Source of the DNA: Gemmatimonadota bacterium
GTDB lineage: Bacteria > 4572-55 > J002
NCBI GenBank assembly: GCA_003697105.1
Contig: RFFQ01000013.1
Span: 1 to 64,000, forward strand
Direction of reading: 5' to 3'
Length of the DNA stretch: 64,000 nucleotides
Below the pieces are notes generated by a model. That model worked only from the letters and a program-made list of their open reading frames with translations. It made no database searches and was not told where the DNA came from. Below are positions 1 to 64,000 of the stretch, piece after piece. The stretch's first letter is position 1. Each line of letters starts with the position of its first letter. The position numbers were made by a program, and so were the translations under genes.

Positions 1-85
1 CGTCTGGTGATTTCGCGCTCCATTGGTTGCTACGATGTCGGATAATTGACATCCTCTTGATAAAACACCGGCTAAAACAACAAAA

Positions 86-119
86 CCTCACAGATGATAG
101 GCATCTGTGAGGTTTTTTT
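86..119. terminator. Bidirectional intrinsic terminator
   Basis: An 11-bp perfect stem (86-96 pairs with 102-112) closes a 5-nt loop. It is followed by seven T on the plus strand and flanked by an A/T-rich stretch on the other side, so it can stop transcription both ways. It lies just past the stop of the minus-strand dioxygenase gene and probably ends that long operon. Positions 1-85 hold no recognisable gene. Confidence 0.75.
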
Positions 120-140
120 ATCCGGTGAGTAGAGGAAGAC

Positions 141-1049
141 CTACTTGATCTTACTCGCCACAAATTTGAACATGTTTGAAGGTACCCATGCTTTCGCCAC
201 CTGATCTGGATTTGGCATTTCGTTCGGATATAGATTATGGGCTTTTAACTGTTCCACCAATTTCGGATCAAAAGGTTTATAATTCAGTTCTTTGCGAATG
301 TTAAGGTAGTAGTTCCAGTGATTATAAAAATGTTTATTTTCCACACCATACCCCACAAATATGGAATACTTCGGTCCCTTGATGTAACTTCCCGAGTGAA
401 TGACTCGCGGATCGAAAATGATGCAATCCCCCGGTTCCGTGGCAATCCAATCCGCTTTATCCGCAATCGGGTCATTTCCGGTGATGACGGACATCACATT
501 ACGGACGAAACCGGTCCCTTTTTCAATTTTTTTGCGTTCCGCATCGATGTTGACCGGGTCATACCGGTGACTACCCGGGATCAAGCCCAGTTTGAAATCA
601 CTTTCCGCATGTTTTTGCAGATACACCCCGCACCGGAGCAGTTTGTAAGGCGCTTCGCTTTCATCCCAATCATCCCCTTCACCAAATTTACGGGTCACGC
701 TATCCCGGTGCCACGTCACTGCCGAAAAGCCTACGTGCAAATCATTATGTTGCAAAAACCGGATATCATCACCTAAAAGGGCACGCGCATATCCCAATAG
801 TTTCTCATTGAAAATATGCTCCCAAAAGTCCGGTGTTTGCGCCACACCATCCGGTAACGTCCACGCTTTGTAAAGCGTTTTTTTCGTTTTGTATGTTTTC
901 AATTTTCCGGAGGTGAAATCTTCCCGACGAATACCCGAACGTTCTTCCAATTTGGCTAAATATTCCTGCACTTTCTCTTCCGAAAGTAATTGTCGAACAA
1001 CGATATAACCTTTTTCCTTAAATTGTTGATGTTGCTCTGGGGTTAACAT
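141..1049 (-). CDS. Phytanoyl-CoA dioxygenase (PhyH) family protein
   Basis: Predicted Fe(II)/2-oxoglutarate-dependent dioxygenase of 302 residues. The metal triad is visible as HRD (His114, Asp116) and a second His near 218 in VIHSG, with a basic residue shortly after for 2-oxoglutarate. The start has an AGAGG Shine-Dalgarno about 8 nt upstream. It is the last gene of a minus-strand operon of surface-sugar genes, so a hydroxylation of a sugar or lipid precursor is likely, but the substrate cannot be read from the sequence. PhyH proteins occur in many glycan and secondary-metabolite clusters. The family call is secure; the reaction is inference. Confidence 0.85.
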   Translation of the reverse strand: MLTPEQHQQFKEKGYIVVRQLLSEEKVQEYLAKLEERSGIRREDFTSGKLKTYKTKKTLYKAWTLPDGVAQTPDFWEHIFNEKLLGYARALLGDDIRFLQHNDLHVGFSAVTWHRDSVTRKFGEGDDWDESEAPYKLLRCGVYLQKHAESDFKLGLIPGSHRYDPVNIDAERKKIEKGTGFVRNVMSVITGNDPIADKADWIATEPGDCIIFDPRVIHSGSYIKGPKYSIFVGYGVENKHFYNHWNYYLNIRKELNYKPFDPKLVEQLKAHNLYPNEMPNPDQVAKAWVPSNMFKFVASKIK

Positions 1050-1072
1050 AATGGACTACCTCTTTCTTTTGG

Positions 1073-2293
1073 TTATGAATGTGTCGCTGATAGAATTAGG
1101 TCACATAATTCTCGCACCGCGCCCTTACCACCGGGCTTACTCAATATCCAATCAACATGCCGCAGAATACTCGGATGGGCATCTGCCACGGCAATACCTA
1201 ATTTCACCCGTTTTAAACATTCCAGATCATTCACATCATTCCCCACATAAGCCACTTGCTCCAAAGTAAGATTCCGCTCTTGCAAAATGTGGTCAAGCAT
1301 ACGGGATTTATCGCGAATCCCTTGATAGCACGGTAAATTTAATTTTTCACAACGCGCAGAAACCACCGGATTGACTTCTGTAGAAAGTACCACAACTTGA
1401 ATATCACGCTGGCGCAATAAATTGAGTCCCATTCCATCGCCCCGATTACAGATAACGGCTTCCCGTTTATCTTCAAAAACGATCACGGTATTATCGGTAA
1501 AAACACCATCAAAGTCAAACACAATTAATTTTATGCCTTCAAATAGTTGAATCAGCAGGTGATTCGGGTGTACCATCTCCCGGTCATCTTTTGCAATAAG
1601 CCATTCTGCAAAGACCCATTGATCCGGAGTGTCGATGTCCACCGCATAGTAGGGGTCAATCATTAACGGTAAAATATGGTCACCGGTCAAAGACTGTTTT
1701 TCCATAATCGTGCGGTAACGGATCGTATCAATATGCCCCGTCTGCCAAAACGTAGGCGGCAATTTTTGGCGCGGCAAGTTGTACGGCTCATCAAATTCAG
1801 ATTCTAAGAGCGGCGTTAGGTATTTCGCCTCGCGTCGCCACATTTTATATGGATTTTCGCCGGAACGTGTGATAGATCGTACGGAGTCCGCTTGGGGATC
1901 CGCCACGAGCAATTGCACAGATTCATCCACGCTGGTGGGAGGGCGAAAGGGCGACGTCGGTCGTAGTTGGACTATTATTTCCGGTTTGTAAGCTTCGTTC
2001 TCCTCTAACCATTTCAAGGCATGCACCATTACCGGAAAATCTGTGGTATCATCCTGAGCCAGTTGTGATGGACGAATAAAAGGGACTTCTGCGCCGTAGC
2101 GCTGGGCAACTTCCGCAATCAAACTATCATCGGTTGAGACAATCACCCGACCCACGGACGCGGCTTGCCGTCCTGCCGCAATGCTATATGCCAACAACGG
2201 ATGCCCTGCCAATAACTTGATATTTTTGCGTGGAATTGACTTTGATCCTCCCCGAGCCGGAATAATTGCCAATACATTTTTCGGATTTACCAT
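1073..2293 (-). CDS. CMP-nonulosonate (sialic-acid-like) cytidylyltransferase fused to KdsC-like HAD phosphatase
   Basis: Two-domain protein of 406 residues. Residues 1-235 are a CMP-acylneuraminate synthetase domain with the nucleotide-binding motif RGGSKSIPRKN (14-24) and RPTSPFR near 111. Residues 250-406 are a HAD phosphatase of the KdsC/YrbI type, with DFDGVFTDN (catalytic Asp260 and Asp262) and GNDVNDLEC. The pairing would dephosphorylate a 9-phosphate nonulosonate and activate it with CTP, and such fusions are known for Neu5Ac/legionaminate-type pathways. The start overlaps the end of the upstream SDR gene by 7 nt, indicating coupled translation. The condensing synthase (NeuB-type) is not in the window. 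The precise sugar is unknown. Confidence 0.88.
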   Translation of the reverse strand: MVNPKNVLAIIPARGGSKSIPRKNIKLLAGHPLLAYSIAAGRQAASVGRVIVSTDDSLIAEVAQRYGAEVPFIRPSQLAQDDTTDFPVMVHALKWLEENEAYKPEIIVQLRPTSPFRPPTSVDESVQLLVADPQADSVRSITRSGENPYKMWRREAKYLTPLLESEFDEPYNLPRQKLPPTFWQTGHIDTIRYRTIMEKQSLTGDHILPLMIDPYYAVDIDTPDQWVFAEWLIAKDDREMVHPNHLLIQLFEGIKLIVFDFDGVFTDNTVIVFEDKREAVICNRGDGMGLNLLRQRDIQVVVLSTEVNPVVSARCEKLNLPCYQGIRDKSRMLDHILQERNLTLEQVAYVGNDVNDLECLKRVKLGIAVADAHPSILRHVDWILSKPGGKGAVRELCDLILSATHS

Positions 2294-3102
2294 GCAGACC
2301 AGCCTCCATCAATCACTAAATTTGCCCCTGTCATATAGGATGAGGCATCTGATAATAGAAAAATAAGCGCACCGCAATATTCGTCCTTGTTTGCCATGCG
2401 ATTCAGCGTGGTGCGAGCACTGTAACGACGCACAAATTCCTCGTCATGGTTGTTGAACACACCGCCCAAAGTCAGCGTGTTGACCCGAAGCCCGTTATCC
2501 GCCCAATACGCGGCTAAATATTTGGTAAACCCAAAAACGGCGCTTTTGGTGACCGTGTAATTAACCGGTTTGTAAGTTGGCGGTTCATTGGGGTCATCTT
2601 TTTGATAAAGCCGCTGATCCGGCCCATTCATACCGTAAGTAGATGAAATATTGACTACAACCCCTTTCTTCTGTTGGATCATGATCGGCGCAACGGCTTG
2701 GGTGCACAAAAACATACCCGTCAAATTTACATCGAGACTTTGTTGCCACAATTCCAAGGGGAAGGTTTCAAATGAATTGGTATGAAACTGTTGGTGGTCG
2801 CGATCAAATTTGGGGTCAATCGCGGCGTTATTGACCAAACCATCGATACGACCATAGGCATTCATAACTTGATCGATCATCTGTTGGATGGAATTCAGGT
2901 CGGTGAGGTCTAACCGGAGGGGCAACGCTTTTTCACCGGGGACATTTTCCGCGGCGGCTTGTGCGGCATCGAGGTTTAAGTCGGCAACCACGGCGTGAGC
3001 ACCGGCTTCCGAAAGTGCCGCCACATATTCCCGTCCCACCAGACCGCCCCCTCCAGTGACAATCACCACCCGTCCGGTCATGTCAAACTTTTCTTTATAC
3101 AT
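2287..3102 (-). CDS. Short-chain dehydrogenase/reductase, PtmA-like
   Basis: NAD(P)-dependent oxidoreductase of 271 residues. The Rossmann motif TGGGGLVG lies near the N-terminus, followed by NNAA and the active-site Ser and Y-x-x-x-K (YTVTK). The overall pattern, including STYGMNGPDQR, resembles PtmA-type proteins found next to legionaminate or pseudaminate cytidylyltransferases. I chose the ATG at 3102 because AGGA sits 9 nt before it and it overlaps the stop of the preceding dehydrogenase by 8 nt; an in-frame start at 3129 would add nine Q/K-rich residues. Its place directly before the CMP-nonulosonate synthetase supports a role in making or modifying the activated sugar. Confidence 0.85.
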   Translation of the reverse strand: MYKEKFDMTGRVVIVTGGGGLVGREYVAALSEAGAHAVVADLNLDAAQAAAENVPGEKALPLRLDLTDLNSIQQMIDQVMNAYGRIDGLVNNAAIDPKFDRDHQQFHTNSFETFPLELWQQSLDVNLTGMFLCTQAVAPIMIQQKKGVVVNISSTYGMNGPDQRLYQKDDPNEPPTYKPVNYTVTKSAVFGFTKYLAAYWADNGLRVNTLTLGGVFNNHDEEFVRRYSARTTLNRMANKDEYCGALIFLLSDASSYMTGANLVIDGGWSAW

Positions 3103-4096
3103 TCTGCCATGTCCTTTCTGCTGCTGCAAGTTTGATAGCTTCTATTATGTGTTGAATCCGAATCCCGTCCGCGAAGGTGGACAACGATTTAACCGGCTCA
3201 TCAAAAATTAAATTCAAAAATTCACCCATTTCATGGAGAAACATGACGTTCCGTTCATAGTGTGCCGGCGGGTTGAAAACGGTGGTTTCTTCGGTTTCTG
3301 CTTCGTAGAGTATTGCTTTACCGCTGATGTCATCCCAATGAATGGTTCCGCATTGTCCCACCAGATGTACCCACCGCGCGGTCGGACGCTCTACATAATT
3401 GAGATGAACCGAGCCAAACGCTCCAGAGTCAAATTGGAGTAAGGTCAAGGCGGTATCTTCGGAATCCACCTCCAAGCCGCCGATAATACCTGTTACCGCC
3501 GAGACTGCGGTGATTTCTCCCACCAGCCAGCGGAGCATATCAAATGGGTGGCACAATGTCAACAAAACTCCCCCACCCAAAGCGGCTTGGGCACTATAAC
3601 TTTTCCGGTAATCTTCCCACGGATGCCACCCCGGCAGATATTCCCCATAATGCGCTTCTGCCGTGACAATCTGCCCAATTTTCGCTTGATCCAACCATGT
3701 TTTGACCTGTTGCAATGCGGGATGAAACCGGTATTGAAATCCCATCATCACTTTAAGGTGGTTTTGGGTCACAATCCGTTGCAATTCCGCAATTCCATCC
3801 AGCGAGTGGGAAATCGGTTTTTCTAACAGAAGGTGACTTCCCGCTTTCGCGGCTTCGATGGCAACGGGTAAATGAAGTGCGGTCGGATTAGCAATGATGG
3901 TTGCCAACGGCTTTTTTGCTAATGCCGCTGCTAGGTCATATTCGGTGGGGATGTGTTCAAAAGGGTTTTCTGGGAGCGTGCTTTTACCGGTACGGTAGAG
4001 CAATAGATTATCATACCCTAATGCCAGCAAATTTTGTAGGTGACGACGACCGATAGAACCTAAACCGGCAATCAAAATAGGCTGTTCTGTATTCAT
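3095..4096 (-). CDS. Gfo/Idh/MocA-family NAD(P)-dependent oxidoreductase
   Basis: Sugar-type dehydrogenase of 333 residues. It has an N-terminal Rossmann fold with GLGSIGRRH near residue 10, the family's E-K-P motif (LLLEKPIS) near residue 93, and a C-terminal alpha/beta substrate domain. It overlaps the gene upstream by 4 nt (ATGA) and the gene downstream by 8 nt, so it is in the middle of a tightly coupled operon. Relatives oxidise or reduce nucleotide-linked or free sugars. The operon context suggests a nonulosonate or other surface sugar as substrate, but this is inference. Confidence 0.87.
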   Translation of the reverse strand: MNTEQPILIAGLGSIGRRHLQNLLALGYDNLLLYRTGKSTLPENPFEHIPTEYDLAAALAKKPLATIIANPTALHLPVAIEAAKAGSHLLLEKPISHSLDGIAELQRIVTQNHLKVMMGFQYRFHPALQQVKTWLDQAKIGQIVTAEAHYGEYLPGWHPWEDYRKSYSAQAALGGGVLLTLCHPFDMLRWLVGEITAVSAVTGIIGGLEVDSEDTALTLLQFDSGAFGSVHLNYVERPTARWVHLVGQCGTIHWDDISGKAILYEAETEETTVFNPPAHYERNVMFLHEMGEFLNLIFDEPVKSLSTFADGIRIQHIIEAIKLAAAERTWQNV

Positions 4097-5067
4097 GTCG
4101 ATGTACCTTTGATAACGTTCCGGCAGACCTCAGCGATATACTCGCTGGATTTTCCGCCGTTCTGCCACGGTGTCAATTTGCGTAGCTCTGCCACATCCAA
4201 ATCGTAAGAATGGACTTCTTTGCCTAGGGCTAAGCCAACATAATTCACGGTGGAATATTGGGTGATGAGCACATCACAATTGGCGATCATCTCATCCGTA
4301 TTGCCCTCGGTATAAATCAAGGCATGGGGCGCCAACGCTTTAATTTCACGTACCGCTCGTTCTTTTTTCTCATTGGGATGCAATTTGAAGATTACTTGCC
4401 GGTCACCGGCAATATCCAGCGCATATTGGATAAATTTCTTCCGATTATGAATTTTCAGCGTTTCGCGCGCATCCGAAGTGGCGACCAACACGTAATGTTT
4501 GTGCGGAAAGTCGTTATCTAAAAAGCGTTTTACATTATCAAAATTGGGGATGCCCGTCACCACAATTTTTTCCGGTTTGACCCCTTTACGGATGAATAAA
4601 TCCCGGTAACCTTCTGATGCTACACAGAACTTTTCATACGCATCGGATAAGCCCGTGGTTGACGTTCCGGCAAGGTAGCGTGGCAATTTCAGCGTTTTTA
4701 CCAGATGGTACGTCCACTTTTCGGGGTCGGTCATGCCCTCCTGCACCAGCACAATTTTTTTATCCGCAATATTACGCTGGATCACCAGATCAGAAGAGGA
4801 AACAACTAAATCATAATCACCTGCCGTTCCACCGTAATCGGTCTTCAAATGATGCGCTTCAAAGTATTCACGAGATTGGCGCGCCCGTTTTTCCCCCATG
4901 ACGGTGAATTCCAACAAACGTGCTTTTGCCAGTAATCCCAAAAACCCGTCGCTGTAATAGGTAGTAAAATAACAATCGTATTCATCCATCAGATGTTGTG
5001 CGATCTGGTGCATCATGGTGGTCTGGTTCATCGAACCACCAATAAATAAAATTTTATCTGTGCCCAT
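4093..5067 (-). CDS. Probable GT-B-fold glycosyl/polyol-phosphate transferase
   Basis: A 324-residue protein with no signal peptide. The C-terminal half carries a FKLHPNEK segment and a following LITQYSTV segment, the arrangement seen in CDP-glycerol glycerophosphotransferase-like and capsule-type GT-B transferases. It would move a nucleotide-activated sugar or polyol phosphate onto a growing surface glycan. The gene lies 14 nt after a membrane flippase-like gene and overlaps the next gene by 4 nt. The Shine-Dalgarno in front of its ATG is weak, so coupling to the upstream gene is possible. Donor and acceptor cannot be assigned. Confidence 0.6.
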   Translation of the reverse strand: MGTDKILFIGGSMNQTTMMHQIAQHLMDEYDCYFTTYYSDGFLGLLAKARLLEFTVMGEKRARQSREYFEAHHLKTDYGGTAGDYDLVVSSSDLVIQRNIADKKIVLVQEGMTDPEKWTYHLVKTLKLPRYLAGTSTTGLSDAYEKFCVASEGYRDLFIRKGVKPEKIVVTGIPNFDNVKRFLDNDFPHKHYVLVATSDARETLKIHNRKKFIQYALDIAGDRQVIFKLHPNEKKERAVREIKALAPHALIYTEGNTDEMIANCDVLITQYSTVNYVGLALGKEVHSYDLDVAELRKLTPWQNGGKSSEYIAEVCRNVIKGTST

Positions 5068-5081
5068 TATTAAAAAAATAT

Positions 5082-6161
5082 CTAGCTAGTAGGTTCAGAA
5101 GATACCGGTTTTGAAGTGAGATGCAACAAGCCGGCAAACACAAAAATATCTAAAATCAATAGGAAATAAAAGGTCAAAAATCGCCACCCAGCGGTTATCA
5201 AACCGATGGCTTCTGCCGGTAAAAACGGCTTATAAATAATAAAGAAGATGGCTTCTGCGCCCCCAGAGGCACCCGGTAACGGCACAAAATTCATTGACAA
5301 AAAGACAAACCACTGCAAGATTAAAAAGCGCAACGGGTCTGCCGGTAACCCGAGACTCAGCACCAACGCGGTAATAACGGAATAACGGCAAATCCATTGA
5401 ATGCCTGTGATAAACGTCGTTAAAACATACCACAGTTTGCCGCGCCGCGCCACCAAACGGTAAACATATTTAAATTCATCCCATGCAATCGCCGCTTTAC
5501 GAGCAAATCGAGCAAGAACAGATGTTCGCTGCGTCTTAAGTTTGGGATTGATAACCTTTCGCTTGAAGACCGTCAAGACAAAAACGATGACCAACACCCC
5601 TAAAAGAACATATAATGACAGCGGCGATACTATTTTTGCTTTTGCGGCGTCCCATAAGCCAAAATCCCACATGGAATATCGAGCGAGACCCACCGGAAAA
5701 ATGACCAGCAGGAAAAATAGGTAAAAACCGAAATCTTCAACAGCCCCAAAGGTTGCTAATGATGCCGCTTCGCCCGGACTCAAGCCTTCCTGAATCAGCA
5801 TTCCGGCTTTGACCGGGGAGCCACCTACGGAAGTGGGGCTGACTGCCGCCCCCATCTCCGTACCAATGACGATTTTCATCACGCGCAAAAACGGGATGTT
5901 ATAACCTAAGAATCGAGTCCAAATCAACACCCGAAACGTATTCAAAAACCACGGGATCCATGTCAATAGGAGCGCCAAGAAAAAGTATGGCAACGAAAAT
6001 GAAATCACCGAAGTGAAAATATCATCATCCGTGGTCAAAAAGGAAAAAATTAGATTTCCAGCAACACCCATTAAAATAAAAATTAACAACCTCCGAAAAA
6101 TTTTATCAAAATCAATGGAAAATGAGGAGGTTGGAGCGGGAACTGGAGTTTGGATTGGCAC
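5082..6161 (-). CDS. UPF0104 / lysylphosphatidylglycerol-synthase-TM-like membrane protein
   Basis: Integral membrane protein of 359 residues with about eight predicted hydrophobic segments. It has the family pattern of a conserved glycine/serine-rich segment (PTSVGGSPVKAGML, about residue 112) and a later PLPGASGGAEA motif near 295. The family includes the flippase half of MprF and AglD-like proteins, and many copies accompany glycan clusters. It is the first gene of the minus-strand sugar operon and may help export or flip a lipid-linked product. The assigned start is GTG at 6161 with a distant AGGA. An internal ATG would cut the first membrane segment. Confidence 0.75.
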   Translation of the reverse strand: MPIQTPVPAPTSSFSIDFDKIFRRLLIFILMGVAGNLIFSFLTTDDDIFTSVISFSLPYFFLALLLTWIPWFLNTFRVLIWTRFLGYNIPFLRVMKIVIGTEMGAAVSPTSVGGSPVKAGMLIQEGLSPGEAASLATFGAVEDFGFYLFFLLVIFPVGLARYSMWDFGLWDAAKAKIVSPLSLYVLLGVLVIVFVLTVFKRKVINPKLKTQRTSVLARFARKAAIAWDEFKYVYRLVARRGKLWYVLTTFITGIQWICRYSVITALVLSLGLPADPLRFLILQWFVFLSMNFVPLPGASGGAEAIFFIIYKPFLPAEAIGLITAGWRFLTFYFLLILDIFVFAGLLHLTSKPVSSEPTS

Positions 6162-6400
6162 AAGTTGTTAATCCTAAAAGTAAGGTGCTTAAAATTTATG
6201 TTCGTGAACACAAGAGCCCCCAATTTATAGTAAATAAGCCGTTTACGCCAGTTATTTTATGATGAAAAAGGCACACCAGTTCAATATTTTCCAACATACC
6301 GATAGCCCAGATTCGGCTTGATCCGTTGGAACGGAATCGCGAAACACCGCCCAGCTAGCGGCGGCATTAATAAACCCTCAAATATGAGAATGGAGAACTC

Positions 6401-6832
6401 ATGAACATTTGGTCTTGGAGCGGAATAACCCTTCTTCTACTGATTACCAGTTGTACTCCTCCGCCTCGTCCCCCGTCACCCCATATTACCCGTGATAACC
6501 CCCTACTTTATCAGGAGATTGCCCAACGGCGTTTTCTGGGACAGGCAGAATACCGGTTCAATCCGACAAAAACCCATGTAATGGTCATCCGGCGCGGTAA
6601 AACACGCCCATTTACACCCAAATATGCCCAGCCACTCGAGTTTTTTATCTTTGATCTGGCGGAACAGCGAATCGTTTATGAAGATCAACAAGCAAATGGG
6701 AAGGTGACTTGGGTCACCCCCCATCAGATTAAAGTTACGTTATTCCCGGAAACCATGCAAGGCATTGAAAACGAACCATACGGCTACCTTTATGACGTGC
6801 AAACACAACAAAAAACGGTGTTATCACAATAA
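6401..6832 (+). CDS. Small predicted lipoprotein of unknown function
   Basis: A 143-residue protein beginning with a short hydrophobic signal ending in the lipobox LITSC (Cys18), followed by a proline-rich linker. A good GGAG Shine-Dalgarno precedes the ATG. The mature part has alternating hydrophobic and charged strands consistent with a small beta domain, but I recognise no family. It is divergent from the glycan operon and is followed by a strong hairpin at 6839-6873, so it appears to be its own transcription unit. Confidence 0.7.
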   Translation: MNIWSWSGITLLLLITSCTPPPRPPSPHITRDNPLLYQEIAQRRFLGQAEYRFNPTKTHVMVIRRGKTRPFTPKYAQPLEFFIFDLAEQRIVYEDQQANGKVTWVTPHQIKVTLFPETMQGIENEPYGYLYDVQTQQKTVLSQ

Positions 6833-6838
6833 TTTACC

Positions 6839-6873
6839 GCCCATTTTCGGACAACTTCAGTCCGATAATGGGC
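6839..6873. terminator. Hairpin after the small lipoprotein gene
   Basis: A 14-bp stem with one mismatch (6839-6852 with 6860-6873) and a 7-nt loop. The following T-run is short (ACTTT), so termination may be partial. It separates the lipoprotein gene from the large BNR protein gene, whose own Shine-Dalgarno (AAGGAGG) starts about 25 nt later. Confidence 0.55.
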
Positions 6874-6911
6874 ACTTTACTGTAATTTGTTCAATTTAAG
6901 GAGGATGTGAA

Positions 6912-9900
6912 ATGTCGCATCGATTATGGATTACTTATATTGTGAGTTTGAGCGTGATCATTGGGTTCGCACTCACCAGTTTTGCCGGGAGGGACGATCT
7001 GCCCGAAGAGACGAAACGACCGGAATTATATCATCATGATGCCCAATCAACCTACAAACGGAGTCTAGCGGTCTATCCACCCGAAACAAACGGGTTCAGT
7101 TCCGCCCAATTACGGGATAAACGTCTCCAACAGCGGTTAGGGATTCGGAAGGCAAAGAAAGATATGAGCTTTGGTCATCCTGATAAATTTTTTGAGTTGC
7201 ACCAAGCCCTACGAACGCGAGGCGGGGAAATCGCACCATCCTATCCCCCGAATTATAAACAGATCGAACTGGAAAAAGCTCTGCGCCGTAGCCATCAACG
7301 CGGCTTACGAGAAAACCTGGATTGGATTGAACGCGGACCCGCCAACGTGAGCGGCCGAACCCGCGCCATTGTGGTAGACCCAGATGACCCACTGAATATA
7401 TGGTACGTCGGTGCGACCAGCGGCGGTTTGTGGAAAACCACAAATGCCGGTGAAAGTTGGATCGATTTAACCCCACCGAATATGGTCAATCTCGCCATCG
7501 GTACGTTAGCGATGGCGGCTTCTAACCCGAATGTGATGTATGCGGGTACCGGAGAAGGGCTAGGCGGTCTGGGGCAAGTTCGTGGGGATGGTATATTTAA
7601 AACAACGGATCGTGGTGAAACATGGGTGCAGTTGGAAACCACCCTTGAATTTTCGAGTATCAATCGCATTATCGTTGATCCTACAGATGAAAATATTGTG
7701 CTGGCAGCGGCAGAAGCCAATCGATATGCGTCTGGACAAGTAGGCGGCGGTGTGGTTGAACCGTTTGGTCGTATCTATAAATCTACCGATGGTGGCACTA
7801 CCTGGACGATAACTTATGAGAACTCCAACGGCTATCCGGTCGAACAGATCATCGCCAATCCGGATAGTTTTCATATTCAATTTGCCACCGTGCAATGGGA
7901 TGGCATCTTCAAATCCACCGATGCCGGGGAGACCTGGACACAGAAGCTCAATGTCGCCAATTACAATGGACGACGGACGGAACTCGCCATTTCGCCCTCT
8001 AACCCTCGTTACATGTATGCCGGGATAGAAGGATCATTTGGTAGTGGAGCACTCCTTTTTCAATCAACAGATATGGGCGAAACGTGGACAAACCTAGCGG
8101 CGCAAGGGGCGAATATCCCCAACTGGCTCGGATCACAAGGGTGGTACGATAACTGTTTGGCGTTCAGCCCCTATGATACATCCGAGCTATATCTGGGGGG
8201 TATCCATCTCTGGAAATCGACACTCCTCAGTGAAGGCATTATTGATGTGCAAGAAAATGGCACCGATGAATTTATGATGTTGATCCCGTGGGGTGGTTTT
8301 GAAGGCGGCGGTGTCGGGACCGGGGTACAGTTTGCCAGTGTCGGGGCGCCACCCCCATTTGGCTTGGAAGATGAAGATTATGTTTCCGTTGAAGTTCGCT
8401 TTGGTCCCGGTATTCACCAGCGGATCCACCGGTTTGGTTTTGACGGCTTTCAAACCCTTTACGAAGATTATGAGGAGGTGCCCTTTGAAGTTTGGGATAC
8501 CGAGAATGATCGCCAATTGATGGCTTCCTTCCTCGATTTTGACGGGAACGATGCTTTTGAACTCACCCCCATCCTGGATCCGAACAACCCCACAAATGAC
8601 ATCATCATGATCAACAGCGTACTCTATGCCGAAACGCCCGATCCGACGATTTCCGGACGGGGGGATGGGCTATTTTACAAAAATATCTACACGATTTGGT
8701 CGGGACTAGCGCCGGGCGCCACGTGGGAACCGGACAGCCTACCGGAATCCAACTTAGCGATTATTTATGGTGAAATTGACGATCCGGTGTTCGGAATCCA
8801 CCAAATTTCATATGGGTACAACCCATTTACGGACAGCGGCACTCATGCGGATCACCATAATTTAACACTGATTCCAATTAATCCGGAAGAAGGCACTTTT
8901 CGCATTCTGAACGGGAATGATGGCGGGGTCTTTTATTCCGATGATGGCGGCTTAACGTGGGAAAACACCCTGAACGGCTACAATACCACCCAATTTTACG
9001 GCGTTGATAAAAAACCCGGCGCCGATGAATATATTGGCGGGATGCAAGATAACGGTACGTGGCAATCTCCACCGGGCGTCAGTGCGGATAGCACCACCAG
9101 TTGGCTGTATCGCATCGGGGGCGACGGATACGAAACGGCATGGCATTATGAAAATCCAGACTGGATATTAGGCGGCTATCAGTTTAATGGTATCAATCGC
9201 AGCACCAACGGCGGTGAAACTTGGGTTGACATCAGTGGCCAAATTGAAAGCGGCGCCGGAAATGCCCCATTTGTCACCAAAATTGCCAAATCCAACAGTG
9301 ATCCCGATCTAGTATTTGCCGTTAGTGCCTCTGGGGTATGGCGATCCGATGATTTTGGCGAAACATGGATTTTAACCCCCATCCCCGACCGGGAATGGCG
9401 AATGAGCAACCAAACCCATGTCCAGATTTCCCAAGCGAACCCACAAGTGGTCTGGGCAGGGGCACGCTTGGCAGACCCGGCAAATTCCCGCGCGACGTTG
9501 CATGTCTCGCAAGATGGTGGCTTAACCTTCACCCCTTGCGAAAGACCGGATTACGATCTCGGTTTAGTAACCGGATTGGCGACCCACCCCATCGACGAGG
9601 GTACCGCTTATGCACTGTTTTCATTCAGTGGAGCACCAAAAGTGCTACGGACAACCGATTTTGGACAAACGTGGGAAGACATTTCCGGCTTTGGCAACAA
9701 CGGAGAGAGTGATAACGGCTTCCCGGATGTGGCAGTTTATTCCTTGTTGGTGATGCCGCACGATCCAGACGTGATCTGGGTTGGGACGGAGATCGGGCTA
9801 TTTGAATCCACAGATAATGGCGAAAGTTGGGCGTATGCAGATAATGGCTTCCCGGCAGTCTCGATCTGGGAGATGAATATCACGGATGATCAGGTTGTGA

Positions 9901-11054
9901 TGGCAACGCACGGGCGTGGCATCTGGTCGGTCACTATCCCCGAACTGCCGCCACCACCGGTCGTCACGCGATCACCCCGCTTACGAATGTATCAGGGACC
10001 CCAACCCTATTTGACCGTTGATATCGCCCTGCGCTCCCCCTACGATTCCACGCAGGTGTGGATCAATGATGAGGTAATCCATCTTCCGGCAAATGAAACC
10101 CCACAAGATACCGTGATCGAATACACCGTTGCCGAAGAAATGGAGGTAAACGCCAGCGTGATTGCCTTTCGGGACGGTCGGGAATACCGGTCGCCGATAA
10201 TTACTCAAACCGCGTACCCCCTCGTGGAGCCACAAGTAAGTTATTTGAATCTGTTCGATGAACCTTCCGAAGATTTTATCGGAGACGGGTTTTCCATTCA
10301 AACGGTTTCCGGTTTTTCAGAACCCGCCCTCCATTCGCTCCACCCGTACCCCAACCAAACCAGCTTGATTTCCATGTTGCGGGTACCAATTATTGTGGGG
10401 TCGGGGAATTATGCCTTTCTGCAATTCCAAGAAGTGGTCATTGTGGAACCGGGGGAACCGGGGAGCGTCTTCGGTGATTTTAATTTCTGGGATTATGTGA
10501 TTGTCGAAGGTACCCGCAACGGGATTGATTGGCTACCCCTCCTAGATGGCTACGACTCCCGCGTTGACCCAGCGTGGCTGGATGCGTACAACGGTGGTAC
10601 CGTCGATGAATCTCTCTATCGCTTCCGGCGGATCAACCTGAACGAAACCTTTGAACCCGGGGAAACCATCTTGATCCGGTTCCGGTTATATGCCGATGCG
10701 GCAGTACGCAGTTGGGGATGGGCAATTGACAATCTGGAAATTCAGGAATATGTCGGGGTTGCGCCCGAACAAACCCGAATCGATATACCCCAATCGTTTT
10801 ACCTAGCGCAAAATTACCCCAATCCATTTAATCCCCGCACCACCATTGCCTTTTCTATCCCCGCCCTCGAACAAGTCAACCTCACGATTTACGATCTCAG
10901 CGGGCGAAAAGTGGATACCGTCGTGGATCAGCGCCTAGAAGCCGGTAACTATGAAGTCGTCTGGGATGCCGGAGACCGGCCTAGTGGCACCTATTTCTAC
11001 CGGTTGAGCGCGGGAACACAGCAACAAACCCACCGGATGATTTTGCTCAAGTAA
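6912..11054 (+). CDS. Large secreted BNR/sortilin-like beta-propeller protein with T9SS sorting domain
   Basis: Exported protein of 1380 residues with an N-terminal signal peptide (cleavage near residue 25). From about residue 140 to 1040 there are repeated BNR/Asp-box motifs of the S-x-D-x-G-x-T-W type (for example STDGGTTW, SDDGGLTW, STDNGESW), typical of VPS10/sortilin-like propellers. A segment near 455-600 lacks them and looks like an inserted beta domain. A non-propeller beta region follows at about 1130-1290. The last 90 residues are a T9SS type A sorting domain with YPNPFNP and a final RMILLK. The family is usually extracellular and binds proteins or glycans. Substrate and enzymatic activity are unknown. 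Confidence 0.88.
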   Translation: MSHRLWITYIVSLSVIIGFALTSFAGRDDLPEETKRPELYHHDAQSTYKRSLAVYPPETNGFSSAQLRDKRLQQRLGIRKAKKDMSFGHPDKFFELHQALRTRGGEIAPSYPPNYKQIELEKALRRSHQRGLRENLDWIERGPANVSGRTRAIVVDPDDPLNIWYVGATSGGLWKTTNAGESWIDLTPPNMVNLAIGTLAMAASNPNVMYAGTGEGLGGLGQVRGDGIFKTTDRGETWVQLETTLEFSSINRIIVDPTDENIVLAAAEANRYASGQVGGGVVEPFGRIYKSTDGGTTWTITYENSNGYPVEQIIANPDSFHIQFATVQWDGIFKSTDAGETWTQKLNVANYNGRRTELAISPSNPRYMYAGIEGSFGSGALLFQSTDMGETWTNLAAQGANIPNWLGSQGWYDNCLAFSPYDTSELYLGGIHLWKSTLLSEGIIDVQENGTDEFMMLIPWGGFEGGGVGTGVQFASVGAPPPFGLEDEDYVSVEVRFGPGIHQRIHRFGFDGFQTLYEDYEEVPFEVWDTENDRQLMASFLDFDGNDAFELTPILDPNNPTNDIIMINSVLYAETPDPTISGRGDGLFYKNIYTIWSGLAPGATWEPDSLPESNLAIIYGEIDDPVFGIHQISYGYNPFTDSGTHADHHNLTLIPINPEEGTFRILNGNDGGVFYSDDGGLTWENTLNGYNTTQFYGVDKKPGADEYIGGMQDNGTWQSPPGVSADSTTSWLYRIGGDGYETAWHYENPDWILGGYQFNGINRSTNGGETWVDISGQIESGAGNAPFVTKIAKSNSDPDLVFAVSASGVWRSDDFGETWILTPIPDREWRMSNQTHVQISQANPQVVWAGARLADPANSRATLHVSQDGGLTFTPCERPDYDLGLVTGLATHPIDEGTAYALFSFSGAPKVLRTTDFGQTWEDISGFGNNGESDNGFPDVAVYSLLVMPHDPDVIWVGTEIGLFESTDNGESWAYADNGFPAVSIWEMNITDDQVVMATHGRGIWSVTIPELPPPPVVTRSPRLRMYQGPQPYLTVDIALRSPYDSTQVWINDEVIHLPANETPQDTVIEYTVAEEMEVNASVIAFRDGREYRSPIITQTAYPLVEPQVSYLNLFDEPSEDFIGDGFSIQTVSGFSEPALHSLHPYPNQTSLISMLRVPIIVGSGNYAFLQFQEVVIVEPGEPGSVFGDFNFWDYVIVEGTRNGIDWLPLLDGYDSRVDPAWLDAYNGGTVDESLYRFRRINLNETFEPGETILIRFRLYADAAVRSWGWAIDNLEIQEYVGVAPEQTRIDIPQSFYLAQNYPNPFNPRTTIAFSIPALEQVNLTIYDLSGRKVDTVVDQRLEAGNYEVVWDAGDRPSGTYFYRLSAGTQQQTHRMILLK

Positions 11055-11076
11055 CATTCAACCGGTGCCTCCCAAA

Positions 11077-11105
11077 CCCCGCCAATTGGGATTCAATTGG
11101 CGGGG
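11077..11105 (+). terminator. Hairpin downstream of the BNR protein gene
   Basis: A perfect 12-bp stem (11077-11088 with 11094-11105) with a 5-nt loop. No T-tract follows directly; the first T-run comes about 25 nt later. It is probably a transcript 3' end or stabilising hairpin. Confidence 0.5.
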
Positions 11106-11216
11106 TCTCCCCCCAACCTAAATCTAAACGGTTTTTTTATTGCATCTCCCTACAAAATATCGTAAAATCTCCCACATGAACGCTTCACCTACGAGTTTTC
11201 AAGGAGGAGATGCCCA

Positions 11217-12320
11217 ATGCCCAACCATCACCAGCACCCACAAAACCCGTATGAGCTATTACGCAAAAAGCTCCAACGGTTACAAAAAGCACACATTTTA
11301 GAGACAGACCCCAGTGTAAAATTTAAGTTGGAACACCAAATTAACGAGATTGAAGCCGAACTCACCCGGTTAAAATCATCCTCAAGTGTACCCTCTTCGT
11401 CGCCATCAACAACCCCCCCCATAACGGAACCCACACCGGCAATCGATAAGCCCGCGCCATCCCAACAGCCAACAACAACACCCAAATCCGACATTCTAAA
11501 ATGGGGATTCTGGTTGACCGGCATCCTTCTGGGCTATATTCTGGTCTTATTGGTCGGTATCCCGATTTTTGAGCAGTTCGCCCCGAATTACACCCAGACA
11601 TTAGTCTTTGTGGTATTGGTAATCGTCAGTCTTGTAGCGGCAATAGTGCTTTTCGGCTTTTTGGAAAGTACAGGTCTGTTCACAACCAAATGGGTCGAAT
11701 TTGGCGGCGCGGCGGCACTCGCCGGCTGGATGATCTGGTTTGGCATGGATCAACTCCAACCCGAAGTTCCTGTAGAATTACCCTCAATGAAAATCAGTGG
11801 CTTGATTTTTGTGGATGGAAAACCGGCCAGCGGGGTACGCGTCCGCTTAATCGAGACCGGCACCGATACTCAAACGAACGAAGGCAGTTTTTCCCTAAAA
11901 TTCACAACTGCCAACCACTTGGAGACCTATCATCTTCGCCTGCAATACAGTGAAATCGATACAACCGTAGAAATTCGCCCTTCTGCCATGCACGCCTTAC
12001 GGATCGATTTAGCCTCTCCGCCGAAACAGATCAGTGACGAGAAGCCCGAACCGGTGACCGAACCCCCCGTTCCGAAGGACATCGACCTAAAAAGTACCCT
12101 CGTTAATGTCATCGATCATCCGGTCCGCATCTATGTTGCAGGTCATACCTATGAAACTCACACCAATCGGGAAGGTAAATTTCATCTGCAAATACCTCGA
12201 CCGGAAAGACCGTTTCGGGTGGAGATTTTTACCGGGAATACTCTGTTTTGGTCTAGCCCTATCTACCAGCCCACCACATTCACCCATTTGCCGACCCGCA
12301 TTTGGAAAGAGAAAAAATGA
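11217..12320 (+). CDS. Modular membrane protein: N-terminal helical segment, TM segments, carboxypeptidase-regulatory-like beta domains
   Basis: Protein of 367 residues with four visible parts. Residues 5-50 form a charged, coiled-coil-like helical pair. Residues 55-90 are a Ser/Thr/Pro linker. Residues 93-180 contain about three membrane segments. From about residue 190 there are two beta domains, the first of the carboxypeptidase-D-regulatory type (a GLIFVDGKPASGVRVRL start). The N-terminal segment resembles short helical effector-associated modules seen on bacterial NACHT and caspase-like proteins, but this is only a visual likeness. AAGGAGGAG precedes the ATG. It overlaps the following MFS gene by 4 nt (ATGA), so the two are probably co-translated. 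Confidence 0.65.
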   Translation: MPNHHQHPQNPYELLRKKLQRLQKAHILETDPSVKFKLEHQINEIEAELTRLKSSSSVPSSSPSTTPPITEPTPAIDKPAPSQQPTTTPKSDILKWGFWLTGILLGYILVLLVGIPIFEQFAPNYTQTLVFVVLVIVSLVAAIVLFGFLESTGLFTTKWVEFGGAAALAGWMIWFGMDQLQPEVPVELPSMKISGLIFVDGKPASGVRVRLIETGTDTQTNEGSFSLKFTTANHLETYHLRLQYSEIDTTVEIRPSAMHALRIDLASPPKQISDEKPEPVTEPPVPKDIDLKSTLVNVIDHPVRIYVAGHTYETHTNREGKFHLQIPRPERPFRVEIFTGNTLFWSSPIYQPTTFTHLPTRIWKEKK

Positions 12321-13552
12321 GTCCAGTAATCCAATCCCTAAATCCTCCAATGTTGGTACGATTTTCACTGTATGGTTTTCTGAAAAATCAACGGTATTTT
12401 GAGCCGTTTTTATTTCTGATTTTCCTTGAAAAGGGGTTGTCCTATTTTGCTATTGGAGTATTGATCGGTTTTCGGGAGTTGTGTCTGAATCTAATGGAAA
12501 TTCCCAGCGGGGCGTTGGCAGATTTGTACGGGCGCCGGCGGACGATGATCGCGGCCTTTGTGGGATATGTGATCTCGTTTGTGGTATTTGCCCTGAGTCA
12601 TTCTTTCTGGGCATTGATGGGGGCGATGTTCTGCTTTGCCATGGGGGATGCCTTCCGTAGCGGGACTCATAAAGCGATGATTTTTGACTGGCTGGCACAC
12701 GAGGGCCGCCTCACGGAGAAGACAAAAGTGTACGGCTTCACCCGTTCGTGGTCAAAGATGGGGTCGGCGCTTTCCGTGGTGATTGCCGCCGGCATGGTCT
12801 TTTATTCCGGGCAGTACAGCCATATTTTTTGGTTTTCCATCCCACCCTATGTACTGGGGATTATCAACTTTTTCGGCTATCCGGCGTATTTGGATGGCGC
12901 ACGCCGGCGATCCTTTTCCGGGCATGCGGTATGGTCTCATTTTAAGCAAGCACTCCACCGGTCGTGGCAGGATTCCAACATCCGGCGCTTGATCGTAGAA
13001 TCCATGGGGTTTGAGGGGCTGTATAAATCGGTCAAAGATTACCTCCAACCGGTGATCCAGCATTTGGCGGTAACGTTACCACTATTGGTGGGGGTAGAAG
13101 ACACCCGGCGCACGGCCTTAATGGTTGGGGGAGTCTATTTTGTGCTTCATGTGCTTTCTGGAATTGCCTCGCGCCGGGCGTATCGTTTGCGGGATCGTCT
13201 GGGAAGCGAAGAGAACGCCGCGAAATGGCTCTGGCAACTCTACGGGTTACTGTTTTTAATCCTCACCTTCAGTTTCAGCCGGAATATGCTGTGGGTTGCC
13301 ATCCTATGTTTTACCGGTATGGCCATTGCCCAAAATATGTGGCGTCCAATTTTAGTCAGCCGGTTTGATGATCATGCCCCAGCAGAAGAAAGTGCCACGA
13401 TTCTGTCTATCGAATCCCAATCCAAGTCCTTAGCAACCATCCTATTAGCGCCGCTATTGGGATATGCGGTCGATCAATTTAGCTTTTTACCGTTGGGTAT
13501 TTGCGGCATCGCCGTTTCGAGCCTGATCGGGTTCCAGTTTTACCGGCGCTGA
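12317..13552 (+). CDS. MFS transporter
   Basis: Major facilitator superfamily protein of 411 residues with about 12 hydrophobic segments. The loop after the second segment has the family motif GALADLYGRRR. Substrates of such short MFS proteins range from drugs to sugars and cannot be predicted here. The ATG at 12317 overlaps the stop of the upstream gene and has GGAAAGAG before it. An in-frame TTG at 12302 is less likely. The transcript may include the upstream membrane protein. Confidence 0.85.
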   Translation: MSPVIQSLNPPMLVRFSLYGFLKNQRYFEPFLFLIFLEKGLSYFAIGVLIGFRELCLNLMEIPSGALADLYGRRRTMIAAFVGYVISFVVFALSHSFWALMGAMFCFAMGDAFRSGTHKAMIFDWLAHEGRLTEKTKVYGFTRSWSKMGSALSVVIAAGMVFYSGQYSHIFWFSIPPYVLGIINFFGYPAYLDGARRRSFSGHAVWSHFKQALHRSWQDSNIRRLIVESMGFEGLYKSVKDYLQPVIQHLAVTLPLLVGVEDTRRTALMVGGVYFVLHVLSGIASRRAYRLRDRLGSEENAAKWLWQLYGLLFLILTFSFSRNMLWVAILCFTGMAIAQNMWRPILVSRFDDHAPAEESATILSIESQSKSLATILLAPLLGYAVDQFSFLPLGICGIAVSSLIGFQFYRR

Positions 13553-13599
13553 CAGTGCAGAAACCTCCCCATCCCCAACCTGACCAGATAACTTTTGGT

Positions 13600-13628
13600 T
13601 TGACTTTTGATCCCTCCGATCATAGATT
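13600..13628 (+). promoter_or_regulatory. Predicted sigma70-type promoter for hslU
   Basis: TTGACT at 13600-13605 and TAGATT at 13623-13628, separated by 17 nt. The match is good, and it lies about 110 nt upstream of the hslU start. Confidence 0.5.
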
Positions 13629-13739
13629 AAGCGATCTGTAACCAACATCTTCCCAGTTTTATTACCTAAATTCGGGGTTCTAAACTGGAAAACCCCATAA
13701 CAACTATACCAGCAGAAAAATACGATTAAGGAGGATTTG

Positions 13740-15113
13740 ATGGCGGAATACACGCCCCGGCAGATTGTGGCTGAACTGGACAAGTATATTGTAGGGCAAG
13801 CCAAAGCCAAACGCAGTGTGGCTATCGCCCTACGAAACCGTTGGCGACGGCAACGTGCCGCCGAAGAGATTCGGGACGAAATCATGCCCAACAATATCAT
13901 CATGATAGGACCAACCGGTGTGGGTAAAACAGAGATTGCCCGCCGTCTGGCACGTCTGGCAGGCGCCCCGTTCATCAAAGTAGAAGCCTCTAAATTTACG
14001 GAAGTCGGCTATGTGGGCCGCGATGTGGAATCCATGGTGCGCGATCTGGTCGATCTGGCAATCGGGATGGTACGTGAAGAGCAAACCCAGCGCGTGGAAG
14101 AGAAAGCCGAGCAGATGGCAGAAGAGCGCATCTTAGATTTACTCCTTCCCTCACCCCCCAAAGCCTCCAGTTTGGATGAAGAGGACATGATGGGGCTTGA
14201 TGCGGGACGCCTTGAAGAAATCGAGAGTAAATACCACCGCACCCGGGAGAAACTCCGCCAACAACTGCGGGATGGGAAGCTCGATCATCGCACGATAGAA
14301 ATCGAAACCGCCAGCCGCCAATCCCCGATGATAGAGATTTTCTCCAATGCCGGCATTGAAGAAATGGACATCAATTTTTCCGAAGTTTTTGGCAATCTAT
14401 TACCCCAAAAGAAGAAACGTCGAAAGATGCCCATCCCCGAAGCCCGGAACATATTAGTCCAAGAAGAAGCTCAAAAGCTCATCGATATGGATGAAGTGGT
14501 CAAGCAAGCCTTGGCTCGGGTGGAAGAATCCGGTATTATTTTTATTGATGAATTGGATAAAGTCGCCGCCGAAGATCGCAAATCAGGTCCCGATGTCAGC
14601 CGCGAGGGTGTCCAGCGGGATTTACTCCCTATTGTGGAGGGGTCAACCGTGGCAACGAAGTACGGCATGGTCAAAACGGATCATATCCTTTTTATCGCCG
14701 CAGGAGCATTCCACGTTGCCAAACCCTCAGATTTAATCCCGGAATTACAAGGTCGATTCCCCATCCGGGTCGAACTGGATAGCCTAACAAAAGATGATTT
14801 CATCCGGATTTTAACCGAACCGAAAAACGCCTTGACCCGCCAATATGCCGCTCTCATGAAAACCGAAGGTGTGGAATTGACCTTCACCAAAGATGCGATT
14901 GAGGCAATCGCCGAAATGGCATACCAGATCAATGAAAAAATGGAAAATATCGGTGCCCGCCGCTTGCACACTGTTCTAACGACGCTATTGGAAGACCTGC
15001 TGTTTGATGTACCCGATATAAAAACTGGTAGCACGAAAATCACCGGTAAATTTGTACGGGAACGCTTGGATAATATTATCGAAGATGAAGATTTAAGCCA
15101 ATATATTTTGTAA
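13740..15113 (+). CDS. hslU: ATP-dependent protease ATPase subunit HslU (ClpY)
   Basis: AAA+ unfoldase of 457 residues that normally feeds substrates into the HslV peptidase. Walker A is GPTGVGKT (57-64), Walker B is FIDELDK, and the [10 protein letters not shown] pore-loop region is present. The variable I-domain lies between about 110 and 240. The C-terminal tail DLSQYIL matches the HslU tail that docks into HslV and activates it, so an HslV partner is expected. hslV, usually immediately upstream, is not in this window. The ATG at 13740 follows AAGGAGGA with ideal spacing. Confidence 0.95.
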
Positions 15114-15164
15114 GAGACATTTACACAGACTATGTTCATTTACCACCCAGACGGGGATAGGCAC

Positions 15165-16451
15165 ATGCGACCAAATCGGTGGATTCTTCTCGTATTAGTC
15201 ATCCTAACCGCTTTGAGGGCAAATGCAAAGGAATCTCCCCGCACAGCGGTGATCGTCGATCAGGCGATTGGTCTGTTTCTGGATTATGCCCAATTCCGTC
15301 AGGGGACGGGTGAGCGATATTTGGAGGTTTACTATCAAGTCCCCCATAACCAATTTCAGTTCCGTGAAAAAGCAGGGCGCTATCAGGCAAAATTCGATGT
15401 CGCGGTGGCGGTTTATGATGCCGATCAATACCAACTGATCGGTGATGTCTGGCAACAACAGTTCTCGGTGGATACCATCGAAGAGACACGATTATTGAGC
15501 CGCTACTATCTGGGGCAAGTATCCTTAACCATTCCTCCACAAGCAACCGCATTCATGTTCACCCTTGAAGACCATCAGTCAAATCGCAAGGTTTCTGTCA
15601 CCCAACCCCTTTCGCCGCTGGACACCTCAGAGATCGAGATTAGTGATATTTTGTTTGCCTCTATGATTGAACCGGTCAATGAAGGCTCAACAGAGTTTAT
15701 CCGCGGGGATTTACGGGTGACTCCCAACCCCACCCGTGCCTACGGTGAGTTCTATTCTGATCTGTTCTTTTATTATGAGCTTTACACTCCCCAAGATTTG
15801 ACAAATTACCAGACCCTCTGCCAAATTTACAACGATCATGGGGATACCACTCTGCAAAAAGTCATCCCCATTGATGCGCATAGCACCGGTCAGTACGGTA
15901 AATTGGACTTGCTCCAACACCCCCAAGGCGAGTATATATTGGAGGTGATGGTGCTAAACCCGAATGGTACCATCTCCGCCCAAAAAAGAGCAAAATTTTC
16001 CATCCGCCGCTCGCTGTTTACCCAAGATTATGAAGTCACCCTTGCCCAATTATCCTACATTGCCACCATGGAAGAATATAATTGGTTGAAATCATTACCT
16101 CCCGAACAGCGTGTCCGCGGGTTACTCGAATTTTGGAAACGGCGCGATCCGACGCCAAACACCCCGACGAATGAAGCGCTAAGCCTGTTTTACCAACGAG
16201 TTAAATACGCCAACGAGCAATTCAGCTTTGCCACTCGGGAAGGATGGGAAACTGACCGGGGACGGATTTTCATCAAATACGGTCCTCCCGACCAAATTAT
16301 AGATCGCCCGATTGAGTTAGACCGCCGTCCCTATATTATTTGGTCTTATGATCATGTCGAGGGACGGCCCGGAGGACGCCAATTTTTGTTTGTTGATGAT
16401 ACGGGACATGGCTTTTATAAACTTTACAACCTCTCCGAGGAAGACCGCTAA
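15165..16451 (+). CDS. GWxTD-domain exported protein (first of a tandem pair)
   Basis: Predicted periplasmic or outer-membrane-associated protein of 428 residues with a signal peptide ending near ANA (residue 21). The C-terminal part carries the GWxTD signature (REGWETDRGRIFIKYGPP), preceded by a helical stretch containing LLEFWKRRDP. The N-terminal half is beta-rich. GWxTD proteins are common in FCB-related candidate phyla, but their function is not established. I prefer the ATG at 15165, which starts the signal peptide directly and has GGGGATAGG before it. An upstream in-frame ATG at 15132 would add eleven residues. The second copy follows after 18 nt. Confidence 0.8.
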   Translation: MRPNRWILLVLVILTALRANAKESPRTAVIVDQAIGLFLDYAQFRQGTGERYLEVYYQVPHNQFQFREKAGRYQAKFDVAVAVYDADQYQLIGDVWQQQFSVDTIEETRLLSRYYLGQVSLTIPPQATAFMFTLEDHQSNRKVSVTQPLSPLDTSEIEISDILFASMIEPVNEGSTEFIRGDLRVTPNPTRAYGEFYSDLFFYYELYTPQDLTNYQTLCQIYNDHGDTTLQKVIPIDAHSTGQYGKLDLLQHPQGEYILEVMVLNPNGTISAQKRAKFSIRRSLFTQDYEVTLAQLSYIATMEEYNWLKSLPPEQRVRGLLEFWKRRDPTPNTPTNEALSLFYQRVKYANEQFSFATREGWETDRGRIFIKYGPPDQIIDRPIELDRRPYIIWSYDHVEGRPGGRQFLFVDDTGHGFYKLYNLSEEDR

Positions 16452-16469
16452 GAAAAAGGAGACCCACCC

Positions 16470-17930
16470 ATGAGACAAAACGGAATTTACCTTGTTATTG
16501 CCACCACCCTGTTGCTCCTCGGCTCGCTTCAACCGGCACAGAGCGCATGCAGTTCCAGTGAAAACGGACTCCGTTTTTGTGCGGATATTTCCTGTTTTCG
16601 GGGTGCGGAGCATAATACATACGTGGAAATTTACTACCGCATGAACAACGATCAACTGACCTTCCAACCGATTGAGAATTACCCGGATATACCCGAAACA
16701 GCAAAAGAAACCCATGAATTTGCCGCCGCGTTTGAAGTAACAATTCAATTATTTAGTTTGAAAGGAGATACGATTGTCGCCGATGTCCGGCGGCAAACAG
16801 TCCTCTCCCAAACTCAGGAAGATACCTACTCGGATCAACTGTTTGCATTGGATCAACGGGCGCTGGTCATGCAACCCGGAGAATACAAACTCCTCATCCA
16901 AATGCAAGATGAAAATAGCCATAGAAAGGGCTTTTTGCTATTACCGGTCGTTGCGGAATCCTTCCCACCGGATCAATTATCCCTGAGCGATATCCAGCTC
17001 TCGACATACATCCAGCAGTACCAACCGGATTATGGTAATCCGAAATTTGCCAAAAACGGGCTTGAAATAACGCCGAATCCGGCACAGACGTTCGGGAACC
17101 AATTTCCCAATCTGTATCTGTATTATGAAGTGTATAATCTGAAACCGGGTGAAAACGCCTTCTTTGAGGAAGCCATTGATATATTGGATGATAACGGAAA
17201 TACAGTCAAAAGCATTGAACCAGCCACCGTGGAGGTCACAACGGAAACCCGTGTGCGAGTACAGCGGATATTAGTCGGCAGTCTCCCCGATGGAGCCTAT
17301 ACCGCGCGGGTACAGGTCTCACAAGGGGATCAGCAGTGTACCCAAGAGAAACCATTTACCGTTCAATCCATCAAACCGAAACTTCCACCTTACCCCGAAA
17401 AAATACCACTTGCCGATTTTAATACGGAACAACTGGATAATTTGTTTATGGGATTGGATTATCTGGCGACCAATGCGGAAAAACGGCGGATTGATCAATT
17501 ACGGAAAGAGGGTACAGATGCGGAAAAACGAGAATTTTTGCTGGAATTTTGGAAAGAACGCGGACCGGAAGCCCAAAAAGAACATTATCGTCGGGTTGAA
17601 GTTGCCAATACGTCCTATTCGGAGCATTTTGGCTTCCGTGAGGGATGGAAAACGGAAATGGGGCGGGTTTACATCACTTACGGACCGCCCGAAGAAATTT
17701 CACGCTATCCCATGACGTTTGAAGTACCCGCTTATGAAATTTGGCGCTACTATTCTACCGGTAAGTATCTGGTTTTAATGGATGTTGACGGTACGGGGTC
17801 TTACATTGTTGCCGGTTCCAATATACCCGGCGAACCGTGGGACCCAGATTGGGTTGGTTATAAAGATTATCTGATTCAAGGTGGCAACTTGCCCACAGTG
17901 GATCAACACAATCTGGAGGAAGAAGAATAA
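16470..17930 (+). CDS. GWxTD-domain exported protein (second of a tandem pair)
   Basis: A 486-residue paralog of the preceding gene with a signal peptide (cleavage after QSA near residue 25) and a beta-rich N-terminal half. The C-terminal region has FLLEFWKERGP and a slightly variant signature, REGWKTEMGRVYITYGPP (Glu in place of the usual Asp). The short intergenic gap and AAGGAG Shine-Dalgarno indicate an operon of two. Duplicate GWxTD genes suggest proteins working as a pair or on related ligands; no activity can be assigned. Confidence 0.8.
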   Translation: MRQNGIYLVIATTLLLLGSLQPAQSACSSSENGLRFCADISCFRGAEHNTYVEIYYRMNNDQLTFQPIENYPDIPETAKETHEFAAAFEVTIQLFSLKGDTIVADVRRQTVLSQTQEDTYSDQLFALDQRALVMQPGEYKLLIQMQDENSHRKGFLLLPVVAESFPPDQLSLSDIQLSTYIQQYQPDYGNPKFAKNGLEITPNPAQTFGNQFPNLYLYYEVYNLKPGENAFFEEAIDILDDNGNTVKSIEPATVEVTTETRVRVQRILVGSLPDGAYTARVQVSQGDQQCTQEKPFTVQSIKPKLPPYPEKIPLADFNTEQLDNLFMGLDYLATNAEKRRIDQLRKEGTDAEKREFLLEFWKERGPEAQKEHYRRVEVANTSYSEHFGFREGWKTEMGRVYITYGPPEEISRYPMTFEVPAYEIWRYYSTGKYLVLMDVDGTGSYIVAGSNIPGEPWDPDWVGYKDYLIQGGNLPTVDQHNLEEEE

Positions 17931-17937
17931 AATCGTA

Positions 17938-18120
17938 TCAATTAAGGTACAATGATTTGATACTGTTCCACGTAGCATCTGCAGATGTTTGACCCGGCTG
18001 AAGAGAATCTCGGGCGTCTAATTGGATCGCTTTTACGGAATGTTGCGAATTGGCATACGTTGCGCCAAACAGCACGATAAGCACAACCAGACCGATGATA
18101 CTACCGATAATTCGTCTCAT
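17938..18120 (-). CDS. Small exported or membrane-anchored peptide
   Basis: A 60-residue reading frame with a strong GGAGG Shine-Dalgarno 7 nt before its ATG. The first 25 residues (MRRIIGSIIGLVVLIVLFGA and on) form a signal peptide or single membrane anchor. The remainder is short, polar and without recognisable motif. It is convergent with the GWxTD pair. The ribosome-binding site and the typical positive-then-hydrophobic N-terminus make it a believable gene, but no family is recognised. Confidence 0.5.
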   Translation of the reverse strand: MRRIIGSIIGLVVLIVLFGATYANSQHSVKAIQLDARDSLQPGQTSADATWNSIKSLYLN

Positions 18121-18207
18121 GTATATCCTCCGATCATCCATTGAGTCGTCTGTTTACACTGATGTAAATCGGATGGAATAGAAAAATGTATGCCACAATA
18201 AAAAACC

Positions 18208-18272
18208 AACACCACCTGATAACCCTAATAAGTTGACAATAAAAGGGTTATACAGATGGTGTTTCTTTTTTT
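18208..18272. terminator. Long bidirectional terminator downstream of gcvH
   Basis: Two stacked stems: 18208-18218 with 18253-18263 (one mismatch) and 18219-18225 with 18245-18251. On the plus strand CTTTTTTT follows; on the minus strand GGTTTTTTATT follows. It isolates gcvH from the small minus-strand gene beyond it and can also stop plus-strand transcripts. Confidence 0.75.
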
Positions 18273-18326
18273 GGAGACAAATTTTAGATGAAAATACCGG
18301 ATATTTTTTGCAACATCTATCCCGGT

Positions 18327-18704
18327 CTAGCTGGCGGCGATTTCCGCGTATCCATTGGCATCCAGAAGGGTATCCAGACCACTCGGATCCGCCAATTTCA
18401 CTTTGAAAATCCAGCCTTTCCCGTAAGGGTCTTCATTAACCAGTTCCGGGGCATCGTTCAGTTCTTCATTGATTTCCAGAACTTCCCCGCTCACCGGAGA
18501 TTTCAGGTCTTCGGCGGCTTTGACGGATTCAATCGAGCCGCACGGTTCATGCGCTTCAACCGTATCACCAATTTCCGGCGCTTCAATAAACACAATATCA
18601 CCCAATTCCGTCTGGGCATGGTCGGTAATACCAATGGTAGCAGTATCACCCTCCACCCGCACCCACTCATGGGACTCGGAATATTTGAGATCGGCAGGAA
18701 TCAT
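18327..18704 (-). CDS. gcvH: Glycine cleavage system H protein
   Basis: Lipoyl-carrying protein of 125 residues that shuttles the aminomethyl group between the P, T and L proteins of glycine cleavage. The lipoylation site is the Lys in ESVKAAED (about residue 62). The N-terminal [12 protein letters not shown] and C-terminal GWIFKVKL segments are typical. The ATG at 18704 follows AAGGAG; longer in-frame starts would add a non-conserved extension. It stands alone, without gcvP or gcvT beside it. It could also serve lipoate relay, as H proteins do in some bacteria. Confidence 0.95.
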
Positions 18705-18804
18705 AACACACTCCTTGATTATTGAGGTTGAAAAGAGTAGATTACCACTATCTGAATACAAACGCTACATTTTCAGATAACCCGATAACCGATTACGGTA
18801 TCGA

Positions 18805-18833
18805 TTCATATCAATTTTACCAGTAAAAGTCAA
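18805..18833 (-). promoter_or_regulatory. Predicted promoter of gcvH
   Basis: On the minus strand TTGACT (18833-18828) and TATGAA (18810-18805) are 17 nt apart, about 100 nt before the gcvH start. Confidence 0.55.
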
Positions 18834-18863
18834 TACTAAATAGACCCCAATGAGGTGAAACGC

Positions 18864-19802
18864 ATGACAGCAGAACAGCCCGTAACCGACGTACCAGAAT
18901 ACCATAAATCCGGATATATCGCAGTGTTAGGACGTCCCAATGTGGGTAAATCCACCCTGATCAATGCCTTACTCGGAGAGAAAGTCTCTATCGTTTCTCC
19001 CAAGCCCCAAACCACGCGAGATCGGATTCAAGGGATTTTATCATTAGAAGAGGCACAAATTATCTTTTTGGATACACCGGGCATCCACCAGCCCAAGAAT
19101 ATGCTCGATGAATACATGGTTAAAGTGGCAAATTATGCCCTACCCGATGCCGATGTGATCCTCTTCCTAGTGGATGTTGCGAACCCGCTGATCGAGGCAG
19201 ATCGTGAGATTGCCCGGCTGATCGAAAAGAAGCGTGAAAACAAACCGGTACTCGTCGGACTCAATAAAATAGACCAACAGACCGACCCAGCTCAAGTGGC
19301 AACTATCCAGACCGAACTCGCTACGCTCTTACCAGACGCAACATTTCTGCCCCTCTCTGCCACAACCGGTGCCCATCAAGACGAACTCCTGGAGTGGATC
19401 ATCGAAAAACTACCGTACGGACCTCGCTATTACCCGGTGGACATTATCAGTGACCAAAATGACCGGAAATTTGTGGCGGAAATTATTCGGGAAGTCTCGT
19501 TGGAACTGCTCCACCATGAAGTACCCCACGGCATGGCCGTGATTATCGATACCTTCAAAACCCGTGAAAACGGAATGCTCTACATTCAGGGAAAAATATA
19601 TGTAGAACGGGAATCGCACAAACCCATCGTATTGGGCAAAAACGGTTCGATGTTGAAACGAATCGGGCAACGCGCCCGCCAACGGCTAGAAGAAATTTAT
19701 GAGCAAAAAATTTATCTGGATTTGCGAGTGAAACCCCGCCACAAATGGCGTAAAAACCCTTCGGACTTGCGTTGGTTTGGTTACGTAACTCGCAAAAAAT
19801 AG
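18864..19802 (+). CDS. era: GTPase Era
   Basis: Ribosome-assembly GTPase of 312 residues acting on the 3' end of 16S rRNA. The G1 motif GRPNVGKS (23-30), the TTRDRI switch, G3 DTPG and G4 NKID are all present. The C-terminal KH domain contains a LGKNGSMLKRIGQRARQ segment. The ATG at 18864 follows AGGTG; a GTG at 18855 is an alternative. The next gene starts 7 nt later but is unrelated in function. Confidence 0.96.
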   Translation: MTAEQPVTDVPEYHKSGYIAVLGRPNVGKSTLINALLGEKVSIVSPKPQTTRDRIQGILSLEEAQIIFLDTPGIHQPKNMLDEYMVKVANYALPDADVILFLVDVANPLIEADREIARLIEKKRENKPVLVGLNKIDQQTDPAQVATIQTELATLLPDATFLPLSATTGAHQDELLEWIIEKLPYGPRYYPVDIISDQNDRKFVAEIIREVSLELLHHEVPHGMAVIIDTFKTRENGMLYIQGKIYVERESHKPIVLGKNGSMLKRIGQRARQRLEEIYEQKIYLDLRVKPRHKWRKNPSDLRWFGYVTRKK

Positions 19803-19809
19803 GTGTCTC

Positions 19810-21099
19810 ATGCGGATGTATTCAATGTGGCTAGTGTTTATTCTAAGCAGTCTCTCACCGGCGGGATACACGCAACCGGTAATGGAGTGGTCGCCGTCTT
19901 TTTTTGATCTTCGGGTACAAACCTTGACCGAATTTGATACGACTTTAGCGATCTACAACCGGGGCACAGAACCCTTGACGGTCGGAACATCCATCACCTA
20001 CCGGGATTCTACAGATTGGCTGTTCCTACAACCGGACACCCTTTACCTTGCCCCAGCGGATTCGGAGGTAATACGGCTTCAGGTGGAAACCACCGCCTTA
20101 CCACCCGGTCTCTATTATGCCATGCTCAATCTTACTACCAATGACCCGCAGAATCCTGACATCCCAATTCCGGTAATCATGCGCTTGATTAATCATCCCG
20201 GTTGCCAACTGATCCTACCCCATAACGGGCTATTGCAAACCCAACTTCCTCAAGAAGCCGACACGACACTGGACTTTTTCGTACTCAATATCGGAGATGC
20301 CGAATGTATCATCCATGCCACACCCGGTGAGGAGTGGTTAGCCATCAGCCCAGCCACCTTTGAAATACAGCAGGATGCCAGCGAACCACTTTCCGTAACG
20401 GTCAATACACGAGGGCTAAGCGATGGCGAGCATTGGGGGCAGATTGAATTCCGGGACCAAGCGGGCAATTTCTACGGACTGGATGTTCAAGTGACGGTAA
20501 CACCGGTCTGTTTGCAACCGGTCGTGCACTTAACGCAGGCACAGGCAACCATTAATATCGATCTTTTCCCACCAGAGAGTGGCTATACACCCGTATTGGT
20601 GCGAGTGTGGCAACGCTACGGAGAAAGTGATTGGGAGTTGCGCTATTCCCTACCCATGCAAGATTCATTGCACGTGGAACTGTCTCTGGTACCGGAAAGC
20701 CCGAACTGGTTTCGATTCCAAACGGTCTGTGAAGGTGGCGTGCTCAGTACCTTTTTGGAGCTTGGACCCTTCATTTACCCCAGCACCGTTGGCGCGGTCA
20801 TGGATGGACTCACCATTCCGGCACAGAGCCAGCTATTACCGGCAGTGCCCAACCCCTTCAATCCGGTTACAACCATCCGGTATGAACTGGCCAAAGCTGC
20901 CGCCGTGCGGATCGATATTTATGACTTTAGTGGAAAACACGTGCGGCAATTGGTCAATGGGCTACAAAATGCCGGAGTTTATCACGTGCAATGGGATGGA
21001 TGCAACCAAATGCAGACTGAACTTCCTTCAGGACTCTACTTCTGCCACTGGCAAGCAGGAGCGATTACCGCCGTAAAACCACTGGTACTACTCCGCTAA
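19810..21099 (+). CDS. Secreted beta-sandwich protein with T9SS sorting domain
   Basis: Exported protein of 429 residues. A signal peptide ends near residue 21. Two or three immunoglobulin-like/BACON-type beta domains follow, with repeated segments such as GTEPLTVGTS and WLAISPATFEI, then a fibronectin-like segment. The final 90 residues are a T9SS type A sorting domain with VPNPFNP and a terminal PLVLLR. It has no evident catalytic motif and is likely a surface or secreted binding protein. It starts 7 nt after era with only a weak AGGTG Shine-Dalgarno, so it may be translated by read-through from era. Confidence 0.75.
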   Translation: MRMYSMWLVFILSSLSPAGYTQPVMEWSPSFFDLRVQTLTEFDTTLAIYNRGTEPLTVGTSITYRDSTDWLFLQPDTLYLAPADSEVIRLQVETTALPPGLYYAMLNLTTNDPQNPDIPIPVIMRLINHPGCQLILPHNGLLQTQLPQEADTTLDFFVLNIGDAECIIHATPGEEWLAISPATFEIQQDASEPLSVTVNTRGLSDGEHWGQIEFRDQAGNFYGLDVQVTVTPVCLQPVVHLTQAQATINIDLFPPESGYTPVLVRVWQRYGESDWELRYSLPMQDSLHVELSLVPESPNWFRFQTVCEGGVLSTFLELGPFIYPSTVGAVMDGLTIPAQSQLLPAVPNPFNPVTTIRYELAKAAAVRIDIYDFSGKHVRQLVNGLQNAGVYHVQWDGCNQMQTELPSGLYFCHWQAGAITAVKPLVLLR

Positions 21100-21112
21100 A
21101 TGGAGGTCAGGC

Positions 21113-23320
21113 ATGAAGTATATCGATCAATTGCGAGAGATGTTGCGCAAAAACATCTCAATGGTGCAGGTGGAGCGCCTGCAACAGCAGTTTATTACGG
21201 AGCTAAAGCTCAACAGTAACCAAATCCAGCAATTACTCGATGGATTGCTCACCATTGCTCGCATGGACCCCGACGCGCGATTGCGGGCAAATGCCCTGCG
21301 CATCATTGAACTCAGTTTTGAACCGGATGTTTTGCAAGCGTACACCCAACAATGGGTGGATTTCGTGCGGCAGGATTCCAGTTGGCGTGTCCGGCAGATT
21401 GCCGGACGTTTAATTGTCGCCCAACGGTTGACTCCGGATCAACAGGATCAATTGATCCAGCATCTGTCGCATGAATCCCATCCAAGCGTACTACTCGTGT
21501 TGGGGTTATTGCTGGGTGATGCCTTTCTGGAGGATTATCAGTATCATGCAATTGCCCGGTGGTACTATGAGCGGATTACCAACAGCAATCTGCCGCCATT
21601 GGATCCACAAGTGGACCATGCATTTAACCTGATTTTACATTGGATTCCCGATGTGGAACGCCACGTGATCGTCGCGGAAGTCACACAGGATACCGTCACC
21701 CAGTGGTCGGCATTGCATGCACTTGCCCAGCAAATCAATAAGATGGCAGATTCGCATCTTCACCGGCTATTGAAACAGGTGGCAAAAGGACAAATTTATG
21801 CCGATGGGTTGGATGAAATCTTTCATCTGTTTAACAAGATCAGCCATAAATGCAATGACGCTCTGATAGATCACCTGATCGAAGTCGTGCCTTACTACCC
21901 CCGATTTACCCAGTTGTTGCAAAAAAATGCCCGACGATTAACCGCGTCGCAAATTGAGAAGCTCATTTATTTGGCGGAAACAGCAACGGAACCATCCATC
22001 CAACAAGGAATTTACCGGGTTTTCACCCACGCCACATCCCAACTGAACCGGGAACACATCTACCGCCTGCTCTTTTTGCTCAGCGACCCGTTGGAAGAGA
22101 GTCGACAGATATTGCTGGAAGCACTGCGGGCACACGCTTCGCAATTGAACCCAGAACAGACTCGCATCATTGCCCGGCAATTACAACATGACACCAATCC
22201 TTCCCACATCTTTGCAATTTTGCAAACCACACCTCACCCGCTACCACTTACCGAACTATGCCCCCTGCTTGTCGATGCCCCCTTTCAGGATACCCGCGAA
22301 CGGCGAGAGCAAGTGGTGATCTTGCTGGAACGATACCTGACGGAAGTCAATGATGCCCTTCAAACCGGATTAATAACGCAAGCAATAACAGCAACCGAAG
22401 AGTGGCGATTTCAGCGAATCATTCTGATTTTGCAAGGGTTACAGTCCCGGTTGCGTCCGGATGATCTGAGCCGAATTCTCAGCATCCTACTGGAGGACCC
22501 CCAAAATCGGGAGGTCTCACGCCGGATGATCGCCGTGTTGCGGGCACTTCGAGGCGATCCCCCTCCAGAAAAAATCGAATTTTTAATGCACACCTTAGAG
22601 CATCGCCCTGTTGCCGCCATTCAGCGGGTCGTACTCGATGTGCTCCAAATTTATGCGCGCGCCCTCCGCCCGGATCATTTAAATCGCTTATTAAACCGGA
22701 TTGAGTTTGAAGGCGATCCCCAACGCCAACGAACGGTGCTCACCATTTTGCACATCCGGTTTAGTGCGCTGGAAGCCGGTCAGTTACATAAGATTATTAA
22801 AGCGTGGCAAGGTGGGTTATTTGTGGGGGCGTTGGTCAAAGATGTCATCCGGTTGTTGCGCCGCTGTTCGACACAATTGGATGAATCCCATGTGCAGGTA
22901 CTGTTCCGCATGTATGTGGAAGCCGTTGATGCCAGTTATCTGCGTGATCTATTCAATTTGTTGCAAATGCATACCGCTAAACTAGCGCCTCACAACTTGG
23001 AATATCTGATTCAAGCGATGAAAGCAAATGATGACCCCCAGCCAGTACGGTTGCTCCAGCGAGCAGTGGAGCAACTTAAGCCAGAACACATTGAGCAGTT
23101 GATCCAGATTGCCGAATCCAACGCCTCGGCGTTTGCTCGCCAAAATGCCGTTGCGTTGCTTGGGCGGCACGGAAATTTGAATGCGATCCAAGCCCTTGCA
23201 AAAATCCGAAGACACGAACGGTTGCGTCACCCGTTTAAAGCCTCTGAATTGGAAGAAGCCGCCTTTGAAGCCCTTTATGCAATCTACCTCCAGCACCCGG
23301 ATGCCTTTGAGGTTGCCTGA
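21113..23320 (+). CDS. HEAT-repeat-like alpha-solenoid protein
   Basis: A 735-residue cytoplasmic protein (no signal peptide) made almost wholly of amphipathic helix pairs. A recurring pattern of L-x-x-x-x-L-x-x-L followed by a DP-containing turn appears about every 38-40 residues (for example EFEGDPQRQRTVL, EDPQNREVSRRM, RDP-type turns). This is the look of a HEAT/ARM-type solenoid used as a protein-binding scaffold. The gene starts 14 nt after the preceding gene with GGAGG in front and ends in a strong terminator. No specific family or partner is recognised. Confidence 0.65.
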   Translation: MKYIDQLREMLRKNISMVQVERLQQQFITELKLNSNQIQQLLDGLLTIARMDPDARLRANALRIIELSFEPDVLQAYTQQWVDFVRQDSSWRVRQIAGRLIVAQRLTPDQQDQLIQHLSHESHPSVLLVLGLLLGDAFLEDYQYHAIARWYYERITNSNLPPLDPQVDHAFNLILHWIPDVERHVIVAEVTQDTVTQWSALHALAQQINKMADSHLHRLLKQVAKGQIYADGLDEIFHLFNKISHKCNDALIDHLIEVVPYYPRFTQLLQKNARRLTASQIEKLIYLAETATEPSIQQGIYRVFTHATSQLNREHIYRLLFLLSDPLEESRQILLEALRAHASQLNPEQTRIIARQLQHDTNPSHIFAILQTTPHPLPLTELCPLLVDAPFQDTRERREQVVILLERYLTEVNDALQTGLITQAITATEEWRFQRIILILQGLQSRLRPDDLSRILSILLEDPQNREVSRRMIAVLRALRGDPPPEKIEFLMHTLEHRPVAAIQRVVLDVLQIYARALRPDHLNRLLNRIEFEGDPQRQRTVLTILHIRFSALEAGQLHKIIKAWQGGLFVGALVKDVIRLLRRCSTQLDESHVQVLFRMYVEAVDASYLRDLFNLLQMHTAKLAPHNLEYLIQAMKANDDPQPVRLLQRAVEQLKPEHIEQLIQIAESNASAFARQNAVALLGRHGNLNAIQALAKIRRHERLRHPFKASELEEAAFEALYAIYLQHPDAFEVA

Positions 23321-23340
23321 ATCTTGAAACCCTTTCAATC

Positions 23341-23375
23341 AAAAAGAGCAGGTCTTAAGTGACCTGCTCTTTTTT
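23341..23375. terminator. Bidirectional terminator between convergent genes
   Basis: A perfect 14-bp stem (23341-23354 with 23361-23374), A-rich at one base and T-rich at the other, between the convergent HEAT-like gene and pckA. It can serve both strands. Confidence 0.85.
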
Positions 23376-23402
23376 ACAGCCGTTCATGTGTGGGAGTGGG
23401 TC

Positions 23403-24986
23403 TCACACTTTTGGTCCGGCGTTAATAATGGCTTCGCTGGAGCCAGCTTTATATGTTTCAAAATTTTCATTGAATAAGTTCGCCAGTCGTTTTGCTGCCG
23501 CATCGTACGCCGCTTTATCTTCCCACGTGTTTTTCGGGTTTAGAATTTCCGCCGGCACATGCGGGCATTCCGTGGGGATATGCAATCCAAACACTGGGTC
23601 TTCTTGCGTGTTCACCTGTGCCAATTCTCCCGAATGAATCGCATCAATGATGGCGCGGGTGTGCTTTAGACTCATCCGGCTGCCGGTACCGTAACCGCCA
23701 CCCGTCCAACCGGTATTGACCAACCACGCATTGGTGTTGTGTTCGCGCATCTTTTGGGCGAGCAGTTCCGCATATTTGCTGGGATGCCAGACTAAAAATG
23801 CCGCGCCAAAGCATGCCGAAAAGGTGGCTTCCGGCTCCGTGATGCCAACTTCTGTACCGGCAACTTTCGCCGTATAACCACTAATAAAGTGATACATGGC
23901 TTGTTCGGGAGTCAACTTGCTAACCGGAGGCAAAACCCCAAAGGCGTCGCAAGTCAGGAAGATAATATTGCGAGGATGTCCTGCCATACACGGAATTTTG
24001 GCATTGGGGACGAATTCAATCGGGTAAGAGGCGCGGGTATTCTGGGTGATCGAAACATCGGCGTAATCAACTTCTCGTGTGTGCGGATCGAACACCACAT
24101 TTTCCAGAATCGAACCGTAGCGAATGGCGCTGTAAATCACCGGCTCTTTTTCGGGACTGAGGTCAATACATTTGGCGTAGCAACCCCCTTCAATATTAAA
24201 AATTCCGTCCGCCGTCCAACAATGTTCATCATCCCCGATCAATTTACGATTGAGGTCGGCTGACAACGTCGTTTTTCCAGTACCGGAGAGACCAAAAAAG
24301 AGGGCGACATCCCCATCATCGCCTTCATTGGCGGAGCAGTGCATGGAGAGCACACCTTGCTTGGGCATAAGATAGTTCATAATGGTGAAAATTCCTTTCT
24401 TCATTTCACCGGCATATTCTGTACCCAAAATGACGAATTCCCCGCGCTCAAAGCTGAGGTCAACACTGGTTTTGGAGGACATATACGTTGTATACCGGTT
24501 TGCTGGAAATTCACCGGAATTGAAGATCACATAATCCGGCTCGCCAAATTCGGCGAGTTGTTCCGGGGTCGGACGGACTAACATATTATACATAAAAAAA
24601 GCGTGGTACGCCCGGGTCGTAATCACCCGCACTTTAATTTGATATTGGGGGTCCCATCCGCCATAACCATCAAACACGTAAACCCGGTCTCGTGTATTTA
24701 AGTAGTCAATTGCCCGTTCGCGATTAATATCAAACGTATGTTCATCAATTTTCATGTTGATACTGCCCCACCAGATGTCATTCGTACTATCGGGATGGTC
24801 AACGATACGTTTATCCTTAGGGCTGCGACCGGTTTTAGCCCCAGACCGAACCGTCAGCGCCCCAGAACTGGTTAGATATGACCCACGTTCGTATTTCAGA
24901 GCATACTCATATAACACTGTAGGAACGGCATTCCGAATGATTTCCGGTCCCTTGATCCCATATTGCTCAAGTGTAAAATCAGTCAT
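23403..24986 (-). CDS. pckA: Phosphoenolpyruvate carboxykinase (ATP)
   Basis: Cytoplasmic enzyme of 527 residues interconverting oxaloacetate plus ATP with phosphoenolpyruvate, CO2 and ADP, for gluconeogenesis or, in some anaerobes, CO2 fixation in the fermentative direction. The P-loop [11 protein letters not shown], the following IGDDEHCWT metal-binding motif, and the substrate-binding [14 protein letters not shown] near the N-terminus are visible. The ATG at 24986 follows AGAGG; a GTG six bases upstream is also in frame. It has its own promoter and is monocistronic. Confidence 0.97.
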
Positions 24987-25055
24987 AAACACCTCTCTTA
25001 TGAAATAGATAATAAAAGAATGACAAACGGATTTATTTATGCCTTTAGAGAGAAC

Positions 25056-25084
25056 ATCTTACTAATTGCAATACTAAAAGTCAA
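25056..25084 (-). promoter_or_regulatory. Predicted promoter of pckA
   Basis: On the minus strand TTGACT (25084-25079) and TAAGAT (25061-25056) are separated by 17 nt, giving a leader of about 65 nt before the pckA start. Confidence 0.6.
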
Positions 25085-25118
25085 GCGGATTTTCGCCGGA
25101 TAGAAGGCGGAAAAAGCG

Positions 25119-25147
25119 TTGACATCACCCTAGGGATTTGTTAATGT
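25119..25147 (+). promoter_or_regulatory. Possible promoter of hrcA-grpE
   Basis: TTGACA at 25119-25124 followed, 17 nt later, by a poor -10 (TAATGT, 25142-25147). The -35 is perfect but the -10 is weak. I saw no CIRCE inverted repeat nearby. Confidence 0.35.
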
Positions 25148-25195
25148 TTGCCCCGATTAACTCCCCCTTATGCCCTTATGTTTCAGTGAGTTTAT

Positions 25196-26221
25196 ATGGC
25201 ACTAACCGAGCGCCAACGGGCGGTATTAAGCGCCCTTATCGATCGCTATATTGAGTCTGCAGAACCGGTGAGTTCCCGGATGTTGGCACGAACAACCACA
25301 TTGAATGTGAGTTCTGCCACGGTCCGCAACACAATGAGCGAACTGGAGGATTTGGGTTATTTGGACCAGCCCCATACCTCCGCCGGACGGATTCCCACAG
25401 ACCGGGCATACCGGCTGTATGTGGAAGAGCTGGTCCACCTGAAAGATGTGGCAACAGCGACTCAAGCACAGATTCGGGAAACAATTGATATTGCCACCAG
25501 TGTGGAAGACGTACTGGATCGTGCTTCACAAGTGTTGAGCCTCATTTGTGAGCAACTGGGAATTGCGCTATCCCCCCATTTTGACGATGGTATTTTTAAC
25601 GCACTGGAATTGATCCGCTTAGCCGAGCATCACCTATTGGTCGTATTAACCCTCAAATCCGGCTTAGTACGCACCATCAGTATGGAGCTACGGCTCGACT
25701 TGCCGCCGAGTATCCTGGCGCAAACCTCCCGTCTTCTGAACGAGCGATTGCACGGATTGACCTTACGCGAAATCCGCCACTCGATCAATGACCGGTTGCG
25801 GGATAAAGTCCGTCCAGACTTTCCGCTCCTCGTCCAGATTGTCCAGAATGCCGATCATGTGTTCCAGATGGAGCATGAGGTGCGCATATTTGTAGGCGAC
25901 CCGACCCGCCTCATCAACAAACCGGAATTTATGGACCGGGACCATATCGCCGATCTGTTCTGCCTGATGAATCGACGCCACCAGTTGGCAGGATTACTCA
26001 ATACAACCCCCCCTGAAATGAATGACTGGCACATCTCTATCGGTACAGAGCATCAGACCGAAGCCATGTCTAATTACAGTGTGGTCTCTTCGGCGTATCG
26101 TATCGGGAGTACCTACGGCACCGTAGGTATCATCGGGCCAAAACGGATGCCCTATGCCCGCTTGATCCCGATGGTTCAGTTTACCGCTAGTATTATCGAT
26201 GAAATGCTCGCCACCTATTAA
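25196..26221 (+). CDS. hrcA: Heat-inducible transcription repressor HrcA
   Basis: Repressor of class I heat-shock genes, 341 residues. The N-terminal winged-helix domain (LTERQRAVLSALIDRYIES and SSATVRNTMSELEDLGYL) is the conserved DNA-binding part, with the family segment HTSAGRIPTDRAYRLYVE after it. The C-terminal half is the HrcA sensing domain, with GTYGTVGIIGPKRMPY near the end. It lies directly before grpE, a common order. The CIRCE operator expected for autoregulation was not visible in the 200 nt upstream. Confidence 0.95.
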   Translation: MALTERQRAVLSALIDRYIESAEPVSSRMLARTTTLNVSSATVRNTMSELEDLGYLDQPHTSAGRIPTDRAYRLYVEELVHLKDVATATQAQIRETIDIATSVEDVLDRASQVLSLICEQLGIALSPHFDDGIFNALELIRLAEHHLLVVLTLKSGLVRTISMELRLDLPPSILAQTSRLLNERLHGLTLREIRHSINDRLRDKVRPDFPLLVQIVQNADHVFQMEHEVRIFVGDPTRLINKPEFMDRDHIADLFCLMNRRHQLAGLLNTTPPEMNDWHISIGTEHQTEAMSNYSVVSSAYRIGSTYGTVGIIGPKRMPYARLIPMVQFTASIIDEMLATY

Positions 26222-26272
26222 CACAACCATGAGGGTTTTATGTACGGACGATTGAAAACAAGGAGAACAGAC

Positions 26273-26893
26273 ATGTCACGAAAAGCAATGAAATTGCGTA
26301 AAACAGCAAAACAACGGCGCATCCGCCGTAAAACACGCTACAAACAGCGTAAAGCCCAACAGAGTAGTAAAAGCGCCTTGAGACGATTGCAACAAGCGCA
26401 TCAAGCAGAACTTGAGGAAAAAATGGCTCAAATCCAAGCGCTGCAGAAAAAAGTGGCAGAGCAGCAATACTTGCTCAAACAGGCTCAAGATAAATTTCTG
26501 GAAAAAATGAACGAGTTTGAGAATGCCAACAAGCGCCGGGAACGCGAAAAAGACGAATTTGCAAAAAATGCCAATAAAGATTTGATTCTGGATTTGCTGG
26601 AAGTGATCGATAGCATGGATCGCGCATTTGACAGCGTAGAAGAAACAGAACAAACAAAGCCGATTTTAGATGGCGTCGATAATCTGCACCGCCAATTCAT
26701 GCAAAAGCTGGAAAAATACGGTCTCAAACCGATGGAAGACCAGCCCGGCGACCCCTTTGATCCCGAAAAGCATGACGCCATGATGCAACAGGAAAGTGAA
26801 TACGAACCGGATCATCTGGTGCAAATCTTTCAAAAGGGATATTACCTGAACGATAAAATCATCCGCCATGCCAAAGTAATTGTCTCCAAATAG
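26273..26893 (+). CDS. grpE: Nucleotide exchange factor GrpE
   Basis: Co-chaperone of 206 residues that releases ADP from DnaK. The long central coiled coil and the C-terminal beta domain with GDPFDPEKHDAMM and DHLVQIFQKGYYLNDKIIRHAKVIVSK-type ending are clear. The N-terminus is unusual: about 30 residues are almost entirely Lys, Arg and Gln instead of the acidic, disordered tail common in the family. The ATG at 26273 follows AAGGAG; an upstream start at 26240 is less likely. dnaK and dnaJ do not follow. Confidence 0.93.
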   Translation: MSRKAMKLRKTAKQRRIRRKTRYKQRKAQQSSKSALRRLQQAHQAELEEKMAQIQALQKKVAEQQYLLKQAQDKFLEKMNEFENANKRREREKDEFAKNANKDLILDLLEVIDSMDRAFDSVEETEQTKPILDGVDNLHRQFMQKLEKYGLKPMEDQPGDPFDPEKHDAMMQQESEYEPDHLVQIFQKGYYLNDKIIRHAKVIVSK

Positions 26894-26917
26894 CACACCC
26901 CTTTACGAATTCTGGCA

Positions 26918-26953
26918 CACCCGATCTACACCGGATGTAGATCGGGTGTTTTT
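26918..26953 (+). terminator. Intrinsic terminator after grpE
   Basis: A perfect 13-bp stem (26918-26930 with 26936-26948), 5-nt loop and T5 tail. It ends the hrcA-grpE unit and separates it from dinB. Confidence 0.9.
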
Positions 26954-27038
26954 CTACAGGAACGACTCTTGCATCCTACCACCGGTTGAACCAAACCCAC
27001 ATCAGAGCCATTTCAGTTTACCTCTCCCCAACAACCGA

Positions 27039-28124
27039 ATGACAACGCTCCGCAAAATCATCCACATCGATATGGATGCCTTTTACCCCTCGGTAGAAAT
27101 CTTAGACCATCCGGAACTTACCGGCAAACCGGTTATTGTGGGAGGACGCCCCGAACACCGGGGGGTGGTTGCCTCAGCCAACTACGAGGCACGGAAATTT
27201 GGGGTACATTCAGCCATGCCGGCGGCAACTGCCAAGCGATTGTGCCCCCACGCAATATTTATCCCTCCACGCATGAACCGCTACCGCGAAGTCTCCCAGC
27301 AAATCCGTGCGATTTTTGAACAGTACACCCCCCTCATTGAACCCCTCTCCATTGATGAAGCCTATCTGGATGTGACCCACAATTATCAAGAAATCCCATC
27401 GGCGACCCGGATCGCCCAGCGAATCAAAACCCAAGTGCGGGAAGAAACCGGTCTGACCTGCTCCGCGGGTGTCTCTTTCAACAAATTCTTAGCCAAAGTT
27501 GCCTCCGACGAACGGAAGCCAAACGGACTTTCTGTAATTACCCCAGAAGATGCGCCAGCCTTTTTGGAGACTCTACCGGTACGAAAAATTCCCGGAGTGG
27601 GCAACGTCATGCAAGCCAAACTCAAGGAATTGGGCATTGAAATTGGCTACCAACTGCGGGAAAAATCGGAAGCCTTTTTAGTGCAACATTTCGGCAAAGT
27701 GGGCAGTCACCTCTACCAGATCATCCGGGGGAATGACCACCGTCCAGTAGTCACCCACCGGGAACGCAAGTCCATTAGTGTGGAAAACACCTTTCCGGTG
27801 GATTTGAGCTACGGAGACAAGCTGTTAGCCGAACTACAACAGCTCAGCCAGACCTTGTATCGCCGCATGAACCGGCGGGAACTTTCAGGGCGAACCGTGA
27901 CCCTTAAGGTCAAATTTCATGATTTTCAACAGATTACCCGCGCCACGACCGAAAAACATAATTTTGTCTCGGCGGAGGGCATCTTTCATGCCGCTCGACG
28001 GAAGTTACACTATGTTTGTCAGGTGGAATTTCCGGGTAAAAAAATCCGGTTATTGGGCATCGGAATTTCCAAATTTCATCACGACACCAGTGACCCGCAA
28101 CTGAATTTTTTGCATCTATTGTAA
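27039..28124 (+). CDS. dinB: DNA polymerase IV (Y-family)
   Basis: Error-prone translesion polymerase of 361 residues. Catalytic acidic residues lie in HIDMDAFYPSVE (near residue 11) and SIDEAYLD. The steric region GGRPEHRGVVASANYEARKFGVHSAMP is typical, the thumb contains a helix-hairpin-helix (RKIPGVGNVMQAKL), and a little-finger domain follows. The ATG at 27039 begins the conserved sequence; there is no obvious Shine-Dalgarno. A longer in-frame reading beginning inside the grpE stop region crosses the terminator and is unlikely. The C-terminus appears to lack a typical clamp-binding motif. Confidence 0.93.
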   Translation: MTTLRKIIHIDMDAFYPSVEILDHPELTGKPVIVGGRPEHRGVVASANYEARKFGVHSAMPAATAKRLCPHAIFIPPRMNRYREVSQQIRAIFEQYTPLIEPLSIDEAYLDVTHNYQEIPSATRIAQRIKTQVREETGLTCSAGVSFNKFLAKVASDERKPNGLSVITPEDAPAFLETLPVRKIPGVGNVMQAKLKELGIEIGYQLREKSEAFLVQHFGKVGSHLYQIIRGNDHRPVVTHRERKSISVENTFPVDLSYGDKLLAELQQLSQTLYRRMNRRELSGRTVTLKVKFHDFQQITRATTEKHNFVSAEGIFHAARRKLHYVCQVEFPGKKIRLLGIGISKFHHDTSDPQLNFLHLL

Positions 28125-28226
28125 TCCCCCACGAAATCCTTGATTTTAGACCGGCATATCGGTTATGATAAGCTCACTTCAACCCCCACGGCATTAATTC
28201 TTTCCGCATTCAATCCGGAGGCATTC

Positions 28227-29747
28227 ATGAAGATTGCATTTGTGAATATCGGCGGCAGTATGTTTACCTTTCACAACGGTATTGCCGCCCTTTCTGCATA
28301 TATCAAGCACCATAGTGAGCATGAGGTCGCTCTGATCGATATGATTGGCCATCCGCGCCCTCTCAAATTTCAGCATCAGGTGGAGATCATCCAGCCCGAT
28401 GTAATCGCCTTTACCGCCATGACCATATACTGGCCCAATGTACGGGCATTAGCAACGCGGGCAAAGCAAATGAGTTCTGCTAAGACGATTGTGGGAGGAT
28501 ACCATCCGACGTTTGCCCCTGAAGAGTGTATTTCTCATCCGGCGATGGACGTCATTTGCCGGGGAGAAGGCGAGGAAGCCCTACTTGCCTTTCTGAATGC
28601 CCTAGAACGCGGAGAAGATTATACCCGAATTCCAAATCTATGGGTCAAAAAAGATGGAAATTTATATAAAAATGATATTCGTCCGCTGATCGCAAACATG
28701 GATGAGTTACCCTTCTGGGATCGGGACTTATTCAACTATGGTTCGTGGTATGATGCCATGCCAACATCACTCTCTGATTTAGACCGCCCGGAACGGACGG
28801 TCACCCTTGCCGCAAGCCGGGGATGCTACTATGACTGCACCTATTGTAGCAATGAGCCACTGAAAGCGATGTACGGCGGGAAAACATTCGTTCGTACCCG
28901 TTCCGTCGATCATATTATCAAAGAAATGAAGATGCTAAAAGCACGGTACAATCCCGACCTGTTTGAATTTCAGGAAGAGCTGTTTGTGGCACATCTGGAT
29001 TGGCTAGAAGAATTTGCCGATAAATACAAACGTGAAATTGGGCTTCCTTTTAACATTTCATACCGCGAGGAGTTAGCCCGAACCAAAAATATGGAACTTC
29101 TGGCAAAAGCCGGCTGTAACAGCATTGCATTTGGGGTTGAGTGCGGTAGTGAGGAATATCGTAAGAAATATCTGACCCGCCGCATGTCGAATCGAAAAAT
29201 TGAGGAAGCATTTGATCGCACCCACGAACTGGGCATGAAAGCCCTCTCCTTCAACATCATCGGTATGCCGTTTGAGACATACGATCTGATTCAAGAGACC
29301 ATCCAACTCAACCGGCGGTTACAAGCAGATTACCTGCAATGGTTTATTTACCAACCCTACCCCGGAACCATTTTGTATAATATCTGTAAAGAGAATGACT
29401 TGCTGTTGCCCGGCTACACGTCATCTTATATTTCCCTGCGACCGGGCATCAAATTGACCCACATCACCCGCGAGGAATTCCAGCAGTGCATGGAAGATTT
29501 TATGGCACTGCAACGTGAACAACAAGGTTATGACTGGCTCGACATCGCCGCCCAATCCAATGAAACCTTGGTCAATGTCCGCTATGCCACCGAGGAAGAA
29601 CGGTATGACATAATGGATTTATATAATCAGACCTTTCAGCGGGATCATGGGATAAACCGGTGGGAGTGGTTCCGCCGGAACCCAGAAGGCGCAGAAAAAA
29701 CCCCGTCGCCATCTCCAACCGGCAGAACGTCGTCGGAGCCCAGGTGA
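28227..29747 (+). CDS. B12-binding-domain radical SAM protein (N-terminal part of a probably frameshifted radical SAM-GNAT gene)
   Basis: Residues 1-135 form a cobalamin-binding-like domain (VGGYHPTFAPEE and CRGEGEEAL). The radical SAM core has the cluster motif C-x3-C-x2-C at Cys200, Cys204 and Cys207 (SRGCYYDCTYC). Such enzymes use an S-adenosyl radical, often for methyl transfer or ring chemistry; the substrate is unknown. After about residue 465 the sequence becomes the start of a GNAT-like domain (DLYNQTFQRDHGINRWEWF), then turns into low-complexity SPSPTG and stops. The downstream gene continues the GNAT domain in the -1 frame. The start at 28227 has GGAGG; earlier in-frame ATGs are less likely. 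Confidence 0.8.
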   Translation: MKIAFVNIGGSMFTFHNGIAALSAYIKHHSEHEVALIDMIGHPRPLKFQHQVEIIQPDVIAFTAMTIYWPNVRALATRAKQMSSAKTIVGGYHPTFAPEECISHPAMDVICRGEGEEALLAFLNALERGEDYTRIPNLWVKKDGNLYKNDIRPLIANMDELPFWDRDLFNYGSWYDAMPTSLSDLDRPERTVTLAASRGCYYDCTYCSNEPLKAMYGGKTFVRTRSVDHIIKEMKMLKARYNPDLFEFQEELFVAHLDWLEEFADKYKREIGLPFNISYREELARTKNMELLAKAGCNSIAFGVECGSEEYRKKYLTRRMSNRKIEEAFDRTHELGMKALSFNIIGMPFETYDLIQETIQLNRRLQADYLQWFIYQPYPGTILYNICKENDLLLPGYTSSYISLRPGIKLTHITREEFQQCMEDFMALQREQQGYDWLDIAAQSNETLVNVRYATEEERYDIMDLYNQTFQRDHGINRWEWFRRNPEGAEKTPSPSPTGRTSSEPR

Positions 29748-30574
29748 TGCTACCGGTGCGCTTTTCGTTTCAGGGTAAAGAACTCAAAGGCATTCATGCG
29801 ATTGATTATAAAATGGATGTGGTTTTCCCGGGTGAAATACCGCCGCTGGATGGCTTTCAGTCCCGATACGATATCGCATACCGGATCAATATCCCATACC
29901 AGCGCCCCGAACTGGGCTATTTTAAGCGACGCAACGAACGATGGGATAAAGTGAAGTTAGTCAACTACACCGACCAACCGGTAACACCCATCAATCGACT
30001 CAAAAAAGAGATAAAACCCACCCGCCGCTCGCTCTCCCAAAAAGTGCGCCACCGGTTCGATAAATGGCGCTACCCAGTCCAGCAAATCGATCAATTTGAT
30101 GAGAGAGCGGATCGCTTGTGGGAGCGGTGCAAATCGGACTTCGGTCTGGCAATTGTGCGGGATGCTCGTTATCTGAACTGGCGTTACGTGGATTGTCCAG
30201 ATGTCAGTTATCTTAAAATCGGGGTCTTCAGTCCATCTGGAGCAGAATTAAACGGGTGGGCGGTGTTACGTTTGGATGGGATTCATCCCCAGACGGCATG
30301 TTTGGTGGATTGGCTTGTGCCCAATGCGGAAACGGGTATTGCCGAAATTTTGCGGCGCAACGTCGAGCATTCAACCCGGCTCGGCGGCGCTCAATTTTTG
30401 GAGGTCTGTTTTCCAGAAGGTTCTGTACCGGATCGATTGTTCCGGGCACACGGGTACCAACCGGCGCCGGCACCCGCAACGTTGATGGTACATGTTTTCA
30501 ACCCAGATAGAGTGGCAACAGACACGCTACAAAAGACGTGGTACTACACCTTGGGCGACTCCGAGATGTACTAA
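29747..30574 (+). CDS. GNAT-like acetyltransferase domain (probable C-terminal part of the split gene)
   Basis: Listed from the ATG that overlaps the upstream stop (TGATG), giving 275 residues. The homologous reading clearly extends upstream in this frame to about 29693 (NPVAISNRQNVVGAQ), where it should join the radical SAM protein. It has the GNAT-type strand LPVRFSF, then an HAIDYKMDVVFPG segment where a fold-typical acetyl-CoA loop would be, and a second acetyltransferase-like half (LNWRY, RLDGIHPQTACLVDW). Either it is translated by coupling to the upstream stop, or it is the tail of one fused enzyme broken at a run of six A. Confidence 0.6.
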   Translation: MLPVRFSFQGKELKGIHAIDYKMDVVFPGEIPPLDGFQSRYDIAYRINIPYQRPELGYFKRRNERWDKVKLVNYTDQPVTPINRLKKEIKPTRRSLSQKVRHRFDKWRYPVQQIDQFDERADRLWERCKSDFGLAIVRDARYLNWRYVDCPDVSYLKIGVFSPSGAELNGWAVLRLDGIHPQTACLVDWLVPNAETGIAEILRRNVEHSTRLGGAQFLEVCFPEGSVPDRLFRAHGYQPAPAPATLMVHVFNPDRVATDTLQKTWYYTLGDSEMY

Positions 30575-30580
30575 ACCCAT

Positions 30581-30610
30581 CCCGGCAATTTGTTCGCCGG
30601 GTTATTTTTT
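30581..30610 (+). terminator. Intrinsic terminator
   Basis: A 6-bp GC-only stem (30581-30586 with 30596-30601) followed by TTATTTTTT, just after the GNAT-domain gene. Confidence 0.7.
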
Positions 30611-30768
30611 CCACCAGTTTGAACGCATATTTTTAAGCATCAAACACCCGATTTCAGATTGACAGGTCGATTCCATTCGGTTACATTGGCTTCCAGATAC
30701 TTCAACTCCGGCTCAAACACCGGTGGGTTAGGAAAAGGACTCCAAAATAAAGGGATTTTTACAGCTTC

Positions 30769-31857
30769 ATGGGTAAAATTTTAATTATTGAAGATGACAG
30801 TTACATTCGGATGAATTTGGTTGACATTTTGGAAAGTGAAGGGCATGACGTATTCACGGCTGAAGATGGTCAAGTTGGGATTCGACAAGCAAAAGAGCAT
30901 TTACCAGAGTTAATTTTATGTGACGTCTTGATGCCAAATCTTGATGGATATGGCGTTTTGAAAGAAATCCGGCAAAACCCGCTAACTGCCGGCACGCCAT
31001 TTCTTTTTTTAACGGCAAAAGCCGCTCGTGAGGATTTCCGTCATGGTATGGATTTGGGCGCCGATGATTATCTCGTCAAACCCTTTGAGATTAACAGTCT
31101 AATTCGCACAGTTCGTGCCCGGTTGGAGAAACGGGCACGGGAAGTTGAACAGATCAAGAAATTACGGGAAAACTTGAGCCGCACCCTACCCCATGAATTA
31201 CGAACACCGTTGACGTCCATTATTGGCATGGCAGATTTTCTCCGTACGCCGGAATTGGTCTCGTCAATGGCACAAGTGCATGAAATGGCACAAAACATCC
31301 ACGATAGTGCGATGCGGCTTCATAAACTCATTGAAAATTACTTGCTTTATGCCGAACTGGTGGTCTCTATAGAACGTCCGGAAGACGCCAAATTATGGAA
31401 AGGATCGTCAACTTATATCAATGAGGGGATTCTTCGGTCATTTGCATTAAAACAAGCGCAAATGTATAACCGGGAAGCTGATTTAAACCTCCGGGTGACA
31501 CCCTGTAATGCCCAAATCTCAGAAACCGCTTGGATAAAAATCGTCGAGGAATTGACCAATAATGCCTGCAAGTTTTCTCCAAAGGGGACACCGGTACAGA
31601 TTACAGTGGACTCCGATGACAAAACGGTCGTGATAACCGTCACCGATCAAGGCATTGGGATGACCAACGAAGAAATTGCCAACATTGGGGCATATATGCA
31701 GTTTGAACGCGTCGAACGGGAGCAACAAGGCTCCGGTTTAGGACTCAGTATCGTCAAGTTACTCACACAACTTTCAGATGGTAAATGTGTGATCACTAGT
31801 GAACCCGATAATGGAACATCTGTTCAAGTCATATTACAAGCCGGATCGTCTTCATAA
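30769..31857 (+). CDS. Response regulator-histidine kinase (receiver domain first)
   Basis: Cytoplasmic signalling protein of 362 residues. Residues 1-122 are a CheY-like receiver with phospho-acceptor Asp52 (CDVLMP), acidic EDD near residue 8, and Lys104 (VKPF). Residues 130-200 are the dimerisation/phosphoacceptor domain with His142 (LPHELRTPL), and the rest is the ATPase domain with N-box (ELTNNACKFSP), DQGIGM and GSGLGLSIV. No membrane segment or output domain is present, so it probably relays signals from another sensor. It stands alone, with no clear Shine-Dalgarno and no target genes beside it. Confidence 0.9.
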   Translation: MGKILIIEDDSYIRMNLVDILESEGHDVFTAEDGQVGIRQAKEHLPELILCDVLMPNLDGYGVLKEIRQNPLTAGTPFLFLTAKAAREDFRHGMDLGADDYLVKPFEINSLIRTVRARLEKRAREVEQIKKLRENLSRTLPHELRTPLTSIIGMADFLRTPELVSSMAQVHEMAQNIHDSAMRLHKLIENYLLYAELVVSIERPEDAKLWKGSSTYINEGILRSFALKQAQMYNREADLNLRVTPCNAQISETAWIKIVEELTNNACKFSPKGTPVQITVDSDDKTVVITVTDQGIGMTNEEIANIGAYMQFERVEREQQGSGLGLSIVKLLTQLSDGKCVITSEPDNGTSVQVILQAGSSS

Positions 31858-31908
31858 ATGATAAATAACCCGATTTCTTTCAACTCGTTAATTTTATAGG
31901 ATGTTATA

Positions 31909-33285
31909 ATGAATCCATTAATTGAACCCTTCAAAATCAAAGTGGTCGAACCGATCAAAATGACAACCCGTGCCCAACGGGAGCGATTGATCAAAAAAGC
32001 GTATTATAATTTATTTTTTCTCCATTCCAACGATATTATGATCGATATGCTTACGGATAGCGGCACGTCCGCCATGAGCGACGCCCAATGGGCAGGCATC
32101 ATGGGCGGTGATGAAGCTTACGCCGGTAGCCGCAGTTTTGAGCGCTTTGAACAGGTAGTTAAAGACCTAACGGGATACCGTCACATTATCCCCACCCATC
32201 AGGGACGTGCCGCCGAAAAAATCTTGTTTTCCTCAATTGTCAAAAAAGCGGGGGGAGTAATCCCTAACAACACCCATTTTGATACCACCCGGGCAAACGT
32301 CGAATATACCGGCACAACCGCAGAAGATTTGGTCATTGATGAGGGGCATGATCCCGCGTCAACCTATCCTTTCAAAGGGAATATGGACTTAAAAAAACTC
32401 AAAGCCTGCATCGAAAAAGCGGGTCCAGAAAACGTACCGGTTGTGATGATGACGGTCACCAACAATTCCGGTGGTGGGCAACCAGTTTCGATGGAAAATC
32501 TGCGTGCGGTTCGGGACATGGCGCATTCCTATGGTATCCCGTTCTTTTTGGATGCCTGCCGTTTTGCCGAAAATGCGTACTTCATCAAACAACGAGAAAA
32601 AGGATACGCCGATAAAACAATTCGTGAGATCGCCCATGAAATGTTCTCGTACAGTGATGGTTGTACCATGAGCGCCAAAAAGGACGGTTTGGCAAATATC
32701 GGCGGATTTTTGGGGATTAATGATGATGTGCTGGCACAGGATTGCCGCAATTTGCTAATTCTTACCGAAGGATTCCCAACCTACGGCGGCCTTGCCGGGC
32801 GCGATCTGGAAGCCATTGCTCAAGGATTGGATGAGGTCTTGGAAGAAGATTATCTCCGGTTCCGGATTGGGCAAGTCGCCTATCTAGGTGACCAATTAAC
32901 GAAAATGGGGGTGCCGATCATGCAACCACCCGGCGGACATGCTATTTACGTGGATGCCAAATCCTTTTTGCCCCATATTCCAGTAAATCAATTTCCGGGA
33001 CAAGCACTAACAGTAGAACTTTATCTGGAAGCAGGGATTCGCGGTGTCGAGATTGGGAGCGTGATGTTTGGTAAAAAAGACCCCGAAACCGGTACCGAAA
33101 TTCCGGCGGCGTTGGAATTGGTACGTTTAGCCGTACCGCGCCGGGTGTACACCCAAAGCCACATTGATTATGTCGCCGATGCATTTGTACGGATCAACGA
33201 ACGAAAAAAGACCATCCGTGGTTATAAATTTGTGTACGAAGCCCCGTTTTTACGCCATTTTACTGCACGTTTTGAGCGTGTATAG
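31909..33285 (+). CDS. tnaA: Tryptophanase (tryptophan indole-lyase)
   Basis: PLP enzyme of 458 residues splitting L-tryptophan to indole, pyruvate and ammonia. The conserved GDEAYAGSRSF, PTHQGR and the PLP-lysine motif TMSAKKD (Lys about 258) are present. Tyrosine phenol-lyase is the close alternative; the residue that is Arg in that enzyme's S-M-E-R-G motif is Ile here (GVEIGS), as in tryptophanase, which favours tnaA. AGGA precedes the ATG. No tnaC-like leader peptide or tnaB permease is adjacent. It supplies indole and amino-acid carbon to the cell. Confidence 0.88.
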   Translation: MNPLIEPFKIKVVEPIKMTTRAQRERLIKKAYYNLFFLHSNDIMIDMLTDSGTSAMSDAQWAGIMGGDEAYAGSRSFERFEQVVKDLTGYRHIIPTHQGRAAEKILFSSIVKKAGGVIPNNTHFDTTRANVEYTGTTAEDLVIDEGHDPASTYPFKGNMDLKKLKACIEKAGPENVPVVMMTVTNNSGGGQPVSMENLRAVRDMAHSYGIPFFLDACRFAENAYFIKQREKGYADKTIREIAHEMFSYSDGCTMSAKKDGLANIGGFLGINDDVLAQDCRNLLILTEGFPTYGGLAGRDLEAIAQGLDEVLEEDYLRFRIGQVAYLGDQLTKMGVPIMQPPGGHAIYVDAKSFLPHIPVNQFPGQALTVELYLEAGIRGVEIGSVMFGKKDPETGTEIPAALELVRLAVPRRVYTQSHIDYVADAFVRINERKKTIRGYKFVYEAPFLRHFTARFERV

Positions 33286-33311
33286 CCCACAATACCTCGT
33301 GATAATTTTGT

Positions 33312-33373
33312 GATATGTACCCGCTATGTTTACCCAATATAAGATTCTCCCCGCGAAACATAGCGGGTTAAAA
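33312..33373. other. Large inverted repeat between tnaA and the redox cluster
   Basis: ACCCGCTATGTTT and its complement AAACATAGCGGGT lie about 27 nt apart directly upstream of the perfect promoter at 33379. No T-tract follows on either strand, so it is a poor intrinsic terminator and could be an RNA hairpin ending the tnaA transcript or a protein-binding site. Confidence 0.5.
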
Positions 33374-33378
33374 AGATA

Positions 33379-33407
33379 TTGACATATCCATATGTTTCCT
33401 ATATAAT
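33379..33407 (+). promoter_or_regulatory. Perfect consensus sigma70-type promoter of the thioredoxin/selenoprotein cluster
   Basis: TTGACA at 33379-33384 and TATAAT at 33402-33407 separated by exactly 17 nt, the best promoter match in the window. Transcription would start near 33414, about 105 nt before the first gene's ATG. Confidence 0.85.
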
Positions 33408-33519
33408 CGGCACACTCCCCTAGAAAACCCCTATGTCTATCTCTTACACTTATTATACACCAGATACAATTACCCCATTTTCTATTTAGTGGACATATTC
33501 CCTTTTGGAGGTTTCCAAA

Positions 33520-35148
33520 ATGCTTATTTATATACCGAGGGTTCTGTTTTCGGCAATTCTGATGGCGACTACCCTATTATGTTTAGGAAGTTGCGATGAT
33601 AGCGACAATATGCCCGAACCCCTTTCGATTCAATTCCTTTCTCCGGCAAATGATGCCGTTCTTCGGGAAGATAGGATTGAAGTTCAGATTAACGCTTCAG
33701 CCAACCATGCAGATGCCCGTATCGATAAGGTCGAACTATTTGCGGGAAATCAGCAGGTTGCAACCACAACGGAAGTCCAGACCAATCCTGCCATCGTCAC
33801 CCTGGAGTGGGACGTCTCCAATTTGCCCAACGCCACTTACGAATTAGAAGCAAAAGTCTATGATAACCGCGGTAACACCAAAAGCAGTCAAATCCAGGTT
33901 CAACTCCACCGACAATTAAGAGTTCAAATTACCTCACCGCAAGATGGGCAGATTATCAACAGCAACCAGATACCGGTAACGGTTACGATTAAAACGATTG
34001 CCGCTGATATTGTTGAAGCCATCTTAACGGTTGATGGTGCGGCGGTGGTCACAAAAACCCAAGCACCTTGGGAGTTTACTTGGGATACGGCAGGCTACCC
34101 CCTCAATCAGGAGTACCATCTTCAGGTGACAATTGAAGATGCCGATGGAAACACAGCCCAATCGAATGTCGTGACCATCTGCGTGGGGTGTGAAATCCCA
34201 CCCTTGAGTTTGGCAATCATTTCCCCTCAGGCGGGTGAACAAATTGAAGCCAATCAGATTTCCGTTTCTGGAACGGTAACCAGTAACATTGGGCGAGCCA
34301 TTGAGCGGGTCACTTTGATAGTGAATGATAGCCCGGTGGCAGAGCGCAACCAAGCGCCGTGGGAATTCATCTGGGATACCACCAGCTATCCCGATAGTAC
34401 CACCTGTACCCTTTTCATCGAAGCTGAAGATGAGCAGGGCAATGTGGCACAATCCGAACCGGTGACCGTCTGTGTGCGCTGTGTGGAGCAATTTAGCCGG
34501 CAGCGGGTGGTTGTTCAGGAACAATTTACCGGCGCATGGTGCCAAAACTGTCTGCTTTATGCCGATCCGGCGGCAGATGCGCTGGCAGAAGAATTTGGAC
34601 CCACCCAATTGCTCTCGGTACATTACCATATCCGGGCAGGTTTGTTTGATGATTTTGAAATCGCGGAAGGTGTGGCACGGCTGAACTACTATGCCTTGAA
34701 CAACAGCCTACCCCATGCGGTCTTTGATGGCAGTGTCGTTATTACCGGCGGAGACCCCAGTACAGAAGACGTTTACCGGCAACAAATCAATACCCAATTG
34801 GCAGATGAGCCACCCGTCGGTATTCTGTTGACCGGCACGTTGGGCGCCGGAGAAATAACGGCAAAGATCAAAGCATTTGAACAACTCGCCAATCCCGGTC
34901 TAACCGTTCAATTTGTGATTACGGAGAGTGACTTAACTCACCCCAGCCCCCCGATTCATTTTAACTATGTTGTGCGAGATATGTTGCCCCCCGCCTCGAT
35001 CACCTTACCCAATGAAGGTGATCAAACGGAAGTAAGTCGTTCTTTCGTGTTAGATGACAGTTGGAATATGGATGAAATTCAACTCGTGGTGTTTGTTCAA
35101 GATGATAACACCAAAGTTATTTTACAGGGTCAAGCTATATGGGAATAA
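33520..35148 (+). CDS. Lipoprotein with Ig-like repeats and C-terminal Omp28-like thioredoxin-fold domain (CxxC)
   Basis: A 542-residue protein with a signal peptide ending in a lipobox (LGSC). Three tandem Ig-like beta domains follow, each with a conserved APWEF-W-D-T or comparable core. The last 200 residues are an Omp28-like thioredoxin-fold domain with the redox motif AWCQNC (Cys341, Cys344) and a likely cis-Pro in NSLPHAVFDG. It is the first gene of the cluster, directly after the perfect promoter. TTGGAGG precedes the ATG at 33520. It probably acts as an envelope-anchored thiol-disulfide protein whose Ig-like stalk holds the redox head away from the membrane. Confidence 0.82.
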   Translation: MLIYIPRVLFSAILMATTLLCLGSCDDSDNMPEPLSIQFLSPANDAVLREDRIEVQINASANHADARIDKVELFAGNQQVATTTEVQTNPAIVTLEWDVSNLPNATYELEAKVYDNRGNTKSSQIQVQLHRQLRVQITSPQDGQIINSNQIPVTVTIKTIAADIVEAILTVDGAAVVTKTQAPWEFTWDTAGYPLNQEYHLQVTIEDADGNTAQSNVVTICVGCEIPPLSLAIISPQAGEQIEANQISVSGTVTSNIGRAIERVTLIVNDSPVAERNQAPWEFIWDTTSYPDSTTCTLFIEAEDEQGNVAQSEPVTVCVRCVEQFSRQRVVVQEQFTGAWCQNCLLYADPAADALAEEFGPTQLLSVHYHIRAGLFDDFEIAEGVARLNYYALNNSLPHAVFDGSVVITGGDPSTEDVYRQQINTQLADEPPVGILLTGTLGAGEITAKIKAFEQLANPGLTVQFVITESDLTHPSPPIHFNYVVRDMLPPASITLPNEGDQTEVSRSFVLDDSWNMDEIQLVVFVQDDNTKVILQGQAIWE

Positions 35149-35178
35149 TCTCAACTTTTATCGATGGAGGAAGTACTG

Positions 35179-35721
35179 ATGAAATCAATTTTTAAGTTAA
35201 GTGCCTGTATTGTGTTGGCAATAACATTTGTTGCCGGAACGGCGATGAGTGCCGAAACGCGCGAATACCAAAAACTACCGGCATTTAGTACCAAAGATTT
35301 AAGTGGTAAACTCGTCAGTTTTGATGATGTCAAAGGTGAAAAAGCCACTTACATCACGTTTTGGGCAACGTGGTGCAAACCGTGCATGGCAGAATTGCCT
35401 CACTTGCAAGAGCTGTACGAGAAATATCAAGAGCAAGGATTGCAAATCATTGGTATGAATGAAGATACCGCCAAGAAAACCGCCAAGGTCAAAAAAGCCG
35501 TTAATCAGAAAAAGCTATCATACCCAATTTTGTTAGACCCAACAGCAGAAGTGGGTAAAAAGTTAGGGATGCCTACAGAGTTACCCTACGGCTTGCTCAT
35601 CGACGGTAACGGAAATATTATTGAAAAAACCATCGGATTTCAAAAAGGCGATGAGGATGCGTTAGAAAAGAAGATCGTTAAACTATTGGGGCTTGAAACC
35701 AGTACGGAGGAATCAAATTGA
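35179..35721 (+). CDS. TlpA/ResA-type exported thioredoxin
   Basis: A 180-residue protein with a signal peptide or membrane anchor (residues 1-25) and a single thioredoxin-like domain. The active site is ATWCKPC (Cys66, Cys69), and the cis-Pro is in TELPYGLLID. Family members reduce disulfides of apocytochromes or of other envelope proteins. Here it is followed by an overlapping barrel gene and the Omp28-like paralogs, so a role in delivering electrons to these surface redox proteins is plausible, but inferred. The ATG at 35179 has GGAGG; an in-frame ATG at 35164 is formed by that same region and is unlikely. Confidence 0.9.
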   Translation: MKSIFKLSACIVLAITFVAGTAMSAETREYQKLPAFSTKDLSGKLVSFDDVKGEKATYITFWATWCKPCMAELPHLQELYEKYQEQGLQIIGMNEDTAKKTAKVKKAVNQKKLSYPILLDPTAEVGKKLGMPTELPYGLLIDGNGNIIEKTIGFQKGDEDALEKKIVKLLGLETSTEESN

Positions 35722-37364
35722 AACCGCAAATAGCAATCAGTCTCGTCGCGATGGGATTGATGTTGTTGGTTAAGATTCCCACCGCCGGAAGTATTGATCT
35801 TAATTATTCATTTTACAATAATGTGCAATATTCGTTATTTGAAGCGTCGGAGCGCGACAGTCTTGTAGAACGCGCGGAAGTCAATCTTCAAATAGGGTTG
35901 TTGCGTACCGGCATGTTGCTGGAAGCGCGTCAACCTTTACCTAAAGTAGGAGATGCGGAACAAGGCTTTGGTCCCGTCAACGTGCGAAAACTGTTTTTTG
36001 AATTAGAAAAAGATGGGTTTTCGCTCCGTGCCGGAGATTTTCCGGTCTTATTTGGACGTGGATTATCGATCAACCTATTTCGAGATGATGCATTGCGTCA
36101 GGATACCGAACCGGAAGGCATCAAACTTGGCTACCGGAATGATTATGTTCAGGCAACGGCATTCAGCGGGTATGTGGAAAAATTTGTCGGACCCGTTTCC
36201 ACAAATGATGTCAGTTATGAAGTAGATGATACCCGGCAACATCTCTTTCGAGGTGCGGCATCTACGTTTCGTCCATTTACCAATACGGATTCTCCCTTAC
36301 AACCTTTAGAACTGGGGGTGCAATATGTCCGGTTTCGCTCCATCGAAGCCTATCCGTTCCCCCAAGAAACGCGGCGTTACGAAGACCGCCGTACAATGAC
36401 GGGAGGGAGTCTCTTCTATAGCGGTGATTTTTTTGATATTTACGGCGAATACGTCACCGGTAAGCGCATTGAAAACGAACTGTATCCCGATGGAAAAGCA
36501 AAGTTCACCATTGCCGAATACGATACCATCCAAGGAATATACGGCGTTATCAACGCCTTTTGGGGTGATTTTTCGCTTTTTGGCGAATTTAAGGATTATC
36601 AAGGGCTGGGCTTTTTTGATGCCTCCGGTAATTACTCCAAACCGATTGGACAGCTACAATCTCCTGCAAAACCGTACAACAATCCACCGCCCGTTGTCAC
36701 AGAGCATACCAGCCGGTTACTCGGTCGGGATATGTACCAGCCGATCATCCTCAATAACGAACGCGGGTATCGTGTGGAATTAGAGTGGACACCCACCTAT
36801 TCCACCCAGATTTTAGTCGATTATACCCGCGCAGAAAGTCGTGAAGGAGACCTCTATTTTCAGGAATATTACCTTGAATTTGAGCATTCTATTTGGGATG
36901 ATAACCTTTCGTTCATGGGCATGATCGAGCAAGGTGACGTGGGGGAAAAGGCAGACCGCACAGGCGGTTGGCTGAAAACCACGTACCAATTAAATGATAA
37001 ACAATCGATTGCCCTCACGACAGAATACATGGATGGTACGGTCAAAAACGTGGCAGATGAAGTCGGTCAATATTATGTTTTCAGTTTTTCGCAGTCCAAA
37101 GATACACATGAGAACGACTCGTTTTGGCGGGCGCTTCTGAAACGGTCGTGGACCCTCTCCGCCGCGTATGAGCTTAGTAGTGAAGCCGATCAGGATGGGA
37201 AAGATAATTGGTTTTCCTTAGCGATGGATTATAAAGTTTCAGATAATCATCTAGTACGGTTATTCTACGGTGCACGTCGAGCGGGTCTGAACTGCAACGG
37301 AGCAATTTGTGTCCCCGAACCGGCATTTGAAGGCTTCGAATGTCAATTAATTAGCGTGTTTTAA
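35718..37364 (+). CDS. Predicted outer-membrane beta-barrel protein (DUF6029-like)
   Basis: A 548-residue exported protein with a signal peptide (cleavage near residue 24). The rest consists of alternating amphipathic strands with many aromatic end residues, typical of a large barrel. The overall appearance and gene context fit the DUF6029 family, but I could not confirm this by search. The start is a TTG at 35718 that overlaps the TlpA stop (TTGA) with GGAGG 8-9 nt upstream; no ATG early enough to include the signal peptide exists. It probably forms the outer-membrane component of the redox cluster. Confidence 0.7.
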   Translation: MKPQIAISLVAMGLMLLVKIPTAGSIDLNYSFYNNVQYSLFEASERDSLVERAEVNLQIGLLRTGMLLEARQPLPKVGDAEQGFGPVNVRKLFFELEKDGFSLRAGDFPVLFGRGLSINLFRDDALRQDTEPEGIKLGYRNDYVQATAFSGYVEKFVGPVSTNDVSYEVDDTRQHLFRGAASTFRPFTNTDSPLQPLELGVQYVRFRSIEAYPFPQETRRYEDRRTMTGGSLFYSGDFFDIYGEYVTGKRIENELYPDGKAKFTIAEYDTIQGIYGVINAFWGDFSLFGEFKDYQGLGFFDASGNYSKPIGQLQSPAKPYNNPPPVVTEHTSRLLGRDMYQPIILNNERGYRVELEWTPTYSTQILVDYTRAESREGDLYFQEYYLEFEHSIWDDNLSFMGMIEQGDVGEKADRTGGWLKTTYQLNDKQSIALTTEYMDGTVKNVADEVGQYYVFSFSQSKDTHENDSFWRALLKRSWTLSAAYELSSEADQDGKDNWFSLAMDYKVSDNHLVRLFYGARRAGLNCNGAICVPEPAFEGFECQLISVF

Positions 37365-37378
37365 TCAGGGAGGTACTA

Positions 37379-39394
37379 ATGAAAAAAAGGATATTATTAA
37401 CGGTTTTGATATTCGGAATAGCAGTTTCCGGATGGGCGGATATTCCAAAACTCGGCGTTATTGAGCAGTTCACCACAGTGGGAAATGAGTTGTGCGAAGA
37501 GTCCAATCTGTACGTTCAACAATTGAAGGAACATTACGGGGTCAAAAACGCCGTGGTGATTCAATATCACGTGGGAGATAATGACCCATTTTACCAAGCA
37601 AACCACACGGATAACGACGCCCGGGCAGAATATTACGGCGTTGAATATCTGCCAATGGTTGCTACCTCAGGCAATAGCATGGTGCAAGCCACCGATCCAT
37701 ACGATATAAACGTCAAAATGGATAAAGTGTTAGAAACAGATACCCCACTTTATATGAGTGTATTCCATGAAATTGAGGGATCAACGCTCTCGGTAGAAGG
37801 CTCGGTAGTTGCCGCCGGCGAGATAGATGGCACATATAATTTACAAATCGCCGTCATCGAAAAAGAAGTGACAGAAGGAGGCATGACATATTATAATGTG
37901 ATGCGTAAACTTTTACCAGATGGCGCGGGTACTGATTTTTACATCGCCTCTGGGGGAGACGACGCTTATTATGAGTTCTCGCAATCGCTGCAAATCGACG
38001 CCGGCTGGGATACCGATCAATTAGAAGTGATCGTTTTTGTCCAAGACCCAGCAACGCAAGGTATTTTGCAAGCGGTCACCACAGAACTGGTTGAGGCAAC
38101 ACCCTCCCCACACCATATCCGGCTGGTGTCCGAACAACGTGTCCGAATTTTACCCGTGAATACTTTTTTGGAAAATCACTATATGCGCTTCATCAATATG
38201 ATGGACCAAGATGACCAGTTTGACTTTTTGCTGGAAACAGATATGCCGGAAGGTTGGGTGGCGTCTTTTTGTGTGGGACCCATTTGCTTACCGGATTCCG
38301 CACGTATTGCGTTTGAGGCGGGACAATCCGAGGGACAACCCGAAGATGATGGACGACACATGTATGTAACCATCACACCGATGAACACACCCGGCGTCGG
38401 CGATGTCATCTTTACGGCACGCTCCGTAACCTACCCTTCGGTACAGCAATCACTTCATTTCCGGGTCATCACCGATGGTATTGATGTGCTAATCGTCGAT
38501 GCGGATGGTGGTCTGGATAGTGAACAGGGCATTGCCAGCGCTTTGGAGCGCGCAGAAGTTACCTATGGCATCTGGAAAGCATCCACACCCATCACCGGTG
38601 CCGAAATGGCGAATTTCCCGGTGGTCATCTGGAATACCGGTCGGGCATTACCCACATTGCTGGAATCTGACCGAGCCGCCATCCAAGAGTATATGGATAA
38701 CCTCGGCTCGATCCTGATCAGTGGGCAAAATATTGGTTGGGATTTAACCAATGCCGCCAGCCGTAATCGCGATCCGGAATTCTATAGTGGTGTGCTTCAT
38801 GCCAATTTCATCAATGATAATGCATCCAGCATGGCAGTAACGGGTGTTGGGTTTGCGGAAGGTCTGGCATTTAATCTGGTCGATCAAACCTCGCCGGATG
38901 TGGTGGAACCCGTCGATGATAACACCTTTGACCTATACCAATATGGCGAAAGTGAAGTTGCCGGATTGTACACGGGAGCGATGGTCTATCTAGGGTTCGA
39001 TCCGGCACAAATTGATAGTGACGATCAGCGTGACTGGACCATCGCACGTATTTTGAATTACTTTAATTTGGCGGTTGGTGCGGGACCGGTGACCACAGGC
39101 ATCACCCAAACGCCACCAGCCGTAACTCTCCACCAAAATGTGCCGAATCCATTCAATCCCACAACACGTATTCGGTACGAATTACCGCAAAGTAGCACCG
39201 TGAAGCTTACCATTTATGATGTCACCGGACGGTTGGTGCGCACGTTGGTCAACCAACCCCAAGAAAGTGGCATTTATGATGTCCAATGGAATGGTCATGA
39301 TGATGCCGGTCACGTCGTGAATAGCGGCATCTATGTTTATCAATTGGAAACTGAAACGGCGACGCAGACTCAAAAAATGATGTTGTTGAAATAA
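37379..39394 (+). CDS. Omp28-like T9SS cargo with Asn in place of the first active-site Cys
   Basis: A 671-residue paralog of the two selenoproteins downstream. A signal peptide (1-20) precedes a thioredoxin-fold domain (about 21-235), a beta-sandwich, a flavodoxin-like/GATase-like alpha-beta domain (DVLIVDADGG near 372), and a T9SS sorting domain with NVPNPFNP and a terminal MMLLK. At the redox position it reads NELC: Asn36 replaces Cys/Sec, while Cys39 is kept. It is therefore a monothiol or non-redox relative. GGGAGG precedes the ATG. It is followed by a strong terminator. Confidence 0.82.
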   Translation: MKKRILLTVLIFGIAVSGWADIPKLGVIEQFTTVGNELCEESNLYVQQLKEHYGVKNAVVIQYHVGDNDPFYQANHTDNDARAEYYGVEYLPMVATSGNSMVQATDPYDINVKMDKVLETDTPLYMSVFHEIEGSTLSVEGSVVAAGEIDGTYNLQIAVIEKEVTEGGMTYYNVMRKLLPDGAGTDFYIASGGDDAYYEFSQSLQIDAGWDTDQLEVIVFVQDPATQGILQAVTTELVEATPSPHHIRLVSEQRVRILPVNTFLENHYMRFINMMDQDDQFDFLLETDMPEGWVASFCVGPICLPDSARIAFEAGQSEGQPEDDGRHMYVTITPMNTPGVGDVIFTARSVTYPSVQQSLHFRVITDGIDVLIVDADGGLDSEQGIASALERAEVTYGIWKASTPITGAEMANFPVVIWNTGRALPTLLESDRAAIQEYMDNLGSILISGQNIGWDLTNAASRNRDPEFYSGVLHANFINDNASSMAVTGVGFAEGLAFNLVDQTSPDVVEPVDDNTFDLYQYGESEVAGLYTGAMVYLGFDPAQIDSDDQRDWTIARILNYFNLAVGAGPVTTGITQTPPAVTLHQNVPNPFNPTTRIRYELPQSSTVKLTIYDVTGRLVRTLVNQPQESGIYDVQWNGHDDAGHVVNSGIYVYQLETETATQTQKMMLLK

Positions 39395-39400
39395 ATCCCC

Positions 39401-39435
39401 AGCCCGGTACGGGTATCCGTATCGGGCTTATTTTT
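39401..39435 (+). terminator. Intrinsic terminator between the Asn-type paralog and the first selenoprotein gene
   Basis: A 12-bp stem with one G-T pair (39401-39412 with 39417-39428), 4-nt loop and TATTTTT tail. It lies only 31 nt before the next start codon, so the downstream gene would depend on read-through or on a promoter inside the upstream gene. Confidence 0.85.
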
Positions 39436-39466
39436 ATCCACCTTCGGTTGGAAGGAGATTGTACCA

Positions 39467-41443
39467 ATGCGTAAATTGTTTTTAGTATTGTTAGCTCTGG
39501 CTTTTTTGATGCCGGTACGCGGTATGGCGGTAGAACGCACCGTACTGGCAGAATTACAAACAGCAACGTGGTGAGTGTACTGTCCTTGGGCTGAAGCAGC
39601 CATCGATCAGTTGATCGAGGAATACGGTACCGATAACGTCGTTTATATTGCCTATCACTATACTGACGAACTGGAAATCGCCGAAGGAAGTGCACGCTGG
39701 GCATCCTATTATGGCAATGAAGGTACGCCTAATATGTACTTTGACGGGCTCCAAAATGTGTTAGGCGGTTGGGAAGGCTGTTATGACGCTTATCTTGCTG
39801 AATTGCAATCCCGCTGGGCAAACAGTAGCCCGATTCGCCTCGAACTCATCGGGGGAATTGTGGATACGGAAGGATATATCTCGGCAAATGTTACATTAGA
39901 AGGGGACATTCCCGCCGGTATGACCGTCCGCTTTGCCGTTATAGAAAATGATATTATCCTAAATCGCCACTATAATGGGGTATTACGAGACTTACTGGCA
40001 GAAGAAACGCTCAGCATCAGCCAGCAAGGCGAAACGGTTACGTTGGATCGCACCTTCCCCGTAGAAGAGGGTTGGAATTACGAAAATATGGGCGTGGTTG
40101 TATTTGTCCAAAATGATAACACCCACGAAGTCCTTCAAGCCGCTTATTTTGACGCTTCAGATTCTGAATATCTGGTGAGCTTTACGTCCAGCGGCACCGT
40201 TGCGATTTCAGAAGCAGACCAACCCTATGATTTTTATGCCTTGGTGGAGAATGTCGGTCCGAATGACGATACTTACACCATTACAATGAATACCGATGAA
40301 TTACCCGAAGGGTGGAACGCCACGTTTACCATCGGCGAAGACGTGTACGAATCCGAAGCCGAAATTGATCTGGCGTCAGGGGAACAGGTACTTCTCACTA
40401 TCAATTATAATCCGAATAACGTACCCGGTCAGGGCGATGTTTATTTAGAATTAGTCTCCCACGCCGAACCGCGCCTGCAAAAATCAATGAGTTTTCGGCT
40501 GATCTCCGATGTGGAAGTCCTGATTGTGGATGACGCCCTCAATACCGATGCCACCCTGTATGAAACGGTGCTAACCGAAGATGAAACGATATGGGGCACG
40601 TGGGAAGTCCTCCGGGGAGGCAACATTGATAGTGATGAAATTGCGAATATCCCCACCGTGTTATGGATAACCGGTAGCGACGATCGTGAAACCATCACCG
40701 AAGACGATCAAATGGAATTGATCACCTATCTGGAAAACGGCGGATCATTGCTCCTAACCGGTCACAATATCGGGGGCGATATTGCCGCAACTGAATTTTA
40801 CACCGATTTTCTGGGCGCCCGTTATCGTTTCAATAACTTCGGACAAACCACCCTGAACGGGATCGAAGGCAACCCGATTGGCGATGGGTTAGTCCTCGAA
40901 ATTGAACACGATTCCCCAGATGTGGTCATGATGCAGGACGATGTGGATGGTCTGGAACCGGTCTTCCAATATGGAGCAGTGCCCAACCTCTACGCGGCAC
41001 TCGCACATGCGGCAGATACGTACCGGACGGTCTATTTTTCTGTGAGTCTGGATCAAGTATCCGATCCAGACAGCCGGGAAAGTGCCCTATTGCGCTCCTT
41101 GCGCTGGTTGAGAGGCGAATCCACGAACATCGACCCGGTGGAGCAAACATCAATTGCCACCGTCTCACATTACCAACTGGCACAGAATGTACCGAACCCA
41201 TTTAACCCCCGAACCACAATTGCCTATGCGTTGCCGGAACAAAGTCGTGTCAGTATCCATATTTACAACTCTTCCGGTCAATTGATACGAACTCTGGTCA
41301 ATAAGACGCAGAATGCCGGCACATATCACGTCCAGTGGGACGGTACAGATAGTGAACATCACGAAGTCGCCAGTGGGATTTATCTGTATAAACTCGTGAC
41401 AGACAAAGAAACACACATTAAATCAATGGTATTACTCCGGTAA
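39467..41443 (+). CDS. Predicted selenoprotein: Omp28-like thioredoxin-fold T9SS cargo with UxxC active site
   Basis: One continuous 658-residue protein if the in-frame TGA at 39572-39574 is read as selenocysteine (residue 36). The start at 39467 has GGAAGGAG and a signal peptide (1-21), and residues before and after the TGA are both typical of the family. The active site is TWUVYC (Sec36, Cys39), at the same place as TTCPPC in the paralog at 43622. A cis-Pro-like GTPNMYFDG follows. Then come a beta-sandwich, an alpha-beta domain (DVEVLIVDDA) and a T9SS sorting tail (NVPNPFNP, ending MVLLR). A conventional caller would begin the gene after the TGA and lose the signal peptide. The likely role is surface or extracellular thiol chemistry. 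Confidence 0.85.
39589..39617 (+). promoter_or_regulatory. Candidate bacterial SECIS element for Sec36
   Basis: A hairpin with a 4-bp stem (39589-39592 with 39598-39601) and loop GAAGC, whose first base is G, lies 21 nt from the TGA, within the spacing expected for bacterial SECIS. Immediately after it is a second perfect stem, CGATC-AGTT-GATCG (39604-39617), which might extend or compete with it. Confidence 0.6.
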
Positions 41444-41465
41444 CCAAGCGGGCATAATCGGGTGA

Positions 41466-41497
41466 AACCCTTAGCATCTACAAAGGTGCTAAGGGTT
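41466..41497 (+). other. Strong hairpin between the two selenoprotein genes
   Basis: A perfect 11-bp stem (41466-41476 with 41487-41497) extended inside by three more pairs to a 4-nt loop. No T-tract follows, so it is more likely an RNA-processing, stabilising or attenuating element than a full terminator. Confidence 0.6.
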
Positions 41498-41549
41498 CAA
41501 TCCCAACAGAACACTCCATACCAAAAGCCCATTCATGAGGAGATTACCG

Positions 41550-43550
41550 ATGAGGCAAATTTTATGGACAAGTGTGGTTTGGTCATTTATTGCCGTCTCC
41601 GCATTTGCAACGGAACGGGTGGTCTTAATGGAAATGTTTACCAGCACCACCTGACCGGTTTGTCCCACTGCGGAGCAGTGGCTTGATAACTGGTATCCTA
41701 GCAATTACGATGACGTGGCAATTATCCGTTACCACATGAATTGGCCCGCCCCCGGGAATGACCCCTTTTATCACGCCAACCCGCTAGAAAACAACGCCCG
41801 GCGAGGGGTTTACGGCGTCAACGGCATACCGGACATGTTTGTGGATGGCGTTTTAAATCCAGGCATACCCTACAGTACCGCCGTCAACCAACGGTTGGAG
41901 ATACCTAGCCCGTTGGAAATCAATGTGGATGGAACATTTGATTGGACTACCAATGAAGGCACCACTACGGTGGAAATCACAGCAACAGAAGACTTCTCTT
42001 ATAATTCATTGCGGATGCAATACGTGATTATTGAAAATAATGTAGCATACACCGGTCCAAACGGACATACACCCCACCATCAGGTGATGCACGATATGGT
42101 ACCAACAGCTTCGGGCGAAAGTTTTGAGATTACAAATGGAGAAACCCTCCTATTCAACCGGAATTTCGTCATTGATGAAAGCTGGGATGCGAATGAATGT
42201 GAGATTGTTGTTTTTGTGCAGGATAATACGAGCCGTGAAGTCTTTCAAGCAATGCATATGTCGCTTGATGAACTGTTTCCTATCCGCCTCCGCTTTGAAA
42301 CAAGCGGCAATACGGCACTGGGTGCGTCCGATGGTGAGTATCCGTTTTACGCCCTCATCGAAAATCAAGACAACCAAGCAGATGTATTTGATGTTGAATT
42401 GACAACCTCTGCACCCGAGGCGTGGTCGATCAATTTTACGCTGGAAGGAGTCACCTACGAGGATGGGGCAGAACTCCCCCTCGATGCCGGTGAAGAAGTG
42501 CCCTTAACCGTGAATATCAGCCCCAATAGCACCGCCGGTGAAGGTTTTGCCACGGTCACCCTCACCTCCCAATCCGAACCACGGGTGGTAAAATCTCTGA
42601 CCTTCCAACTCATTACCAATGATGTAGATGTGCTCGTGATTGACGATGCCAATGATGGTAATATTGAACCGTATCGCGCCGCACTGGAAACAACCGATTT
42701 TGTCTTTGGCGCCTGGGATGTCGCGGTGGGAGGCGCTCTAAATCCAGAGGATCTAGAACAGATTACGACCCTCATCTGGTTTACCGGCGGTGAAGAAGAG
42801 ACCGCTTTAGAACCCGATGAAATCGAGATGTTGACCGGTTACCTCGATAACGGCGGGCAACTGATGCTCTCGGGGCGAAATTTGGGCGTTGCGATTGGCA
42901 CAACAGATTTTTATACTGAATATCTCGGTGCCCATTTCCGGTTCAACAACTTCAGCACCTATGAGGTGAATGGGATTGAAGGCGACCCCATCGGGGATGG
43001 TATCTCCTTCACATTTGAGCAGGATTCCCCAGATGTCGTCCTCCCCCGTCCCGGAGTGGATGGCGTGTCACCGGTTTTTCAATATGGCGATATTCCGCTG
43101 TATGCGGCACTACGGCACGAGACCGAAACCTACCGCACGGTGTACTATTCGATCAGCTTGGAAGGCGTCAATGAAGCCGATGCCCTCGCCCAGCTCATCG
43201 AAAATTCGGTTCTCTGGTTACAAGGGGAAGAAACAGCAATTGAGCCACAAAAAAGTGATGTGGCACGTGTAACTGCCTATCAATTATTTCAAAATGTACC
43301 GAATCCATTCAATCCTCAAACTCAAATTGAATATGCGGTGCCGGTACCTGCAACAGTTCAGTTGAATATCTATTCCGTGACAGGACAATTCATCAAAACG
43401 CTTGTACATCGTCCGCAAAGTGCCGGACACTATCGTGTGATATGGGATGGTACCAACCAGTTTGGAGCTGCCGTAGCCAGCGGAATTTATCTGTATGAAC
43501 TATCGGCTGGGGAACACCGGCTCACCCGTCAGATGGTTCTACTCCATTAA
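41550..43550 (+). CDS. Predicted selenoprotein: Omp28-like thioredoxin-fold T9SS cargo with UxxC active site (second copy)
   Basis: A 666-residue protein when the in-frame TGA at 41652-41654 is read as selenocysteine (residue 35). The ATG at 41550 has GAGGAG and starts a signal peptide ending near SAFA (20). The active site FTSTTUPVC (Sec35, Cys38) matches FTSTTCPPC of the next paralog almost residue for residue; the codons differ only TGA versus TGC. The family cis-Pro motif GIPDMFVDG follows. Downstream are a beta-sandwich, an alpha-beta domain (DVLVIDDAND) and a T9SS tail (NVPNPFNP, ending MVLLH). It is likely exported by Sec and T9SS and active in extracytoplasmic thiol or peroxide chemistry. 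Confidence 0.88.
41665..41681 (+). promoter_or_regulatory. Candidate bacterial SECIS element for Sec35
   Basis: A perfect 7-bp stem (41665-41671 with 41675-41681) closes the loop GGA. The loop starts 20 nt from the TGA and begins with G G, as expected of the bacterial SECIS consensus. It is the more convincing of the two SECIS candidates. Confidence 0.78.
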
Positions 43551-43559
43551 TCTCACTGG

Positions 43560-43592
43560 CGAAACCTCAAGGAAGGAGGCTTCGTCTATTTT
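43560..43592 (+). terminator. Weak terminator-like hairpin before the Cys paralog
   Basis: A 9-bp stem with one mismatch (43560-43568 with 43576-43584) followed by TCTATTTT. It separates the second selenoprotein gene from the Cys-containing paralog, which has its own AAGGAGG ribosome-binding site. Confidence 0.45.
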
Positions 43593-43621
43593 CCCAACCT
43601 ATGTTTTAAGGAGGTTTTACG

Positions 43622-45709
43622 ATGCGTAAAACACTATTTATGGTTTTAATATTAATACTAATGGTTACGCTTTTCGTACCCAATGTACACGCGGAACGAA
43701 TCGTACTGTTGGAGATGTTTACCAGTACCACCTGCCCACCGTGTGTATCCGCCAATGCGGCGATGAATACGTGGTATCCTGACAACGATGATATTTCGGC
43801 ATTGATTCGCTACCATGTTTGGTGGCCCTCACCGGGCAATGACCCGTTCTATCTGGCAAACACGGCAGAAGCCCAAGCCCGCACCAATTATTACGGGGTA
43901 AATGGGGTGCCCGACATCTTTGCAGATGGACTTTTGGACGCCAGTTTCCCTCCCATTTCTCAGGTTGCTCAACGTCGCGCGGTAGACCCGCCAGTGGATA
44001 TTATGGTTGCCGGCAGCTATGACGTTGATAATAACGTTGGTGAGGCAACTATTACTGTCTCCGCGCTGGAAGACTTCAATTACAATGACCTCCGCTTTTT
44101 CTTCGTTATTACGGAAGATAATTGTGTGTACACTGGTACAAACGGGGATCCGGTACACCATCAGGTGATGCGCGACATGGTGCCAAATGCCAACGGCGAA
44201 AGTTTTGATATTGCCGATGGTGAATCGGTCGTGTTTACCCGATCCTTCTCGCTATCACCCGTACCGGGTGTAAATGAGACCGGAATTCCTGAAAATACAA
44301 ACGTCGTGTGCTGGGTTCAAGATGTAGCAACAAATTCCAGAGAAGTACATCAGGCCGCTTGGGTACCCCTAATGGAACTCGTCCCAGCCGCCGCTATTGA
44401 AGGATATGTCACCGACTGTGCCAATGAGGAAGGCTTGGATGTGACGAATGTCTATGTGGAAGGCACGGGATATGCCACCATCACCGATGAAAATGGATTT
44501 TACCATCTCAATGCCGAACCGGGCACGCACACGGTCGTTTTTGAGCGGTTCGGGTATGTCACACACACCCAAGAAGTCACCTTAGCCGAAGATGATCTAC
44601 TGCCCGTAGATGTCTGTCTGAATGCGTTCGGGCAATCCACGTTAACCGGAACGGTTTCACAGCGGGAAAATGGTAATCCAATTCCAAATGCACCCATTGA
44701 ACTGCTCGGTGTACCAATTAATTCCACCGTAACGGATGAAAACGGGGTCTATACGTTCAGTGTTCCGGGTGGTTACACCTACGAGGTTTCGGTCTATGCA
44801 GATGATCGCGAACCGGTTGTAGAAAGCGTTACCGTACCTGAAAATGAAGTGGTAGAGCACAACTTCCCGATGCGCTTTGTTCAAAGTTTTGAAGCAACCG
44901 ATGGTGGCTTTGATCCCAACCGCCTGTGGGAGTGGGGCGATGCCAACGCAGGTGGTGGCGCTGAAACGGCCTATTTGGGGATGAAGTACTGGTCAACCAA
45001 TATCGACGGTGCATATCCCAGTAATCAACGTGCCGATCTGGTGACACCCGAATATAGCCTGACCCAAGCCAACGCCGCCGATTTATTCTATGCCCACTGG
45101 CTCGATACCAACGAGGGATGGGACGGCTATAATCTTTCCATCAGCACTAACGGCGGCGATGACTGGGTCCGGATCGAACCGGAAGGAGGCTATCCCGGCA
45201 GTGTGATCGGATTATCGGGACAACCTGGCTTCTCCAGTGATAGCAACGTATGGGAGATGGTACATTATGATCTGACCGACTATCTCGGCGAAGTGGTTCA
45301 ATTCCGATTCCGTTTCGGTAGTACCAACAACAACCGGAATTACTTAGGGGTTTGCATTGACTATTTTGATCTCCAAACGGATGTGGAAACGGCGGTAGAT
45401 GAGCCACAAATGACGGGTATTGCCATTCCACAAGCCCTGACACTGAGCCAAAATGTCCCCAACCCGTTCAACCCCAATACGAAAATCCATTTTGCCTTGC
45501 CCCAAACCCAACATATTAATGTCGCCATTTATGCCCTGAATGGACAGTTGGTAAAAACATTGCAAAATGGTGTTCTTTCGGCAGGGGATTACACCGTTAC
45601 TTGGAATGGTACCAATGAGCAAGGCGTACCGGTAGCCAGCGGAACATACATCTACCGCTTGGAAAGCAACGCTGAAATCCTCAGCAAAACCATGGTCTTG
45701 TTGAAGTAA
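43622..45709 (+). CDS. Omp28-like thioredoxin-fold T9SS cargo with CxxC active site
   Basis: A 695-residue Cys homolog of the two selenoproteins. The signal peptide (1-24) is followed by the thioredoxin-fold domain with TTCPPC (Cys38, Cys41), the IRYH-x5-SPGNDPFY segment, and GVPDIFADG with the cis-Pro. Unlike its neighbours it then carries two carboxypeptidase-regulatory-like beta domains (AIEGYVTD, TLTGTVSQ) and a MAM-like jelly-roll segment (LWEWGDANAGGGAETAYLG), and ends in the T9SS tail (NVPNPFNP, MVLLK). AAGGAGG precedes the ATG. It shows that the N-terminal redox module has been shuffled onto different secreted scaffolds. Confidence 0.88.
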   Translation: MRKTLFMVLILILMVTLFVPNVHAERIVLLEMFTSTTCPPCVSANAAMNTWYPDNDDISALIRYHVWWPSPGNDPFYLANTAEAQARTNYYGVNGVPDIFADGLLDASFPPISQVAQRRAVDPPVDIMVAGSYDVDNNVGEATITVSALEDFNYNDLRFFFVITEDNCVYTGTNGDPVHHQVMRDMVPNANGESFDIADGESVVFTRSFSLSPVPGVNETGIPENTNVVCWVQDVATNSREVHQAAWVPLMELVPAAAIEGYVTDCANEEGLDVTNVYVEGTGYATITDENGFYHLNAEPGTHTVVFERFGYVTHTQEVTLAEDDLLPVDVCLNAFGQSTLTGTVSQRENGNPIPNAPIELLGVPINSTVTDENGVYTFSVPGGYTYEVSVYADDREPVVESVTVPENEVVEHNFPMRFVQSFEATDGGFDPNRLWEWGDANAGGGAETAYLGMKYWSTNIDGAYPSNQRADLVTPEYSLTQANAADLFYAHWLDTNEGWDGYNLSISTNGGDDWVRIEPEGGYPGSVIGLSGQPGFSSDSNVWEMVHYDLTDYLGEVVQFRFRFGSTNNNRNYLGVCIDYFDLQTDVETAVDEPQMTGIAIPQALTLSQNVPNPFNPNTKIHFALPQTQHINVAIYALNGQLVKTLQNGVLSAGDYTVTWNGTNEQGVPVASGTYIYRLESNAEILSKTMVLLK

Positions 45710-45770
45710 CGATTCGTCTCCTCCATGCCTAAATCCGAGCGATTTGGCATGGTTCACTCTATTGATTGGA

Positions 45771-45804
45771 AACCGCCACTGCTCAGATGAATAGTGGCGG
45801 TTTT
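45771..45804 (+). terminator. Terminator at the end of the redox cluster
   Basis: A perfect 10-bp stem (45771-45780 with 45793-45802) with a 12-nt loop and a short TTTT tail. Another hairpin lies just before it, near 45723-45752. Together they close the cluster ahead of tlyA. Confidence 0.65.
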
Positions 45805-45811
45805 ACCATTT

Positions 45812-46570
45812 ATGGACAATATGAAGCGCATTACACCTCACGGTGACCGGCTTGACCGGCTACTGGTAACTTTGCAACTCACCGAATCCCGCCACCGCGC
45901 CCAACAATTGATTCAAAAAGGTGCGATTCGGGTCAACGGGGAGATTATTACCAAAAACAGTGCTCCAATTGCGGAAGGAGCCATTATCGAGGTGCTCCAG
46001 TCCTTATCCTATGTCAGCCGGGCGGGTTACAAATTAGAACATGCGCTCCGGCAGTTTAAGGTAGATGTCGCTGGGTTCATTTGCCTCGATATTGGCGCCT
46101 CCACCGGTGGATTTACAGACTGCTTGCTACAACACGGTGCAAATCGGGTTTATGCGGTTGATGTAGGAAGTAATCAACTTCACCAAACACTTAGACCAAA
46201 TCCACGTGTGATTTCCATGGAAAAAACCGATCTGCGCACATTACCCACCCTACCGGAACCGGTGGATTTGATAGTGATCGATGTTAGTTTTATTTCGCTC
46301 AGCTTGATCTTCCCGCATTTGGCTCGATTTTCTCATGACAAAAGCCGGATCATCAGTTTGATTAAACCCCAATTTGAGGTGGGCAAAGGTCATCTTAATA
46401 AACGAGGAATTGTCCGCCGGACAGAAGACCGCCAACGGGTACTTCAAACGGTAGTACACCATGCTGAAAGTCACGGATGGCACTGCTTACAACAAACCGA
46501 ATCCCCCATCGCCGGTGGGGACGGAAATATAGAGTATTTGGCATTATTTTGCCTTGAATCACCTCAATAG
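45812..46570 (+). CDS. tlyA: TlyA-family rRNA (cytidine-2'-O)-methyltransferase
   Basis: RNA methyltransferase of about 252 residues. An N-terminal S4 RNA-binding domain (DRLLVTLQLTESRHRAQQLI) precedes a SAM-binding FtsJ-like domain with DIGASTGGFTDCLLQ and a catalytic KPQFEVG. Members methylate 16S and 23S rRNA and are often annotated as hemolysin A. The start is uncertain: ATG at 45812 or 45821 lie after the terminator without a clear Shine-Dalgarno; an earlier in-frame start at 45794 lies inside the hairpin. It is convergent with glpK. Confidence 0.9.
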   Translation: MDNMKRITPHGDRLDRLLVTLQLTESRHRAQQLIQKGAIRVNGEIITKNSAPIAEGAIIEVLQSLSYVSRAGYKLEHALRQFKVDVAGFICLDIGASTGGFTDCLLQHGANRVYAVDVGSNQLHQTLRPNPRVISMEKTDLRTLPTLPEPVDLIVIDVSFISLSLIFPHLARFSHDKSRIISLIKPQFEVGKGHLNKRGIVRRTEDRQRVLQTVVHHAESHGWHCLQQTESPIAGGDGNIEYLALFCLESPQ

Positions 46571-46602
46571 CATCATTTGCCGCGTCACCTCGTGTCCTGT
46601 TT

Positions 46603-48099
46603 TTAATTCACGGATACCCATCCTTTTGCGCGCTCTAGGGCGTTTTTCCACCCGGCAATCAATGTTGCCACGTTAGCGTGATCCATCTGGGGCGTAAATC
46701 GCTGATCCACCTGATACTGTTTGGCGATGTCATCCAAATTCTCCCAATAACCGGTCGCCAATCCGGCGAGATATGCCGCGCCGAGTGCGGTTGTCTCCGA
46801 CACACGAGGGCGAATGAGCGGCACCCCCAGAATATCCGCTTGGAATTGCATCAGCAGATTATTAACGGTTGCACCGCCATCTACCCGCAACTCGCGGATG
46901 GTAATGCCGGAATCCGCTTCCATTGCCGCCAGCACATCCCGTACTTGAAAGGCAATACTTTCCAATGCCGCCCGCGCCAGATGTGCCGCAGTGGTACCCC
47001 GTGTCAAGCCACAAATGGTGCCGCGCGCGTAGGAATCCCAGTGCGGAGCGCCTAATCCCGCAAACGCTGGTACCAGATAAACCCCACCGTTATCATTCAC
47101 ATTTGTCGCAAGCGTTTCCACCTCCGCTGAGGAGCGAATAATACCCAACCCATCCCGCAACCATTGCACCACAGCGCCCGCGATGAAGATACTACCTTCC
47201 AATGCGTACTCGGTTTTGCCCCCGATTTGCCACGCCACCGTTGAAAGCAAATTGTTGTGGGAGGTGATCGCCGTTTCGCCGGTGTTGAGCATCATAAAAC
47301 AACCCGTTCCGTACGTATTTTTAGACATCCCCGGTTGGGTGCAGACCTGCCCAAACAACGCCGCTTGCTGGTCACCAGCCATCCCAGCAATGAGCGCCGG
47401 AACGGCGAAAATGGAATTATCCGTCATCCCGTATATCTCGCTGGAGGAGCGAACTTCTGGCAGTAATGCCCGGGGAATATCGAGCAATTCTAGCAGGTCA
47501 TCATCCCAATCAAGGGTATGGATGTTGAACAACAGAGTCCGGCTGGCGTTGCTGACATCGGTCAGATGCAATTTCCCCCCGCTCAACTTCCAGACCAACC
47601 AACTATCCACCGTCCCAAAGGCAAGATGACCCGCTTTCGCCTTCTCCCGTGCGCCACCGACATTATCCAAAATCCATTTGATTTTGGTTGCAGAAAAATA
47701 GGCATCCACAAGCAGTCCCGTTTTCTGCTGAATCAGCCCCGCATGACCTTGCTCACGAAGCGCATCACATAACGGGGCGGTGCGCCGGTCTTGCCAGACA
47801 ATGGCATTAAAAATGGGTTCTCCCGTTTGGCGGTCCCAAATCAGGGTGGTCTCCCGTTGGTTGGTGATCCCGATCCCCGCAATCTGATCCCCGTGGAGTC
47901 CCATTCGAGCAATAGCTTCTGCCGCGACAGCCGCTTGAGACGCCCAAATTTCGTGCGGATCGTGCTCGACCCAGCCCGGTTGCGGGTAATATTGGGTGAA
48001 TTCCTTCTGTGCAATCGATTGAATCTCCCCACGCGAGTCAAATATCATCGCGCGAGAACTGGTTGTGCCCTGATCCAGAGCGAGAATGAAACGTTCCAT
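46603..48099 (-). CDS. glpK: Glycerol kinase
   Basis: FGGY-family kinase of 498 residues making glycerol-3-phosphate from glycerol and ATP. The N-terminal [14 protein letters not shown] phosphate-binding motif, the GWVEHDP segment and the C-terminal [20 protein letters not shown] motif are characteristic. The ATG at 48099 follows GGAGG; a TTG three bases upstream is in frame but not preferred. No glpF or glpD is adjacent. It faces tlyA tail to tail and diverges from the PfkB-type kinase gene. Confidence 0.96.
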
Positions 48100-48192
48100 C
48101 AAAACCTCCTACGGATAGGATGAAAACAGGGTGAATCCATCTTGCGACATCACGATAAACCGATAACCTGCTAACAGAAAATCCTGAAAGGG

Positions 48193-48221
48193 TTGACAGC
48201 GTTCGACCAATCGTGTATTTT
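48193..48221 (+). promoter_or_regulatory. Predicted promoter of the PfkB-type kinase gene
   Basis: TTGACA (48193-48198), 17-nt spacer, TATTTT (48216-48221). It gives a leader of about 45 nt. Confidence 0.6.
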
Positions 48222-48274
48222 CACAGCGGTTGTTCATCTATTTTATTTCTTAATCTTAAATTTACGAGGATGTT

Positions 48275-49180
48275 ATGAGCATTGTAGTGGTTGGATCCGT
48301 CGCGCTAGATAGTGTGGAAACTCCGTTTGGTAAAGCCGAAAACGCCTTAGGGGGTTCGGCGACGTATTTTAGTGCGGCGGCAAGCTATTTTTCACCGGTC
48401 AATATTGTCGCCGTGGTCGGGGATGATTTTCCGCAAGAGGATATTGAATTTTTGCGCGAACGCGGTGTCAATATGGAGGGTTTGGAAGTCATCAAAGGCG
48501 GTAAAACCTTTCATTGGAAAGGGTATTACGGCTATAATCTGAATGAAGCTCAGACCTTAGATACCCAATTAAATGTGTTTGAGACCTTCAACCCCCAATT
48601 ACCGGAATCCTACCGTAATAGTGATTATCTCTTTTTGGCAAACATTCACCCGGCGTTGCAACTCAGCGTCCTGGAGCAAGTCGAATCTCCCAAACTGATC
48701 GCCGTGGATTCCATGAATTTGTGGATTTCCGAAACACGGAATGAACTGTTGACCGTCCTCGGCAAAGTCGATATTGCCATGTTGAACGATGGAGAAGCCC
48801 GCCAACTTTCCGGGGAAGCAAACCTGATCAAAGCGGCAAAAGCCGTGCGCGAGATGGGTCCGAAAGTCGTGATCATCAAAAAAGGAGAACACGGTGTGGC
48901 GATGTTTGGGGAAGATTCTTACTTTGTCTTGCCCGCATCCCCGGTAGAAGAGGTCAAAGACCCAACCGGCGCCGGCGACAGTTTTGCTGGAGGGTTTATG
49001 GGGTATATTGCCAAAGCCGGAAATTTGGAAGACCGCACCCTGCGGCGAGCCGTGGTTTATGGGAGCACCATCGCCTCATTCTGCGTGGAAGATTTCAGTT
49101 TGGAACGATACCGTACCCTGACGATGGAAGAGATTGAGGCACGTTACGAGACCTTTAAAGAGTTCTCCGCATTTGCGTAA
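48275..49180 (+). CDS. PfkB-family carbohydrate or nucleoside kinase
   Basis: Ribokinase-like enzyme of 301 residues. The N-terminal VVGSVALDSVETPFG and GGSATYFSAAAS motifs and the C-terminal anion-hole signature DPTGAGDSFAGGFMGY are present, with the catalytic Asp in that last motif. The substrate within the family (sugar, sugar phosphate, adenosine) cannot be decided; the SVETPFG start is common in a bacterial subgroup annotated only as PfkB domain protein. It has its own promoter and ends against the convergent ABC ATPase gene. Confidence 0.9.
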   Translation: MSIVVVGSVALDSVETPFGKAENALGGSATYFSAAASYFSPVNIVAVVGDDFPQEDIEFLRERGVNMEGLEVIKGGKTFHWKGYYGYNLNEAQTLDTQLNVFETFNPQLPESYRNSDYLFLANIHPALQLSVLEQVESPKLIAVDSMNLWISETRNELLTVLGKVDIAMLNDGEARQLSGEANLIKAAKAVREMGPKVVIIKKGEHGVAMFGEDSYFVLPASPVEEVKDPTGAGDSFAGGFMGYIAKAGNLEDRTLRRAVVYGSTIASFCVEDFSLERYRTLTMEEIEARYETFKEFSAFA

Positions 49181-49993
49181 TCAATCAAATTGAGTTGGTG
49201 GGTCATCCCGACGAACGGCTTCCAAAATCTGGGTGATTTCTTCCTCCGTGGGTTCTAAATCATGGCTATCGGCGCGACCTTCTACAAACTGCTGTAACAG
49301 ACGATTATCGGTGGTACGCGCATCCTCCGGCGTACCCCGATAAGCGATTTTGCCCTCGTGGAACATCACCATCCGGTCTGCAACTTTGAACGCGCTCTTC
49401 ATATCATGTGTGATGACAATCGAGGTGATAGAGAGATTTTCCCGTAAACGAATGATCAACTCGTTGATCACATCTGACATAATCGGGTCCAGACCGGTGG
49501 TGGGTTCATCATAGAGAACGTAATCCGGGTCCATAATGATTGCCCGAGCCAATCCAACCCGTTTGCGCATCCCTCCGCTTAATTCCGACGGGTTCAAATG
49601 TTCAATGTTATGTAATCCGACTAAATCCAAGCAATGGCTCACTTTTTTCTGGATCTCTTGAGGAGTCATATTGGTATGTTCGCGCAACGGCAACCCCACG
49701 TTTTCCGCTACCGTCAGCGAGTCAAACAACGCGCCACTCTGAAACAAAAAGCCAAACCGAATCCGGACTTCGTAGAGCCGTTTTTTGGTCATCTTAGCGA
49801 TTTCTTCCCCATCAACATAAACCGCCCCGCGATCCGGCGTGAGCAACCCGACGATGTGTTTAAGCATCACACTTTTCCCACAACCGGATCGACCCAGCAC
49901 GACGAAGGTTTCACCGTCATAAATGTCCATGCTGATACCACGCAAAACGTGCTTGGTACCAAAACTTTTATGTAAATCAACGATTTTGATCAT
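49181..49993 (-). CDS. ABC transporter ATP-binding protein, Mla/Mkl type
   Basis: ATPase of 270 residues. Walker A is GRSGCGKSV, the signature is LSGGMRKRVGLARAI, and Walker B is VLYDEPTTGLDP; the LSGGM and GLDPIMSD forms are typical of MlaF/Mkl phospholipid-transport ATPases. The ATG at 49993 starts the conserved domain; longer in-frame starts overlap the promoter. The permease (MlaE) and MCE substrate-binding (MlaD) genes usually beside it are not adjacent here, so the assignment to outer-membrane lipid transport rests on sequence type alone. Confidence 0.88.
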   Translation of the reverse strand: MIKIVDLHKSFGTKHVLRGISMDIYDGETFVVLGRSGCGKSVMLKHIVGLLTPDRGAVYVDGEEIAKMTKKRLYEVRIRFGFLFQSGALFDSLTVAENVGLPLREHTNMTPQEIQKKVSHCLDLVGLHNIEHLNPSELSGGMRKRVGLARAIIMDPDYVLYDEPTTGLDPIMSDVINELIIRLRENLSITSIVITHDMKSAFKVADRMVMFHEGKIAYRGTPEDARTTDNRLLQQFVEGRADSHDLEPTEEEITQILEAVRRDDPPTQFD

Positions 49994-50033
49994 ATTTTTC
50001 TCACGTGTCCGTTTTAAAATGCGTGACCGCCCT

Positions 50034-50062
50034 AATCTAGGAGAAATAGGATCGAAAGTCAA
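50034..50062 (-). promoter_or_regulatory. Predicted promoter of the Mla-type ATPase gene
   Basis: On the minus strand TTGACT (50062-50057) and TAGATT (50039-50034) are 17 nt apart, about 40 nt before the preferred start. Confidence 0.55.
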
Positions 50063-50093
50063 TGTACAAATTTAACCAAGAGGATAGAGCTTT

Positions 50094-51140
50094 ATGCGAT
50101 ATATTTCAACAACGATAGCCATTATGCTGGCGATGATTTACCTGACCGGTTGCCAGCAGAAGCCCTCCGGTCAAGCAACCTCAGAACACCAGCCCTCAAC
50201 CCCCACCAAAACGCAATATCTCACGATTGGTACCGGGGGTGTAACGGGGGTTTATTTTCCGGTCGGTGGCGCCATTGCGAAACTAATTAACAGCGCCAAT
50301 ACCGGTATCAACATTACGGTCGAATCAACCGGTGGCTCGGTCTTCAATGCCATTTCAATGGGAAATGGTCAGTTGGATTTGGGAATGACCCAATCGGATG
50401 TCGCCTATCAAGCATATCATGGCGAAGGCGAATTTGAAGGTAAAGCCATTGAATCGTTACGGGTACTGTTTAGCTTACACCCGGAACCGATGCACCTCAT
50501 TGCTCGCCGGGATGCCAATATTACCCGCGTTACAGACCTTGCCGGAAAAAAAGTCAATCTGGGTAATCCGGGCTCCGGCACCTTGAACTTCGCGAACGCA
50601 ATTTTAGCGGCATATGGTATGTCTGAAGACGATTTGGGTAAAGCCGAATTTTTGAAAGCCTCTGAAGCGCCCGATTTCCTGCGGGACGGTCGAATTGACG
50701 CCTTTTTCTATCCCGCCGGCGTCGGCAATGCCGCCGTGCAGGATATTTGCACCACAACGGACGTGGTGCTTATTCCGATTATGGATGACGCCGCCGAGAC
50801 GCTCATTCGGGAAAATCCGTATTATGCCAAATCGGTCATTCCGCCAGGTATTTATAACTCGGTAGATGAACCCGTGCCAACTGTGGGAGTCAAAGCGTTA
50901 TTTTCCACCACAACCCGCATCAGTGAAGAAACAGCCTATACCATCGTTAAAACAGTGTTGGATAATTTTGAGGCATTTAAGGCGGCTCATGGCGCGCTGG
51001 CTTCGTTGGAACCGGCAAATTTACTGGAAGCCATCCCCATTGATCTCCATCCGGGCAGTGAGCGGGCATTTAAGGAAGCCGGTTTAATTGGAGAGAAGCA
51101 GAGTACCCCGGCGGAAGACAGCACGGCAACACCGGAATAA
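50094..51140 (+). CDS. TAXI-family TRAP-type substrate-binding lipoprotein
   Basis: A 348-residue lipoprotein with a signal ending in the lipobox LTGC (Cys20). The mature part is a periplasmic binding fold of the TAXI family, with LTIGTGGVTGVYFPVGGAIA at its start and SVFNAISMGNGQLDLGMTQSD. Relatives bind carboxylates or glutamate-like ligands and feed a DctM-type permease. No TRAP permease gene is adjacent, so the transporter partner must be elsewhere, or the protein may act as a receptor. Confidence 0.88.
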   Translation: MRYISTTIAIMLAMIYLTGCQQKPSGQATSEHQPSTPTKTQYLTIGTGGVTGVYFPVGGAIAKLINSANTGINITVESTGGSVFNAISMGNGQLDLGMTQSDVAYQAYHGEGEFEGKAIESLRVLFSLHPEPMHLIARRDANITRVTDLAGKKVNLGNPGSGTLNFANAILAAYGMSEDDLGKAEFLKASEAPDFLRDGRIDAFFYPAGVGNAAVQDICTTTDVVLIPIMDDAAETLIRENPYYAKSVIPPGIYNSVDEPVPTVGVKALFSTTTRISEETAYTIVKTVLDNFEAFKAAHGALASLEPANLLEAIPIDLHPGSERAFKEAGLIGEKQSTPAEDSTATPE

Positions 51141-51165
51141 TCCTTATCAGAGGTTGTTTTATCCA

Positions 51166-51197
51166 AGGCGGAGAGGGTAGCTTCTTCGCCTCTTTTT
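51166..51197 (+). terminator. Terminator of the TAXI gene
   Basis: A 9-bp stem with one G-T pair (51166-51174 with 51183-51191) and a TTTTT tail (51193-51197). Confidence 0.75.
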
Positions 51198-51201
51198 ATA
51201 T

Positions 51202-51232
51202 AAAAACCCGGTCTCACTGCCGTAAGACCGGG
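51202..51232 (-). terminator. Terminator of the 2-oxoacid:ferredoxin oxidoreductase operon
   Basis: A perfect 8-bp GC-rich stem (51207-51214 with 51225-51232). On the minus strand it is followed by TTTTTATA. It lies about 50 nt past the stop at 51284 and back to back with the terminator of the convergent gene. Confidence 0.75.
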
Positions 51233-51283
51233 CTCACCCACCCTTCACAAAACCTGTTAGGAGGAGGTTTTGAGGAGGAAAAC

Positions 51284-52723
51284 TTATAAACCTTCCTTAA
51301 TGGCTTTAACTCCCCATTTGAAGGCTTCTTCATTCATCGGAATCATCGCACATTTGTGCGCCAACGCTTGCCGGATGGCAGTCAAAAAAGTCTCTTCTGG
51401 GAAAAGATTCGTCACCGCCTGTAAGGCACCCAACGCCACAATATTTTTCACGACGGCTCGACCCAAATCAACGGCAATTTCCGTGAACGGCACACCGTAC
51501 ATCTGCGTGTTGTGGTTGAATGATGGCGGGTCACTAATGACGGAGCTGTTATAGAGGATCACGCCGCCCGGGGCGACATCGGGACCAAATTTGACCAAAC
51601 TCGGCATATTGAACGCAATCAATACGTTCGGCTTTGGTGATGCCGGTGATAGCACTTCATCCTTGGCAATGTGAACATCCGCATACGAGGTGCCCCCTCG
51701 CGATTCGGGACCATAGCTTGGGATGTGAGTCGCATCAAAACCTTCGTTAATCGCCATTTGGGTCAATAACAAGGCGGCGGTTTGTGCACCATCACCACCG
51801 GCACCCGCCAGTTTAAAGGAAATATCATACGGGTGCAGATGTTCCGGGAATTTGCTGGCAAAACGGGGGGCGGCTTCTCGTGCACCACCGGTGATAATAT
51901 CGGTCACTTTTTCCGGATCATGGATCGGATAAAACGGTTTGAATTCGCGCTCTGGGGCGATCTCTTCAATGATGTCCTTTTTCACGCCGAGGGGAAAGAT
52001 CGGCACCATGTTCTCTTCGACCCATTTTTCGGTCTCTAAAGTGGAAAGTTTAAGATGAGTGGGGCATTCCGCCAACACCTCGATAAAGGTAAATCCTTTG
52101 TTTTCAACCTGATATTGAATGCCCTTTTTGATTGCTTTTTTCGCCCGATTGCGTTGCTTATTGTTAAATAGCGCAACCCGTTCCACATAGACGGGACCAT
52201 CCAATCCGGCGATAAGTTCTGCTACCCGGAAAGGTTGCCCCATAAAATTATTCCGTCCGTAGGGTGAAGTAGATGTTTTTTGGCTCATTAACGTGGTTGG
52301 CGCCATCTGGCCACCGGTCATCCCATAAATGGCATTGTTGATGAAAATAACGGTAATCGGTAGCCCAATCTGCGCACTGTGGACAATCTCTGCCAACCCA
52401 ATCGAGGCTAAATCACCATCCCCTTGATAACTGATCACAATGGATTCAGGGTTTGCCAGTTTATGTCCCAGTGCTACAACCGGTGCCCGGCCATGTGCCG
52501 CTTGGGAATTCCCCACATCCATATAATAGTACAAAAAGACACTACACCCAACCGGAGAAATCGCCACGGTACGATCTTGAATCCCCAATTCATCAATCGC
52601 TTCTGCCATATACTTATGAGCCAAGCCGTGTCCGCAACCCGGACAGTAGTGAGTCGCGTGACCTTTTAAACCTTTTCCGTGAGCATGTCGATCAAATTTA
52701 TCATAAAATGCACTGACACTCAT
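51284..52723 (-). CDS. 2-oxoacid:ferredoxin oxidoreductase, fused beta (TPP) and gamma subunits
   Basis: A 479-residue protein. Residues 1-300 are the TPP-binding beta subunit, with C-P-G-C-G near residue 27, QGDGDLASIGLAEI near 100 and NNAIYGMTGGQ. From about 305 a gamma-type domain follows (AGAGGDGAQTAALLL, then PSYGPESRGGTSYADV). It would oxidise a 2-oxoacid to acyl-CoA and CO2 and reduce ferredoxin. The VorB-like arrangement and sequence favour branched-chain 2-oxoacids (from Val/Ile/Leu), but other 2-oxoacids cannot be excluded. It overlaps the alpha-ferredoxin gene by 4 nt. Confidence 0.88.
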   Translation of the reverse strand: MSVSAFYDKFDRHAHGKGLKGHATHYCPGCGHGLAHKYMAEAIDELGIQDRTVAISPVGCSVFLYYYMDVGNSQAAHGRAPVVALGHKLANPESIVISYQGDGDLASIGLAEIVHSAQIGLPITVIFINNAIYGMTGGQMAPTTLMSQKTSTSPYGRNNFMGQPFRVAELIAGLDGPVYVERVALFNNKQRNRAKKAIKKGIQYQVENKGFTFIEVLAECPTHLKLSTLETEKWVEENMVPIFPLGVKKDIIEEIAPEREFKPFYPIHDPEKVTDIITGGAREAAPRFASKFPEHLHPYDISFKLAGAGGDGAQTAALLLTQMAINEGFDATHIPSYGPESRGGTSYADVHIAKDEVLSPASPKPNVLIAFNMPSLVKFGPDVAPGGVILYNSSVISDPPSFNHNTQMYGVPFTEIAVDLGRAVVKNIVALGALQAVTNLFPEETFLTAIRQALAHKCAMIPMNEEAFKWGVKAIKEGL

Positions 52724-54204
52724 GCGGACACCTCCTTTAGCGAAAGAACTTTTTCGACAATTTCGTGTTGTTGCGGTAAAATTCCGCCGAAATGCCGGAT
52801 CGCCTCAATCGGAGGATGATTCTGGAGACCGGCTTTACTCAGTGCCAGCCGCAATTCATCTTCCAACTGACCGTTACTAGCTTCTGCCATGACGATCCGG
52901 TTGGCGTTTTTCAGCACCGGTTTCAGCAGATCAATGGGAAAGGGCCAAACGGTAATTGGACGGAACAGACCCGCTTTGATGCCCTTATCCCGCAACTCCT
53001 GTACGGCGCCTTTTGCCATCCGGGAAGGTGTGTTACATGCCATGATGATCACCTCAGCATCATCACAGTAGAACACATCGGCTCGTTGTTCGTTCGCTAT
53101 CATTTCCTCATATTTTTGATTCAGATGTGCATTATGCTCTTCTAGGTCTGTTTCGGAAAGTTGAATTGAGCAAATCAAATTACCGCGATGATTCCGGTCG
53201 CCATAAACTGCCCATTCGGGGATACCGGGTTTGCGCATGGTTTGCGGTAACATCACTTTACCCGTCATCTGACCCAGATACCCATCGGCTAAAATCACCA
53301 CCGGATTGCGATATTTGAAACTAAGTTCAAACGCCAGCATGGTCAAATCGAGCATTTCCTGCGGGGTAGAAGGAGTCAGCACCACAGCATGGGTATTTCC
53401 ATGACCCAAACCGCGACAAGCAAGTTTAATATCGGCTTGCTCTGGGGCAATATTGCCGAGACCGGGACCCCCCCGCATCACATTGATGAAAACGCCCGGC
53501 ACTTCCGCACCGATCATATATGAGATACCTTCCAACATTAAGCTAAAGCCGGGTGAAGAAGTAAAGGTCATGGAAGCTAACCCTGCACCGCCGGTACCAT
53601 ACATCATATTTACCGTAGCCACTTCACTCACCGCTTGAAAAAAGACACCATCCAGTAGCGGTTGCAACTTTGCCATTAACTCCGCACCTTCGGTGGAAGG
53701 AGTAATCGGGTAGCCATAAAAATGACGACAACCGGCTAAAACTGCCCCGACTGCCGCCGCGTATGTTCCTTTTAGGACCAAAGGTTCTTTATGCGATAGT
53801 GGTACCATCTCGTCCGGTATGGGTTGGGGCGTTGGTGCCGAAGTGTGGCGCGGACCAAACAATGCTGAAGGGTCTTCTAGTTCATAGTCAGATTGAATAT
53901 ATTCTTTAACATCATCAAAGTTAATTAAGCCTTCCAGCTTTTCTTTGGCGAACCCTGCCCCATCTGTACCCAGATAGCGCAAACTTAAGCCAAAAGGTTC
54001 TGGACAAGCGCTGACACATAAGCCACAACCATTACATTTTTCCAGATCGAGATTTACCGGGATAAGCCCCGTTAAAGGGTTAATTTCGGTGCCCATCGTT
54101 ATGCAATCTTTCGTACATGCTTCGATACAGCGCCCGCACCCCTTGCAATACTCTGGAAACAGAAAAGGCTTTGGCTTCTCTTTAAGCTTGGATACTTTTG
54201 CCAT
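52720..54204 (-). CDS. 2-oxoacid:ferredoxin oxidoreductase, fused ferredoxin (delta) and alpha subunits
   Basis: A 494-residue protein. Residues 12-75 are a two-[4Fe-4S] ferredoxin with Cys20/23/26/30/34 (the first four as cluster ligands with a proline or second-cluster arrangement) and Cys57/60/63/67. The alpha subunit follows from about 145, with GAVLAGCRHFYGYPITPSTE and a C-terminal transketolase-like domain. It pairs with the beta-gamma fusion encoded next, so the usual four subunits are reduced to two chains. The ATG at 54204 follows AAGGAG; an in-frame start at 54261 is less likely. It has a strong promoter upstream. Confidence 0.88.
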   Translation of the reverse strand: MAKVSKLKEKPKPFLFPEYCKGCGRCIEACTKDCITMGTEINPLTGLIPVNLDLEKCNGCGLCVSACPEPFGLSLRYLGTDGAGFAKEKLEGLINFDDVKEYIQSDYELEDPSALFGPRHTSAPTPQPIPDEMVPLSHKEPLVLKGTYAAAVGAVLAGCRHFYGYPITPSTEGAELMAKLQPLLDGVFFQAVSEVATVNMMYGTGGAGLASMTFTSSPGFSLMLEGISYMIGAEVPGVFINVMRGGPGLGNIAPEQADIKLACRGLGHGNTHAVVLTPSTPQEMLDLTMLAFELSFKYRNPVVILADGYLGQMTGKVMLPQTMRKPGIPEWAVYGDRNHRGNLICSIQLSETDLEEHNAHLNQKYEEMIANEQRADVFYCDDAEVIIMACNTPSRMAKGAVQELRDKGIKAGLFRPITVWPFPIDLLKPVLKNANRIVMAEASNGQLEDELRLALSKAGLQNHPPIEAIRHFGGILPQQHEIVEKVLSLKEVSA

Positions 54205-54308
54205 GCGTCTGCTCCTTACTATATGAGGGTTAGCTATAAGTCCAGCATTAATGAAAGTCATTAATGCTATTTATTATCGGATATATTTAATAGTCGATAG
54301 TTTAGTCC

Positions 54309-54337
54309 ATTTTAATACTTTATTGACTATCCGTCAA
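54309..54337 (-). promoter_or_regulatory. Predicted promoter of the 2-oxoacid oxidoreductase operon
   Basis: On the minus strand TTGACG (54337-54332), a 17-nt spacer and TAAAAT (54314-54309). It leaves a leader of about 100 nt before the alpha-ferredoxin gene. Confidence 0.6.
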
Positions 54338-54468
54338 GAGATATTTTCATCTTTTAATAAAAAAGAGAAGAATACGGGTGAGTTCCGGGTGTGAGCGGTA
54401 ACAGGGGCGGCGCCGTGTGAAAGCGCGCCGCTCCTGTGCATTATTTGAGGTATTTAAAAGAAAATGTG

Positions 54469-54756
54469 TTAATCAAGGGAAGTGCGGGCAAGAAGTCGAG
54501 TTTTGCGGAGAACTAACCACACAATCACAAAATCCAACACAGCGCTACCTAACAAACCCACTAACGATTGAATTTCCAGATACTTTTCGGTGTAAACATA
54601 TAAACCTAAATTGGCAATACCAAACAAAAACCACGAAAACCAACTCACTCCCTCCACATGGTGGGAACGAAAAATTTTAATCAGTTGAATAACCGTAGCC
54701 GTCGGAATAATAATACCGGGCAACCAACCCATCCACGTAACAATATTTGGTGGCAT
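54469..54756 (-). CDS. Small three-TM membrane protein, SemiSWEET/PQ-loop-like
   Basis: A 95-residue protein with three hydrophobic segments and the pattern GIIIPTATVIQLIKIFRSHHVEGVSWFSWFLFG-type second region, which resembles the PQ-loop arrangement of half-size sugar transporters. GGAG precedes its ATG by 9 nt. It lies between the oxidoreductase operon and feoB on the same strand but separated from both by over 150 nt. The family resemblance is moderate; transport activity is not shown. Confidence 0.55.
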   Translation of the reverse strand: MPPNIVTWMGWLPGIIIPTATVIQLIKIFRSHHVEGVSWFSWFLFGIANLGLYVYTEKYLEIQSLVGLLGSAVLDFVIVWLVLRKTRLLARTSLD

Positions 54757-54851
54757 TATAAATAATCTCCATTAATTGAAAGGTGACAAAACAAGCAACT
54801 CTGACATTTTCATCAGTGAAGATACGATCTATCCCGAAAAAATGAAAGAGT

Positions 54852-54886
54852 CTGGTTTAAAAAATTGCGTTTAAACCAGACTCAAC
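54852..54886. terminator. Hairpin downstream of feoB
   Basis: A stem of 12-13 bp formed by AGTCTGGTTTAAA and its complement TTTAAACCAGACT around a short loop. On the minus strand CTTTCATTTTTT follows, so it probably ends the regulator-feoB transcript. Confidence 0.6.
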
Positions 54887-54940
54887 AACAGGAACATCCC
54901 CCCAATGGTAGTCAGGGGGTTTTCTTCTCCCTCCCGAACC

Positions 54941-57169
54941 TTACGAAAACAAGCGTACCAGTGTCGCCACCAATACGGTCACCACAACTCCGATGCCGAG
55001 TGGCAACAGGGCACCGATAGCCGTCCACTTCGCACTTTTTGTTTCCTTCCAAATGGTCAAAATGGTGGTAGAACACGGATTGTGTAACAAGGCAAACAAC
55101 ATCAAATTCACCGCCGTCAGGATCGTCCATCCAGCGTGATCAACCAGCAACGCGCGTAACTGGCTCATTTCTTCCAATTGAAACATCATTCCGGCGTTCG
55201 CATAGCCCATCAAAATGGTCGGGACGACAATCTCATTTGCCGGAATCGCGACAATATAGGATAGCAAAATGATCCCATCCAAACCCATCAGATGACCCAG
55301 CGGTTGCAAAAATCCAGCGATATGTTGAGTCAAAGAGACACCACCAACCGTGATGTTGCCTAACAACCAAATGATCCCCCCCGCCGGCGCCGCCATGATA
55401 ATCGCCCGCCAGAGCACAAATATCGTGCGGTCAATCAGTGAGGTATAGAGAATCTGACCCACATTCGGTTTGCGGTAAGGTGGCAGTTCCAGCGTGAAGC
55501 TACTGGCTTCCCCTTTCAACAGTGTGCGGGAAAGCATCCAAGAAACCCCAAAGGTAAACGCAATCCCGATCAGGACGACACCTGTGACCGTACCGGCGGC
55601 GATCAGGGAAGCAACTACTGGCGGGAAAGACGCCGCCATAAAAATCACGGCCAGCATAATCAAGGTGGGGAACCGCCCATTACACGGCACAAAATTGTTG
55701 GTTACAATGGCAAGAAGCCGTTCGCGTGGGGATTCAATAATTCGGGTGGAGATGACCCCCGCGGCATTACAGCCAAACCCCATGCTCATGGTCAAGGCTT
55801 GCTTGCCGTGCGCTCCAGCTTTTTTGAAGAGCCAATCCAGATTGAATGCGACCCGGGGCAAATAGCCTAAATCCTCCAAAATGGTAAATAGCGGGAAAAA
55901 TATCGCCATCGGGGGCAACATCACGGAAACAACCCACGCTAACCCCCGGAACACACCATGTGCCACAAACCCAGTCAACCACCACGGCGAACCCAGTATG
56001 TTCATCAATCCGGCTAACTGATCCTCAACCCAAAACAGACCGGACGCCAGCATTGATGAGGGGACATTAGCGCCAGCAATGGTCAACCAAAAAATACCCG
56101 CCAGTAACAGAAACATAAGCGGTAATCCCCAAACTGGTGAAGTGACCCAGCGATCAATCTTTTGATCCAAATCGTACTTTTTATGAGAATCCGTGCGAAT
56201 AACCCGATCCGCAATCATTTCCGCATTATTGTACAGGTCGATCACGACCATATCTCGAAAGTTGCGGCTCAACCGGGATCGAATTTGACTCGCCGTTTGT
56301 AATAACGACCGCCCCGATCCGGAAGGGTCATTCTTACTGACGGAAGTACCCTCTTCGCGCCCGTTTTCGTTTCCATTCTCTTCAAGGAAAATCTGCCACT
56401 CATTCCGTTCAATGGCTTGTTGCACGCGGATATCTCCGTCCAATAATCGCATTGCCACCCAACGGGCGTTCGGTAACTCTGGAAATTGGGCTTCAATGAG
56501 TGGTGTTAATTGGTCGAGTGCCGCTTGCAACTGCGGGTTAACCGTTGCACGGCGTGGATTTGTACGGATACGCCCATTGACCACTTCAGACACAGCTTGC
56601 ACCAACAAATGCAGCCCATCTCCGGTCTGAGCGACCGTAGGAACGACCGGCACACCCAACTCCTTCGCTAATTTACGATGATCCACCTCGATTCCCCGCC
56701 GTTTTGCCTCATCCATCAGATTGAGGCAAACAACCACTTTACCGGTAATCTCCAAAATCTGCAACACGAGATTGAGATTGCGTTCCAACACCGTGGCATC
56801 CACTACGACAATCGTACAATCCGGTTGTCCGAACAGCAAGAAGTCCCGGGCGATTTCTTCATCAACCGATGCCGAAAGTAATGAATAGGTACCCGGAAGA
56901 TCGATCAATTTATAAGTTTTACCGGCTTGCGAAAAACCGCCTTCGGCACGGGAAACCGTCTTACCCGGCCAATTGCCAGTATGTTGTTTCAGACCGGTTA
57001 ATTTGTTGAAGACCGTACTCTTTCCAGTGTTGGGATTCCCTGCCAGTGCGACCACGTAATCCCATTTTTGGACATCAATCCCCAAGCGAGACAAATTCAA
57101 CTGGCAGGTATCACAGGCACTGCCAAATACACTTGACTTAGGCTGGTGAACTTCAGTTGTGGTTGCCAT
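54941..57169 (-). CDS. feoB: Ferrous iron transport protein FeoB
   Basis: Inner-membrane Fe(II) transporter of 742 residues. An N-terminal CDTC pair precedes a G domain with GNPNTGKST (44-52), DLPGTYSL and NLMD. The C-terminal membrane part has the two Gate motifs (FGCNAAGV and NNFVPCNGRFPTL). The region between about 265 and 290 is a longer polar linker (EENGNENGREEGTSVSKND). It overlaps the upstream regulator by 17 nt and forms an iron-responsive operon with it. No separate feoA exists; FeoA-like domains are fused to the regulator. Confidence 0.96.
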   Translation of the reverse strand: MATTTEVHQPKSSVFGSACDTCQLNLSRLGIDVQKWDYVVALAGNPNTGKSTVFNKLTGLKQHTGNWPGKTVSRAEGGFSQAGKTYKLIDLPGTYSLLSASVDEEIARDFLLFGQPDCTIVVVDATVLERNLNLVLQILEITGKVVVCLNLMDEAKRRGIEVDHRKLAKELGVPVVPTVAQTGDGLHLLVQAVSEVVNGRIRTNPRRATVNPQLQAALDQLTPLIEAQFPELPNARWVAMRLLDGDIRVQQAIERNEWQIFLEENGNENGREEGTSVSKNDPSGSGRSLLQTASQIRSRLSRNFRDMVVIDLYNNAEMIADRVIRTDSHKKYDLDQKIDRWVTSPVWGLPLMFLLLAGIFWLTIAGANVPSSMLASGLFWVEDQLAGLMNILGSPWWLTGFVAHGVFRGLAWVVSVMLPPMAIFFPLFTILEDLGYLPRVAFNLDWLFKKAGAHGKQALTMSMGFGCNAAGVISTRIIESPRERLLAIVTNNFVPCNGRFPTLIMLAVIFMAASFPPVVASLIAAGTVTGVVLIGIAFTFGVSWMLSRTLLKGEASSFTLELPPYRKPNVGQILYTSLIDRTIFVLWRAIIMAAPAGGIIWLLGNITVGGVSLTQHIAGFLQPLGHLMGLDGIILLSYIVAIPANEIVVPTILMGYANAGMMFQLEEMSQLRALLVDHAGWTILTAVNLMLFALLHNPCSTTILTIWKETKSAKWTAIGALLPLGIGVVVTVLVATLVRLFS

Positions 57170-58118
57170 ACATTACCCCTCCCGGTTCATTTAGTGGTGT
57201 AATATAAATCAACTTTGCCTGATCCTTGCGCAAGGCGACTTTTGTACCGCGAATGACATACATGGTGGGGTCTCCTCCAAAAGAACTGGGCATCTCATTC
57301 CGAATTTTTGCACCCGGAGTAATGCCCAAATCCAGCAAACGACGGCGAGTTAATCCTTGTAGTTGTTCCGATAGATCAAGTACCCGTGCTTGTTTGCCTC
57401 GCGGTAAATCGGCAAGGGTTTGTTTTGGAAAGGCTGGTTTTTCCGTTAACAGATGGACATCAATCTGATTTGCTTCAATGGTATCCAATGCAAGATCACG
57501 CCCTTCGTAGTGCACAATCACCTTGCCATCTTGACGGTCTCTCACCTCAATTAGGGTATGAACCCGAAAACCGTAAGCAGATAATTTTTTAAATACCGCT
57601 TCGGGTTCATCTTCCAAATGAATAATTTTTGCTATATCCCCCACATCCAAATCAGAAAGTGTCACGACGGGTTGTCTTGCGACATACCCGTCACGGTTCG
57701 GGATCGGGTCACCGTGGGGGTCAACATCTGGATAACCCAAGTGTGCATCCAGCTTATCCAGGTCAGAGCGTGTCAGATCGTGCTCCTTGCGTTCAGCATA
57801 TTTGTGCAAATCCGAGAACGAAATATCCGTTTCCCAACTTAAATAGGTCTCCCAAAGTCGGTGGGCACGGATAATTTGTAAAGCAACTTCCTGCCCTTGG
57901 GATGACAAAGAAAGCCCCTCGGGTTTGAGTTCAACTAATTTTAGCTGCTCTAAAATCCGAACAATATTCAGTATCTCCGCTTCGGAGAGACCAAGCACTC
58001 CCTTTAATCCTTTTAACGAGGCTAAATTATGCTTTTCCGATTGAGTATAGATAAATTTGAGCGCATCTTCGCAATAAATGCGTTCTATTTTTTTCGCCAA
58101 TTGGCGTTGCAGTCCCAT
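57153..58118 (-). CDS. DtxR-family metal-dependent repressor fused to two FeoA-like domains
   Basis: A 321-residue protein. Residues 1-75 are a DtxR/MntR-type winged helix, and 76-150 the metal-binding dimerisation domain (IIRAHRLWETYL, then ERKEHDLT and HLGYPDVDPHGDPIP). Residues 155-235 form an SH3-like domain, and 240-310 a clear FeoA domain (LTRRRLLDLGITPGAKI). It probably senses Fe(II) or Mn(II), represses its own operon, and through its FeoA part may also contact FeoB. It overlaps feoB by 17 nt. A palindrome sits inside its own promoter. Confidence 0.9.
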   Translation of the reverse strand: MGLQRQLAKKIERIYCEDALKFIYTQSEKHNLASLKGLKGVLGLSEAEILNIVRILEQLKLVELKPEGLSLSSQGQEVALQIIRAHRLWETYLSWETDISFSDLHKYAERKEHDLTRSDLDKLDAHLGYPDVDPHGDPIPNRDGYVARQPVVTLSDLDVGDIAKIIHLEDEPEAVFKKLSAYGFRVHTLIEVRDRQDGKVIVHYEGRDLALDTIEANQIDVHLLTEKPAFPKQTLADLPRGKQARVLDLSEQLQGLTRRRLLDLGITPGAKIRNEMPSSFGGDPTMYVIRGTKVALRKDQAKLIYITPLNEPGGVMYGNHN

Positions 58119-58197
58119 AATAACCTCCCATTTTAAATGTAGGCTTAATTCATTTTTAGACGTAGCTAAATATATCCGTAGATATACCTAAAGTCAA
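58069..58197 (-). promoter_or_regulatory. Iron-operon promoter with palindromic operator
   Basis: On the minus strand TTGACT (58197-58192) and TATATT (58074+100 region, 58174-58169) are 17 nt apart. Within and overlapping the -10 end of the spacer lies the perfect inverted repeat TATATC-CGTA-GATATA (58171-58186). Its placement across the promoter spacer fits repression by the DtxR-type regulator encoded just downstream. The core promoter and operator are 58169-58197; the range given extends into the start of the gene. Confidence 0.6.
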
Positions 58198-58230
58198 GTT
58201 AAAAAATAAATTGAACCCCTAAAATACACA

Positions 58231-58264
58231 AAGCCCTTAGTGTTTTGAAGCACTAAGGGCTTTC
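58231..58264. terminator. Hairpin downstream of the LutB-like gene
   Basis: A perfect 12-bp stem (58231-58242 with 58251-58262) with an 8-nt loop. Flanking T-runs are short on both strands. It lies about 50 nt after the stop of the minus-strand LutB-like gene and probably ends that block. Confidence 0.6.
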
Positions 58265-58311
58265 TGAAATAAGACCGGAAGCAGGGTCAAGAGGGTGGAT
58301 TCACCTCGTAG

Positions 58312-59673
58312 CTATTTTAATGATTCGTTCCATATCTCGCGGAATGTTTTCGGTGCTGGAGAAGGAAAATCACGGGTTTCCGTCCAACCGGGGATGTAGT
58401 GAAACGCTCGTTGCGGCAACCAGCGAACAAGCCGGGAAGCAAGGCGGTACAATAGGGGTGAAATCATCGTAATGGTCCAAAATTTCATGGCAACCGCTTC
58501 GATGAGATGGCGGTCTGACCCTGACGAAACAACGGCTTGGCGTAACCATAGCAACAAATGATGCAGGTCGATTTGAACTGGGCAAATATCGGTACAACTC
58601 CCACACAACGAAGAGGCAAAGGGTAAATCTTTACCTTGGGTCAATCCTTGATATTTCGGGGTTAAAATGGCGCCAATGGGTCCCGGATAAACCCAACCAT
58701 ACGTATGCCCGCCGACCCGTTGGTAAACTGGGCATGTGTTGAGGCATGCCCCACACCGGATACAGTACAATGCCTGATGAAAACGCGGATCGGCGAGCAT
58801 TTCCGAGCGTCCATTATCTAACAAGACCAGATGCACCGCTTTGCCGGAGGATTGTGCCCCCCGAATCAGGGAAACATAACTGGTGAATTTCTGCCCGGTG
58901 GCGCTCCGTGGTAAAAGCCGCAAAAAGGTGGGTAGGTGTTCCAATTTTGGAATCACCTTTTCGATCCCCATCACCGCGACATGGACATCCGGTAACGTCA
59001 TACAGAGGCGAGCATTTGCCTCATTTTCGATCACCACTAGGGTGCCATTCTCGGCAATCGCAAAATTGACACCCGAAACGCCAATTTTTGCGGTCAAAAA
59101 TTTTTGGCGAAGCTTTTGACGAGCTATTTTGGTGAGTTCTTGCGGATTATCGGTGTAGTCAATACCCAATTTTTCCTGAAAAAGGCGGGCAATATCTTCG
59201 CGGGATTTATGCAAAGCCGGGGCGGTGATATGGGAAGGACGCTCTCCGGCAAGCTGGACAATATACTCCCCAAGGTCGGTTTCAATGGGGTTAATACCTG
59301 CCGCTTGCAACGCCGGATTCAAATCAATCTCTTCTGTCGTCATGGACTTAGACTTGACGACAAACGACGCACCCTCTCGCTTCGCCAATTGGATAATATA
59401 ATCGTTCGCCTCAGCGGCAGTTTCTGCCCAGAACACCTGCACGCCCTGTTCCGTCAGGTGTGCCTCCAATTGTTCCAGATACTCATCGAGATGGGCAATG
59501 GTCTCTTTTTTAATCTGATGCGCACGCCGCCGGAGCTGTTGCCACGTATCCTCACCCAACTCCTGCACTACTTGTGACCGCTTGAGCAAGGACGTGCGAG
59601 TCGATTTACGAAGGGTTTGCCGTAGATGCGTGTTGGTTAGGTTATCATGTGCTGCCTGTTTAAAATCATGCAT
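58312..59673 (-). CDS. lutB: LutB/LldF-type iron-sulfur protein
   Basis: A 453-residue protein of the lactate-utilisation LutB family. The N-terminal 280 residues form the LutB/LutC-like domain (SKSMTTEEIDLN, GVNFAIAENGTLV). Then come two [4Fe-4S] motifs, CIRCGACLNTCPVY and CGSCTDICPVQ. In other bacteria it works with LutA and LutC to oxidise L-lactate to pyruvate. Neither partner is adjacent here, so its electron partner is unknown. It starts 10 nt after the FHA-protein gene and is probably co-transcribed with it. Confidence 0.88.
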   Translation of the reverse strand: MHDFKQAAHDNLTNTHLRQTLRKSTRTSLLKRSQVVQELGEDTWQQLRRRAHQIKKETIAHLDEYLEQLEAHLTEQGVQVFWAETAAEANDYIIQLAKREGASFVVKSKSMTTEEIDLNPALQAAGINPIETDLGEYIVQLAGERPSHITAPALHKSREDIARLFQEKLGIDYTDNPQELTKIARQKLRQKFLTAKIGVSGVNFAIAENGTLVVIENEANARLCMTLPDVHVAVMGIEKVIPKLEHLPTFLRLLPRSATGQKFTSYVSLIRGAQSSGKAVHLVLLDNGRSEMLADPRFHQALYCIRCGACLNTCPVYQRVGGHTYGWVYPGPIGAILTPKYQGLTQGKDLPFASSLCGSCTDICPVQIDLHHLLLWLRQAVVSSGSDRHLIEAVAMKFWTITMISPLLYRLASRLVRWLPQRAFHYIPGWTETRDFPSPAPKTFREIWNESLK

Positions 59674-59683
59674 GGGATTGGTC

Positions 59684-60907
59684 CTATTCCATGTTCAACA
59701 ACCCGCTCACCATAACAAATTCATTGACACCGTAGCTCAGTTCACTGTCTGACTGTGTCACATGGATGGCAATCACATTTCCCTTGTTATCAAAAACAGG
59801 TGCACCAAGGGACGCAATGCCGGGAACAATAAAGTCATACTCAATCCGGCTGGGGGCGACATGCCGTACCGTTCCGGCTAGGGAAATCGCCGCCACAGAA
59901 GTTTGATTGCCCTCAGAATCGATCTGTTCTGGAGTAGTGAAGCCCACAAAAGTTACCGGGCTGTCAATTTGAATCTGGTCTAACCCCTGCAAACGGTTCA
60001 GCGGAACATAGGCTAGATTCGCCGGAGGAGAATCCAGCTTCAGGAGGGCGAGTTGTTCTAATTGGACAGATGGGCTCTCCAACCAGTGTGCCGGAAGGGC
60101 GGCGTCTGGCTTAGAACCATTGAACCAGACGCGCATTTCAACCGTTTCTCCTTCAAAGGGGATCCCCAATTCTAAACTCCATTCTTCGAGGGCATACGTG
60201 GGATTTCCGACGCCGGTATGTGTTAGCAGTTCACCTTGGGGGGAGATACAGACGCCACTGCCCCATGTCTGAAAGGGGTACTGGCGCGCCAGTTCTTCAT
60301 TGGGAATAAGGGCATACGGTGAATCGGGGGACACTTCCAGATTGTGTTCAACCGCCGCTTGTTGCAATGCCGGCGAATTTTCACAGAGAAACATTCCACC
60401 TTTTGCCCCGATATACCGGTGCAAAACCAAAACAACCGCATCTTTTTGAAGTTCAAACACTTTTGCCGGTGGGATGCTTTCCACCGTTCCGGCGGGAGAA
60501 TGTGGTTTTAAGCCGTATTGTAACACAAAAATAAGGGTTATCAGGGCGGCAAGCCCAAACCCAATCACGATGTATTTACCTTTGATCATTGGGCTACCGG
60601 TGCGGCTCACCGTCACATTCTGGGGGGATTGCATACCGGTGACGATCAATGTTTGATCGACCGACTCAAAGATGTCCATCTTTTCGGCAGGTGTTAAGAT
60701 ATGCTTACCCAGTTCAATTTTATCACTCTCGTGAATTTGCGTCCGTTTGCGGATGCGTTTGCCATTGATCCAAGTGCCATTGGCACTGCCTAAATCTTCA
60801 ATAAAAAAGATGCGTCCCTCGCGGGTAATTTTGGCATGATTTTTAGAAACGGTACGGTCATCAATAATGAGATCGTTATCTTCCGCCCGTCCGATACGAA
60901 TTTCCAT
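59684..60907 (-). CDS. FHA-domain membrane protein with degenerate trypsin-like domain
   Basis: A 407-residue protein. The first 75 residues are an FHA phosphothreonine-binding domain (IGRAEDNDLII, VSKNHAKI, LGSANGTWING). One membrane segment spans about 112-133, and the rest resembles a trypsin/DegP-like beta-barrel. The catalytic positions are lost: the His region reads LTHTGV, the Asp region LALLKLD, and the oxyanion/Ser motif PGIASLGAP instead of G-N-S-G-G-P. It is thus a likely pseudoprotease linking cytoplasmic phospho-signals to the envelope. The ATG at 60907 follows AAGGAG; a TTG at 60928 is in frame. Confidence 0.8.
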   Translation of the reverse strand: MEIRIGRAEDNDLIIDDRTVSKNHAKITREGRIFFIEDLGSANGTWINGKRIRKRTQIHESDKIELGKHILTPAEKMDIFESVDQTLIVTGMQSPQNVTVSRTGSPMIKGKYIVIGFGLAALITLIFVLQYGLKPHSPAGTVESIPPAKVFELQKDAVVLVLHRYIGAKGGMFLCENSPALQQAAVEHNLEVSPDSPYALIPNEELARQYPFQTWGSGVCISPQGELLTHTGVGNPTYALEEWSLELGIPFEGETVEMRVWFNGSKPDAALPAHWLESPSVQLEQLALLKLDSPPANLAYVPLNRLQGLDQIQIDSPVTFVGFTTPEQIDSEGNQTSVAAISLAGTVRHVAPSRIEYDFIVPGIASLGAPVFDNKGNVIAIHVTQSDSELSYGVNEFVMVSGLLNME

Positions 60908-60931
60908 ACGTCCTAGCTCCTTAATCAAAAA

Positions 60932-62749
60932 TTATGAAACCGTGGTAATTTCTGTGATTTCATTTTCGACATGGTGTTTACGGGTGTACTGCAATTGGTG
61001 CAATTTGTAGTATATGCCCCGCTGTCTGAGCAACTGGTCATGGTTCCCTTGCTCGCACACCTGACCTTTGTGCATCACCAAAATGGCGTCACAATCTTGA
61101 ATGGTGGATAACCGGTGGGCAATAACAATTGAGGTTCGGTTTTCCATCAGCCGGTGTAAGGACTCCTGAATGATATGCTCGGTTTCCGTATCAATGTTAC
61201 TGGTGGCTTCATCCAAAATCAAAATTGTTGGGTCAAAAACCAGGGCGCGGGCAAAGGCTAAAAGTTGCTTTTGCCCCGTGGAGATGTTATCGCCGCGTTC
61301 TTTGACCGGCGCATAATACCGCTCTTCTAATTTATCAATAAACAGATGTGCATTGACAAACGTCGCCGCAGCCTTAACTTGATCTTCCGTTAGTTCCGTA
61401 TGCCACAACCGGATATTTTCCAGAATGTTACCGCTGAACAAAAACGCATCTTGCAAAACAATACCAATATATTTTCGTAATTCGCGGGGGTCTATCTCCT
61501 TGATATTAATACCATCAATTAAGATTTCACCTTTTTGGATGTCATAAAAGCGGCAGACGAGACTGATGATCGTTGTTTTACCCGCACCGGTAGCCCCAAC
61601 AATCGCTACTTTCTGCCCCGGTTCAACCACAAACGAAACACCTTTTAAAATCCAGTTTTCATCATCATACGCAAACCAGACATCCTTAAATTCAATCCGA
61701 CCGCGAACATGAGTGAGCGATTTCGGTTGGTCTGGCGGCAACACATCTGGCTCGGTATCAATCAATTTAAAAATACGTTCCGAAGAAGCCATTGCCGCTT
61801 GCAGCAGATTGTATTTTTCCGAGAGATCCCGGATCGGACGGAAGAAAATTTGAGAATATTCGATAAACGCCACGAGGGCACCAAAGGTAATCATATTCCG
61901 ATCCACCAACCCACCCCCGTACCAGATAATCAGAGCAATCGCCAGCGAATTGATAATTTCCACCAGCGGAAAAAAGACCGCATAATAAAAGATAGAATCC
62001 AAATGAGCTTGTAGATTTTCCCGGTTGCGAACCTCAAAATCCTGCCGGTTTTGGTCTTCGCGGTTATACAATTGGACGATCTTCATCCCGGTAATCGTCT
62101 CTTGCAAAAAAGTATTAATCTTAGCAATGGCGATCCGGCTACGACGGTACACCTCCCGGACATTGGTCTTAAACCAGAGGGTTGCCCAAACCAACAGCGG
62201 TAATGCGGAAAAAGTCACCAGTGCCAACTTCCAATTGAACGCTAGTAAAATCCCGATAATGCCGACCAGCTTGAAAATATCGCCAAACATGCTGACCAGT
62301 CCGGCAGAAAAAAGCTCCCGCAAGGCTTCCACATCTGAGGTGACCCGCGTCATTAAGCGCCCCACCGGATTGCGATCAAAAAATTTGAGCGACATGCTTT
62401 GAATATGGGAAAAAATTTGCATCCGCAGATCATACATGATCTTTTGCCCTAACAACCGGGTAATATAGGTCTGGGCATACGTGAAAACAAACTCACCGAC
62501 TAAGACCCCAGCAAAAATCAAGATCAGCCGGTTGAATCCCTCCAAGACGCCGGGCGCAATATGATTATCAATTGCCAACTTAATGATATACGGGCGTAAT
62601 AGCGCAAAAATAGCCGTCGCCGCCAAAAACAGCAGCGCAATAACGACCATCCCCATGTACGGTTTGACATACGCCAGCATTCGCTTCATTAAACGGCTAT
62701 CATACGCCTTACCCATTACTTCTTCTTCACGGAAATCTTTTTGACTCAA
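60932..62749 (-). CDS. ABC exporter, fused permease and ATPase (MsbA-like)
   Basis: A 605-residue half-transporter with six membrane segments (about 30-320) and an ATPase domain. Walker A is GATGAGKTT, the signature is ISTGQKQLLAFARAL, and Walker B is ILILDEATSNID. Relatives export lipids, drugs or peptides as dimers. The likely start is a TTG at 62749 with GGAGG 5-6 nt before it; an ATG at 62716 lacks a good ribosome-binding site. It is encoded between the Sir2-type gene and the FHA protein gene on the same strand. Confidence 0.88.
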   Translation of the reverse strand: MSQKDFREEEVMGKAYDSRLMKRMLAYVKPYMGMVVIALLFLAATAIFALLRPYIIKLAIDNHIAPGVLEGFNRLILIFAGVLVGEFVFTYAQTYITRLLGQKIMYDLRMQIFSHIQSMSLKFFDRNPVGRLMTRVTSDVEALRELFSAGLVSMFGDIFKLVGIIGILLAFNWKLALVTFSALPLLVWATLWFKTNVREVYRRSRIAIAKINTFLQETITGMKIVQLYNREDQNRQDFEVRNRENLQAHLDSIFYYAVFFPLVEIINSLAIALIIWYGGGLVDRNMITFGALVAFIEYSQIFFRPIRDLSEKYNLLQAAMASSERIFKLIDTEPDVLPPDQPKSLTHVRGRIEFKDVWFAYDDENWILKGVSFVVEPGQKVAIVGATGAGKTTIISLVCRFYDIQKGEILIDGINIKEIDPRELRKYIGIVLQDAFLFSGNILENIRLWHTELTEDQVKAAATFVNAHLFIDKLEERYYAPVKERGDNISTGQKQLLAFARALVFDPTILILDEATSNIDTETEHIIQESLHRLMENRTSIVIAHRLSTIQDCDAILVMHKGQVCEQGNHDQLLRQRGIYYKLHQLQYTRKHHVENEITEITTVS

Positions 62750-62839
62750 CAGTACCTCCAGCCGTACATCCGAATTAAAAATCCATACGATTTATGAGCA
62801 ACATACATCAAAATGAATCCAGAAGCAACGAAAAAGCCG

Positions 62840-63700
62840 TTAGCACACCTGCTGGAAACATTCAACAATCTGCGGCAATACCTCACTACTCGGAGCGTGG
62901 AGAAAAAAGCCCTTAGGAGTTGCCAGTGCCAAACGGCTAAACACATTGGGTTCGATGTTCACATCGATAATGATCCCCCCGCGGTGATAAACCCGTTGCA
63001 CTACCTGATTCGGTAGATTCGTCGCCCCGGAGGTACCTACCACAAGAAGTAAATCCGTTTTAGTTGCTACCTGTAGGGAGCTTTCAAAGTGATAAAATTC
63101 TTCATTATAGTATTCATCAAACCAAAGGATATGAGGCCGTGTCATTGCACCACACCGGGGACACGTGAGCAACGCCCACTGCTCACTGGTCAAATCGCCA
63201 TTTCGTGGGATACCCGGCACAGCATCCGGGATGGGATATAATGCCGACGAGCATTCGTCCGCACAACGCATAAATTCGATGTCGCCATGAATGGGGTACG
63301 TCCGGTCTAGGCTATTCCCTGCCCGTAGGTGCAAGCCATCTACATTTTGGGTAATCAGTAAAAAGCGATTTTGAAAAAGGCGTTCCATTTGCACCAATGC
63401 CAGATGCCCGGCATTCGGCTCGGCTTGCCGGCAAACCCCTCGCCGGAACAGATACCACTTCCACACCTCACGGGGTTGCCGGGAAAACATCCGGTAAGTG
63501 GCGATTTCATGAGGTTGGTAATTTTTGGAACCAATCTGCCAGTAACCCTCTTTGCCGCGAAATGTCGGGATTCCACTTTCAGCAGAAATCCCAGCGCCGG
63601 TCAATACCGTGATCTGTCCAGCGGATTGGTAAAATTCAGTTAAAGTATCCATCTGTTTTGGGTCGAGCATTGTCTCATAATCCTTTTTTAGATGTGCCAT
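62840..63700 (-). CDS. Sir2-family NAD-dependent protein deacylase
   Basis: A sirtuin of 286 residues. The NAD-binding motif TGAGISAESGIPTFRG (34-49), TQNVDGLH, the catalytic His138 in PIHGD and two Cys pairs for zinc (CADEC and CPRC) are all present. It removes acyl groups from lysines using NAD; acyl preference cannot be read with confidence. An alternative start at 63670 has a better AAGGA-type Shine-Dalgarno and would drop ten poorly conserved residues. It heads the minus-strand block, about 90 nt before the ABC exporter gene. Confidence 0.93.
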   Translation of the reverse strand: MAHLKKDYETMLDPKQMDTLTEFYQSAGQITVLTGAGISAESGIPTFRGKEGYWQIGSKNYQPHEIATYRMFSRQPREVWKWYLFRRGVCRQAEPNAGHLALVQMERLFQNRFLLITQNVDGLHLRAGNSLDRTYPIHGDIEFMRCADECSSALYPIPDAVPGIPRNGDLTSEQWALLTCPRCGAMTRPHILWFDEYYNEEFYHFESSLQVATKTDLLLVVGTSGATNLPNQVVQRVYHRGGIIIDVNIEPNVFSRLALATPKGFFLHAPSSEVLPQIVECFQQVC

Positions 63701-64000
63701 TTTCCAGTTTCAATCTGCCGTTTTCAAGCAGATTTGTTGATAATTTTGGGGATAATGTAAAAATTATGTAAACTAAATTATTAAACGTTATGATTTACCC
63801 GCAAAAAAACGTGCGCTACGGCTGGAGTCGTTGCTCCAAAGCACCGTCCGCATCGCCGGCGTTTCACAATTGACCCCTCCCCCAACTCAGCGGATAGCCA
63901 CTAATTTGAGCCTCCCCGCCCCTATCTGTTTTTTTTCGGGGTTTATGAATAATTCGGGGTTTAAATTCGCAATTCCCCACTTTCAACTTGTCTCTTTCCA
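63701..64000. other. Intergenic region at the window end
   Basis: About 300 nt without a supported gene. It contains a small inverted repeat (AATCTGC at 63712-63718 with GCAGATT at 63728-63734) in what would be the leader of the sirtuin gene, and an A/T-rich stretch around 63740-63790 that may hold its promoter. I see no RNA gene or terminator with confidence. Confidence 0.4.

What the first reader, a model, noticed from the sequence alone, without database searches (positions are those of the whole stretch)
33379..45804. A surface redox system: lipoprotein thioredoxin, TlpA, barrel and four Omp28-like T9SS cargo proteins with Cys, Sec or Asn
One cluster combines a CxxC lipoprotein, a TlpA thioredoxin, a probable outer-membrane barrel and four tandem paralogs whose first active-site residue is N, U, U and C. 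All four carry T9SS sorting tails, so selenocysteine would be displayed or released outside the cell. I know of no described T9SS-exported selenoprotein family or of such a tandem series. A plausible job is extracellular reduction or detoxification (peroxides, disulfides, selenium or metal compounds), with electrons relayed by TlpA.
Basis: partly seen in the sequence, partly recalled or inferred. Interest (0 to 1): 0.95.

Follow-up and report, generated by a model that had tools for sequence, protein, structure and literature searches.

The report
Secreted selenium thioredoxins with outer-membrane barrel
This bacterium carries a gene cluster for thioredoxin-like proteins, two of them with the rare amino acid selenocysteine in the active site, that are predicted to be exported to the cell surface, next to a widely conserved gene pair for a periplasmic thioredoxin and an outer-membrane barrel with an invariant cysteine pair, which suggests an overlooked selenium-dependent redox system on the outside of cells.

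Summary
Window 33520-45709 encodes, on one strand, an Omp28-domain lipoprotein (CQNC), a TlpA thioredoxin, a DUF6029 outer-membrane barrel, and four Omp28/HBP35-like proteins with active sites NELC, UVYC, UPVC and CPPC, all with T9SS sorting tails. The two in-frame TGA codons are selenocysteine: the genome has tRNA-Sec, SelA and SelB, and in relatives 40 of 41 in-frame TGAs align exactly with the first Cys of CxxC (40 TGA, 1 TAA, 0 TAG among 132 domain hits in 57 genomes). The genome also has SprA and the PorU sortase.

New here: TlpA and the DUF6029 barrel are a conserved pair (TlpA directly upstream in 50 of 57 loci). 27 of 61 barrels lie within 10 kb of an Omp28 gene. All 57 barrels share exactly two conserved cysteines, C-x4-C, apparently extracellular. 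In three genomes selA directly follows the pair.

The selenoprotein kind is not new: NCBIfam NF045500 ("hypothetical protein GOS_C") describes a relative, and P. gingivalis HBP35 is a T9SS-exported cysteine thioredoxin of the same fold (Z 25.3). I found no description of T9SS-exported Sec forms or of the barrel module. Electron path and substrate remain untested.

The parts
33379..33407 (+). Perfect sigma-70-type promoter match TTGACA-N17-TATAAT upstream of the cluster
   Evidence: Consensus scan, 12 of 12 matches; not evidence of function by itself
33520..35148 (+). Lipoprotein: lipobox LGSC-DDSDN, three Big_7 Ig domains, C-terminal Omp28/thioredoxin-like domain with CQNC, no T9SS tail
   Evidence: (Big_7 102.9 bits; Omp28 35.1 bits, cut-off 34.9); its Omp28 domain is sister to the one beside TlpA-barrel in G001
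35164..35721 (+). TlpA/ResA-like thioredoxin with signal peptide and WCKPC (the second ATG, near 35179, has a better ribosome site)
   Evidence: (AhpC-TSA 90 bits); directly upstream of the barrel in 50 of 57 loci
35718..37364 (+). DUF6029 outer-membrane beta-barrel
   Evidence: 71 bits, cut-off 27; genomic linkage
37293..37310 (+). Invariant C-x4-C (C526 NGAI C531) before the last barrel strand
   Evidence: Only two cysteine columns in 57 barrels, 57 of 57 at both; residue numbers; extracellular side inferred from barrel topology rules
37379..39394 (+). Omp28/HBP35-like protein, active site NELC (attacking residue replaced by Asn), T9SS tail
   Evidence: (TIGR04183 44.1 bits)
39401..39428 (+). 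Intrinsic-terminator-like hairpin between the N copy and the first Sec copy
   Evidence: 12-bp stem, 8 G-C pairs, T-rich tail
39467..41443 (+). Omp28/HBP35-like selenoprotein 1, active site U36-V-Y-C, T9SS tail
   Evidence: (TIGR04183 35.6 bits)
39572..39574 (+). TGA codon read as selenocysteine
   Evidence: Aligns with the first Cys of CxxC; Sec machinery in the genome
39575..39632 (+). Weak SECIS-like folded RNA downstream of the TGA
   Evidence: z -2.26 over 61 nt, -1.02 over 51 nt
41535..43550 (+). Omp28/HBP35-like selenoprotein 2, active site U40-P-V-C, T9SS tail
   Evidence: (TIGR04183 25.1 bits); predicted N-domain matches HBP35 at Z 25.3
41652..41654 (+). TGA codon read as selenocysteine
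   Evidence: Aligns with the first Cys of CxxC
41654..41694 (+). SECIS-like stem-loop, apical loop GGA about 20 nt after the TGA
   Evidence: -20.3 kcal/mol, z -2.95; set-wide test p = 1.6e-5
43622..45709 (+). Omp28/HBP35-like protein, active site CPPC, carboxypeptidase-regulatory-like and MAM-like middle domains, T9SS tail
   Evidence: (TIGR04183 30.1 bits); sister of selenoprotein 2 in its N-domain

Best explanation
The cluster is one instance of a conserved outer-envelope thiol/selenol redox module. Shown: (1) two Omp28/HBP35-type proteins contain selenocysteine as the attacking residue of a UxxC thioredoxin site (by decoding evidence); (2) these and two sisters (C and N forms) carry T9SS tails in a genome with the T9SS translocon and sortase; (3) they sit with a TlpA-barrel gene pair that is conserved across many families and whose barrel has an invariant C-x4-C. 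Inferred: the tailed proteins leave the cell through T9SS with their thioredoxin domain and are displayed on, or released from, the surface; the lipoprotein Omp28 is a fixed partner; the barrel's cysteine pair, placed on the extracellular side by barrel topology, is the natural partner of the surface thioredoxin domains, so that Sec/Cys-disulfide exchange opens, anchors or recharges the barrel while the surface proteins reduce disulfides or related oxidants outside; TlpA supplies or sets the redox state of the barrel or cargo in the periplasm. The direction of electron flow and the substrate are not known. Sec would make the attacking residue more acidic and faster at neutral pH. The Asn copy, lacking the attacking residue, is likely a non-catalytic binder.
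For: Sec: tRNA-Sec, SelA, SelB; 40 TGA, 1 TAA, 0 TAG; exact active-site position; SelA in 24 of 26 genomes with TGA copies against 147 of 360 others, p = 2.7e-7; RNA after the TGA more stable than in Cys homologues, p = 1.6e-5; Sec/Cys swapped at least 16 times on the tree. Redox site kept: among 115 homologues cis-Pro 99%, second Cys 98%, first Cys/Sec 97%. Fold: N-domain matches HBP35 at Z 25.3 over 217 residues and the tail matches the PorU tail at Z 11; HBP35 reduces insulin through its CxxC and is T9SS-exported. Export: TIGR04183 passes in all four; SprA and PorU present; SprA in 48 of 57 Omp28 genomes against 59 of 329 others. Module: TlpA directly upstream of the barrel in 50 of 57 loci; 27 of 61 barrels within 10 kb of an Omp28 gene; Omp28 genes on the barrel's strand in 59 of 59 cases; C-x4-C in 57 of 57 barrels; selA directly after the pair in three genomes; Sec-TlpA proteins near some other barrels.
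Against: No experiment. Barrel topology is inferred; its structure prediction failed (pLDDT 26.5). A periplasmic TlpA cannot reach an extracellular cysteine pair in the finished barrel. Two TGA genomes lack a detected SelA (G287, G338; both incomplete MAGs). The SECIS-like fold of the first Sec gene is weak. 16 Omp28 genomes have no detected barrel, and 19 barrel genomes have no Omp28 hit, so the parts are separable. In the window the Sec genes lie behind a likely terminator. The genome-level p-values ignore shared ancestry.
Confidence: 0.55

Rival explanations
1. Assembly system rather than surface relay: TlpA is a dedicated periplasmic thiol oxidoreductase that makes, breaks or proofreads the barrel's C-x4-C (and perhaps protects the Sec/Cys sites of cargo before T9SS export). 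The barrel disulfide is structural, and the Omp28 proteins are only frequent neighbours.
For: TlpA-barrel pairing (50 of 57) is tighter than Omp28-barrel linkage (31 of 57 loci); TlpA is periplasmic by its signal peptide and the cysteines lie close to the last strand, where barrel assembly begins; barrels occur without Omp28.
Against: It does not explain why barrel neighbours are so often thioredoxin-fold proteins (Omp28, Sec-TlpA) or why selA follows the pair in three genomes.
Confidence: 0.28
2. Heme or metal acquisition as proposed for HBP35: the surface proteins bind heme or a metal, the thioredoxin site reduces or frees it, and the barrel takes it up.
For: HBP35, the closest solved structure, binds hemin and helps growth when hemin is scarce.
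Against: HBP35's hemin site is outside its CxxC. No histidine apart from H67 near the active site is kept in even a quarter of 115 homologues. No heme-uptake genes were identified among the cluster's genes.
Confidence: 0.1
3. Peroxide, arsenate or selenium-compound detoxification by secreted UxxC enzymes, with TlpA as electron donor.
For: Many Sec thioredoxin-fold proteins are thiol peroxidases or oxidoreductases (general knowledge; inventory in PMC13188914).
Against: No peroxidase or detoxification signature found; HBP35 gave no evidence for oxidative-stress protection.
Confidence: 0.05
4. The TGA codons are true stops or sequencing errors, and the two genes are broken.
For: None beyond the default reading of TGA in table 11.
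Against: 40 TGA against 1 TAA and 0 TAG at a single conserved position in many genomes; Sec machinery present; frames stay conserved after the TGA up to an intact tail.
Confidence: 0.02

Closest known systems
NCBIfam NF045500 'Omp28-related selenoprotein' (= 'hypothetical protein GOS_C', UxxC, in the 2026 inventory PMC13188914)
   Same: Omp28-related thioredoxin-like domain with Sec as first residue of UxxC
   Different: Window proteins score 20-66 bits against a cut-off of 200 and are 542-695 aa, with extra middle domains and, in four of five, T9SS tails; no mention of T9SS or sorting tails was found in the inventory's text, nor of a barrel/TlpA module in the passages read
HBP35 of Porphyromonas gingivalis (PDB 5Y1A; PMC2907840, PMC3120885)
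   Same: N-domain fold (Z 25.3), thioredoxin-type active site, T9SS-type C-terminal domain
   Different: Cys instead of Sec; 344 aa; hemin binding shown there and untested here; no barrel or TlpA partner is described in the parts read
Omp28 lipoprotein of P. gingivalis (PDB 2R2C, PF11551)
   Same: Omp28 domain; tail-less lipoprotein form like the first gene of the window cluster
   Different: Window lipoprotein has three added Big_7 domains and lies in the TlpA-barrel operon
DUF6029 (PF19494) outer-membrane barrels (PMC9603273)
   Same: Same Pfam family
   Different: Only role suggested so far is polysaccharide export, by similarity; pairing with TlpA, the invariant C-x4-C and the selenoprotein linkage were not found in the literature searched
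TlpA/ResA-like selenoproteins (NF041054; 'UGC-containing TlpA' in PMC13188914)
   Same: Exported thioredoxin-fold selenoproteins; Sec-TlpA copies occur beside some barrels
   Different: The window TlpA has CKPC, no Sec

Membership tests
Selenoprotein (UGA = Sec) | Sec machinery in the genome (tRNA-Sec, SelA, SelB) | tested here: met
   tRNA-Sec 63 bits and ARAGORN anticodon TCA; SelB 383.8 bits; SelA 585 bits
Selenoprotein (UGA = Sec) | TGA at a catalytic position that is Cys in homologues, with conserved frame beyond it | tested here: met
Selenoprotein (UGA = Sec) | SECIS element after the UGA | tested here: inconclusive
   Strong for gene 2 (z -2.95), weak for gene 1; set-wide excess stability p = 1.6e-5; no Rfam hit in the window
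Selenoprotein (UGA = Sec) | Sec found in the protein | not testable with these tools
   Needs mass spectrometry or 75Se labelling
NF045500 Omp28-related selenoprotein | Curated score cut-off of 200 bits | tested here: not met
   20.0-66.3 bits for the five window proteins
NF045500 Omp28-related selenoprotein | UxxC in an Omp28-like thioredoxin domain | tested here: met
   Genes at 39467 and 41535; the other paralogues are C or N
Omp28 (PF11551) | Gathering score of 34.9 bits | tested here: met
   35.1, 36.5, 58.9 and 38.4 bits for four proteins; the CPPC copy (31.9) falls below
HBP35-like surface thioredoxin | HBP35 fold | tested here: met
   Z 25.3, 217 residues, rmsd 2.4 to 5Y1A, on an AF2 model with N-domain pLDDT mostly 75-94
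HBP35-like surface thioredoxin | CxxC or UxxC plus cis-Pro | tested here: met
   97-99% conserved over 115 homologues; the N copy lacks the first residue
HBP35-like surface thioredoxin | Hemin binding | not testable with these tools
   Biochemical property
T9SS type A cargo | TIGR04183 tail above 23 bits | tested here: met
   44.1, 35.6, 25.1 and 30.1 bits in gene order
T9SS type A cargo | T9SS present in the genome | tested here: met
   SprA 508.6 bits summed; PorU 649.9 bits; motor genes not searched
T9SS type A cargo | Actual secretion | not testable with these tools
   Needs fractionation or surface proteolysis
DUF6029 barrel (PF19494) | Gathering score of 27 bits over the full length | tested here: met
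   71 bits, profile 29-538 of 538
TlpA/ResA thioredoxin | AhpC-TSA/Redoxin fold, CPxC-type motif, signal peptide | tested here: met
   PF00578 90.1 bits, WCKPC; ResA model NF002854 103.6 against a cut-off of 170 not reached, so general TlpA-like only

The most novel reading that the evidence does not exclude
DUF6029 is an outer-membrane thiol-redox barrel: with TlpA on the inside and Omp28/HBP35 (or TlpA-type) thioredoxins, often selenoproteins exported by T9SS, on the outside, it carries reducing power across or onto the outer membrane through its invariant C-x4-C. This would be a cytochrome-free route for extracellular redox chemistry in many bacterial families.
Probability: 0.25. Interest if true: 0.93.

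Novelty: new variant of a known kind. Interest (0 to 1): 0.76.

Why it matters
Selenocysteine is costly and easily oxidised, and most described bacterial selenoproteins work inside the cell or in the periplasm (general knowledge). A broad set of selenoproteins with surface-export tails, linked to a conserved barrel with an invariant cysteine pair and sometimes to selA itself, would show that cells spend selenium on chemistry outside the cell, and would give a first testable function for the DUF6029 barrel family and for HBP35-type thioredoxins. It also means that many of these genes are probably cut short at the TGA in public annotations.

Tried and rejected
Rfam scan of the window: no hit. 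Foldseek on the whole Sec protein was swamped by Ig domains; the VIA-align second look resolved it. PDB sequence search with the barrel: only chance hits. One genome-contig scan gave six relatives, all Cys forms. Literature: selenoprotein + Omp28, none; selenocysteine + type IX secretion, one paper whose title and abstract do not concern such a system, not read in full; DUF6029, one paper, on polysaccharide export. Pseudogene and sequencing-error reading of the TGAs rejected. Simple recent tandem duplication of the four paralogues rejected: they sit on different branches. Conserved heme ligands looked for and not found.
Full report
WHAT IS THERE. Seven genes on the + strand between 33520 and 45709 form a compact cluster with gaps of 15, -4, 14, 72, 91 and 71 bases. 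A perfect sigma-70-type promoter match, TTGACA-17-TATAAT, lies at 33379-33407, and a strong terminator-like hairpin lies at 39401-39428, between gene 4 and gene 5. So the lipoprotein, TlpA, barrel and Asn-form gene look like one transcription unit, and the U, U and C genes may be read separately or by read-through. The upstream neighbour is a tryptophanase/tyrosine phenol-lyase-like gene, the downstream one an FtsJ/S4 RNA methyltransferase.

THE PROTEINS. Gene 1 is a lipoprotein (LGSC-DDSDN) with three Big_7 domains and a C-terminal Omp28 domain with CQNC. Gene 2 is a TlpA-like thioredoxin with WCKPC. Gene 3 is a DUF6029 barrel (71 bits, cut-off 27). Genes 4-7 have a signal peptide, an Omp28/HBP35-like N-domain with NELC, UVYC, UPVC or CPPC, variable middle domains and a T9SS tail. 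All four tails pass TIGR04183 (44.1, 35.6, 25.1 and 30.1 bits; cut-off 23).

SELENOCYSTEINE. The genome (4.18 Mb, 97% complete) has tRNA-Sec with anticodon TCA, SelB and SelA. Two further Omp28 genes with a TGA lie elsewhere in it (C24 and C185). Over 386 genomes, 57 have a match to the N-domain profile; among 132 matches, 40 hold one TGA, one a TAA, none a TAG. In the fetched loci 40 of 41 TGAs align exactly with the first Cys of CxxC; the last is two residues off and still reads UxxC. SelA is found in 24 of 26 genomes with TGA copies and in 147 of 360 others (p = 2.7e-7); the two without are incomplete assemblies. The 48 bases after the TGA fold more stably than the same stretch of Cys homologues (mean -14.5 against -10.3 kcal/mol; shuffle-corrected p = 1.6e-5), as bacterial SECIS elements would; the second window gene has a clear stem-loop (z -2.95) and the first a weak one. 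On a tree of 110 domains, built with the active-site residue masked, Sec and Cys interchange at least 16 times, six forced by well-supported branches.

EXPORT. The genome has SprA, the PorU sortase (650 bits, cut-off 420) and about 48 further tail matches, among them the four window proteins and the C24 Sec copy. Over the 386 genomes, Omp28-type genes go with SprA (48 of 57 against 59 of 329, p = 2e-22; shared ancestry is not corrected for). By a crude tail rule, 24 of 37 complete Sec copies have a T9SS-like tail. That these proteins reach the surface is an inference from the tail and from HBP35.

FOLD AND CLOSEST KNOWN PROTEIN. The predicted model of selenoprotein 2 (pLDDT 74 overall, N-domain mostly 75-94) matches HBP35 of P. 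gingivalis at Z 25.3 over 217 residues. Its Ig-like domain matches the PorA N-terminal domain at Z 12.2 and its tail the PorU tail at Z 11.0. HBP35 reduces insulin through its two cysteines, is exported by the Por/T9SS system and binds hemin at a site outside the CxxC. Across 115 homologues the cis-Pro is 99% conserved, the second Cys 98% and the first Cys/Sec 97%, while no histidine except H67 is kept in even a quarter of them. So the conserved function is thiol redox; heme binding is not indicated.

THE MODULE. DUF6029 barrels were found in 60 of 386 genomes, strongly overlapping the Omp28 set (41 of 57 against 19 of 329, p = 1e-27), and 27 of 61 barrels lie within 10 kb of an Omp28 gene. 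In 57 fetched barrel loci TlpA is directly upstream on the same strand in 50; Omp28 genes are present in 31, always on the barrel's strand (59 of 59). A recurrent pattern is a tail-less Omp28 lipoprotein with Cys, TlpA, barrel, and a T9SS-tailed Omp28 with Sec or Cys. Alignment of the 57 barrels shows exactly two cysteine columns, both filled in 57 of 57: GGxxCxGGxCRxxPxFxG, followed by the last strand. By the usual rules of outer-membrane barrels (C-terminus and short turns periplasmic, long loops outside; general knowledge) this pair is extracellular. In three genomes (G156, G052, G008) selA follows the TlpA-barrel pair directly, with selB close by in two. Beside some other barrels there are TlpA-type proteins with UxxC, one of them with a T9SS-like tail.

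HOW IT MOST LIKELY WORKS. A thiol/selenol redox system of the outer envelope: Omp28 thioredoxins, several with Sec, act on the cell surface, and the barrel with its extracellular cysteine pair is their probable partner. TlpA acts in the periplasm, either as electron source or as a maturation factor. What is shown is the sequence, the decoding, the tails, the fold and the linkage. Secretion, partner contacts, electron direction and substrate are inferred. The main rival is that TlpA and the barrel form an assembly pair, with the Omp28 proteins as common but looser neighbours.

WHAT IS KNOWN. NCBIfam NF045500 names an Omp28-related selenoprotein, and a 2026 inventory lists it as hypothetical protein GOS_C with UxxC. 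The window proteins are relatives well below that model's cut-off. The library searches found no paper on Omp28 selenoproteins, none recognisable from title and abstract on a T9SS-exported selenoprotein, and one on DUF6029, which proposes polysaccharide export. The library holds open-licence papers only, so absence there is weak evidence. Verdict: a real and widespread system; the selenoprotein kind is known, its T9SS export and the TlpA-barrel partnership look new.

Noticed in passing
L137, L138, L154 (genomes G156, G052, G008): selA lies directly downstream of the TlpA-DUF6029 barrel pair, with selB nearby in the first two; in L154 a gingipain-type C25 protease and a subtilase, both with T9SS tails, precede the pair.
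   Followed up: partly
window 37293-37310 and 56 homologous barrels: DUF6029 barrels have exactly two conserved cysteines, C-x4-C, in 57 of 57, just before the last strand.
   Followed up: partly
L112, L139, L142, L145 (three copies), L173, L176: TlpA-like proteins with a TGA at the first position of UxxC near barrels or Omp28-U genes; the one in L139 has a T9SS-like tail.
   Followed up: partly
window 43622-45709 against 41535-43550 and 39467-41443: The CPPC protein has an N-domain sister to the UPVC protein but entirely different middle domains, while the UPVC and UVYC proteins share their middle domains: domain shuffling or gene conversion within the cluster.
   Followed up: no
window 37379-39394; also L086 (S) and L155 (T): Omp28 copies whose attacking residue is N, S or T, next to Sec or Cys copies: likely non-catalytic partners.
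   Followed up: no
G000:C24:12755-13381 and G000:C185:226-870: Two further Omp28-type genes with in-frame TGA in the same genome, on other contigs.
   Followed up: partly
L095 (G135:C176): Omp28 homologue with the motif CGUAAC: its TGA is two residues beyond the usual position by alignment and still gives UxxC.
   Followed up: no
window 31909-33285: Tryptophanase/tyrosine phenol-lyase-like gene directly upstream of the cluster.
   Followed up: no
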